DNA of 38,763 nucleotides, taken from contig CAJWHT010000033.1 in the NCBI GenBank assembly GCA_913041495.1, positions 1 through 38,763 on the forward strand. Reading direction: 5' to 3'. Below are positions 1 through 38,763 of this stretch, piece by piece. The notes under the pieces were generated by a model. The model was not told where the DNA came from. It made no database searches and saw only the letters and a list, made by a program, of their open reading frames with translations. The stretch comes from an uncultured Desulfobacteraceae bacterium. Its GTDB lineage: Bacteria > Desulfobacterota > Desulfobacteria > Desulfobacterales > Desulfobacteraceae. The position numbers were made by a program, and so were the translations under genes. Position 1 is the stretch's first letter. Each line of letters starts with the position of its first letter.

Positions 1-117
1 CACCAGGATTAAAAAGAACAGCGCCAAAGCAAAGTTAAATATCCGGTTTACCGCAAACGAAGTGGTATAGTACCCGGCTGCAGACCGTTTGACCGGCTGA
101 TTTGTGGGATTTGTCAT
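1..117 (-). CDS. N-terminus of a membrane protein, possibly an EPS sugar transferase (partial)
   Basis: Only the first 39 codons are inside the window; the gene continues past position 1. An ATG at 117-115 is preceded by a clear AAGGGAG ribosome binding site. The visible protein has a short polar, basic start followed by a hydrophobic stretch beginning about residue 28 (FNFALALFFLILV), which looks like a first membrane helix. The pattern of a basic residue, then R-I-F-N, then a hydrophobic helix resembles the start of undecaprenyl-phosphate sugar phosphotransferases (WcaJ/EpsL type). Its place as the last visible gene of an exopolysaccharide operon, 39 bp after the chain-length gene, fits that role. 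With so few residues it could equally be another polysaccharide membrane protein. Confidence 0.55.
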   Translation of the reverse strand, partial: MTNPTNQPVKRSAAGYYTTSFAVNRIFNFALALFFLILV

Positions 118-156
118 ACCAACGCTCCCTTCATTATTCGCATAAAGCAGCCCCGC

Positions 157-1524
157 TTACTCTGGAATCGAAAAAATATACACCATATCCGTATTGTTCT
201 CCACATCCTCCGGTGTTTTAAAGGTGTGATTAAAAAACTCAGCCGTGAAACCGGCGGCGATGCCGCAGATAATCCCCCCCAAAAGGCCGAAAAAAATCAC
301 TTTTTTCTTATCCGGAAACACCGGTGCACGCTTGGCCTCGGGCCGGGTGAGCAGACTTACGGTAAACAGGTTGTTATTCTTGTAATTATTGGATATCTTA
401 GCCTCCTCCAACCGCTTGGTGAAGGTGGTATAAGAATCCTCCAGAACCGCGATCTGCCGCGACAGCATCTTGGCCTGGGTAGAGGCCTCGTATAGCCCCA
501 TGTTTTCATTTCTCAACTGCTGAATACGCTCTTCAAGGAAGTTAATTTTCTGTCCGATGTTGTCAAGTTTCACCCGCTCCGCATCAATGTAGTTTTCAAC
601 CTCTTTTTTGAAGTCACCGAATGCGGCGGCAATCTGTTTGTTGTAGTTTTGTATCTTTTTGCTCTGGGGGTGAAAGGTCCTGGCGGCGATATTCCGCTGA
701 CGGACAATTTCCATCACCAAACCTGACATATCGTTGATCCTAGGATCGCCTAAGTAGCTGAAATACGTGGTGTCATTGGATGCAAGATCCTTTTCCATCA
801 GCGCCACCCTGTACTTCTGATCAAAATACTCCTGGTTTAATGCCAGCAACTGACGTTCAAGCTCGTTGACGTTGGTCATGTTGTTCCGGATCTTCATCAG
901 GGAGTCCGGTGTTTTGGATTCTTTTGTCAACTGCACCAGTTCTCGCTCTTTTTGTTCCAGTTCATCTGAAAATTTTTTCAACTGGTCCGCAAAAAAGGCC
1001 TCGGCTTCCCTGGGTTTAAAAATTTCGGACCTATATTCAAAATATTTGTTCACAACCGTTTCCAAAAGCAGCTTGGCATCGTCCGGATCATTCCAGTTCG
1101 CCTGGATGTTAACGGTATCGGTTCTGGGGTTGGTTGTGGGGAAAATACTGTTCATCACAGCCGATACCGCAGCCCGCCTGTCCTTTTCATTGGTGATCGG
1201 TCCGAACACAAGTCCTTTTTCGATGAGATGATCCACTGTGTTTTCAGCCACCACGTTGGTTCTGATGATTTCAATTTCCGAATAAATATCGTTTTCTCTC
1301 ATCTTGGATATATCCGTGGGAACGTTCTCAATGCTTTCCGGGCTTTTCAGTGACACACTGCCCTTGAGAATCACCGAACAGGTCGCCGCATAAATGGGCG
1401 GATACAACAAGGCAAACAGAAAAGAGCCGGCGATGATTGTCAGGGCAACGGAGAATATCGCCGTCTTTTGTACAAAGAAGATGGTGACAAAATTCCTCAG
1501 GTAATCATTGGTCTGTTTCATCAT
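157..1524 (-). CDS. Wzz/GumC-like polysaccharide chain-length determinant
   Basis: The 455-residue protein has the polysaccharide co-polymerase layout. A membrane helix lies near residues 19-47, followed by a long periplasmic region rich in charged, coiled-coil-forming sequence (about 170-370), and a second membrane helix near 405-432. There is no C-terminal P-loop domain, so the kinase partner is the separate protein encoded upstream. Such proteins sit in the inner membrane and control polymer length while contacting the outer-membrane export channel. Translation starts at ATG 1524 or at the adjacent ATG 1521, after a GGACGG site. The gap to the export lipoprotein gene is only 9 bp, which supports one operon. 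Family assignment is strong; the polymer is unknown. Confidence 0.85.
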   Translation of the reverse strand: MMKQTNDYLRNFVTIFFVQKTAIFSVALTIIAGSFLFALLYPPIYAATCSVILKGSVSLKSPESIENVPTDISKMRENDIYSEIEIIRTNVVAENTVDHLIEKGLVFGPITNEKDRRAAVSAVMNSIFPTTNPRTDTVNIQANWNDPDDAKLLLETVVNKYFEYRSEIFKPREAEAFFADQLKKFSDELEQKERELVQLTKESKTPDSLMKIRNNMTNVNELERQLLALNQEYFDQKYRVALMEKDLASNDTTYFSYLGDPRINDMSGLVMEIVRQRNIAARTFHPQSKKIQNYNKQIAAAFGDFKKEVENYIDAERVKLDNIGQKINFLEERIQQLRNENMGLYEASTQAKMLSRQIAVLEDSYTTFTKRLEEAKISNNYKNNNLFTVSLLTRPEAKRAPVFPDKKKVIFFGLLGGIICGIAAGFTAEFFNHTFKTPEDVENNTDMVYIFSIPE

Positions 1525-1533
1525 TTCCGTCCG

Positions 1534-2595
1534 TTAATTATTTAAATCATCCACCCATTGCATCGTGCCGCCGCTGATACCCCACCCGTTAAACAATGCT
1601 ATGTTCGCTATTTCCCTTGTGAGGTTCGCCAGCGTACTGATATGGGTCTTGGGGATATACACAATATCTTCCGGCTTCAGGAAGAAAAAGGCTTCACTGT
1701 CTGTCAGCGTCATGAGGTTTTTAAGATTCACCCGTCTTGCAATCAGCTTCTGCTCATGTTTGCGGAATAGAATTACGGTTTCCATTTTCGCGCTGTCAGT
1801 AAAACTGCCGGCCAGGGTAATGGCTTGAAGCAGATTGATGGGTTTTTTAATCTCATAGGTGCCCGGATTGTTCACCTCCCCGAGCATATAGATAATGGAA
1901 CCGGCCTGTTCATGCAGGAAAAGATCGGCCTGCATCCCGGGCAGGTAGCTGAAATAGCGTTCCTGAATCAGGCTGTTCACTTGGTCAATGGTCTTGTGAG
2001 CGACGTAATGGTCTCCGATCAAAGGGAAGGTGGCATATCCGTCGGGCCGCACATTGACGAGCTTACTCAAGCCTCTGGCAGCGGTTTTCAAATCATTTCT
2101 GATCTGTTCAATACGCACATCAATGTTGGTTACTTTTACCGTCACCTGTGGATCCAGCAATATATACTCGTATTCTTTTTCCAGTTTTTTTGTTGCCTGC
2201 TCCGGCGTAAGACCCAACAATCTGACCTCTCCAATATAGGGCAGAATAATTTCACCGGTGGGCATAATTTTCTGTTCGGAATTCAACTCCGGCAGATCGG
2301 GAAAGGTCACCTGAATTCTGTGGTAAAGATCAATCTTAAAGGTCTTTGCCTCCTGGGCTTTGATCTGAAAGACAACGTCAAGCACATCACCGGGCTGAAT
2401 CCGGTACTCTAAAAAGAGGTCCTGGTCAGAGGGATATATCCCCTGGTCAAAAGAGTAGGTGGTTCTTTCATAAGGTTTTTCAAAATCTTCCGGAAGATAT
2501 TTGGGAGCGCAGCCGGCAAACATGAGAATGGCCAGCAGGCCTATTCCCAGGGTTTGGATGCCCATCTTTCGGTTATGACTATTGAATCCTAACAT
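1534..2595 (-). CDS. Wza-like polysaccharide export lipoprotein
   Basis: The 353-residue precursor begins with a lipoprotein signal peptide ending in the lipobox FAGC, with the lipidated cysteine at residue 29. A polysaccharide export (Poly_export/PES) domain follows from about residue 60, starting with YRIQPGDVLDV. Two SLBB-like segments follow, near residues 180-215 and 235-270; the second contains the signature LGEVNNPGTYEI. Proteins of this family form the outer-membrane channel for capsular or exopolysaccharide export. The start at ATG 2595 follows an AAGGGG site. The gene lies between the kinase-like and chain-length genes with gaps of 8 and 9 bp, so it is almost certainly co-transcribed with them. 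The C-terminal part (after about 310) shows no obvious membrane helix apart from a short hydrophobic patch. Confidence 0.9.
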   Translation of the reverse strand: MLGFNSHNRKMGIQTLGIGLLAILMFAGCAPKYLPEDFEKPYERTTYSFDQGIYPSDQDLFLEYRIQPGDVLDVVFQIKAQEAKTFKIDLYHRIQVTFPDLPELNSEQKIMPTGEIILPYIGEVRLLGLTPEQATKKLEKEYEYILLDPQVTVKVTNIDVRIEQIRNDLKTAARGLSKLVNVRPDGYATFPLIGDHYVAHKTIDQVNSLIQERYFSYLPGMQADLFLHEQAGSIIYMLGEVNNPGTYEIKKPINLLQAITLAGSFTDSAKMETVILFRKHEQKLIARRVNLKNLMTLTDSEAFFFLKPEDIVYIPKTHISTLANLTREIANIALFNGWGISGGTMQWVDDLNN

Positions 2596-2603
2596 ATCAC
2601 CCC

Positions 2604-3584
2604 TTAAGAAATAAATTTGTAAACATATCTGGGAATATAATACTTACGGCGGTTGAACACCACGCCGATGGCAGTGGGGCCGCCGCTTTTTTTTATCTTG
2701 TCGCCGGCGATCTGCAGCAATTCCCACCGTGTTTTTTCACATTCGATCACCAGCAGTGCCGCGGAATAGTGAACAACATCTCTCAATGTCAGCGAAGATG
2801 TCATCACGGAACCGCCGTCACAGACCACATGATCAAAGTATTGTGATAACTGCCCCAAAAGGGCGCCTACACTTTTCTGCTGGATGCCGGCCAGCTGCTT
2901 GTCACCAATGGTCATAATGCTAAGCCCTTTATGGAGGGTTGGCAAAATGGCCTCCTCAAGCTTTGCCCTGCCCTGACAGACATCGTAAAACCCCGGTCCT
3001 TCGCTGACGCCGAAAAGGCTGTGGACCTGGGGGTTTTGGTGGTTTCCATCAATGAGAAGCACATTTTTCCCAGAATAAAACGAAAGGGCATAAGCCGTGC
3101 TGACGGCAGCTATAGTTTTACCGGCCTTGTCAGTGCAACTGGAGACATAAATGGTATTGCCGGCCTTCTCCTCCAAAGCCAGGATATTGGCCTCCACGAT
3201 CATCAATTCCCTGAAATTTGATTCAAGCTGTTTGACGGACGTCTGGGAAAGAAAAGGTAACTCACCTTCATCAAAGCGCTTGATATTGGTTTCCCAGACA
3301 AACCGGTCCGTGGAAAACGCCGGCCCAGATTCTGACACACCAGATTCTGACACAGTGGTATCGGACCGGGATTCGTCTTTCGTTTCGGAAGCAATAGCAG
3401 CAGGCTCTTCACCACGGGGGACGGCAGGTTCGGCATCGGGAACCGGCTCTTCTTTGGCTTTTGCAGCATTCAGAAAGCTGTCCCGGAAATTCTGTCCGGC
3501 CTGGTCCTGAGACGGCGCATCCAGCCCTTTCTGCCCTTTGAGGAACTGTTTCAAATAGTATGACTGTGAAGATTCATGCCCCAT
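2604..3584 (-). CDS. BY-kinase/MinD-like P-loop protein with degenerate motifs
   Basis: The 326-residue protein has a disordered, Glu/Pro/Ser-rich N-terminus (1-110) and a CpsD/CapB-type P-loop domain (about 140-310). The Walker A region ends in DKAGKT (around 153), acceptable for bacterial tyrosine kinases. The Walker A' motif reads LIDGNHQNP (around 176), where active family members usually have D-x-D-x-R. Walker B reads VVCDGGS rather than the usual IDTPP-like sequence. The C-terminus is tyrosine-rich (KYYIPRYVYKF), as expected for autophosphorylation. It should act with the Wzz-like membrane protein in polysaccharide assembly. The altered A' and B motifs make kinase activity uncertain. 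An eight-residue approximate duplication, SESGVSES, occurs in the linker. It is the third gene of the operon. Confidence 0.75.
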   Translation of the reverse strand: MGHESSQSYYLKQFLKGQKGLDAPSQDQAGQNFRDSFLNAAKAKEEPVPDAEPAVPRGEEPAAIASETKDESRSDTTVSESGVSESGPAFSTDRFVWETNIKRFDEGELPFLSQTSVKQLESNFRELMIVEANILALEEKAGNTIYVSSCTDKAGKTIAAVSTAYALSFYSGKNVLLIDGNHQNPQVHSLFGVSEGPGFYDVCQGRAKLEEAILPTLHKGLSIMTIGDKQLAGIQQKSVGALLGQLSQYFDHVVCDGGSVMTSSLTLRDVVHYSAALLVIECEKTRWELLQIAGDKIKKSGGPTAIGVVFNRRKYYIPRYVYKFIS

Positions 3585-3592
3585 AGAGTTCT

Positions 3593-5068
3593 CTATCCGT
3601 TTGCATTGGTATTGTACGTATCAACAGGTTTAAAGATTACCGGCGCCACGCCCGGCAACGGTTCCGCACCGTTTCCGGCGGGGGTGGCCCTGGCATCCAT
3701 AATCGGGGGGATTTGCAGAGTATTATCTCTTTTATACTCACGTCTGACAACCGGTTTTGTAACAAGCACATCCCCTGAAGGCTCACCCGCCCGGGGTACC
3801 GCCCTCATGATCACGGCACTTTGGGACGTGCCTTCCATGGCTCCCACAGGCAAGGGTCTGCCGCTGAAAAGGAAGAGCAGCAGAAGAATGATGACCACGA
3901 CAAGCAGACCGATCATTGCTGTTTTTCCGTCGATCAACGGGGATTTTTTCAGTTTTGCGGGTTTCTTTGTTTTCCGGGATTTATCCTTCTCATCTCCTGC
4001 ACCGTTCTTGAACAGCTCTTCTGCGCGCATTCTGGGTTTCGCCTCTTTGGGCCCAGGTTCAACGTCCTGCGCTTCAGCCTCGGCAGCCCCGTTTGCCGCG
4101 GAAGATACCGGAGCCGGCGGCACAGGGGCCGACACCACCCGTCTTGATGGTTGCAGGGAATCAATCCTGGTGGGTTCAGCCGCGGGCTCTACAACGGGTG
4201 GGGATGCGGATGGCGGCACGGTTACGGCAGTCGTGTCTGTCACCGGGGCGGGTTCGGTAATGATACCGGCATCCACAAGCGCGGCCGATACGATAGTATC
4301 ATCAATGAAGTTGGCTCGTCTCTTATAGGCAATCAGCAGGCTGGAATCACAAATTTTATTAATGAGCCGCGGCAACCCGTTACTGGCGGAGGTAATCAAC
4401 TCGATAGCCGGTTCGTTGAACACGGGGCTTCCCGAGGCACCGGAAGCAATCAGGCGAAAATAGATATACTCTGTTACCTCTGCGACCCCGAGCGGTTGCA
4501 GAGGTACGCGTTTTATGCGCTGGCGGAATGAAATCAGATTTCGTTCGTCAAGTTTTTTTAAAAATCCCGTATGCCCGAACATAAACAGGCGCAAAGGAAA
4601 ATACCCGTAGTTGTTATAGGTGATCAGACGGGTCAGACCGGCCACAAAATCATGGTCAAACTCCTGAATATCATCAATGACAATATAGATGTACCGGTTC
4701 TTTTCAGGGGGATCGTTTTCAAAGTACTCGTATATAAAGCGCTGGGTTTCTTCAAGGTTTCCGGCATCCACGGGAAGTCCGAGTTTCCGGGCGATTTTTT
4801 CAAGAAGCATGGAAAAAGAATATCCCGGGCTGGGGATATAGACCATGGGGGTGACGTTGTTCTTTTCCATGAACTGGATAAGCTTCAGACAGAGAAGCGT
4901 CTTTCCGGTGCCGTACTCGCCCGCGGTCATGACCACGGGCTCCTTGCGCTTAAGGCAGTAGACCAGATTCTTCCAGGCGTTTTCATGCCCCCGGGACTTA
5001 AAAAAAAGCCGGGGAGACGGAAACGGTGCGAATGGCTCGCTCTGCATTAAAAAGTATTCTTTATACAT
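3593..5068 (-). CDS. ExeA-like/XrtA-associated AAA ATPase with single membrane helix
   Basis: The N-terminal half matches the ExeA-like AAA ATPase family often found in exosortase/PEP-CTERM polysaccharide loci. The sequence opens with MYKEYF and S-E-P-F, has Walker A GEYGTGKT at about 49-56 and Walker B YIVIDDI near 129. A long Pro/Ala/Glu-rich linker runs from about 270 to 375. A single very hydrophobic helix follows near 380-402, and then an external tail of about 90 residues. This suggests a cytoplasmic ATPase anchored to the inner membrane with a periplasmic tail. A GTG at 5071 is possible, but ATG 5068 follows a GGGG site better. The 8-bp gap to the kinase-like gene indicates co-transcription. 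No exosortase gene is in the window, so it must lie outside or be absent. Confidence 0.8.
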   Translation of the reverse strand: MYKEYFLMQSEPFAPFPSPRLFFKSRGHENAWKNLVYCLKRKEPVVMTAGEYGTGKTLLCLKLIQFMEKNNVTPMVYIPSPGYSFSMLLEKIARKLGLPVDAGNLEETQRFIYEYFENDPPEKNRYIYIVIDDIQEFDHDFVAGLTRLITYNNYGYFPLRLFMFGHTGFLKKLDERNLISFRQRIKRVPLQPLGVAEVTEYIYFRLIASGASGSPVFNEPAIELITSASNGLPRLINKICDSSLLIAYKRRANFIDDTIVSAALVDAGIITEPAPVTDTTAVTVPPSASPPVVEPAAEPTRIDSLQPSRRVVSAPVPPAPVSSAANGAAEAEAQDVEPGPKEAKPRMRAEELFKNGAGDEKDKSRKTKKPAKLKKSPLIDGKTAMIGLLVVVIILLLLFLFSGRPLPVGAMEGTSQSAVIMRAVPRAGEPSGDVLVTKPVVRREYKRDNTLQIPPIMDARATPAGNGAEPLPGVAPVIFKPVDTYNTNANG

Positions 5069-5100
5069 CACTTACCCCAAGGTTTCGATTGGCGGTCATC

Positions 5101-5343
5101 TCAAAGGTCGTCATTGGGAAACACCCGGGTGTATTCGATCTTTTCTTCATCACCGGATATCGCAAGATTCAGACCTTTTACGATTTTACTTTTGGTTACC
5201 TGGGTCGGGTTTGTCAGCATCCGCTCCGTCTGACTTATGACCTTGGTACTCACATCGGCCAGCCGAGATAACGCAGTGATCGTAAGCCCGAGTTCTATCC
5301 TGATTTTTTTTAAGTCATTTTCCTTGACATCAAGATTATCCAT
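5101..5343 (-). CDS. XRE-family helix-turn-helix regulator
   Basis: An 80-residue protein with an XRE/Cro-type HTH over about residues 8-60: IRIELGLTITALSRLADV, then a recognition-helix-like segment and LTNPTQVTKSKIVKGLNLA. A longer reading from GTG 5382 is possible, but ATG 5343 has a GGGGAG site at good spacing and gives a normal family start. The C-terminal 20 residues are acidic with no recognised domain. It is the first gene of the exopolysaccharide operon, 32 bp before the ATPase gene, so it is a natural candidate to control the operon, perhaps acting at the repeats around 5640-5712. That target is inference only. Confidence 0.75.
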   Translation of the reverse strand: MDNLDVKENDLKKIRIELGLTITALSRLADVSTKVISQTERMLTNPTQVTKSKIVKGLNLAISGDEEKIEYTRVFPNDDL

Positions 5344-5439
5344 ATAGCGAAACACTCCCCCCCCTACCTCGGCCCTTGTCACTGAACCGATCTAAAAAAA
5401 ACATAATTAAAGAAGACCATAATCCAGATACGCTTGAAA

Positions 5440-5501
5440 CCGGACAGGTGACTGCCCGGGACTGCAAATGACCTGCCCGAAAACCCCACATGCACGGGGT
5501 T
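5440..5501 (-). promoter_or_regulatory. Structured 5' leader of the EPS operon (two hairpins)
   Basis: Between the putative promoter and the XRE gene the transcript would have a leader of about 250 nt. Two strong hairpins are visible. One has a 6-bp stem (AACCCC/GGGGTT, 5482-5487 with 5496-5501). The other has an 8-bp stem (5440-5447 with 5452-5459) and a 4-nt loop. The second contains a G-U pair that forms only in RNA from the minus strand; DNA or plus-strand RNA would have an A-C mismatch there. No U-run follows, so these are not simple terminators. I could not match the leader to c-di-GMP, cobalamin, TPP or SAM riboswitch consensus motifs. The rest of 5344-5842 holds the promoter and operator repeats listed separately. 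Confidence 0.45.
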
Positions 5502-5606
5502 GCCGTGTGTGCGAATTCCTCCGGGCCTATGCCTGCCATATGTTTGAGCAACACAAACTCCCCCTGGAAAAAGGTTATACAATCTGTATTTTATCTTACA
5601 ATCCGT

Positions 5607-5635
5607 AATTAATCCATAAAATATCAGCATGTCAA
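5607..5635 (-). promoter_or_regulatory. Putative sigma-70 promoter of the EPS operon
   Basis: On the minus strand a perfect TTGACA (5635-5630) is separated by 17 bp from TTAATT (5612-5607). The -35 is consensus and the -10 is weak. It lies about 265 bp before the XRE start codon and is the only convincing promoter I found in the 499-bp gap, implying a long leader. Confidence 0.5.
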
Positions 5636-5639
5636 GTAC

Positions 5640-5706
5640 TTTATCGTAAAAGTCGCAAAATACACTGATTTATCGTATAACTTCCGGAAAGTTCCGGAAA
5701 TTTCCG
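5640..5706. promoter_or_regulatory. Operator-like repeats upstream of the EPS promoter
   Basis: Two copies of TTTATCGTA (5640-5648 and 5669-5677) lie just upstream of the -35 box. Next comes a tandem array in which TTCCG recurs every 10 bp (5682, 5692, 5702). The first two repeats are the complete palindrome TTCCGGAA; the third is a half site. A 10-bp period puts the sites on one face of the helix, as expected for cooperative binding of a dimeric regulator. The binding protein is unknown; the XRE protein of the operon is one candidate. Confidence 0.45.
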
Positions 5707-5842
5707 ATTTTGTAATGGAATAACTTGACCATACCAGGGGAAACTCGATAATAAAGAGCCAAAGAAGCCCCCACCCTCATCAAAGAGCTAAAATTTGATC
5801 AGTAATGTTTGGATGTGTAACTGAGGTTAAAAATAAAGGGGA

Positions 5843-6460
5843 TTATAGATTTAGATAAGTATGAATGCATTGACCGAGTCGATCAAGCGCGCCCGCAGCA
5901 TAAAAGTGGTCGCACCCTGCCAACACGCGCAAATCAGGGTTGGCATCACTTAATTCTATCATGTGGCGGATCTGGTCTGCCGGTGCGATATCGTCGTACT
6001 CACCGGTCACAATCAAACCGGTTCGGGATAGATCCTGCACATCGTCAAAAGCAAGAAAATTCACCGGTGGAGACACCATGATATGCCCGTCAACTGAGGC
6101 TCCGGCATCCACGGCATGGGCATTAACCCAGGCACCGAATGAGTACCCGGCCAAAAAAAGCGCAGTGATGTTGCGCCCCCTGAAATAATCAAGGGCAGCG
6201 TGAACATCATCCTGTTCACCTGCCCCGTCATCAAAATTTCCGGTGCCTTCCCCTGTTCCCCGGAAGTTAAACCGCAGGGTTGAAAAGCCATTTTTATAAA
6301 AGGTATCCGCAATCTGCCGGACCACCTGATTATCCATGTTGCCGCCATAGAGCGGATGGGGGTGGGTGACCACCACCCCCTTTGTGCTGCCGGCAACCAT
6401 GCGCTCCCGCCCTTCAAGCACAACGTCTTTGCCGGCGATGCGAACAGGCGTTTCCCCCAT
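5843..6460 (-). CDS. Alpha/beta hydrolase (COG2945-like)
   Basis: A 205-residue alpha/beta hydrolase. The segment THPHPLYGGNMDN near residues 33-45 is typical of the small COG2945-type family. The nucleophile elbow is GYSFGA near 107, a likely acid occurs in GEYDDIAP near 155, and the catalytic His is in GCDHFY near 184. It has no signal peptide, so it should be cytoplasmic. The substrate cannot be read from sequence; related proteins are annotated as esterases or peptidase-like hydrolases. It lies 16 bp after pyrG and is the last gene of the eno operon. The ribosome binding site is weak, so it may depend on translation from pyrG. No clear terminator follows in 5713-5842. Confidence 0.8.
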   Translation of the reverse strand: MGETPVRIAGKDVVLEGRERMVAGSTKGVVVTHPHPLYGGNMDNQVVRQIADTFYKNGFSTLRFNFRGTGEGTGNFDDGAGEQDDVHAALDYFRGRNITALFLAGYSFGAWVNAHAVDAGASVDGHIMVSPPVNFLAFDDVQDLSRTGLIVTGEYDDIAPADQIRHMIELSDANPDLRVLAGCDHFYAAGALDRLGQCIHTYLNL

Positions 6461-6476
6461 GGTGCGGCCTTTGAAC

Positions 6477-8126
<1,650 letters not shown>

Positions 8127-8133
8127 TCATTTT

Positions 8134-8982
8134 TTATTGGTCAAACAATTTACTAAAATCATCAATTTCTTTATCCAGACCGTCGATCTGTTCACGCGCC
8201 TCGTCCTCACCCGCCATCCCGTTTTGGACAGGATAGGCTGCAAGCACCCCATCCACGTCAAACCGGTCAGCGGAAAACCCAGGTTTCAGTTCAAACCGGC
8301 TGACACGGATATCCGCAAAGGGCTGTCCATCCACCTGAATTGACGTTTCCATGGGATACCAGGTCCGGGATACCCGGTGCCAATTATGATACCGAACATC
8401 CACGGTCCGCCCCGATCTGGTGACTTTATACCGGACAGGAAAAAGTGTATCTTTATCCACCCAGAACCCGGATTCCGGATCACTGCCGCCTGCGGGCTTG
8501 CCCACAAAAAAGCAGACACCGCCGTCAAGGCGCTGAAAGGTGACTTTTTGGGTATCAATGCCCACGGCATCCAGATGCGCCGCCATCATGGCATAATCCC
8601 GGAGCAGCATGGGGTCCGTATAAAAATCTGCAATGGGCCGGACGGTTGCCGTGACCCTGCCGTTTTCCACCCGGACAAACCGGTTGCCGGACTGCACGGT
8701 GAAGGCGGTGCCGTTCTTTGAAGATATCTCTGACCTCAGAGCAGACGGGAATGCGAAACTCAACCGCTCCGATACCGCATCCGCCATGTCCTCACCCGTA
8801 CCCTCACCGTCGACCTTCGCGATCTGACGGGTCTGGTATACCACCATCCCCGTCGGGGTTTTAATCTTCTGAATCACCAAATGCAAAAGGTGAGGCGTTT
8901 GCGGGACAAAGGCCTCACCCCTGGAGCCCAGGCTCAGGACAAACAGTACTACCAGAAAAGAAATAATCGCTTTTTTCTGCAT
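8134..8982 (-). CDS. Secreted protein with LolA-like fold pattern, function unknown
   Basis: The 282-residue precursor has a Sec signal peptide (basic MQKK start, hydrophobic core 5-19, likely cleavage after SRGEA at about 24). The mature part alternates strands and contains W-V-D-K-D-T-L-F-P-V-R, RYHNWHRVSRTWYP and a closing F-x-x-D-R-F-D-V. That arrangement resembles LolA/LolB-like or DUF3108-like periplasmic proteins that bind lipid or lipoprotein. The last 35 residues are acidic and probably flexible. It may act in the periplasm or at the outer membrane. It sits between eno and pyrG with gaps of 14 and 19 bp, so it is co-transcribed with them. The family assignment is an impression from fold pattern only; I do not recognise a named protein. 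Confidence 0.7.
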   Translation of the reverse strand: MQKKAIISFLVVLFVLSLGSRGEAFVPQTPHLLHLVIQKIKTPTGMVVYQTRQIAKVDGEGTGEDMADAVSERLSFAFPSALRSEISSKNGTAFTVQSGNRFVRVENGRVTATVRPIADFYTDPMLLRDYAMMAAHLDAVGIDTQKVTFQRLDGGVCFFVGKPAGGSDPESGFWVDKDTLFPVRYKVTRSGRTVDVRYHNWHRVSRTWYPMETSIQVDGQPFADIRVSRFELKPGFSADRFDVDGVLAAYPVQNGMAGEDEAREQIDGLDKEIDDFSKLFDQ

Positions 8983-8996
8983 GAAACCCTTTGGGT

Positions 8997-10277
<1,281 letters not shown>

Positions 10278-10331
10278 CTACCTTTCATATATAGTGATTT
10301 TTAAATTCCGTATGATTCTTAAATCCGTCTT

Positions 10332-10360
10332 TTAATATCAATTTGCGTTCCCACATTCAA
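10332..10360 (-). promoter_or_regulatory. Putative promoter of the eno operon
   Basis: On the minus strand TTGAAT (10360-10355) is followed after exactly 17 bp by TATTAA (10337-10332), 63 bp before the eno start codon. It is a reasonable sigma-70 match; no competing minus-strand candidate stands out in this 286-bp gap. Confidence 0.5.
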
Positions 10361-10423
10361 GGTTTTATTTCCCTGCCGGCACCACCTGTTTGATATGCTT
10401 TTCTTATTTGCACAGCGCAAGTC

Positions 10424-10450
10424 TTGACAAAAAAAAATGACTCTTATAAG
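10424..10450 (+). promoter_or_regulatory. Putative adk promoter
   Basis: A consensus TTGACA (10424-10429) lies 15 bp before TATAAG (10445-10450). The spacing is shorter than the usual 17 bp and the spacer contains a run of nine A. It is about 105 bp upstream of the adk start and is the best plus-strand candidate in the divergent gap. Confidence 0.45.
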
Positions 10451-10554
10451 TAGAGGGGACGCTCATAAGTATAAGTGATATTTTCCTTAAATAGAAATGA
10501 TGTTCCGTACCAGAACACGTATATAAAGACACACAACAACATTAAGGAGTAAAG

Positions 10555-11223
10555 ATGAACATTCTGTTTTTCGGCCCCAACGGCAGCGGCAAAGGCACCC
10601 AGGGTAAAATCCTGAAAGATAAATACAATATTGCCCATGTTGAATCCGGCGCCATCTTCCGCGACAACATCAAAGGCGGTACCGAGCTTGGTAAAAAGGC
10701 CAAAGAATACATTGACAAGGGTGACCTGGTACCCGATGAAATCACCATCCCCATGATGATCGACCGCATTGAGCAGGACGACTGCAAAGAAGGCTGGCTG
10801 CTGGACGGTTTCCCCAGAAACAAGGTTCAGTCTGAAAAACTCCACGCCGCCCTGGAAGAAAAAGGCATTAAACTCAACTACGTTATTGAAATGCTGCTGG
10901 ACCGCCAGATTGCCAAAGACAGAATCATGGGCCGCAGACTCTGCGAAAATGACAACAACCATCCCAACAACATCTTCATCGATGCCATCAAACCAGACGG
11001 AGACAAATGCCGGGTATGCGGCGGTGCCCTAAGCGCCCGTGATGATGATCAGGATGAGGCTGCCATCGACAAACGCCACTCCATCTACTATGACACCGAG
11101 ACCGGCACCCTGGCCTCTTCCTACTACTTCAGAGACCTGAAAGACGCCTCTTTCAAATACTTCACTCTGAACGGTGAACAGCCCCTGCCCGACGTAACTG
11201 CAGAACTGATTTCCAAGCTGTAA
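10555..11223 (+). CDS. adk: Adenylate kinase, metal-binding D. gigas type
   Basis: This 222-residue kinase interconverts ATP + AMP and 2 ADP. The P-loop is GPNGSGKGTQ at residues 7-16, and DGFPRN near 84 is the second family signature. The LID insertion carries Cys130, His136, Cys152 and Cys155, which is exactly the C-x5-H-x15-C-x2-C pattern reported as the Zn/Co/Fe site of the Desulfovibrio gigas enzyme. Most metal-binding adenylate kinases instead use four cysteines or C3D. The start at ATG 10555 follows an AAGGAG site. The gene is single, with its own promoter and a strong terminator at 11253, so expression should be independent of rpsU. Confidence 0.96.
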   Translation: MNILFFGPNGSGKGTQGKILKDKYNIAHVESGAIFRDNIKGGTELGKKAKEYIDKGDLVPDEITIPMMIDRIEQDDCKEGWLLDGFPRNKVQSEKLHAALEEKGIKLNYVIEMLLDRQIAKDRIMGRRLCENDNNHPNNIFIDAIKPDGDKCRVCGGALSARDDDQDEAAIDKRHSIYYDTETGTLASSYYFRDLKDASFKYFTLNGEQPLPDVTAELISKL

Positions 11224-11252
11224 GCACGTTTTTCCTCACCTGAGGATTTATC

Positions 11253-11290
11253 CGGCCGGCAAGCCCCACGGGAATGCCGGCCGTTTTTTT
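11253..11290 (+). terminator. Rho-independent terminator of adk
   Basis: A perfect 9-bp GC-rich stem (CGGCCGGCA at 11253-11261 with TGCCGGCCG at 11275-11283) is followed at once by a run of seven T. It begins 30 bp after the adk stop codon. Confidence 0.9.
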
Positions 11291-11315
11291 ATTTGGGCCG
11301 GGCACGCCTTTTTAC

Positions 11316-11344
11316 TTGCCTTTACACCAACGGTTTGTTATAAG
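11316..11344 (+). promoter_or_regulatory. Putative rpsU promoter
   Basis: TTGCCT (11316-11321), a 17-bp spacer, and TATAAG (11339-11344). It lies just after the adk terminator and about 50 bp before the rpsU start, where a promoter is needed. Confidence 0.5.
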
Positions 11345-11396
11345 GGCCGGATAAATATTTTTATATTTAAATCCACTATGAAAGGGGCGATGCTGC

Positions 11397-11606
11397 TTGA
11401 AAGACATTACAGTCACCGTTATTGATAACGATGTAGAAAAGGCTTTGAGAATTCTGAAGAAGAAAATTCAGAATGATGGACTATTCAAACGTCTCAAAGT
11501 AAAAAAACACTACGAAAAACCGTGTCAGTACAGAAGACGGAAGATGAGAGAAGCAATGAGAAGACAGAGAATTGCTGCTTCCAGATCCCGCAGAAGACGT
11601 CGCTAA
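11397..11606 (+). CDS. rpsU: Ribosomal protein S21 with TTG start
   Basis: A 69-residue basic protein of the 30S subunit. It shows the S21 signature: VTVIDNDVEKALRILKKK, then FKRLKVKKHYEKP and a very Arg-rich tail (RRRRR). The only in-frame start at the expected place is TTG 11397; the ribosome binding site AAAGGGG lies at 11381-11387, nine bases before it. An out-of-frame ATG at 11390 opens an 11-codon reading frame but is too close to that site to be the main start. The rare TTG may limit expression. The gene has its own promoter and terminator. Confidence 0.95.
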   Translation: MKDITVTVIDNDVEKALRILKKKIQNDGLFKRLKVKKHYEKPCQYRRRKMREAMRRQRIAASRSRRRRR

Positions 11607-11620
11607 GCACAGCCAAACAG

Positions 11621-11662
11621 CCCGGCATGACAGGAGTATCACCTGACATGCCGGGTTTTTTT
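11621..11662 (+). terminator. Rho-independent terminator of rpsU
   Basis: CCCGGCATG (11621-11629) pairs with CATGCCGGG (11647-11655), with further AGG/CCT pairing inside, and seven T follow. It starts 14 bp after the rpsU stop. Confidence 0.9.
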
Positions 11663-11690
11663 ATGGACTTTTTTTATCTGGATTACGCCC

Positions 11691-12995
11691 ATGGCAAGAA
11701 TTTCCTACGACGAGTGCCTGGACCGGATTTACAAACTGGGCCGCTTCGGCATAAAGCTTGAACTTGACACCATCCAGAATATTCTCAGGTTCCTGAATAC
11801 CCCCCAAAAAAATTATAACGTTGTTCACGTGGCCGGCACCAACGGCAAAGGCTCCACCTCCACCTACGTCGCCTCCATCCTCCGGAAGGCAGGCTTTAAA
11901 ACCGGAATCTACACAAGCCCCCACCTGGTGCGGTTCAACGAACGGATCGCCGTGGACGGCGAGCAGATTTCCGATGAAGATGTGGTGGCGGCATACGAGG
12001 CGGTAAATGCTGTTGACATTGGCCGGCGCAAGGCCACCTTTTTCGAAATTGCCACAGCCATGGCCTTCTACCACTTTGCCAAGGAGCAAGTGGAGTGGGC
12101 AGTGATCGAAACAGGCATGGGCGGCCGCTTTGACGCCACCAATATCGTGACGCCCGCCGTCAGCATCATCACCAACCTGTCATTGGAACATACGGATTAC
12201 CTGGGCAGCACCATTCCGGCGCTGGCCAAGGAAAAAGGTGGGATCATCAAATCCAAGGCACCTGTGGTAACCGCTGTTTCCCAACCTTCCGGCATGCGGG
12301 TTCTCGAAGATATTGCCAAAGAGAAATCTGCCCCGTTGTTCACATTTAAAAAGGATTTTTCCATCCGGAAGACACCCAGGCAGAACACCTACACCTTCCA
12401 GGGTATCCATGATGTGTATAAAGACCTGGTGAAACCCCTTCCCGGGGACCACCAACGGGAAAACCTTTCCATGGCACTGGCGGCCTGCGAGCTGATCTTT
12501 CAGCGGCACAAAGCCAAGGATGACAGATACACCCTGACCCGGGACCTGGTCCACCAAGGCCTGTCCATTGCCCGCTGGCCCGGCCGCCTGGAACGTATCC
12601 AGGAAAAACCGCTGGTCATTCTGGACGGGGCCCATAATCTTAAAGCCGCCCAGGTGCTGGGAAAATATCTTTCCACAGCCGTTGCCGGCAAAAAACTCAC
12701 CCTGGTGCTCGGCATACTGGACGACAAACCCCATGAAGAAATGATGGGCCACCTGGTGCCTTACGCTGACCGGGTAATCATCACCAAGGCCAAGATAGAC
12801 AGAAGCCTTGCCACCGATGTACTGGCAGCTTCCGCAAAAAAATTTTTTAATGGAGAGCTAACCATCATAGAAGATGTTAAAGAAGCTGTTTCCCATGCGA
12901 TTTCAACATCTTCTGAAGATGACGCCGTCTGTATCGCCGGCTCCCTGTATGTGGCCGGTGAAGCAAAAGAAAAATTTGATCTGGATTTTATTTGA
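11691..12995 (+). CDS. folC: Bifunctional folylpolyglutamate/dihydrofolate synthase
   Basis: The 434-residue protein adds glutamate to folates and/or dihydropteroate in the cytoplasm. It carries the Mur-ligase-type P-loop GTNGKGSTSTY near residues 50-60, the family segment SPHLVRFNERI, the metal-binding EVGMGGR-like motif (read here as ETGMGGRFDATN), and the C-terminal ligase segment ILDGAHNLKAA. Length is normal. ATG 11691 has no clear ribosome binding site, only 28 bp after the rpsU terminator, so initiation may be weak or the promoter may overlap that region. tRNA-Arg follows 30 bp after its stop. Confidence 0.95.
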   Translation: MARISYDECLDRIYKLGRFGIKLELDTIQNILRFLNTPQKNYNVVHVAGTNGKGSTSTYVASILRKAGFKTGIYTSPHLVRFNERIAVDGEQISDEDVVAAYEAVNAVDIGRRKATFFEIATAMAFYHFAKEQVEWAVIETGMGGRFDATNIVTPAVSIITNLSLEHTDYLGSTIPALAKEKGGIIKSKAPVVTAVSQPSGMRVLEDIAKEKSAPLFTFKKDFSIRKTPRQNTYTFQGIHDVYKDLVKPLPGDHQRENLSMALAACELIFQRHKAKDDRYTLTRDLVHQGLSIARWPGRLERIQEKPLVILDGAHNLKAAQVLGKYLSTAVAGKKLTLVLGILDDKPHEEMMGHLVPYADRVIITKAKIDRSLATDVLAASAKKFFNGELTIIEDVKEAVSHAISTSSEDDAVCIAGSLYVAGEAKEKFDLDFI

Positions 12996-13025
12996 TAATT
13001 TGGTATAACAGCATCTGATTTTAGC

Positions 13026-13101
13026 GCGCCCGTGGTGTAGCGGATATCACGTCAGCCTCCGAAGCTGAAGATCGCTGGTTCGATTCCAGCCGGGCGCACC
13101 A
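13026..13101 (+). tRNA. tRNA-Arg(CCG)
   Basis: A complete 76-nt cloverleaf is visible. The acceptor stem is GCGCCCG (13026-13032) with CGGGCGC (13091-13097). The anticodon stem TCAGC/GCTGA encloses the loop CTCCGAA, giving anticodon CCG for arginine. The T arm is GCTGG-TTCGATT-CCAGC, and the 3' CCA is encoded. It sits between folC and the glycosyltransferase gene on the same strand. I saw no repeat of its 3' end elsewhere in the window. Confidence 0.97.
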
Positions 13102-13112
13102 TAACACACCCC

Positions 13113-14396
13113 ATGAATACTTTCCAAAAAACAGGTTTACGCATCGGTATCATCAGCTACCGGAGCAATCCGCACTGCGGCGGACAGGGTGTTTACATCC
13201 GCCACCTCAGCCATGCCCTGTCAGACCTTGGCCACCAGGTGGAAGTCATTGCAGGCCCGCCGGACCCCCAACTCAACAACCGGGCAAAAAACGGGTTCAA
13301 CGGCCAGGGAAATGTTAAACTGACCATGCTGGAGACCCTGGACCTGTATAATGCGGAAGATCTTTTCCGCACCCCGCGTCCCCATGAACTGAAAGACCCT
13401 GTCAACCTTCTGGAGTGGCTGGATGTTTCTGCCCAGGGATATCCCGAACCCATGACCTTCGGCATGCGGGTAACCCGTCACATGAAGGGCCGGCACCGCT
13501 CCCTGGATATCATCCACGACAACCAGAGCCTCTCATTTGGAATGCTCTCGCTAGCCAGACACATGCCCGTGACCACCACCATCCACCATCCCATCACTGT
13601 GGACCGGCGGTTGGAAATCCAGAGTACCCGGTCTTTTATCAAAAAGGTCAAAACCATGCGGTGGTACTCATTTATCGGGATGCAGAAAATGGTGGCCCGG
13701 CGGATGCCCGCCATCATCACGGTATCAGACAGCTCCAAACGGGATATATCAAAAGAGTTCAAGATTCCCGAATCCCGATTCAGGACCATCCCCATCGGTA
13801 TCGACCTGGACAACTTCTTCCCCCTGGACCACATCAAAAAAATTCCGGGGAGGCTGATTGTCACCAACTCTGCGGATATGCCCCTCAAAGGGCTCTATCA
13901 TCTGCTTCATGCCCTCAAAGGCGTACTGGCAAAGCGGGAGACATCTCTGACGGTAATCGGCACCCCCAAGAAAAACGGCGGGATTGAAAAGCTGGTAAAA
14001 AAACTTGATCTTGGCCGGCATATTGAATTCACCGGCCGGGTGGATCACGACCGCTTTGTCAGGGAATATGCCCGGGCCGAAATTGCCGTGGTGCCCTCCA
14101 TGTATGAAGGGTTCGGCCTGCCCGTGGGCGAGGCCATGGCCTGCCGGATTCCGGTGATCTCCACGACCGGGGGAGCCCTGCCTGAAGTGGCGGGGGATGC
14201 GGCAAAACTTGTTCCCCCCGGAGATGCCAAGGCCCTGGAAAATGCCATCATCGAATTACTGGATGACCCGGTAGAACGGGAACGACTGGCCCAGAAAGGC
14301 TATGACCGGGTCCATTCCGAATTCACCTGGGAAAAAACCGCCATGAGAACCGCTAAGGTCTACCGGGAGGTGATAGATGATTACCATGGACTTTAA
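13113..14396 (+). CDS. GT4-family glycosyltransferase
   Basis: A 427-residue GT-B retaining glycosyltransferase. The N-terminal Rossmann domain starts IGIISYRSNPHCGGQGVYIRHLS, the usual acceptor-side glycine-rich loop. The C-terminal donor domain contains PSMYEGFGLPVGEAMAC, with the two glutamates (E-x7-E) typical of GT4 enzymes, then G-G-A-L-P-E-V and a final TWEKTA. Donor and acceptor are unknown; lipid or exopolysaccharide glycans are likely. No transmembrane segment is evident. The start at ATG 13113 is only 11 bp after the tRNA and lacks a strong ribosome binding site. The 3' end overlaps the methyltransferase gene by 20 bp, so the two are translationally linked. Confidence 0.9.
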   Translation: MNTFQKTGLRIGIISYRSNPHCGGQGVYIRHLSHALSDLGHQVEVIAGPPDPQLNNRAKNGFNGQGNVKLTMLETLDLYNAEDLFRTPRPHELKDPVNLLEWLDVSAQGYPEPMTFGMRVTRHMKGRHRSLDIIHDNQSLSFGMLSLARHMPVTTTIHHPITVDRRLEIQSTRSFIKKVKTMRWYSFIGMQKMVARRMPAIITVSDSSKRDISKEFKIPESRFRTIPIGIDLDNFFPLDHIKKIPGRLIVTNSADMPLKGLYHLLHALKGVLAKRETSLTVIGTPKKNGGIEKLVKKLDLGRHIEFTGRVDHDRFVREYARAEIAVVPSMYEGFGLPVGEAMACRIPVISTTGGALPEVAGDAAKLVPPGDAKALENAIIELLDDPVERERLAQKGYDRVHSEFTWEKTAMRTAKVYREVIDDYHGL

Positions 14397-15090
14397 ACGC
14401 CTGGGGCTGCGTGCCGGCGACCGGGTCCTGGACATCGGCTGCGGCGAAGGCCGCCACATGGTGCGGGCCTGCCAGGAAAAGGACACCATCTGTACCGGTG
14501 CGGATTTCGGCTTTGACAACCTTGAGTTCACCCGCAATAAACTGAGGTTCCACGAGGCCATTGACGATCTGTCCTGCCGGGACTGGAATCTCTCCTGCAT
14601 GGATATCACGGCCATGCCCTTTGACTCCGAAAGCTTTGACGTGGTGCTCTGCTCAGAGGTGCTTGAGCACATCCCGGAGGATGAAACAGCCATTGACGAA
14701 CTGATCCGGATTGTGAAACCGGGGCGAACCCTGGCGGTTTCCGTCCCCCGCGCCTGGCCCGAACGCATCTGCTGGAAATTGTCAGATGAATACTTCAATG
14801 CCAATATGGGCCACGTACGGATTTACAGCCAGAAAGAAATCATTGATAAAATTCAATCCAGGGGGCCGAAATTTTTAGGGTCCCATTTTGCCCACAGCAT
14901 CCACACCCCCTATTGGTGGCTTAAATGCCTGGTGGGGCCGAACCGGACGGATTCACCTGCGGTCAATCTCTACCATACGCTTTTGGTGTGGGATTTAATG
15001 GAGCAACCCAAAATAACCAGGCTGATAGACCGTATGCTCAACCCCGTTTTAGGCAAAAGCCTGGTGATGTACTTCAAAAAACCGGCCTGA
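14377..15090 (+). CDS. SAM-dependent class I methyltransferase
   Basis: A 237-residue protein with the SAM-binding motif VLDIGCGEGRH at about 18-28, the acidic strand-2 end (GADFG), the strand-4 motif FDVVLCSEVLEHIP and the post-motif VKPGRTLAVSVP. This is the Methyltransf_11 pattern. The C-terminal 80 residues, with several Trp, are a probable substrate region; the substrate is unknown. It starts at ATG 14377 inside the glycosyltransferase gene, behind an excellent GGGAGGTG site. The pairing suggests the two enzymes modify the same glycan or lipid. The 145-bp gap after it shows nothing recognisable. Confidence 0.88.
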   Translation: MITMDFKRLGLRAGDRVLDIGCGEGRHMVRACQEKDTICTGADFGFDNLEFTRNKLRFHEAIDDLSCRDWNLSCMDITAMPFDSESFDVVLCSEVLEHIPEDETAIDELIRIVKPGRTLAVSVPRAWPERICWKLSDEYFNANMGHVRIYSQKEIIDKIQSRGPKFLGSHFAHSIHTPYWWLKCLVGPNRTDSPAVNLYHTLLVWDLMEQPKITRLIDRMLNPVLGKSLVMYFKKPA

Positions 15091-15235
15091 CCGACCTGCG
15101 ACAAATAAACTCCGATGATGGGGAGTGCGGCCGGATCGCCCCCCTTTTTCCTTGCCTGCGCTTTAAATCTTTAAAATCTGCATTACTTTCTCCCCAAGAC
15201 TTAAACCCGGCAGCCCAAAAACCCTGCGAGGAACG

Positions 15236-16312
15236 ATGCGAAACACGCTGTTAATTATCTGCATGGCGGTGATCACTATGTCCTGTACCACAACCCCCTC
15301 CCCAACACCTTTCAGGGAAGATCCCCTGATCGGAAAAATAGTCAACGCCGGCACCGGCCGGACCATTGGGTTTAACGAACTTGCGACGGATTTACAGAAA
15401 TTTGACGTCATCTATCTATCCGAAAAACACGACAACCCCATGCACCACGCTATTCAGCGAAGGATTATCCAGCACTTCATAGACAAAGGCCGTGCACCTG
15501 TCATCGGCTTTGAATTTTTCGCCATGGCAGACACGCCCCTGCTGCTCAACTTCATTGATTCCAAAGCCAAAGGGCACCCCAAAGAAATGGACGGGAAACT
15601 TGAAAAAGCCATGCGGACAAAACTTGGGTGGGACAACCAGTCCGACACCATGTGGTCCTATTATTGGGACCTTTTGATCCTTGCCAGGGACAACGGTCTC
15701 AAGGCCGTAGGACTGGACCTTACATCGGTGCAAAAACGGCGGATTACAAGAAAAGGCATGGACGGCATTACCGGAATCGAAGCGCAGCAGTTATTTTCCA
15801 CAGGATTGTCAAACCCGGTTTACGAAACCCATATGAAGTCCATATTCAAATCGGTCCATTGCGGTATGGATCACGGCGGCATGACAGCTAAGCTATACGG
15901 CACCTGGCTGGCCAGAAATGACAGGATGGCCCTGTCCATCACCCAGATCCATACGGACATTGCAACATCCGCGCAGGTACCGGATAATACCAACGGCCCT
16001 GTTATCGTTATCATGGGTAACGGACATACCGAATATGGTCTTGGGGTAATCGACCGGGTTGCCCACATCAATCCTGAAATCACCCAGGTCAATCTGGGGC
16101 TGACGGAAATTTTCAGGGAACCGGTCGGCCTTGAGGCGTACCTTGAGCCACTGGATTTAGAAGGATTTCCCCCGGCACCTCCGGCAGACTACCTCTGGTT
16201 TACCCAGCGGACATCATACGGGGATCCCTGTGAGCGGTTTAAGGCATCTCTTCAGCGTATGAAAAGAGAAAATATGAAACGAGAAGATGTGAAAAAGAAG
16301 CCCGGGAATTAA
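15236..16312 (+). CDS. ChaN-like haem-binding-type lipoprotein
   Basis: The 358-residue precursor has a lipoprotein signal peptide ending ITMSC, lipid Cys17. The mature part begins with the family segment VIYLSEKHDNPMHHAIQRRII and contains EFFAMAD and VIVIMGNGHTEYGLG, the markers of the ChaN/Tiki-like superfamily (PF04187-type). Campylobacter ChaN binds haem and is linked to iron uptake; the same role here is inference. A Lys-rich tail (RMKRENMKREDVKKK) ends the protein. Translation starts at ATG 15236 after GAGGA. The coding 3' end overlaps the minus-strand terminator of the bacteriohemerythrin gene. Confidence 0.8.
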   Translation: MRNTLLIICMAVITMSCTTTPSPTPFREDPLIGKIVNAGTGRTIGFNELATDLQKFDVIYLSEKHDNPMHHAIQRRIIQHFIDKGRAPVIGFEFFAMADTPLLLNFIDSKAKGHPKEMDGKLEKAMRTKLGWDNQSDTMWSYYWDLLILARDNGLKAVGLDLTSVQKRRITRKGMDGITGIEAQQLFSTGLSNPVYETHMKSIFKSVHCGMDHGGMTAKLYGTWLARNDRMALSITQIHTDIATSAQVPDNTNGPVIVIMGNGHTEYGLGVIDRVAHINPEITQVNLGLTEIFREPVGLEAYLEPLDLEGFPPAPPADYLWFTQRTSYGDPCERFKASLQRMKRENMKREDVKKKPGN

Positions 16313-16325
16313 AGTTCCCGGGGCT
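16291..16325 (-). terminator. Terminator of the bacteriohemerythrin gene, overlapping the chaN-like 3' end
   Basis: Read on the minus strand, a stem of AGCCCCGGGAA with TTCCCGGGCT and a 6-nt loop is followed by TCTTTTT. Read on plus, the same hairpin spans the stop codon of the ChaN-like gene but has no T-run. It is therefore mainly a minus-strand terminator embedded in the convergent gene's last codons. Confidence 0.75.
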
Positions 16326-16361
16326 GCGTACAGTTCCGGATTTCCACAGGAAAAAGGGCTA

Positions 16362-16775
16362 TTATTGGCCCTGTTCGTCAATAAAGAGCCTAAATTTCAT
16401 ATCCTCTTTGAGTATATGATGGCGCAGCCAGTTCTCAATGCGCTTGATCACCTCTGAGTTCAGCACATGGGTGCCGGCCTCAAGGTCCTTCATCATCCCG
16501 TCAATTTCATTTGAAAACGCCCTGTGCATTTTCCTGTGCAGTTCAAATTTGGGGAACCCAGCCTCCGACATGACCGCTTCTTCTTTGGAGAAATGAAACT
16601 CCCCATAAGCCTTCATCTCTTTGAGGGCCTCAATTCCCGTCTTGGCAAAATTTATTTCATCAGGATCCATCATCCGGTCATGGGCCTTGTTATAAATATC
16701 AAGCCATTGTTTGTGCTGATCGTCCAGTTCGTCGTTCCCGATGCTGAAATCCTGAGTCCATTCAATGATTGGCAT
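16362..16775 (-). CDS. Bacteriohemerythrin
   Basis: A 137-residue four-helix O2-binding protein with a non-haem di-iron site. All seven expected ligands are present: His21, His61, Glu65, His80, His84, His120 and Asp125 (DDQH, HFSKEE, HRKMH, HHILKED). In an anaerobe it probably buffers or senses oxygen; it is a single-domain form with no signalling module. The reading frame extends upstream to a GTG at 16796, but ATG 16775 has a GGAG site at the right distance and gives the usual MPIIEW start. It is divergent from the small CxxCxG gene and converges on the ChaN-like gene. Confidence 0.95.
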   Translation of the reverse strand: MPIIEWTQDFSIGNDELDDQHKQWLDIYNKAHDRMMDPDEINFAKTGIEALKEMKAYGEFHFSKEEAVMSEAGFPKFELHRKMHRAFSNEIDGMMKDLEAGTHVLNSEVIKRIENWLRHHILKEDMKFRLFIDEQGQ

Positions 16776-16906
16776 AATAGTAAATCTCCGTATCACGATG
16801 CGTTGAATGGCCTATCATATATCCGCACACCTTAAATTTCAATAACAACAGCCGCTTTTTTATTCCGGTTTTATTTCCCCATACCGGCGGTATTGGCCTT
16901 TTTCAC

Positions 16907-16934
16907 TTTACAATCCCGGGAAAGGGGCTATGTT
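16907..16934 (+). promoter_or_regulatory. Possible promoter of the small CxxCxG gene
   Basis: TTTACA (16907-16912), a 16-bp spacer and TATGTT (16929-16934), about 48 bp before the ATG. A moderate match in the right place. Confidence 0.35.
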
Positions 16935-16982
16935 AATACACAGGTTCATTAGTTTAATGATGATCAGATAAAGGAGATACCC

Positions 16983-17153
16983 ATGGCAGAAAAACCGTGT
17001 CCCACCTGTAAAGGCAAAAAAATCCTTGTCGGCAACTGTGAATGCAATGCGGAATGGCGCAGCGCAGACGGAGAAAACACTGCTGACGACTGCATCTGCG
17101 AACCCGATCAGAAATGCCCGGACTGCAACGGCACTGGGGTGGTTCCTGAATAA
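16983..17153 (+). CDS. Small CxxCxG zinc-finger-like protein, 56 residues
   Basis: An open frame of 56 codons starts at ATG 16983 behind a perfect AAAGGAG site and ends at TAA 17151. The protein has eight cysteines: CPTCKGKK near the start, CEC, CIC, and CPDCNGTGVV at the end. The first and last match the CxxCxG half-motifs of DnaJ-type zinc fingers, so one zinc ion could be held by the outer four cysteines. The middle is acidic. It has no J domain. Such small proteins may be chaperone-like or redox-sensitive; no function is known to me. It converges with the thioesterase gene, 15 bp away. Confidence 0.75.
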   Translation: MAEKPCPTCKGKKILVGNCECNAEWRSADGENTADDCICEPDQKCPDCNGTGVVPE

Positions 17154-17168
17154 AAACAGTTTTATCGC

Positions 17169-17627
17169 TTATCCGATCATGTATGTGGCGGTCCCGGTGG
17201 CTATCCGGACCGCCTTTTCATTGAACAGGTCAATCTTTGACACAACGATCCGGGAACCGGCCCGGATCACCCGGCTTTTGCACTCAAAGGCCTCTCCCCT
17301 GCCCGGCCTCAGGTAATCCACCCGCATGTCGATGGTGGCCGAGGAGATCAATTTTTCCTGGATCTTCTCAGGTGTGGCATCTTCATTGAACTTGACACAG
17401 GAAATCAGGGCGCTCAACCCGCCGGTAAGATCAATCACCGCGGCCGTCACCCCACCGTGGAGGATACCGGCGGCGGAGTTGCCGATGAGATCGGGCTTCA
17501 TGGGAAATGATACCACGGCTTCCCCGGTTTCATAGTCCAGACTGTCAATGGATATGCCAAGCACTTTGTTGAAGGGAAGCCACTCCAGGTAATAGGTCCG
17601 TATACCTTCCAGAATATGATCAATCAA
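17169..17627 (-). CDS. Hotdog-fold thioesterase (PaaI-like)
   Basis: A 152-residue hotdog protein, probably hydrolysing acyl-CoA or acyl-thioester substrates in the cytoplasm. The core motif is GILHGGVTAAVIDLTGG, with the conserved His-Gly-Gly and the catalytic acid region on the long helix. The second half holds MRVDYLRPGRGEAF and ends ATATYMI-like. A frame extends to TTG 17657, but TTG 17627 follows a GGAGG site by six bases, so a TTG start there is preferred. The substrate is unknown. It precedes no close partner: the methyltransferase gene upstream ends 70 bp before it on the same strand. Confidence 0.85.
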   Translation of the reverse strand: MIDHILEGIRTYYLEWLPFNKVLGISIDSLDYETGEAVVSFPMKPDLIGNSAAGILHGGVTAAVIDLTGGLSALISCVKFNEDATPEKIQEKLISSATIDMRVDYLRPGRGEAFECKSRVIRAGSRIVVSKIDLFNEKAVRIATGTATYMIG

Positions 17628-17697
17628 GGGAATCCTCCGTTTTATTCTCCCTGGCAATGCCCCGTCATCAGCCGACCTTCTCCATGAATATCCAGGG

Positions 17698-18315
17698 TTA
17701 TTTCAGCTTCAGCACCCCAAGGGTTTTGGTCATTTCAAGCTCTTCGTACTGGCCAGTCTTCAAGGCAATTTCATAGACCTGCCTGGGGGGCTGCCCCCCC
17801 TCTTCCGGATTGAAGAAAATATCATGGATCACCAGATACCCCCCTGGAATCAGATGGGGGGACCAGGTAATAAAATCCGTATGGGCGGCGTCAAAGGAAT
17901 GGCCGCCGTCGATAAAGACCATGGCAAGGCCGGTCTGCCACATCCTGCCGGCAACGGCTGATGTGGATACGATGGGCACCACGGTCTCCTCCAGCCCGGC
18001 CTGTTTCAGGGTATCCCTGAACAGCGGCAGGGTGTTGACCCCGCCCGTCCTGTCATCGTACAGATCCGGATCAAAGTATTCCTCTCCGGGCTGCTGCTCT
18101 TCAGATCCCCGGTGGTGGTCAATAGAATAAAGGATGCTGGAGTTCTCCTTGCAGGCCTGCCCAATAATGGCGGCAGACCTCCCGCAGTAGGAGCCGATCT
18201 CCAGCAGCGGCCCCATGGCAGATGCATCCCGGGCAATGTCAAAGAGCCGTTCAGCCTCTTCGTCATGCATGAAGCCTTTGATGGTGTTCAGGAAGTCAAA
18301 ATCTAATTTACTCAT
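17698..18315 (-). CDS. Class I methyltransferase (Methyltransf_24-like)
   Basis: A 205-residue protein with the SAM motif PLLEIGSYCGRSA near 37-49, the motif YSIDHHRG at strand 2, and MVFIDGGHSFDAAHTDF followed by GGYLVIHDI. This matches the Methyltransf_24 group often linked to O-methylation of surface glycans or secondary metabolites. There is no visible signal peptide. The frame also begins at GTG 18330; the MSKLDFDFL start at ATG 18315 is more natural, though neither has a strong ribosome binding site. It lies 39 bp after ftsK on the same strand, so it may be carried on that transcript. The substrate is unknown. Confidence 0.8.
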   Translation of the reverse strand: MSKLDFDFLNTIKGFMHDEEAERLFDIARDASAMGPLLEIGSYCGRSAAIIGQACKENSSILYSIDHHRGSEEQQPGEEYFDPDLYDDRTGGVNTLPLFRDTLKQAGLEETVVPIVSTSAVAGRMWQTGLAMVFIDGGHSFDAAHTDFITWSPHLIPGGYLVIHDIFFNPEEGGQPPRQVYEIALKTGQYEELEMTKTLGVLKLK

Positions 18316-18354
18316 AATCACATTAGCCACAAAAATCGTAAGGTGTTACCGGGG

Positions 18355-20703
18355 TTACACCCCGTCTTCATCATAGCTTTTCACCAGGATTTCCCTGGGT
18401 TTTGACCCGATCTGGGGGCCGACAATCCCTTCATGCTCCATCATCTCGATCAGGCGGGCTGCCCGGTTGTAACCGATGCGCAGCCGCCGCTGGACATAGG
18501 ATATGGAGGCCTGCCGGTCCTTGGTGACCAGGGCCACAGCCTCGTCGTACTTGGCATCGTATTCAGACTCGTCAAAGGTCTTTTCCTCTCCGCTGTCCTC
18601 ACCCATGGTGACCTCTTCGTTGTAGTCCGGCTGGCGCTGCTCCTTGAGAAAGCCCGTAATTCTGGATATTTCTTTTTCGGAAATATAGGCCCCCTGGATG
18701 CGCATCAGCTTGCCTGTGCCCGGCGGGCAGAACAGCATGTCCCCGTTGCCCAGAAGACTTTCCGCCCCGCCCTGGTCAATGATGATCCTGCCGTCGATTT
18801 TGGAGGAGACCTGAAAGGAGATCCGGGTGGGAAAATTGGCCTTAATGGTTCCGGTGAGAACATCCGCAGAGGGCCTTTGGGTGGCGATGATCAGATGAAT
18901 CCCAGCAGCCCTGGCCATCTGGGCCAGGCGGGTCAGGGCATACTCCACATCCTTTGACGCCACCATCATCAAATCCCCGAGTTCGTCAACGATCACAACG
19001 ATATACGGCAGGGTTTCCAGGGGGAAAGGCGAAGTATCTTCAGCTGCTTCACCGTCCAAATCTTCCGGTTGTTCGGCCAGGCGCTCTCGAACCATCCTGT
19101 TAAACTGCCCGATGTTCCTCAGTCCGCTCATCTCAAGCAATTCATACCGGCGTTCCATCTCTTTTACCGCCCAGAACAGGGCATTGGTGGCCTTTTTCAT
19201 ATCAGTGACCACAGGGGTAATAAGGTGGGGAATATCGTTGTACACCGAAAGCTCAATCCGCTTCGGGTCCACCATGATCAGCTTGACCTCATCGGGCGTG
19301 GCCTTGTACAGCAGGCTGATGATCATGGAATTTAAGCCCACACTCTTGCCCGTACCGGTGGCGCCGGCAATGAGCAGATGGGGCATCTTGTCCATTTTGG
19401 TGGCCACGGGCTGCCCCAGTAAATCTTTGCCCAGTCCGAGAGTCAGCAGGGAATCGGACTTCACAAACTCTTTGGAGGCGATCATCTCCCTTAAATTCAC
19501 CAGTTCCCGTTCTTCGTTGGGAATCTCTATGCCCACCACATCCCGGCCCGGAATGGGTGCAACGATTCGGATGGATATGGCTGACAGGGCCAGGGCCAGG
19601 TCGTCTGAAAGCCCGACGATCTTGGACAGCTTGATGCCCGCTGCCGGCCGGTATTCAAAGGTGGTGATCACAGGTCCGGGAAGGATTTCCACCACATCCC
19701 CGCGGACGTTGAAATCCTTGAGTTTGGCTTCCAGAATACTCGCCTTTTCCTGAAGAAGCTCCGTATCCACCTGGCGGCGGATCTTTGTTTTTTCATCCAG
19801 AAAGGAAAGCTTGGGCAGCACAAAATCCGGTTGTTCCCTAATATCCTGAAGCACCGGATCGGAAATGTACTCCCGGTCATCGGTTTTCACCTCGACTATG
19901 GTGGGGGCGACAAGGTCGTCCAGGGCAATGCTGTCCTCGTCCTCAGGCGCCGTTCCGGCAGATCTCGCAGGTGTCTTTACCACGGCCGGAACCGGGGCCG
20001 GCACTTTTTCTTCAGTTCCCTCCTCGAATGCAGGCTCATCCGGCAGTGCCTGCATTTCTTCCATCTTTCGGGCCCGGTCAAGCTTTGCCGCAACGCGCTC
20101 CTCCCGGAACCGGCTGATTTTGTCACTGAGATAATCCGCTGCTTCCGCCATGTCCGCTTTCACAGTATTTGCCAGCGCCACAGACCGCGCCCGTATGAAT
20201 ACCGCCAGATCTTTCAAGGAAATCCCGGTGGAGAGCACAAACCCGATGATGACAAAAAAGGAAAGGATAATCACACAGCCCGTGACATTGGCGTATCTGA
20301 GCAATATGGCGGTCAAGGCCTCGCCGATGACACCGCCGGCGGCGATGGTCGTGTCAGAAAATCCGTAGGCATCCTTGAACAGGTAAAGGATACTGCCGGT
20401 GGAGATCATGATGATCAGGCCGCCTGCCAGGGTCATCCATATCACATTTTTTGATTTTTCCTTAAGATACCAAAGGCTGAGCAGGGACAGGATCATGGGA
20501 ATCCACATCGCCCCGATGCCGAACAGATAGACGAACAGCCCAGCAAAATGAGCGCCCACCAGGCCGAACTGGTTGTGCACCTGAGCAGGTACCCGGGCAA
20601 AGCCGTTCCCCACACAGGGATCTGCTGCATGATATGAAAACAGGCTGACGGCGGAGAGGATAATCAGAAAGAAAAGCAGAATGCCGTAAAGTTCTTTTTT
20701 CAT
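18355..20703 (-). CDS. ftsK: DNA translocase FtsK
   Basis: A 782-residue FtsK/SpoIIIE translocase that pumps DNA at the division septum. Four membrane helices lie within about residues 1-170, followed by an acidic, Ala/Pro-rich linker to about 270. The motor has Walker A GATGTGKS near 447 and Walker B VVIVDELGDLMM near 572, followed by IIATQRPSADVLTG and ISFQVSSKIDGR. A C-terminal winged-helix gamma domain (about 715-775: SYVQRRLRIGYNRAARLIE) should read the polar KOPS sites. The linker is short compared with E. coli FtsK, as in most bacteria. It starts 10 bp after rnj, so the two are co-transcribed. Confidence 0.97.
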   Translation of the reverse strand: MKKELYGILLFFLIILSAVSLFSYHAADPCVGNGFARVPAQVHNQFGLVGAHFAGLFVYLFGIGAMWIPMILSLLSLWYLKEKSKNVIWMTLAGGLIIMISTGSILYLFKDAYGFSDTTIAAGGVIGEALTAILLRYANVTGCVIILSFFVIIGFVLSTGISLKDLAVFIRARSVALANTVKADMAEAADYLSDKISRFREERVAAKLDRARKMEEMQALPDEPAFEEGTEEKVPAPVPAVVKTPARSAGTAPEDEDSIALDDLVAPTIVEVKTDDREYISDPVLQDIREQPDFVLPKLSFLDEKTKIRRQVDTELLQEKASILEAKLKDFNVRGDVVEILPGPVITTFEYRPAAGIKLSKIVGLSDDLALALSAISIRIVAPIPGRDVVGIEIPNEERELVNLREMIASKEFVKSDSLLTLGLGKDLLGQPVATKMDKMPHLLIAGATGTGKSVGLNSMIISLLYKATPDEVKLIMVDPKRIELSVYNDIPHLITPVVTDMKKATNALFWAVKEMERRYELLEMSGLRNIGQFNRMVRERLAEQPEDLDGEAAEDTSPFPLETLPYIVVIVDELGDLMMVASKDVEYALTRLAQMARAAGIHLIIATQRPSADVLTGTIKANFPTRISFQVSSKIDGRIIIDQGGAESLLGNGDMLFCPPGTGKLMRIQGAYISEKEISRITGFLKEQRQPDYNEEVTMGEDSGEEKTFDESEYDAKYDEAVALVTKDRQASISYVQRRLRIGYNRAARLIEMMEHEGIVGPQIGSKPREILVKSYDEDGV

Positions 20704-20713
20704 ACGGATTTTT

Positions 20714-22366
20714 TCATACTTCGATTATAATCGGTACGATCAGCGGCCTCCGGTTGATGGCAAAGGCGAAATATTGCTTCAGGGCCCGCTGGAGCTTTCT
20801 GCGGATCAGCTCCACCCGGGATTCCAGTCCTGCTTCGATCTCTTCCACGATCTCAAGGATGACACACTGGGCATCATCCACCAGGTAACCTGTGGCCGAG
20901 TCGAACACAAAGCCTTTGGAGACAAGTTCAGGGCCGTAGAGCACCACCCCGGTTTCCTCGTCAATGATCATGGTGACCACCACAAGGCCGCCTTCGGACA
21001 ACTCCCGCCGCTCCTTGAGCACCGAGCGTCCCACGTCACCGATCCCTTTGCCGTCCACGAGAATACGTCCGGTGTGGACTTTTCCGTCGATACGGCCGCC
21101 TGCCTCCTTATCAAAGGCGATCACCTGGCCGTCTTCGGCCACGATCACCTTGTCCCGGTCCAGCCCCAGCTTTTCCGCAAGCCTTGCATGGACCACCAAG
21201 TGGCGGTACTCCCCGTGAATGGGAATGAAATACTCCGGCCGGGTGAGGTTGATCATCAATTTGAGCTCTTCTTGGTGGGCATGGCCGGAGGCGTGGATCT
21301 GTGCCACCTTGGAGTAAACCACCTCGGCCCCCCTGCGGTAGAGCTTGTTGATGATGTTGGCAATGGCCTTCTCGTTGCCCGGGATGTATTTGGAAGAGAG
21401 GATAACGGTATCCCCTTTCCGGATATTGATGTGCTTGTGGACCCCGGACGCCATCCGTGCCAGGGCGGACATGGGCTCACCCTGGCTGCCCGTGGTGATG
21501 ATGACCACGTTTTCGTCCGCAATTTTATGGATCTGCTTGATATCCGACACCATACCGGGCGGACAGTTGATATATCCCAGCCGGAAGGCGGCATCGGTGA
21601 TCTGCTCCATGCTCCGGCCGTTGAAAATGACACGCCGGTCGTTTTTTCTGGCGATATCGATCACCTGCTGAATCCTGAAAACATTGGAGGCAAACAGCGC
21701 CACGATCACCCGCCCCGGTGCGGCGGCAATCAGCTTGCCCAGGTTCTTGGCCACCTCCTGTTCGGACATGGTGTAGCCTTCCACCTCCACGTTGGTGGAG
21801 TCGGACATCAGGGCCAGCACCCCTTCTTCTCCGAACCTGGCAAAACTTGAGATATCGGTATTCTTCATTTTATCGGCGGAATGGCTGATCCGAAAGTCCC
21901 CGGTGTGCACCACTACCCCCTCCGGGGTATTGATGGCAAGCCCCACCCCGTCCACCGTGGAGTGGCTGACCCGGATAAATTCAATCTCAAAAGGATCTAT
22001 GGTAAGTCTTTCACCGGGGTTGACCAGGTTGAGGTCCACGTGGGTGTTCAGATCGAACTCCACCAGTTTGTTTCTGACAATTTCCAGGGTAAAGGGGGTG
22101 CCGTAGACCGGCAGGCGAATTTCTTTCAACAAATAGGGAAGTGCCCCGATATGGTCTTCATGGGCGTGGGTGATAATGATTCCTTCGATCTTATCCCGGT
22201 TTTCCCGCAGATAATCCATGGCCGGGATAACAATATCCACCCCCAGCATATAATCTTCGGGGAACATCAGCCCGGCGTCGATGATGAACATGACGTCGCC
22301 GTACTCCACCACCATCATGTTCAGGCCGATTTCACCCAGGCCTCCCAGGGGTATAATTTTCAGCAT
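20714..22366 (-). CDS. rnj: Ribonuclease J
   Basis: A 550-residue metallo-beta-lactamase/beta-CASP RNase (endo- and 5'-exonuclease). The catalytic motif HAHEDHIG lies near residues 66-73, with further metal ligands in VSHSTVDG and TGDFRIS. Beta-CASP motifs include SDSTN and TTGSQGEP, and SGHAHQEELKLM carries the late His. A C-terminal domain follows from about 450. Proteobacteria with RNase E often lack it, while many Desulfobacterota have it. Start ATG 22366 has only a weak GGAT-like site. It is the first of the rnj-ftsK pair, about 20 bp after the unknown 116-residue gene. Confidence 0.96.
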   Translation of the reverse strand: MLKIIPLGGLGEIGLNMMVVEYGDVMFIIDAGLMFPEDYMLGVDIVIPAMDYLRENRDKIEGIIITHAHEDHIGALPYLLKEIRLPVYGTPFTLEIVRNKLVEFDLNTHVDLNLVNPGERLTIDPFEIEFIRVSHSTVDGVGLAINTPEGVVVHTGDFRISHSADKMKNTDISSFARFGEEGVLALMSDSTNVEVEGYTMSEQEVAKNLGKLIAAAPGRVIVALFASNVFRIQQVIDIARKNDRRVIFNGRSMEQITDAAFRLGYINCPPGMVSDIKQIHKIADENVVIITTGSQGEPMSALARMASGVHKHINIRKGDTVILSSKYIPGNEKAIANIINKLYRRGAEVVYSKVAQIHASGHAHQEELKLMINLTRPEYFIPIHGEYRHLVVHARLAEKLGLDRDKVIVAEDGQVIAFDKEAGGRIDGKVHTGRILVDGKGIGDVGRSVLKERRELSEGGLVVVTMIIDEETGVVLYGPELVSKGFVFDSATGYLVDDAQCVILEIVEEIEAGLESRVELIRRKLQRALKQYFAFAINRRPLIVPIIIEV

Positions 22367-22387
22367 CAGTATTATCCAGACCCGATA

Positions 22388-22738
22388 TCAAATGTGGATG
22401 GACAATTTTTCCAGCACCGCATCGGCCCAGTCAACAAGCCAGTTCCGCTGCGCCTCTGTGGCATAGGCCATACAGTCACATTTGATATTGGTTTTTATTC
22501 GTACCAGCAGTTCACAAGACAGGTAGGATTCTTCCAGCATCAGGGCAAACACGTGTGGATGGCAGTCTGTATGACCGGCCTGGACATCGGTCAACACCGA
22601 CCGGTCCAGTTCAAGCCAGTAGATGCCGCCGATGGTGGCGGACTCCAAATGCTTGTCCAGGTATTCCTTTAAAGCCGTATAATCCTTGAGCGTCAATCCG
22701 TCGATTACATATTGTTTCATAGGGAATCTAATTAGCAT
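22388..22738 (-). CDS. Conserved-looking protein of unknown function
   Basis: A 116-residue (or 110 from ATG 22720) soluble protein that I do not recognise. It is rich in Leu, Tyr and Asp, has a CDC pair near residue 87, HTDCHPH in the middle, and no signal peptide or membrane helix. Codon use is like its neighbours and the frame is intact. It lies 21 bp upstream of rnj on the same strand, which suggests co-transcription with RNase J and FtsK. The middle could bind a metal (H-x-x-C-H-x-H), but this is only a residue pattern. Confidence 0.65.
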   Translation of the reverse strand: MLIRFPMKQYVIDGLTLKDYTALKEYLDKHLESATIGGIYWLELDRSVLTDVQAGHTDCHPHVFALMLEESYLSCELLVRIKTNIKCDCMAYATEAQRNWLVDWADAVLEKLSIHI

Positions 22739-22773
22739 AGATGCCCGCTAATGTGCAATCGTTTATCTATAAG

Positions 22774-23649
22774 TTACCCCGGCCGCCGGGCCAGGGCCAG
22801 AAAGTTGCCCGCAAGGACCAGGGAAAGGCCTGCCACCGCAGGAACGGTCCAGACGTATCCTTCGGCAAAGGAGGAGATCACAAGGGCCACCACCGGCACC
22901 ACCATAATGGCGTATGCCGCCTTGTCCGCCCCCATGGATCCCACCAGGGTAAGATAGGTGCTGAACGCCACAATGGAACCGAAGACGGCCAGAAATACCA
23001 GGGAGCCGGTATAGGCCGGGGACAGGGAGAAACTGAAGGGTTTACCCAGACACAGGGCAACGATGACAAGCACCAGCGTACCGTAGGTCATGCCAAAGGC
23101 ATTGGCCTGGACCACGGGAATCTTGTGCCGGGTGTTCCGGGCGGAGGCAATGTTGCCCAGGGAGGCCAGAAACACGGACAGCATACCGATGGCGACACCG
23201 GTAAGGCCGTTGTCACTTGCGTCAAAGGCACGGATCTCGGGCAAAAATATCAGGGTGATGCCGATAATGCCGGCAAGCGCACCGATTATCGTTTTACGAG
23301 CCACCGGTGCCCCCATGAAAAAAGCGCTGTTGGCCATATTAAAAAAGACCAAAGAGGAGAACAGCACGGCCACAAGACCCGAGGTCAGGTATTGCTCGGC
23401 CAGGTATACCAGCCAGTAATTCACGGAAAAGAGAAAGATCCCCATCAGGGCCATAAAACAATGGTCCTTCAGAGAAAATTTTAAGGAAAGCCCCCGGACA
23501 CGGCAGAATGCCAGGAGCAGAACGGATGCCAGACCAAACCTGTAAATGACCGAAACCATGGGGTCCACAGGCCCCAGCTGAAATTTGATGGCAATCCAGG
23601 TGGATCCCCAGATCACAATGGTAACCAGATACAGTATCATTTGCTTCAT
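22774..23649 (-). CDS. EamA/DMT-family transporter
   Basis: A 291-residue integral membrane protein with about ten hydrophobic helices arranged as two EamA repeats (helices from residue 5 to 130 and from 145 to 275). It begins with ILYLVTIVIWGSTWIAIKFQ, a typical family start. These transporters usually export amino acids or metabolites. The start ATG 23649 follows GGAG. It is divergent from a MocR-type regulator gene across a 125-bp gap that contains a palindrome; that arrangement often means the regulator controls the transporter. The substrate is unknown. Confidence 0.85.
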   Translation of the reverse strand: MKQMILYLVTIVIWGSTWIAIKFQLGPVDPMVSVIYRFGLASVLLLAFCRVRGLSLKFSLKDHCFMALMGIFLFSVNYWLVYLAEQYLTSGLVAVLFSSLVFFNMANSAFFMGAPVARKTIIGALAGIIGITLIFLPEIRAFDASDNGLTGVAIGMLSVFLASLGNIASARNTRHKIPVVQANAFGMTYGTLVLVIVALCLGKPFSFSLSPAYTGSLVFLAVFGSIVAFSTYLTLVGSMGADKAAYAIMVVPVVALVISSFAEGYVWTVPAVAGLSLVLAGNFLALARRPG

Positions 23650-23739
23650 GGGCCGTCTCCAAGCGTGAGATCCAAATCAGGTAAATCTTATTGATAAAAA
23701 TCACACTATACGATACTAAGAAATAAAAACAGATACAGT

Positions 23740-23754
23740 TTTGAATTATTCAAA
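23740..23754. promoter_or_regulatory. Palindromic operator candidate between eamA-like and mocR-like genes
   Basis: TTTGAAT and ATTCAAA form a perfect 7-1-7 palindrome in the divergent gap, 21 bp before the regulator start codon. It is a plausible binding site for the adjacent MocR-type protein or another dimeric regulator. Confidence 0.4.
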
Positions 23755-23774
23755 CCATAACAGATGAGGGCATC

Positions 23775-25229
23775 ATGGCTGTCCAAGGCAATTTCAGATA
23801 CGTGGCCCTGGCAGATGAGATTCAGGAAAACATCCTCAACGGCCAGTACCGGCCCGGGGATAAGCTGCCATCCCTGCGGCAGCTCCACAACCGTCTGGGA
23901 CTGAGTGTCTCCACCATCCACCAGGCCTATATCGAACTGGAAAAACGCGGACGGATTGAGGCAAAGGAAAAATCAGGCTTTTACGTGAGAGCCCTTCTAA
24001 AAAATCCCCTGCCCACCCCCAGAAAAGATTCGGGCACCGCCCGGCCCAGCCGGGTAAAGATCAACGCTCTGGCCGAAACCATACTCTCTGATCTTCTGGC
24101 CGATAACATGCTTCAGTTAGGGGCTGCCGTGGCCTCAAGAGAACTTATGCCCATCAAGCAGTTGTCCCGGATCATGAAATCCATATCATCTAAGGAGCTG
24201 GCCCAAAGCATCGCCACCTATGATCCGTGCATCGGAAACACGGAACTGAGAGCCGCCCTGGCCAAACAGATGCTGGGCTATGCCTGCCCGGTGCTGCCCG
24301 ATGACATCGTCACCACCAACGGCTGCCTGGAAGCGGTAAGCCTCAGCCTTCGGGCAGTGGCGGAGCCCGGCGACACCATCCTCGTGGAATCCCCGGTGTT
24401 CCACTGTTTTCTCCAGCTCATCGAAGATCTGAACATGTACGTCCTTGAACTGCCCGGATGCCCGGACAGCGGCATGGACCCGGATGCCTTTACGGCCATC
24501 GTCTCCGCCAACAACATAAAGGCCTGCCTGCTGAACACCAATTTCCAGAATCCGCTGGGCTCGGTGATGTCCAGGGAGAATAAAGAAAAGGTGCTGAGAA
24601 CAGCGTCTGCGGCCGGCATTCCCATCATCGAAGACGATATCTACGGGGATATTTATTTCGGCAGCACCCGCCCGTCCACTTTCAAGGCGATGGACACCGA
24701 CGGCAACGTGCTTTACTGTGCCTCCTTCTCCAAGACACTGGCTCCTGGATTGCGCACCGGCTGGACCGTTCCTGGACGATTCAGGGACAAGGTGGTCCGT
24801 CTGAAACTGAATACCCAGCTTTCCTGCCCCGGCATCAACCACAGGGTGACGGCCCGTTTTCTGGAAACAGGAGCTTATGCCCGCCATATCCGGCGGCTGC
24901 GCAACCAGGTCAAAACCCAGGCCTCTGCCATGGCCATGGCGGTGGCGGATCATTTTCCCAAGGATACCTGCCTGACCTTCCCCCGGGGCGGCATGATGCT
25001 CTGGCTGGAGTTGAACCCTGCCGTAGACACAATGGAGATCTTTCACAGGGCCAGGGCCCGGAACGTCTCTATCTTGCCGGGCCGTCTATGCTCATCTTCC
25101 GACCGCTACAGCCACTGCCTCCGCCTGAACTGCGGCCTTCAGTGGCGCCCTGCCGTTGAAAAGGGCGTTGCCCTTCTGGGCCGGATTGTCCGGGAAATAT
25201 ACAAGGAGAAAGGGTTACAGATTTCCTGA
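23775..25229 (+). CDS. MocR-type transcription factor (GntR HTH + aminotransferase-like)
   Basis: A 484-residue fusion typical of the MocR/PdxR/GabR group. A GntR winged helix occupies about residues 5-75 (RPGDKLPSLRQLHNRLGLSVSTI). A class I aminotransferase-like domain follows from about 110, with SFSKTLAPGLRTGW placing the PLP-binding Lys near 320, plus NFQNPLG and EDDIYGDI. PLP and amino-acid-like effectors regulate these proteins. It starts at ATG 23775 after GAGGG. Divergent orientation with the EamA gene makes a regulator-transporter pair likely; control of its own operon and of that transporter is inference. Confidence 0.92.
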   Translation: MAVQGNFRYVALADEIQENILNGQYRPGDKLPSLRQLHNRLGLSVSTIHQAYIELEKRGRIEAKEKSGFYVRALLKNPLPTPRKDSGTARPSRVKINALAETILSDLLADNMLQLGAAVASRELMPIKQLSRIMKSISSKELAQSIATYDPCIGNTELRAALAKQMLGYACPVLPDDIVTTNGCLEAVSLSLRAVAEPGDTILVESPVFHCFLQLIEDLNMYVLELPGCPDSGMDPDAFTAIVSANNIKACLLNTNFQNPLGSVMSRENKEKVLRTASAAGIPIIEDDIYGDIYFGSTRPSTFKAMDTDGNVLYCASFSKTLAPGLRTGWTVPGRFRDKVVRLKLNTQLSCPGINHRVTARFLETGAYARHIRRLRNQVKTQASAMAMAVADHFPKDTCLTFPRGGMMLWLELNPAVDTMEIFHRARARNVSILPGRLCSSSDRYSHCLRLNCGLQWRPAVEKGVALLGRIVREIYKEKGLQIS

Positions 25230-25289
25230 TCTTGAAAACCCGGTCAAACCAACACGGCCTAAGGCCGCACATATCCGGAGTACAAAAAC

Positions 25290-28200
25290 ATGAAATGCAC
25301 CAACTGCCAGTCTGATAACCGGGGAGGGATCAAATTCTGCGAGGAATGCGGTACCTGTATCGCCGTGGAATGCCCGGCCTGCAACACCAGGATTCCTTTG
25401 GGTAAAAAATTTTGCGGGGAATGCGGAAGCAGGCTGCAGGGGAGTGCAGAAGAGGCACCGGGTAAATCCATCGACTATAACCGGCCCGACTCCTACACCC
25501 CCAAATTTATGGCGGAAAAAATCCTCACCACCCGGAGCAGCATCGAAGGGGAAAGAAAACTGGTCACTGTCTTTTTCTGCGATGTCACCGGATTCACTTC
25601 CCTTTCCGAAGCGTTGGATCCCGAAGCGGTACACCAGATCATGGACGGCTGCTTTAAAATCCTTATGGAGGAAATCCACCGGTACGAAGGCACCATCAAC
25701 CAGTTTACAGGCGACGGGGTCATGGCCCTGTTCGGCGCCCCCCTGGCCCATGAGGATCATGCCCAGCGGGCCTGCAGCGCAGCCCTGGCCGTTCAGGCCG
25801 CATTGGTGGATTACAGCCGGCAGGTGGAAAATGAATTCGGTGTGGCCTTTAAAATGCGCATCGGCCTGAACTCCGGGCCTGTGGTGGTGGGTGCCATCGG
25901 TGATGACCTTCGCATGGATTATACGGCGGTGGGGGATACCACCAATCTGGCCGCCCGGATGGAAAGTCTGGCGGAGCCCGGCACGGTCCAACTTTCCGAA
26001 TCCACCTACCGCCAGGTGCGCACCTATTTTAACTGCAAGGATCTTGGCAATGTCCAGGTCAAAGGGAAAAAGGACCCGCAACCCGTATTCCGGCTCATGG
26101 AAAAAAGCAAAGTGACCAGCCGGCTTCAGGCATCTGAGGCAAAGGGCTTTGTGGATTATATCGGCCGCGAACAGGAAATGGCAGCCCTGGTCAAATCCTT
26201 CGGCAGGGTCCGGCAGGGCCGCGGACAGGTTGTGGGGGTTGTCGGTGAAGCAGGTATCGGCAAGTCCAGATTTGTATTCGAGACCCAGAAAGGGTTTGAC
26301 CCTGATATCCGTATTTTGGAAACTCGCTGTCTCCAGTATAATGCCAACATTCCCTTTGTCCCGGTCCTGGATCTCATCACCGACTGGTTCAGCATGGGAA
26401 AAGGAGAGCCCGAAACCGTGCTTCAGGAAAAGCTGAAAAACGGCCTTAAGGACCTGGACCCGGAACTTTTGAAACTGACCCCGGCATTCCGGCAACTTTT
26501 GTCCATGCCCTGCGCTGATCCGCAGTGGGAGCGGCTTTCCCCCCAGGAGAAACAAGAAAAGATCTTTGACGGGATCAGCCAGTTTTTTTTAAGGCTCAAC
26601 CGAAATGCCCCCATCGTTATCATCGCGGACGACATCCATTGGATGGACAAAACCAGCGAGGCCTTTTTTCACCATCTCATCGGACGGATGCCGGATGCCT
26701 CCCTCCTTTTGATCCTTCTCTACCGCCAGGAATATGAACACGCCTGGGGCGGAAACCCCATTTACAACCAGATTGCCATTCCCCCGCTGACCCGGGAAGA
26801 GAGCCGCAGGTATATCCGCGCCGCCCTGAATTCCCGTGATGTCTGCACAGATATCGAAGAGCTGATTTTTTCCCGGGCATCCGGGAATCCGCTTTTTATG
26901 GAAGAGTTGTGCACCACCCTTATTGACGACAAAACCATTACCCTGGAGGAAGGCGGCTGGCAGTTGCACGGGGACGCCGATATCACCCATGTGCCCGATA
27001 CACTGCAGGGCATCATTGCCGGACGGATGGACCGATTAGGGGAAAACACCAAAACCACCATGCAGATGGCCTCGGTCATCGGAAGGACCTTCGGATTCCG
27101 GCTGCTCAGAGCACTTACCGGCATGGGGGATGCCGTGAAGACCTATCTTGGCAAGCTGCAGAGCCTGGAGTTCATCAGTGAAAAGACGCTCTTCCCGGAG
27201 CTGGAGTATATCTTTAAGAATATCATTACCCAGGAGGTGGCATACAGCAGCCTGCTGCACAACCGTCGGCGGGAAATCCACGGCAAAATAGGGCAGGCGA
27301 TTGAACAAATGTATGCGCACCAACTGGATGCCTTTTATGAAATCCTGGCCTTTCACTATTCTAAAAGCGGTATAACGGACAAGGCCGTTCATTACCTCAA
27401 GGCCTCCGGCGATAAGGCCATGGGAAATTATGCTGTCTTTGAGGCATTTGGGTTCTTTGGCCAGGCCTTGGATCTTTTGGATACACAGGAAGAGAAGGCT
27501 GATCCGGAACGGCTCAAGCTCCTGCACGCCCTCATTGCCCCCATGATCATTCTCAATTTCCCCCCCGGCAGCCTCAAACTGCTAGAGCAAGGCGCCGCCC
27601 TGTCCAGGAAATTACAGGATGAGGTCAGCCTGATCCGCTTCTACTCCAATACGGGGTATCTGAATTCGGCCCGGGGCCGTCATGACCAGGGCATTCAGTT
27701 CTCGGAAAAGGCCTTTGACCGGGCGGTGCAGATCAACGATATCACCGCCATGGCCCAGACCTCGCCCGACCTTTGCCTGGCCAACATGTCCGCCGGCCGG
27801 TTCGACCGGGCCATCGATGTTGCCGAACTGATGATCCATGCCATTGACAAGGCGGACAGGAAAACGGACAACTTCGGGGGGCCGGCCATTGTCTATTCCA
27901 CCTTTTTCACCATTAGCGGCTATTGCAAAGCACTTCTCGGCGATTTTGAGGCAGGGCGCACCGATTGCCATACCGGTCTTGCCGAGGCCGAAAAAGCAGG
28001 CAGCCTTTTCACCACCTGTGTCTGCCGTTTCTACACCGGCCATCTCCATCTGGCCCGGGGTGACTGGGAGGAAGCCACAGCCGTTTTCGCGCAATGCCTC
28101 CAAGATATGGGGGATATCAAGTTCACCCAGCTCCAGGCCGGTGCCAAGGCCGGGCTGGGTCTGGCCATGGCTTTTACCGGCAACGCCGCCAAGGGCAAAT

Positions 28201-28649
28201 CCCTTTGCAGGGAGGCGATAACGATGCTTGAAAAGGACGATGTCCGGTGGGGTATTTCCAACATCCAGCTCTATCAGGGCATATGCATCTATATGTCTGA
28301 TGACAGGGCGGCTGCAAACCCATTGTTTGACAAGGCCATTGCATCCGCAGTCGAAAACCGGGAACCTTTTTTTCACGCCAGGGCACTCATCTGGTCGGGA
28401 CGGCTGGCCGCCGGGGCCGGCAACCGCTCCAACGCCGAAACCCTGATTCTTGAAGGTATGGAAATTCTGGAAAAGCTAGCCGTCAAACCGGACATGGCAG
28501 TGGCCAGGTTCTTTCTGGCCGAAACCTGCCTTGTGTCCGGTCAACCGGAAGCAGCCCAGGAGCATCTTACCCGGGCCGAGTCACTGTTTTCATCCATGGG
28601 AATGCTCTTCTGGCAGCAGCAGGCCGCAAAAAAAATGAAGTTGGCATGA
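25290..28649 (+). CDS. Zinc-ribbon/adenylyl cyclase/AAA-ATPase/TPR signalling protein
   Basis: A 1119-residue multidomain protein. Two zinc-ribbon motifs occupy residues 1-50 (CTNC, CEEC, CPAC, CGEC pairs). A class III cyclase domain follows (about 88-270) with the metal-binding Asp residues in FFCDVTGFTSL and in TGDGVMALFG, and the transition-state segment NLAARM. Next come a STAND/AAA-type ATPase (Walker A GEAGIGKS near 320; Walker B VIIADDIHWMD near 450) and a helical TPR-like C-terminus from about 640 to the end. It should convert ATP (or GTP) to a cyclic nucleotide under control of ATP and protein contacts. The start is ATG 25290 after CCGGAG. It lies 60 bp after the MocR gene. Confidence 0.9.
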   Translation: MKCTNCQSDNRGGIKFCEECGTCIAVECPACNTRIPLGKKFCGECGSRLQGSAEEAPGKSIDYNRPDSYTPKFMAEKILTTRSSIEGERKLVTVFFCDVTGFTSLSEALDPEAVHQIMDGCFKILMEEIHRYEGTINQFTGDGVMALFGAPLAHEDHAQRACSAALAVQAALVDYSRQVENEFGVAFKMRIGLNSGPVVVGAIGDDLRMDYTAVGDTTNLAARMESLAEPGTVQLSESTYRQVRTYFNCKDLGNVQVKGKKDPQPVFRLMEKSKVTSRLQASEAKGFVDYIGREQEMAALVKSFGRVRQGRGQVVGVVGEAGIGKSRFVFETQKGFDPDIRILETRCLQYNANIPFVPVLDLITDWFSMGKGEPETVLQEKLKNGLKDLDPELLKLTPAFRQLLSMPCADPQWERLSPQEKQEKIFDGISQFFLRLNRNAPIVIIADDIHWMDKTSEAFFHHLIGRMPDASLLLILLYRQEYEHAWGGNPIYNQIAIPPLTREESRRYIRAALNSRDVCTDIEELIFSRASGNPLFMEELCTTLIDDKTITLEEGGWQLHGDADITHVPDTLQGIIAGRMDRLGENTKTTMQMASVIGRTFGFRLLRALTGMGDAVKTYLGKLQSLEFISEKTLFPELEYIFKNIITQEVAYSSLLHNRRREIHGKIGQAIEQMYAHQLDAFYEILAFHYSKSGITDKAVHYLKASGDKAMGNYAVFEAFGFFGQALDLLDTQEEKADPERLKLLHALIAPMIILNFPPGSLKLLEQGAALSRKLQDEVSLIRFYSNTGYLNSARGRHDQGIQFSEKAFDRAVQINDITAMAQTSPDLCLANMSAGRFDRAIDVAELMIHAIDKADRKTDNFGGPAIVYSTFFTISGYCKALLGDFEAGRTDCHTGLAEAEKAGSLFTTCVCRFYTGHLHLARGDWEEATAVFAQCLQDMGDIKFTQLQAGAKAGLGLAMAFTGNAAKGKSLCREAITMLEKDDVRWGISNIQLYQGICIYMSDDRAAANPLFDKAIASAVENREPFFHARALIWSGRLAAGAGNRSNAETLILEGMEILEKLAVKPDMAVARFFLAETCLVSGQPEAAQEHLTRAESLFSSMGMLFWQQQAAKKMKLA

Positions 28650-28684
28650 CCCGCACCATATCTCCCCCTTGATAAATCCCACAA

Positions 28685-28720
28685 TCGGCCACATTTTATC
28701 TTTATGTAAACTGTGGCCGA
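28685..28720. repeat. 9-bp inverted repeat after the cyclase gene
   Basis: TCGGCCACA (28685-28693) and TGTGGCCGA (28712-28720) form a perfect inverted repeat with an 18-bp AT-rich gap. No T-run follows on either strand, so it is not a normal terminator. It could be an operator or an mRNA 3' stabiliser. It is 36 bp after the cyclase stop and about 200 bp before proline dehydrogenase. Confidence 0.45.
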
Positions 28721-28827
28721 ACCGGACCGGTAAAACTGCCCCCCATGCAACAGACCATGATTCCAAACACCAGCTAACTGGCCGGTATATAAACCAAACC
28801 CGATCTAAAACAAAAATAAACAAATGC

Positions 28828-28856
28828 TTGACAATCCCTGTAAAGGGGCGCATAGT
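28828..28856 (+). promoter_or_regulatory. Putative promoter of the proline dehydrogenase gene
   Basis: Consensus TTGACA (28828-28833), a 17-bp spacer and CATAGT (28851-28856), 62 bp before the ATG at 28919. Good match in a clean intergenic position. Confidence 0.6.
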
Positions 28857-28918
28857 CGAATAAAATTTAAATGGTTAAACCATTACAAAAATAATTAAAC
28901 TCGGATCAGGAGTGCACC

Positions 28919-29830
28919 ATGATAAACAAACTCATCAGCCAGACCCTGCCCTACTTTCCCCAGAAGTTTATCTGGCAGTTTTCAAAAGCCTATATTGCCG
29001 GTGAAACCACCCAGGACGCCATTGACGCTTCCAAAGCCCTGAACAGCGAAAAAACAATGGTCACCCTGGACATCCTGGGAGAATTTATAGAGAACATGGA
29101 TCAGGCCAGGGAAAACCGGGATGAATACCTTGCCCTTATCGATACGGTGGAACAGACCGATGTTATCGGCAACTATTCCCTGAAACCCACCATGTTCGGC
29201 CTGCTTCTGGACAAGGAGCAATGCTATCAGCACATCCGCGACCTGGTGGCCAAAGCTGCGTCCCACGATAATTTCATTCGCATTGATATGGAAAACTCCC
29301 CTTGCGTGGATGATTCCATTGAAATGTTCAGACGCCTAAAAAAGGAATTCCCGAAAAACGTCGGCCTGGTGCTTCAGGCATACCTGAGGCGGACCCTGTC
29401 CGACCTGGAATCCATGACAGACCTGCTCTCGGACGAGGCCGATCTCAACTTCCGGCTCTGCAAGGGTATTTATGTGGAATCTTCCCGGATTGCCTACAAG
29501 GATTACCACGAAATCAACCGCCACTATCTGGAAGACCTTGAATTCATGATCCAAAAAGGCATGTACCCGGCCATTGCCACCCACGACAAGCCCCTGATCC
29601 AGGGTGCCCTGGATCTCATCACCAAATACAAACTGCCCAAACACAAGTACGAGTTCCAGATGCTTTACGGCGTTACGCCGAAACAGCGCCGCTCACTGGT
29701 AGCTGCCGGCCATCCGGTGCGGGTATACGTTCCGTTCGGAGCCCATTGGTTCGGATACTCCACCCGGCGGCTAAAAGAAAACCCGGCCATGGTCAGCCAT
29801 ATTCTCAAAGCAATGCTGGGAAAAGGATAG
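28919..29830 (+). CDS. Proline dehydrogenase (monofunctional)
   Basis: A 303-residue FAD-dependent proline dehydrogenase that oxidises proline to pyrroline-5-carboxylate. Diagnostic segments are IRIDMENS, LQAYLRRT, RLCKGIYVES, AIATHD, YEFQMLYGV, and the C-terminal RVYVPFGAHWFGYSTRRLKENP. The length is that of the single-domain (PutA-beta8alpha8) form; there is no P5C dehydrogenase domain or partner in the window. Translation starts at ATG 28919 after AGGAG. The gene has its own promoter and a strong terminator, so it is transcribed alone. With the nearby peptide importer it suggests use of amino acids. Confidence 0.95.
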   Translation: MINKLISQTLPYFPQKFIWQFSKAYIAGETTQDAIDASKALNSEKTMVTLDILGEFIENMDQARENRDEYLALIDTVEQTDVIGNYSLKPTMFGLLLDKEQCYQHIRDLVAKAASHDNFIRIDMENSPCVDDSIEMFRRLKKEFPKNVGLVLQAYLRRTLSDLESMTDLLSDEADLNFRLCKGIYVESSRIAYKDYHEINRHYLEDLEFMIQKGMYPAIATHDKPLIQGALDLITKYKLPKHKYEFQMLYGVTPKQRRSLVAAGHPVRVYVPFGAHWFGYSTRRLKENPAMVSHILKAMLGKG

Positions 29831-29852
29831 CCACTCCCGGTCTTCAGATATC

Positions 29853-29889
29853 AGCCCCCGGACCACGTGTCCGGGGGCTTGAAGTTTTT
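29853..29889 (+). terminator. Terminator after proline dehydrogenase
   Basis: A perfect 11-bp stem (AGCCCCCGGAC at 29853-29863 with GTCCGGGGGCT at 29869-29879) and a T-run at 29885-29889, 23 bp after the stop codon. Confidence 0.85.
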
Positions 29890-29930
29890 CCTCCTTGCTT
29901 ATGCGGCCATCCCGTATTATTTTTGTTGCC

Positions 29931-30929
29931 ATGACCGACCAGCCGCAACATACAGCTGCAACACACGGTATCCAACCGGCCCTGGACCGCGCGGTGGACG
30001 CCTATATCACATCCCGGCGGGAAAAAATCCCGGATTTCGTAGCAACCCATTTCAGTGTCACCGGGGCTGCCAGGCTCAACCGGAAGGCCCTGGGAATGGA
30101 CCTGGTTAAGGCCCCGGCCAACCTGGCCTGGACCCTGCCCTACACCGCATTCCGGGCGGCAGGACTGCTGGGAGAAAAAGCCGGACTCACATGGCTGCAA
30201 CGCCTGTCAAAAAAACTGCCGCCGGGTTTTACCACTGCGGTTCAAAAGGAGATCAACCGTCTCATATTCACGGAGCTTCTGGAACTTCCCCTGGCAGACG
30301 ATGAGAACGATGAATACCCAGAGGACGTGCCGGATGCCCTGTTGGCGGAAATCCTGAACCAGCCCGAAATCAGGGATATCTTTCAGCAGCACCTGGTTAT
30401 GATCCAACACAAATCCCAGCAGGAAGGCTTCCGGCGGGCCCTTGAACAGCAACTCAAGGAATATGCAGTGGACCGCACCGCCGTCTCCGAGATGGCCGGC
30501 AACCTCATCAGCCTCTCCGCAGGTGCAGGGGCTCTGGGCACCATGACCCCGGGCGGCTTCAGCTTCGGTGCCGGTCTTGCCACAGCCATTGCCCAGCAGT
30601 CCGCCATATCCAACTTTATCCTCGGCCCGACCCTGGGCAGCCTTTATTACAGTGTTTTTCCCGCCACCGCATCTGCGGGCCTGCTGGTGGCCTCCACCAC
30701 CAGTGTCCTCACCGTCCTGGCCGTGCTCACCGCTTTTTCGGGCGTGATCACAGATCCCCTCCAGGCAAAGCTGGGCGTCCACGAAAAACGGCTAAACCGC
30801 CTCGTGGATAGCCTTGCCTCAACCCTGAAAGACCGAAAAGACTCCGACAAGGGGCTGCGGGCCCAGTATCTGGCAAGGGTATTTGATTTGATGGATCTTT
30901 TGAAAACTGCGGCGTATGCAGTTCGGTGA
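29931..30929 (+). CDS. Two-TM protein of unknown function (DUF6635-like impression)
   Basis: A 332-residue protein if started at ATG 29931; the frame also allows ATG 29901. Neither has a good ribosome binding site, and the earlier start would sit almost on the proline dehydrogenase terminator. The segment DFVATHFSVTGAARLNRKALGMDLVKAPANL near the N-terminus recalls the DUF6635 group, from memory only. Hydrophobic, Gly/Ala-rich helices occur near residues 195-270 (GAGALGTMTPGGFSFGAG, then LLVASTTSVLTVLAVLTAF). The C-terminus is charged. It may be an inner-membrane protein. Its function is unknown, and it is followed by 141 bp without a gene, which contain only a weak inverted repeat (CCGTCAT/ATGACGG). 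Confidence 0.7.
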   Translation: MTDQPQHTAATHGIQPALDRAVDAYITSRREKIPDFVATHFSVTGAARLNRKALGMDLVKAPANLAWTLPYTAFRAAGLLGEKAGLTWLQRLSKKLPPGFTTAVQKEINRLIFTELLELPLADDENDEYPEDVPDALLAEILNQPEIRDIFQQHLVMIQHKSQQEGFRRALEQQLKEYAVDRTAVSEMAGNLISLSAGAGALGTMTPGGFSFGAGLATAIAQQSAISNFILGPTLGSLYYSVFPATASAGLLVASTTSVLTVLAVLTAFSGVITDPLQAKLGVHEKRLNRLVDSLASTLKDRKDSDKGLRAQYLARVFDLMDLLKTAAYAVR

Positions 30930-31070
30930 AACCGTCATTTCCCTAAAAGACAGTGCAAGCATTAGCTTCATGACGGCTTAACCAACTCGGACTTATGGCA
31001 AATTAGCAAAGGTTAATTGGGTACCGTCTTTAATTCAGCAATCCGAACCTTTTTGCCTCAGTTTGAGAAC

Positions 31071-31784
31071 CTAATTTGAGACCTCTTTCAGCTGTTTCCT
31101 ACTCTCTATAATCAACAATTTAAGCTTTTGGCAAACATCGTCTAAAGGCATGGCATCCGTTAATTGGCTATTCTTTATCGGAGAATCTTTGTTCATTTTT
31201 TTTGCAAATTCTGGGATTGCTTGATGTTCAAATGCTTTATTAAAAAACTCAGCGGTGTACATTGGCCCAATATACTCACAATTGTTTTTAAAAGGTTTTA
31301 TAATTCGTAAGAGTATAGAAGAAAGATCCAGCGTAAATTCAAGGCAAATAGTTGCAACGTCTTCTTTTGGAACCTCTACTATCTCTATATTATCACGTCC
31401 ATCTATCCTGACAAAATCACAAGCAACATAAAAGCGACCTTCTACCCACATGTTTATAATCGGTTTCCCATCATGTGTAATTGCATTTCTGCTCTTTTTG
31501 ATAAAGTCAATATGCCTTACGTCATTTAGCGATGACCAACGCACTGGATCTCCAGTAAGAACTGGTAATATGTCCTTCATAGTTTGAACAAGCGAAGAAA
31601 ATGCTGCAAAACGGTAATTTAATTCACGTCCGTGTCCAGCTGTTGACTCTTTTTCTATCTCGAAAAGCCTTAAAGCGTCTGTACATACTTCAAGAACTTG
31701 CGATAAACGATACTCGAATTCATTAATGCTGTTCTTAAGAAAATGCGCAAACTGTGACTTTCTATCTTTGGGTGCTATGCTCAC
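31071..31784 (-). CDS. HEPN-like protein, possible ribonuclease (stand-alone)
   Basis: A 237-residue protein in an AT-rich interval unlike the surrounding genes. It is largely helical, and near residues 99-104 has RNAITH, the R-x4-H motif (with Asn after Arg) that forms the active site of many HEPN ribonucleases. A short beta-rich segment (WVEGRFYVACDFVRIDG) follows and then more helices. No nucleotidyltransferase (MNT) partner is adjacent. The frame extends to TTG 31802, but GTG 31784 follows a GGGGAG site, so GTG is preferred. HEPN proteins often act in toxin-antitoxin or phage-defence systems; this role is inferred from motif and context only, and the family is not identified. Confidence 0.65.
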   Translation of the reverse strand: MSIAPKDRKSQFAHFLKNSINEFEYRLSQVLEVCTDALRLFEIEKESTAGHGRELNYRFAAFSSLVQTMKDILPVLTGDPVRWSSLNDVRHIDFIKKSRNAITHDGKPIINMWVEGRFYVACDFVRIDGRDNIEIVEVPKEDVATICLEFTLDLSSILLRIIKPFKNNCEYIGPMYTAEFFNKAFEHQAIPEFAKKMNKDSPIKNSQLTDAMPLDDVCQKLKLLIIESRKQLKEVSN

Positions 31785-31970
31785 AAATCTTTGTCTCCCC
31801 AAATACGAGTTTGCAAAGTGTACTGATCAACAAAGTTTTTTTATCAATACTTTTTAAAGTGTTAAAATATCACATCCTCCAAAACACAAGGATCTTCTTT
31901 ATAGATATAAGATATTCTTTAAGTATGCAAAAAACAACGTCTGATCCCGTATCCTCCAATGCAAACCAGG

Positions 31971-32147
31971 AGGGCCAGGCAGCCGGTGCCGTGGAGGCCC
32001 GGAGCGGCGTGAGATTACGCGGGGCGTCACGGACAGACAGACCCGTGAATCTCCGCTACTTCGGCGATCACGACGATTGCCGAAGTTTTAGTGGAGGGTC
32101 CCGCGGGGCCGGCTGCCGGGTTGGAACTACCTCACTAATCAGGCCCT
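31971..32147. ncRNA. Structured GC-rich element, candidate non-coding RNA or folded repeat
   Basis: A 177-nt GC-rich block lies in AT-rich intergenic DNA. By eye it folds into one closed structure. The outer stem is AGGGCC/GGCCCT (31971-31976 with 32142-32147). The main helix is 31978-31986 with 32109-32117 (9 bp), 31989-31994 with 32101-32106 and 31996-32000 with 32096-32100. A branch pairs 32003-32006 and 32011-32016 with 32048-32057 and carries the hairpins 32017-32027 and 32028-32047. A further hairpin spans 32058-32086 (8-bp stem). More than 50 bp pair in all. No recognised RNA family (6S, SRP, RNase P, tmRNA, group II, attC, retron) matched. Transcription strand and function are unknown. 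An open frame runs through but has no ribosome binding site and an unlikely protein. Confidence 0.5.
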
Positions 32148-32324
32148 TGTCAAACACTCTCACTCAAAAACGTTTTTTCTTGATAATTCCAATTCCGAAA
32201 AATTACCTCTGGACATCTCAAATCAGACATGCAATAGTTCTCTTTGACATCAAAAATTAGCCTACCAAACTTTTTTAATATTAATCAAACTTTTTCACCC
32301 AACCCTCTTGCCAAGCTCGAAAAG
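32148..32324. other. AT-rich gap between the structured element and the 79-residue gene
   Basis: No gene found. AAAAACGTTTTT (32166-32177) with its T-run could end a plus-strand transcript of the structured element, but the stem is weak. A TTGACA at 32244-32249 (plus) has no matching -10, and a minus-strand TTGACA at 32153-32148 likewise has a poor -10. The 168 bp on the other side of the element (31803-31970) is also AT-rich and shows only a CCTCC/GGAGG hairpin at 31953-31973. Confidence 0.4.
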
Positions 32325-32402
32325 ACTGTTTACACTTTACTTCAAGACACACCTCAAACGAAAACCACAACACGAGGGGTCTTGGAACAAACTGTTTACA
32401 CT
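32325..32402. repeat. 12-bp direct repeat upstream of the 79-residue gene
   Basis: ACTGTTTACACT occurs at 32325-32336 and again at 32391-32402, exactly 66 bp apart. The second copy sits in the spacer of the putative promoter at 32382-32410, so a protein bound there would probably repress. The 66-bp spacing would suit looping or two independent sites. Confidence 0.55.
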
Positions 32403-32410
32403 ATTATATA
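32382..32410 (+). promoter_or_regulatory. Putative promoter of the 79-residue gene
   Basis: TTGGAA (32382-32387), a 17-bp spacer and TATATA (32405-32410), only 14 bp before the start codon. Initiation would give a very short leader, so the mRNA 5' end would sit almost at the ribosome binding site, or the real promoter is elsewhere. Confidence 0.35.
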
Positions 32411-32423
32411 AAAGGAGCCTCTT

Positions 32424-32663
32424 ATGAGAGATAGAGCAGTCAGACGGCACCAGGAATTCAAAGTCAGACAGAAACTGAACAGACAGTATAATAGTTGCAT
32501 TGAGAATCTCCCCAGTGATGCGAGAGACACCATTGAAGGGAATGTGGACAAAATTAAAAAGGTCTGTGCCAATCCGTTTTCCGATGAAACCGACAGGCAC
32601 CTGGGTAAGAAAACCCTTCAGGAACGCAAACACGACATCACCATGAGAGAACAGCTGCAGTAA
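32424..32663 (+). CDS. Small basic protein, 79 residues, unknown function
   Basis: The frame begins at ATG 32424, 6 bp after an AAAGGAG site, and ends 25 bp before a strong terminator, so this is a real gene. The protein is charged and basic throughout (MRDRAVRRHQEFKVRQK at the start), with no signal peptide, membrane helix or recognised motif, and single cysteines at about residues 24 and 48. It resembles small nucleic-acid-binding or stress proteins in composition only. It is flanked by its own promoter-like sequence, the direct repeat, and a terminator, which points to an independently regulated single-gene unit. I do not recognise the family. Confidence 0.75.
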   Translation: MRDRAVRRHQEFKVRQKLNRQYNSCIENLPSDARDTIEGNVDKIKKVCANPFSDETDRHLGKKTLQERKHDITMREQLQ

Positions 32664-32687
32664 ACAGCCCCTCTGATCAAACCCAAC

Positions 32688-32733
32688 AGGCCCGGGGCAG
32701 TTCCAATAACTGTTCCGGGCCTTGCTATTTTAG
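32688..32733 (+). terminator. Terminator after the 79-residue gene
   Basis: AGGCCCGG (32688-32695) pairs with CCGGGCCT (32715-32722), with an inner CAGTT/AACTG stem (32698-32702 with 32708-32712), followed by TTGCTATTTTA. The strong stem may also slow transcription from the convergent ABC operon, though the minus-strand T-run is poor. Confidence 0.75.
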
Positions 32734-32764
32734 GGCACGACAAGCACTCCGTCCCCCAATGATG

Positions 32765-33796
32765 TTATGCAGGTATCAGACTCCCGTTCCGCTGATCCGC
32801 CTTGAGGCAGGCCACCATATGGCCGTTAAAGATCTCTTTTACTTCCGGCGGTGTCTGGCTGCACTCCGGCTCCGCAATGGGGCAGCGGGTATGAAATACG
32901 CAGCCTTTGGGGGGATTGGCAGGGCTTGGCACCTCATCGTTGAGCAGTATTCTTTTGCGCTTTCTTTCCAGAATGGGGTCCGGGATGGGAATGGCGGAAA
33001 TCAGGCTCTGGGTGTAGGGGTGGAGAGGTTCACAGAACAGGCGTTCCCGGGTGGTGAGTTCCACGATTTTCCCCAGGTACATAACGGCCACCCGGCTGGA
33101 AATGTGCTGAACCATGGAAAGGTCATGGGCAATAAACATATAGGTCAGGCCCAGCTCCTTTTGCAGGTCTTCGAAAAGGTTGATGACCTGGGCCTGGATT
33201 GATACGTCCAGGGCGGAGATGGGTTCGTCGCAAACGATGAACTTGGGGTTCAGGGACAGGGCGCGGGCGATGTTGATGCGCTGGCGCTGGCCGCCGGAAA
33301 ACTCATGGGGAAAGCGGTTGTAATGGTTGGGGTTCAGGCCCACCAGATCCAGCAGTTCCATGACCCTGGCCCGCATCTGTTCGGCGGTATGGCCGGTGTG
33401 GATCTGCATGGGCTCGGCAATGATATTGCCGATGCTGTGCCTGGGATTGAGGGAGGCGTAGGAATCCTGGAAGATCATCTGCATTTCCGGGCGGATCTTC
33501 CGGATCTCTTCCCTTCCTAGTTCCGTGATTTCCCGGCCGTCAATGACCACGCTGCCGGCGGTCGGTTTTTCCAGCCTCAGAATGGCCCGTCCCGTGGTGG
33601 ACTTGCCGCAGCCGCTTTCACCAACGACGCCGAGGGTTTCTCCGGCATGAATATCAAAAGAGATATCATCCACGGCTTTAACGGCCCCGATTTTCCGGTT
33701 GAACACCAGGCCTTTGCGGATGGGGAAGTGTTTTTTCAGGTTGCGGACCTTTACCAGGGGCTCTCGATTTTTCTCAAGGGACGGCGTATCCATCAT
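32765..33796 (-). CDS. Oligopeptide/dipeptide ABC ATPase (DppF/OppF-like)
   Basis: A 343-residue ATPase that drives the importer from the cytoplasmic side. Walker A is GESGCGKST, the Q-loop follows in MIFQDSYASLNP, and the signature and Walker B are FSGGQRQRIN and FIVCDEPISALDVS. A C-terminal oligopeptide-type extension has four cysteines (C-x5-C-x6-C and a later C), the arrangement that holds a [4Fe-4S] cluster in some DppD/DppF proteins. The open frame extends 84 bp upstream of ATG 33796, but that ATG follows GGAGGAGG and overlaps the TGA stop of the previous gene, so translation is coupled. Confidence 0.93.
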   Translation of the reverse strand: MMDTPSLEKNREPLVKVRNLKKHFPIRKGLVFNRKIGAVKAVDDISFDIHAGETLGVVGESGCGKSTTGRAILRLEKPTAGSVVIDGREITELGREEIRKIRPEMQMIFQDSYASLNPRHSIGNIIAEPMQIHTGHTAEQMRARVMELLDLVGLNPNHYNRFPHEFSGGQRQRINIARALSLNPKFIVCDEPISALDVSIQAQVINLFEDLQKELGLTYMFIAHDLSMVQHISSRVAVMYLGKIVELTTRERLFCEPLHPYTQSLISAIPIPDPILERKRKRILLNDEVPSPANPPKGCVFHTRCPIAEPECSQTPPEVKEIFNGHMVACLKADQRNGSLIPA

Positions 33797-34818
33797 GCCT
33801 CCTCCTTTGCCACATCCAGAAAGCAGGCGGCCCGGTGGCGGTCCCCCATCTGCCTGGATTTCGGAATATCCTCCCAGCACCGTTCCCTGGCCATGTGGCA
33901 GCGCCAGGCATACTGGCAGTGCACAGGTTTTTCCAGAAGATCGGGGGGCACACCGTCAATGCTTTCCAGACGGTGGTGGACCGTTTCCCCCATCTTGGGC
34001 AAGGCTCCCAACAGCTTGATGGTGTAGGGATGGGATGGCCGGTAAAATATGTCGTCCACCGGGGCGGTTTCCACCACGTGGCCGGCGTACATGACCATGA
34101 CCCGGTCGGCCATGCCGGCAACCACACCAAGATCATGGGTGATCCAGATGACGGACATGTCCATCTCCTTTTTCAGGCGCTGGACCAGTTCGATGATCTG
34201 GGCCTGCACCGTGACATCCAGGGCGGTGGTGGGCTCATCTGCGATGATGATGTTGGGTTCGCAGGCAATGGACAGGGCGATCATGGCCCGCTGCCGCATC
34301 CCCCCTGAAAACTGGTGGGGATAGGCCGCAGCCCGTTTTTTAGGTTCGGGAATGCCCACGTACGCCAAAAGTTCAACACTCCGTTTCATGGCGGCGGATG
34401 GACTCATGCCCAGGTGCTCCACCAGGGTTTCCCCGATCTGGCGGCCCACGGTCATTACCGGGTTGAGGGCGGAGAGGGCATCCTGGAAGATAAAACCGAT
34501 GTGGTCCCCCCTGATCCGGCTGATGCCTGATTTGTTCAGGGTGAGAAGATCCACAGGCGCTTCATCCCCGTAGTAAAATGCCTGGCCGCCTTCGATCTTA
34601 GCCGGCGGTGCGGGCAGCAGATGCAGCAGGGACATCATGGTCACGCTCTTGCCGCTGCCGCTCTCCCCAACAACCCCGAGGGTTTCCCCGTGGTTCAGAT
34701 GGAAGGTTACCCCGGACAGGGCGTTGACCACCCCGTCAAAGGTATGGAACCGGGTCACCAGGTTATGGACATCGAGTATTTTTTTATTTCGAATCTTGTC
34801 TCTATTTAATTTGACCAC
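33793..34818 (-). CDS. Oligopeptide/dipeptide ABC ATPase (DppD/OppD-like)
   Basis: The 341-residue partner ATPase. It has Walker A GESGSGKS near 52-59, the Q-loop FIFQDALSALNP, signature FSGGMRQRAMIAL, Walker B IIIADEPTTALD and the H-loop ITHDLGVV. The C-terminal domain contains four cysteines in C-x5-C-x6-C-x17-C, the same spacing type that carries a [4Fe-4S] cluster in characterised DppD proteins; that cluster is therefore plausible here. Its stop codon overlaps the DppF start. The gap to the DppC gene is 9 bp. Substrate is not given by sequence. Confidence 0.93.
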   Translation of the reverse strand: MVKLNRDKIRNKKILDVHNLVTRFHTFDGVVNALSGVTFHLNHGETLGVVGESGSGKSVTMMSLLHLLPAPPAKIEGGQAFYYGDEAPVDLLTLNKSGISRIRGDHIGFIFQDALSALNPVMTVGRQIGETLVEHLGMSPSAAMKRSVELLAYVGIPEPKKRAAAYPHQFSGGMRQRAMIALSIACEPNIIIADEPTTALDVTVQAQIIELVQRLKKEMDMSVIWITHDLGVVAGMADRVMVMYAGHVVETAPVDDIFYRPSHPYTIKLLGALPKMGETVHHRLESIDGVPPDLLEKPVHCQYAWRCHMARERCWEDIPKSRQMGDRHRAACFLDVAKEEA

Positions 34819-34827
34819 GCGTTCTCC

Positions 34828-35796
34828 TTATTTTTTTACCCGTCTCATGCGCGGATCCAGCACGTCCCTGAGCCAGTCACCCAGCAGGTTCATGCCAAGA
34901 CCTGTGAAGATGATGGCAAGCCCGGGTATGGTGGCGATCCAGGGGTAGATAACCAGGTATTGGCGGCCGGCGGCCAGCATGTTACCCCAGGAGGGAACGC
35001 TTGGCGGCACACTCAAACCCAGGAATCCCAGGCCGGCCTCATAGAAAATCATGGCCGACATCTCAAAGGTGGCGATGGTCACAATAGGGCCGATCAGGTT
35101 GGGCAGAATGTGGCGGAAGATAATCCGGGTATCCGACGCCCCGATGCTTTTGGCAGATTCCACAAAGCCCGAAGCCCGCATCTTGATCACCTCCCCCCGG
35201 GTGATCCGGACAAAGATGGGGATATCCGTGAACCCGAAGATGAGGATGACGTTGATGAGGCTCGACCCGAGAATGGCCGCGATAAACACCACGAACACCA
35301 GATAGGGTAAGGCGAGTACCAGATTCACCCCTCCCATGATGACATTGTCCGTGGTCCCGCCCACATACCCTGAGACCATGCCGATGATGATCCCTAAAGA
35401 GCTTGCGATGAGCACCCCGAAAAACCCCACGGTGAGAGATACCCGGCTGCCGTGGATGATCCGGCTCAGGATATCCCGCCCCAGGTTGTCCGTTCCCAGG
35501 GGATGGTCAGCATGGCCGCCGTCCATCCAGGCCGGGGGATCCTTGGCAAATCTCAGGTTCTGCTTCAAAGGATCGTGGGGAGCGAGCACCGGGGCAAAGA
35601 CGGCGGAAATCACCACGATCAGAAACATGACAAGGCCTACGATGCCGGCCTTGTCCCGGGCCAGCAGCCGGGCCACAAGTTTAATGAAGGCCCAGAATCC
35701 CGTTTCCTGGGTCTGGTCAACGGTAACCCCCGTTCCTCTTTGAATCCCTGAGGCATTGTCCGGCGGAGGTGTTTGCGTGTTTGCGGAAGTTGTCAT
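34828..35796 (-). CDS. ABC importer permease (DppC/OppC-like)
   Basis: A 322-residue inner-membrane permease. A long N-terminal polar segment (about 1-35) precedes the first helix near 45-70. The substrate-side loop reads PHDPLKQNL, followed by the family segment HPLGTDNLGRDILSRIIHGSRVSL. Five further helices follow, and the cytoplasmic EAA loop is FVESAKSIGASDTRIIFRHI-like. It forms the channel with the DppB-like protein. It is 12 bp after that gene and 9 bp before the DppD-like gene. Confidence 0.92.
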   Translation of the reverse strand: MTTSANTQTPPPDNASGIQRGTGVTVDQTQETGFWAFIKLVARLLARDKAGIVGLVMFLIVVISAVFAPVLAPHDPLKQNLRFAKDPPAWMDGGHADHPLGTDNLGRDILSRIIHGSRVSLTVGFFGVLIASSLGIIIGMVSGYVGGTTDNVIMGGVNLVLALPYLVFVVFIAAILGSSLINVILIFGFTDIPIFVRITRGEVIKMRASGFVESAKSIGASDTRIIFRHILPNLIGPIVTIATFEMSAMIFYEAGLGFLGLSVPPSVPSWGNMLAAGRQYLVIYPWIATIPGLAIIFTGLGMNLLGDWLRDVLDPRMRRVKK

Positions 35797-35808
35797 GGCC
35801 GGCCTCCT

Positions 35809-36750
35809 TTAATACCGTATCCTGGGATCTGCCACGGCATAGGCAATATCCGTCAAAAGGTTCAAGGTGACGACCACAAAGCTGGAGAAAAAGGCAATGG
35901 CCTGCACCAGGGCAAAATCCCGGTTGCCGATGGATTCGGCCAGCAGGTTGCCCAGGCCCGGCCAGGAAAAGATGGTCTCAATATAAATGGAACCGGAAAG
36001 CAGGTATCCGAACTGCACCCCCACGATGGAAATAAGGGGGATGGCCGCATTCCTCAGGATGTGCCGAAAGTAGACCTTGCGGTCTGCAATGCCTTTGGAG
36101 TAGGCGGTGCGCACAAAATCCTCACTCCGGATTTCCATGACGGCGGACCGGGTGAAGCGGACGAGCTGCCCCATGGTAAACAGGGCCAGGGAAAAGGCCG
36201 GCAGAATCACGGAACGGGTGGGCAGCGTCATTCCCAGGAAGGTCCAGGTACTCCGGCCGAAGGTGGGAAACCACCCGAGATGAACGCTAAAAACCAGGAT
36301 CAGGATCAATGCCAGCCAGAAATTGGGAATGGTCTGTCCCAGAAGCCCTGTTCCCCGGGAAAGCACATCCCAGAAGCTGCCCGGATTGGAACCGGATATC
36401 AGCCCCAGGGGTATCCCCAGGATCAGGGATATCAAAAGGGCCGTGGTGGCAAGTTCCACCGTTGCCGGCAGCCGGTCCAGAATCAAATCCATGGCCGGCT
36501 GCTTGTGGCGCAGGGACTTGCCGAAATCCCCGGTGAGGGCATTGCCGATGAAGCTTGCGAACTGCGCCGGGACAGGCCGGTTGAACCCCAGTTCCTCGCG
36601 CATGGCTTCCACCTCTTCCGGGCTGGAATGCCGGGAGATGAGCAGAGAGACCGGGTCTCCCGTCATCTGGAGCATGAAAAAGACAATAAACAGGACCCCG
36701 AACAGGATAAACACCGACTGGATCAGCCGGGATAAGATATACCGTTGCAT
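35809..36750 (-). CDS. ABC importer permease (DppB/OppB-like)
   Basis: A 313-residue permease with six predicted helices. The N-terminal signature YILSRLIQSVFILFGVLFIV is typical of DppB/OppB, and the loop containing DPVSLLISRH follows. The EAA-type motif FVRTAYSKGIADRKVYFRHILRNA lies near 190-215. With the DppC-like protein it forms the membrane channel. It lies 22 bp after the aminotransferase gene and 12 bp before the DppC gene, in one operon. Confidence 0.92.
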   Translation of the reverse strand: MQRYILSRLIQSVFILFGVLFIVFFMLQMTGDPVSLLISRHSSPEEVEAMREELGFNRPVPAQFASFIGNALTGDFGKSLRHKQPAMDLILDRLPATVELATTALLISLILGIPLGLISGSNPGSFWDVLSRGTGLLGQTIPNFWLALILILVFSVHLGWFPTFGRSTWTFLGMTLPTRSVILPAFSLALFTMGQLVRFTRSAVMEIRSEDFVRTAYSKGIADRKVYFRHILRNAAIPLISIVGVQFGYLLSGSIYIETIFSWPGLGNLLAESIGNRDFALVQAIAFFSSFVVVTLNLLTDIAYAVADPRIRY

Positions 36751-36772
36751 ACGATTCCTTGTTTTATGGTGA

Positions 36773-37882
36773 CTATAAAACGGCCTTCAGTGCTAAAATG
36801 AGCTTTTCGACGTTTTCCGGCCGGGCGGTATGCCCCATCAAGCCGATACGCCAGATCTTTCCGGCCAGGGGCCCCAGGCCGGCACCGATCTCTATTTTGT
36901 GCTCCTTGAGCAGGGCGCTGCGCACCGCAGCATCATCCGCACCGTCCGGAATATAAACGGAGTTGAGCATGGGCAGGCGGCAGGATTCGTCCACCAGCAT
37001 GCTGATCCCAAGTTTATCAAGCCCTGCCACCAATGCCCGGTGGTTTTCCATATGGCGTCTGTATACCGCATCCTCCCCCTCTTCCAGGATCAGAAACAGG
37101 GCCTGGTAGAGTCCGTAAAGCATATTGATGGGGGCGGTATGGTGGTAGGCCCGGGTGGTCCCTTCCCAATAGTTGATGATCATGGTCAGGTCCAGGTACC
37201 AGTTGGGCACCTTTGTTTTCCGCGCTTTCACCTTGGCCACGGCCCGGTCTGAAAAGGAAATCGGTGCCAGGCCCGGCGGGCAGGACAGGCATTTTTGGGT
37301 GCCGCTGTAAATCGCGTCCACGCCCCAGTCGTCCAGACGGATCTCCATGCCCCCGAAGGAGGTCACGGCATCCACCAGGAAAAGGGTGTCGGTGCCCTTC
37401 AGCAATTCTCCGATCTCTGCCACCGGGTTTTTCACACCGGTGGAGGTTTCTGCGTGGACCACGGCCACAATTATATAGGATTTTTCTGCCAGTTTCTGCT
37501 TCACCTGTTCCGTGACCACCGGCGTCCCCCATTCAAAGTTAAGGGTATCCACCTTGGCCCCAAGGCGAGTGGCCACATCCTGCATGCGCATGCCGAATAC
37601 CCCGTTAATCAGAATCAGGACGGGATCACCCTTTTCCACCAGGTTCACAAAACAGGTTTCCATGCCTGCTGATCCGGTGCCGGAGACGGGGATGGTCAGT
37701 TGGTTGTCCGTATGAAACAAGGACTTCATCTGTTCTTTTATGGCATCCATGATGCCGATAAATTTGGGATCCAGGTGACCGATGGTGTGCTTTGACAGCG
37801 CTGCGAGCACGGAAGAATCCACGCAGGATGGCCCGGGTCCCATCAGGGTAATCTCTTCAATAGGATCTAACGCATTTTCCAT
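36773..37882 (-). CDS. Class V aminotransferase (alanine-glyoxylate/serine-pyruvate type)
   Basis: A 369-residue PLP enzyme. The family N-terminus LMGPGPSCVDSSVL, the glycine-rich GTGSAGMET loop, the D-x-V motif LVDAVTSFGGMEI and the PLP Lys in GTQKCLSCPPGLAPI (Lys near residue 197) are all visible. The pattern is that of alanine-glyoxylate/serine-pyruvate aminotransferases; the actual amino donor and acceptor are not determined. It sits inside the importer operon, between the binding-protein gene and the permeases. This suggests it processes an imported amino-containing compound. It starts at ATG 37882. Confidence 0.88.
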   Translation of the reverse strand: MENALDPIEEITLMGPGPSCVDSSVLAALSKHTIGHLDPKFIGIMDAIKEQMKSLFHTDNQLTIPVSGTGSAGMETCFVNLVEKGDPVLILINGVFGMRMQDVATRLGAKVDTLNFEWGTPVVTEQVKQKLAEKSYIIVAVVHAETSTGVKNPVAEIGELLKGTDTLFLVDAVTSFGGMEIRLDDWGVDAIYSGTQKCLSCPPGLAPISFSDRAVAKVKARKTKVPNWYLDLTMIINYWEGTTRAYHHTAPINMLYGLYQALFLILEEGEDAVYRRHMENHRALVAGLDKLGISMLVDESCRLPMLNSVYIPDGADDAAVRSALLKEHKIEIGAGLGPLAGKIWRIGLMGHTARPENVEKLILALKAVL

Positions 37883-38027
37883 AGGTATTGCCTCGCATAT
37901 ATATGGGTTCTCATTGATTTCAGGTTCAAAAGGAGAACAGTCTACACAGGAACCGCCCCGTGTTCAACCGTCAGAGCCGCAATATCCGCCACCGTAATGC
38001 CGTGGGGACGACAGGTGTTACCGTTGC

Positions 38028-38059
38028 AGGTCATGCCCGCAAATCTGCGGGCATGACCT
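38028..38059. repeat. Perfect 14-bp inverted repeat between the binding-protein and aminotransferase genes
   Basis: AGGTCATGCCCGCA (38028-38041) and TGCGGGCATGACCT (38046-38059) form a 14-bp perfect hairpin with a 4-nt loop. It lies 28 bp after the stop codon of the binding-protein gene. The minus strand has no T-run after it, so it is more likely an mRNA-stabilising or attenuating hairpin that keeps the binding-protein mRNA abundant than a full terminator. This is the usual role of such hairpins in binding-protein operons and is inference here. Confidence 0.7.
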
Positions 38060-38087
38060 TTGTTCAGGTTGGGTACAGTATTAAAGG

Positions 38088-38763
38088 TTACTCTTCGATG
38101 GAGACGTTCTTCAGGTAGTAGTCTTCCGCAGCCCTGGGCCTGTAATTTTTCACCTTGGTGGAGATGGCCTCAAAGGTCATGGGCTGGTAGAGATAGATGA
38201 ACGGGGGATTATCGAACATGTACTTCTGGAGATCCGTGTAGATGGCGGCGCGCTGCTTTTCGTCGGGGATAACGGCGACTTTGGTCAGCATCTCGTCAAT
38301 TTTTGGATCGTGCCAGGAAGAGTAACTTTGCTTCCAGCCGCCCAGGGTGCCTTCCAGGCGTTCCAAAGGCTCTCCTTCGCGGCAGGACCAGGAGTCGCCG
38401 AACATGGGGGGCAGCTCTTTTTTGGCTTCCAGATCCCAGTACTTGCCGGATTCCATCAAAGACAGCTTCATGTCGATGCCGACTTCGGACAGGTACCCCT
38501 GGATGGCTTCACAGACCTGCTCGAACTGGGAATACGCACCTGTGGGTGCTGCCATCTCAATGGAGAAGCCATCGGGATATCCGGCCTCTTTCAGCAGGGC
38601 TTTGGCCTTTTCAGGATCATAGCCGAAAGGTTTGACATCGGCGTTGTACCCCAGGTTGGACGGCACGAAAAACCCGTTGGTGGGTCTGCCATGGCCGTTG
38701 AACAGGGCATCAACGATGGCATCAATATCCACGGCATAGTTCATGGCCTGGCGCACCAGGGGG
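38088..38763 (-). CDS. Extracellular solute-binding protein, family 5 (C-terminal part)
   Basis: The C-terminal 224 residues of a DppA/OppA-type binding protein; the start lies beyond 38763. The segment LVRQAMNYAVDIDAIVDALFNGHG is the typical central region, and near the end it has NPPFIYLYQPMTFEAISTKVKNY. It binds substrate in the periplasm and delivers it to the permeases. It is the first visible gene of the importer operon, followed by a strong intercistronic hairpin. The ligand cannot be read from this fragment. Confidence 0.9.
   Translation of the reverse strand, partial: PLVRQAMNYAVDIDAIVDALFNGHGRPTNGFFVPSNLGYNADVKPFGYDPEKAKALLKEAGYPDGFSIEMAAPTGAYSQFEQVCEAIQGYLSEVGIDMKLSLMESGKYWDLEAKKELPPMFGDSWSCREGEPLERLEGTLGGWKQSYSSWHDPKIDEMLTKVAVIPDEKQRAAIYTDLQKYMFDNPPFIYLYQPMTFEAISTKVKNYRPRAAEDYYLKNVSIEE

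Follow-up and report, generated by a model that had tools for sequence, protein, structure and literature searches.

A solitary copy of an undescribed structured element, probably mobile and with putative CsrA-type hairpins, in a Desulfobacteraceae genome

The DNA analysed here (hereafter the window) is the whole 38,763-nt stretch of contig CAJWHT010000033.1 (assembly GCA_913041495.1) from an uncultured member of the Desulfobacteraceae. In a gap between two of its ORFs lies a block with a GC content of 67% (31961–32131), against 32.5% and 35% in the adjoining 200 bases on either side (Table 1). An earlier, sequence-only reading had placed this block at 31971–32147 and described it as a folded structure that might be a non-coding RNA, a folded mobile repeat, or part of a larger accessory element. 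The GC contrast agrees with a sharply bounded block, but the limits shift: the start then proposed lies 10 bases inside the conserved element, and the end 16 bases beyond it. As that reading held, the neighbouring genes do not account for the block, and no coding gene explains the element. A search for tRNA and tmRNA genes returned, in the whole window, only a tRNA at 13026. Consensus promoter scanning of the window gave one weak plus-strand match 93 bases upstream (31841–31868) and two downstream, with 0.8 expected, and a terminator scan found none; such scans are weak evidence either way.

Table 1. Features of the element and its surroundings, in window coordinates.
Feature	Coordinates	Strand	Remarks
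Left neighbour, 243-aa protein	31071..31802	-	ORF; no Pfam match at E 0.01
Whole conserved element	31961..32131	+	Family consensus of 168 model positions; R2 match 146.9 bits, E 3e-32, model 1-168 (high by construction)
Basal helix P1	31974-31987 with 32108-32121	+	Pairs mapped from alignment A3; two-sided changes at 12/13 pairs, 104 copies (helices 1, 2)
Helix P2	31990-32000 with 32096-32105	+	Two-sided changes at 10/10 pairs; 95.5% of cells paired (helix 3)
Three-way junction	32004..32092, closed by 32004-32005/32091-32092	+	Conserved single-stranded stretch at about 32087-32090
Hairpin 1, holding GAGATT/AATCTC	32007..32056	+	Two-sided changes at 14/14 pairs (helices 5-9)
Loop 1, ACGGAC, CsrA-type A(N)GGA motif	32029..32034	+	Column entropy of loop G, G, A: 0.14, 0, 0
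Hairpin 2, the 8-bp hairpin of the sequence-only reading	32058..32086	+	Two-sided changes at 10/11 pairs (helix 10)
Loop 2, ACGAC, degenerate in window copy; A(N)GGAC in family	32070..32074	+	
Private 3' flank with GGCCCT half-stem, outside family	32132..32147	+	R2 ends at 32131
Right neighbour, small ORF, 79 aa	32424..32663	+	No Pfam match at E 0.01

The claim that the block folds, which an energy no better than that of shuffled sequence would have refuted, is borne out: the plus strand of 31971–32147 reaches a minimum energy of -106.4 kcal/mol, better than all 200 dinucleotide shuffles, which average -72.3 (sd 4.5; z -7.6), and the minus strand reaches -81.6 kcal/mol (z -3.5), matched by 1 of 200. 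Of the parts drawn by eye, the main helix, the branch with GAGATT/AATCTC, and the long hairpin form in the minimum-energy structure and are supported by covariation among homologues. The GAGATT/AATCTC helix, which had been drawn in a three-way branch with two hairpins, carries in that structure one hairpin with a small apical stem. The proposed outer stem AGGGCC/GGCCCT (31971–31976 with 32142–32147) forms in the fold of the window copy and is private to it; in the family consensus, positions 31974–31976 pair with 32119–32121 and not with the GGCCCT half-stem. When the 177 bases were used as a blastn query, 19 places were found in the window's genome (the query's own included); besides that one there are 18, of which 14 break off at query base 151.

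The block belongs to a family of structured elements without an Rfam match, of which several genomes in a single bacterial family hold tens of copies. We built a covariance model (R1) from 26 copies out of 28 matches, omitting one with an insert (L004) and one cut by a contig end (L026), and searched also with a broader model (R2); the window copy (L001) is among the sequences of both, so that its scores are high by construction, and both match it at the same place. At E 1e-13 or better, R1 finds 21 full-length copies in the window's genome (G000) and 36 in a congener (G011). Within the bacterial family it matches 19 of 86 genomes (G000 included), spread over 8 of 14 genera; in a phylum sample of 395 genomes its matches are confined to G000 and one genome of another family, with two weak matches (G430). 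On an order sample R2 matched 20 of 389 genomes, all of the same family and three of them new (G029, G080, G081), while one genome (G032) was matched by the first R1 family search and by R2 and not by a repeat R1 search. A one-contig genome (G014) holds at least 32 copies. Of 104 copies, 90 have their nearest relative within their own genome, and amplification is therefore mostly lineage-specific. In G033, four loci (L160, L163, L165, L170) hold same-strand copies 210–302 bases apart, and one further pair is separated by 2.4 kb.

The searches for known counterparts were negative; the sequence-only reading, too, had matched the block to no RNA family. The element had no match when the whole window was searched at gathering score, and cmscan of 18 related loci with E limits of 10 or 5 gave four sub-threshold matches, none of them on elements; TwoAYGGAY, CsrB, RsmZ, and HEARO were among the families whose covariance models did not match it. 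A possible likeness of the element's ends to GEMM (c-di-GMP) RNAs was likewise unsupported by Rfam. The plasmid and phage records searched contained no match, and a literature search that left subscription journals largely outside returned no earlier report of the element. Scanning a contig set with a sequence pattern fitted to the G000/G011 type only gave 16 stretches, nine of them in one Desulfobacterales assembly; the seven others do not continue the element. Two viral hits of the pattern are one unrelated sequence type. Orientation relative to neighbouring ORFs is even (27 ++, 25 -+, 23 +-, 23 --, counting simple ORFs of at least 120 aa, omitting five weak copies, and classing 98 of 110 counted copies). 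As the neighbours also differ, we rejected a riboswitch or leader of one gene type.

Compensatory change among homologues, which the sequence-only reading had named as a check on its stems, is extensive. In alignment A3 (104 matches at E 1e-9 or better from 94 source loci, with G033 represented by 5 of 20), 48 of 50 base pairs show two-sided change, and 93.2% of cells pair compared with 66.2% when partners are shuffled and 38–47% when they are slid, figures to be read in the knowledge that A3 was fitted to the model and so favours the structure. A plain MAFFT alignment of 26 copies from the two nearest genomes (A1) gives 95.4% paired against 85.1% shuffled and two-sided change at 32 of 50 pairs, the structure having been derived from A1 itself. 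Between the members of 27 mutual nearest copy pairs, differences keep pairing in 72 double and 63 single cases and break it in 62 (54 single, 8 double), with five unpaired in both. G-U cells outnumber A-C cells in A3 by 450 to 45, which identifies the window's plus strand as the constrained one. The data thus support a structured, RNA-like repeat with a strand-specific fold. Strand-specific covariation, dispersed and lineage-amplified copies, and the want of an Rfam match together agree with the earlier choice of a non-coding RNA, a folded mobile repeat, or an accessory element.

Within this fold, both hairpins have a nearly invariant A(N)GGA loop on varying stems. Of 104 copies, 102 have A(N)GGA in the region of hairpin 1, 95 in hairpin 2, and 94 in both, compared with means of 36.9 (hairpin 1) and 13.3 (hairpin 2) after shuffling each hairpin. 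Among 126 copies folded singly, 101 have at least two hairpin loops with GGA, 21 have one, and four have none; in most, the hairpins are capped by AGGAC or ANGGAC on quite different stem sequences. Entropy in the GGA columns of the loops lies between 0 and 0.49 bits, against mostly 1–2 bits in neighbouring stem columns; strong conservation is also seen in the basal AGGC...GCC.GGGT, at the base of hairpin 1, in the pairs that close the two loops, and at single bases of the junction. According to a 2020 review, the CsrB repeat is CAGGA(U/A/C)G, RsmE complexes show an ANGGAN loop, and dual-site bridging by CsrA joins sites 10–63 nt apart (PMC7652899). Among the 104 copies, 44 have the exact CAGGA(U/A/C)G in hairpin 1 and 65 have it in hairpin 2. 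All 94 two-motif copies have a GGA-to-GGA spacing (27–51 nt, median 38) inside the bridging range given in the review (PMC7652899), while the hairpin stems are longer than those of most SELEX CsrA ligands it describes and most loops have five, not six, bases. In the RMfam paper, TwoAYGGAY and Bacillaceae-1 were matched to the CsrA motif by like reasoning (PMC4333381). We infer that the copies present putative CsrA-type paired hairpins to which CsrA may bind, since loops that stay fixed while their stems vary freely are most economically explained by recognition by a CsrA-like protein.

The window copy departs from this pattern, with A(N)GGA in hairpin 1 only; its second loop reads ACGAC, as it does in three G000 relatives, one G011 copy, and one G072 copy. 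The single copy in G004 has a hairpin 1 without GGA. Of the 20 rows from G000, 14 retain loop 2 (one of the 20 being cut off before it), as do 13 of 15 from G011 and 68 of 69 elsewhere, which makes 81 of 84 rows outside G000. Losses in loop 2 fit relaxed selection where csrA has been lost; these losses are few and related.

The distribution of csrA bears directly on such a reading. Neither csrA (by profile; best tblastn E 0.26) nor fliW was found in the window's genome, which is 99.18% complete in 328 contigs, although 21 full-length element copies are there. Among the family's element-bearing genomes, 13 of 19 have a csrA match and six do not, and element and csrA show no association (13/19 vs 37/67 element-free genomes, Fisher p 0.43; with the three genomes added by the order search, 15/22 vs 35/64, p 0.32). 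All five of those 19 genomes that are assembled in six contigs or fewer (G004, G008, G014, G026, G033) have csrA, and in the clade with the element csrA adjoins fliW. In G105, an assembly of about 1270 contigs, fliW is present and csrA is unmatched, perhaps owing to a contig break; this case may counsel caution for absence calls in fragmented assemblies.

A second line of evidence concerns the DNA that carries the element. In G014 it is part of a longer repeat in 20 fetched loci, and nine copies in which both ends were found delimit an insertion sequence of 1451–1458 bp, with exact 10-bp target duplications in seven of the nine and none in the other two. Its transposase combines PF13808 (DDE_Tnp_1_assoc) with PF01609 (DDE_Tnp_1), an arrangement from which we take the carrier to be of the ISAs1 family. 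The element lies between one end, with its terminal repeat, and the transposase gene, its own 3' end pointing outward (e.g., L095:241-1698), and a G011 locus (C447; L245:140-1527) is arranged likewise, its transposase sharing 84% identity with that of G014. More widely, 12 of 152 copies (five genomes, the 12 not being independent) have an ISAs1-type end no more than 90 nt away on their 3' side, compared with 1 of 1216 control windows, 1156 of which were full length, the end pattern having been written after such ends were seen. Matches to the G014 transposase were confined in the first locus set to the G014 loci and L190, and among 20 further loci to L245, with weak or partial matches in L242, L237, and L246. 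In six G035 loci (L179, L180, L185, L186, L187, L189) the 3' end always falls at an ISAs1-type end and the 5' end of the shared sequence differs between copies.

ISAs1-type insertion sequences thus carry the element in some lineages, as seen in a minority of the copies examined. A match to an insertion sequence had been named by the sequence-only reading as a result that would count against it; the link is real in that minority but not for the window copy, whose locus has neither a match to the G014 transposase nor an ISAs1-type end. Inspection by eye of the solitary G000 copies revealed no evident terminal inverted repeats or target duplications; the 10-bp duplications are seen only around the full G014 insertion sequence. 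The element is likely mobile, and the block in the window is a solitary copy of this undescribed structured element.

Where elements neighbour each other within 6 kb, they tend to stand as inverted pairs with 3' ends outward. The arrangement (-,+) is seen in 14 of 23 pairs (p 3e-4 vs 1 in 4) and in 11 of 12 pairs of G000 and G011 (p 2e-6), and adding G081 C380 (-,+) and G084 C926 (+,+) makes it 15 of 25 (p 2e-4); the count was entered by hand, and some partners are weak, truncated, or cut by contig ends. Pairs in G026 and G033 are mostly tandem, and since 14 G033 copies lay outside the fetched set, tandem neighbours there may be missed. Inverted outward pairs stand on contigs C27, C35, C180, and C196 of G000 and on C104, C116, C121, C203, C224, C287, and C502 of G011; some outward pairs bracket small genes (GIY-YIG, HNH, unknowns) and others no gene. 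On G011 C203 (L237:1460-3127), a DUF4277/DDE transposase gene has an outward-facing element on each side. On G000 C27 (L198:1933-3568), two elements and two small unknown ORFs lie between mnmG and a gene that we take to be radical-SAM-like. That gene stands just upstream of mnmG in 15 of 18 congeners (one by a 36-residue match at a contig end) and not in G011, G008, and G005; at mnmG, none of the 18 congeners was found to have either of the elements or either of the small ORFs. Possible toxin-antitoxin pairs, Xre/RES-like and HigBA-like by eye, lie beside elements at L124:2869-4025 (G026) and L005:1754-2386 (G000).

Like the CsrB, CsrC, and RsmX/Y/Z sRNAs, which have been described mainly in Gammaproteobacteria, the element has GGA in hairpin loops, more than one site per RNA, and, in many copies, the exact CAGGA(U/A/C)G. 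Unlike them, it has two sites rather than many, in one long fold with a three-way junction, and is not one gene but many dispersed copies in Desulfobacterales hosts, CsrA being only its putative ligand. Multiple GGA loops are present in 94 of 104 copies, csrA was not found in the 328 contigs of the window's genome, and we do not class the element as a member of that group. Like REP, BIME, and ERIC repeats and MITEs, the element is intergenic, dispersed, palindromic, and lineage-specific. It shares its many dispersed intergenic copies with MITEs and other non-autonomous elements in particular, but is longer than REPs, with a branched, strand-specific fold and nearly invariant loops. HEARO, the omega-RNA of IscB, is a structured, multi-copy RNA of a mobile element. 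The element is likewise structured and multi-copy, though without an Rfam match, and the IscB N-terminal domain (PF14239) was found in 0 of 10 element-bearing genomes but also in 0 of 14 controls. Among ISAs1-family elements, the carriers in G014 and at G011 L245 fit by their transposase and differ in having a structured element of about 168 nt between end and transposase. TwoAYGGAY (RF01731) and Bacillaceae-1 (RF01690) also have GGA-loop hairpins and are suspected CsrA ligands outside Gammaproteobacteria, but cmscan gave no match between them and the element; TwoAYGGAY is listed for human gut, gamma-Proteobacteria, and Clostridiales (PMC2864571).

Taken together, we tentatively favour a mobile structured RNA that acts like a two-site CsrA decoy and is spread by transposition, a reading that we consider quite possible and hold with reserve, chiefly on account of the csrA that the window's genome appears to lack. 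Specifically, RNA transcribed from the plus strand would present two CsrA-type hairpins at a spacing that one CsrA dimer could bridge, and so might serve as a two-site decoy or anchor that owes its spread to transposition and has no single encoding locus. The target protein is apparently missing from the window's genome and the window copy has lost one of the two sites; this copy is therefore probably a relic or half-site. A more far-reaching version, which we regard as possible but rather doubtful, is a transposon-borne sponge: a CsrA-binding RNA with two sites, carried through the clade by insertion sequences and by short units derived from them. Mobile DNA, not one sRNA gene, would then set CsrA availability in a clade where, with csrA beside fliW, FliW and not an sRNA would be the expected antagonist.

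The chief competitor, unlikely in our estimation yet deserving of serious weight, is that the element is mobile DNA only, its fold and loops serving transposition—as a folded single strand or as a site for transposase or a host factor—with any RNA incidental and the solitary copies being short relics or non-autonomous units of ISAs1-type elements. The dispersed copies, their even orientation, and their lineage-specific amplification are all as this would have it, as are the placement inside insertion-sequence ends, the outward-facing pairs, and the persistence of the element in genomes without a csrA match. DDE transposases, however, act on double-stranded ends, and transposition through such ends leaves the covariation, the strand asymmetry, and the fixed loops unexplained; the loops also vary in length (AGGAC or ANGGAC), as CsrA ligands allow. 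IS10 RNA-OUT has a placement comparable to that of a further candidate, an insertion sequence's own regulatory RNA, independent of CsrA, which would be made outward near the end to control the transposase or neighbouring transcription. The elements of G014 and G011 L245, lying between terminal repeat and transposase gene and pointing away from the gene, would suit such an RNA. Against it, the G014 transposase matches few loci, and scans of the G014 element found neither promoter nor terminator, leaving this account improbable.

The outward pairs (14 of 23 overall, 11 of 12 in G000 and G011), some of them around small accessory genes, and the mnmG block, which none of the 18 congeners was found to have (15 of them with the next conserved gene in that place), invite comparison with attC: the element would be a folded site for recombination at the borders of small gene cassettes. 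We think this very improbable: several pairs hold no gene, those of G026 and G033 are mostly tandem, and for the paired units neither ends nor target duplications could be located. The attC core-site motif is RYYYAAC/GTTRRRY, and by eye the element's ends show no fit to it. Finally, a 168-codon GTG frame overlaps the element, but copy lengths that vary base by base (163 to 172) led us to reject a coding gene and, with the fold energy and the covariation, make a chance fold or spurious coding sequence scarcely credible.

Should the loops bind CsrA, the favoured reading—a mobile, two-site decoy—would place a Csr-type RNA outside its classical hosts, carried by mobile DNA. In Geobacter sulfurreducens, no CsrB/C-type RNA has reportedly been characterized (PMC13407953), and whether FliW and RNA antagonists of CsrA act jointly in one species was a question that the 2020 review left open (PMC7652899). 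With CsrA-binding loops, this question of coexistence would become testable in the present clade; if the loops do not bind CsrA, their fixation through transposition would pose a puzzle about how folded elements move.
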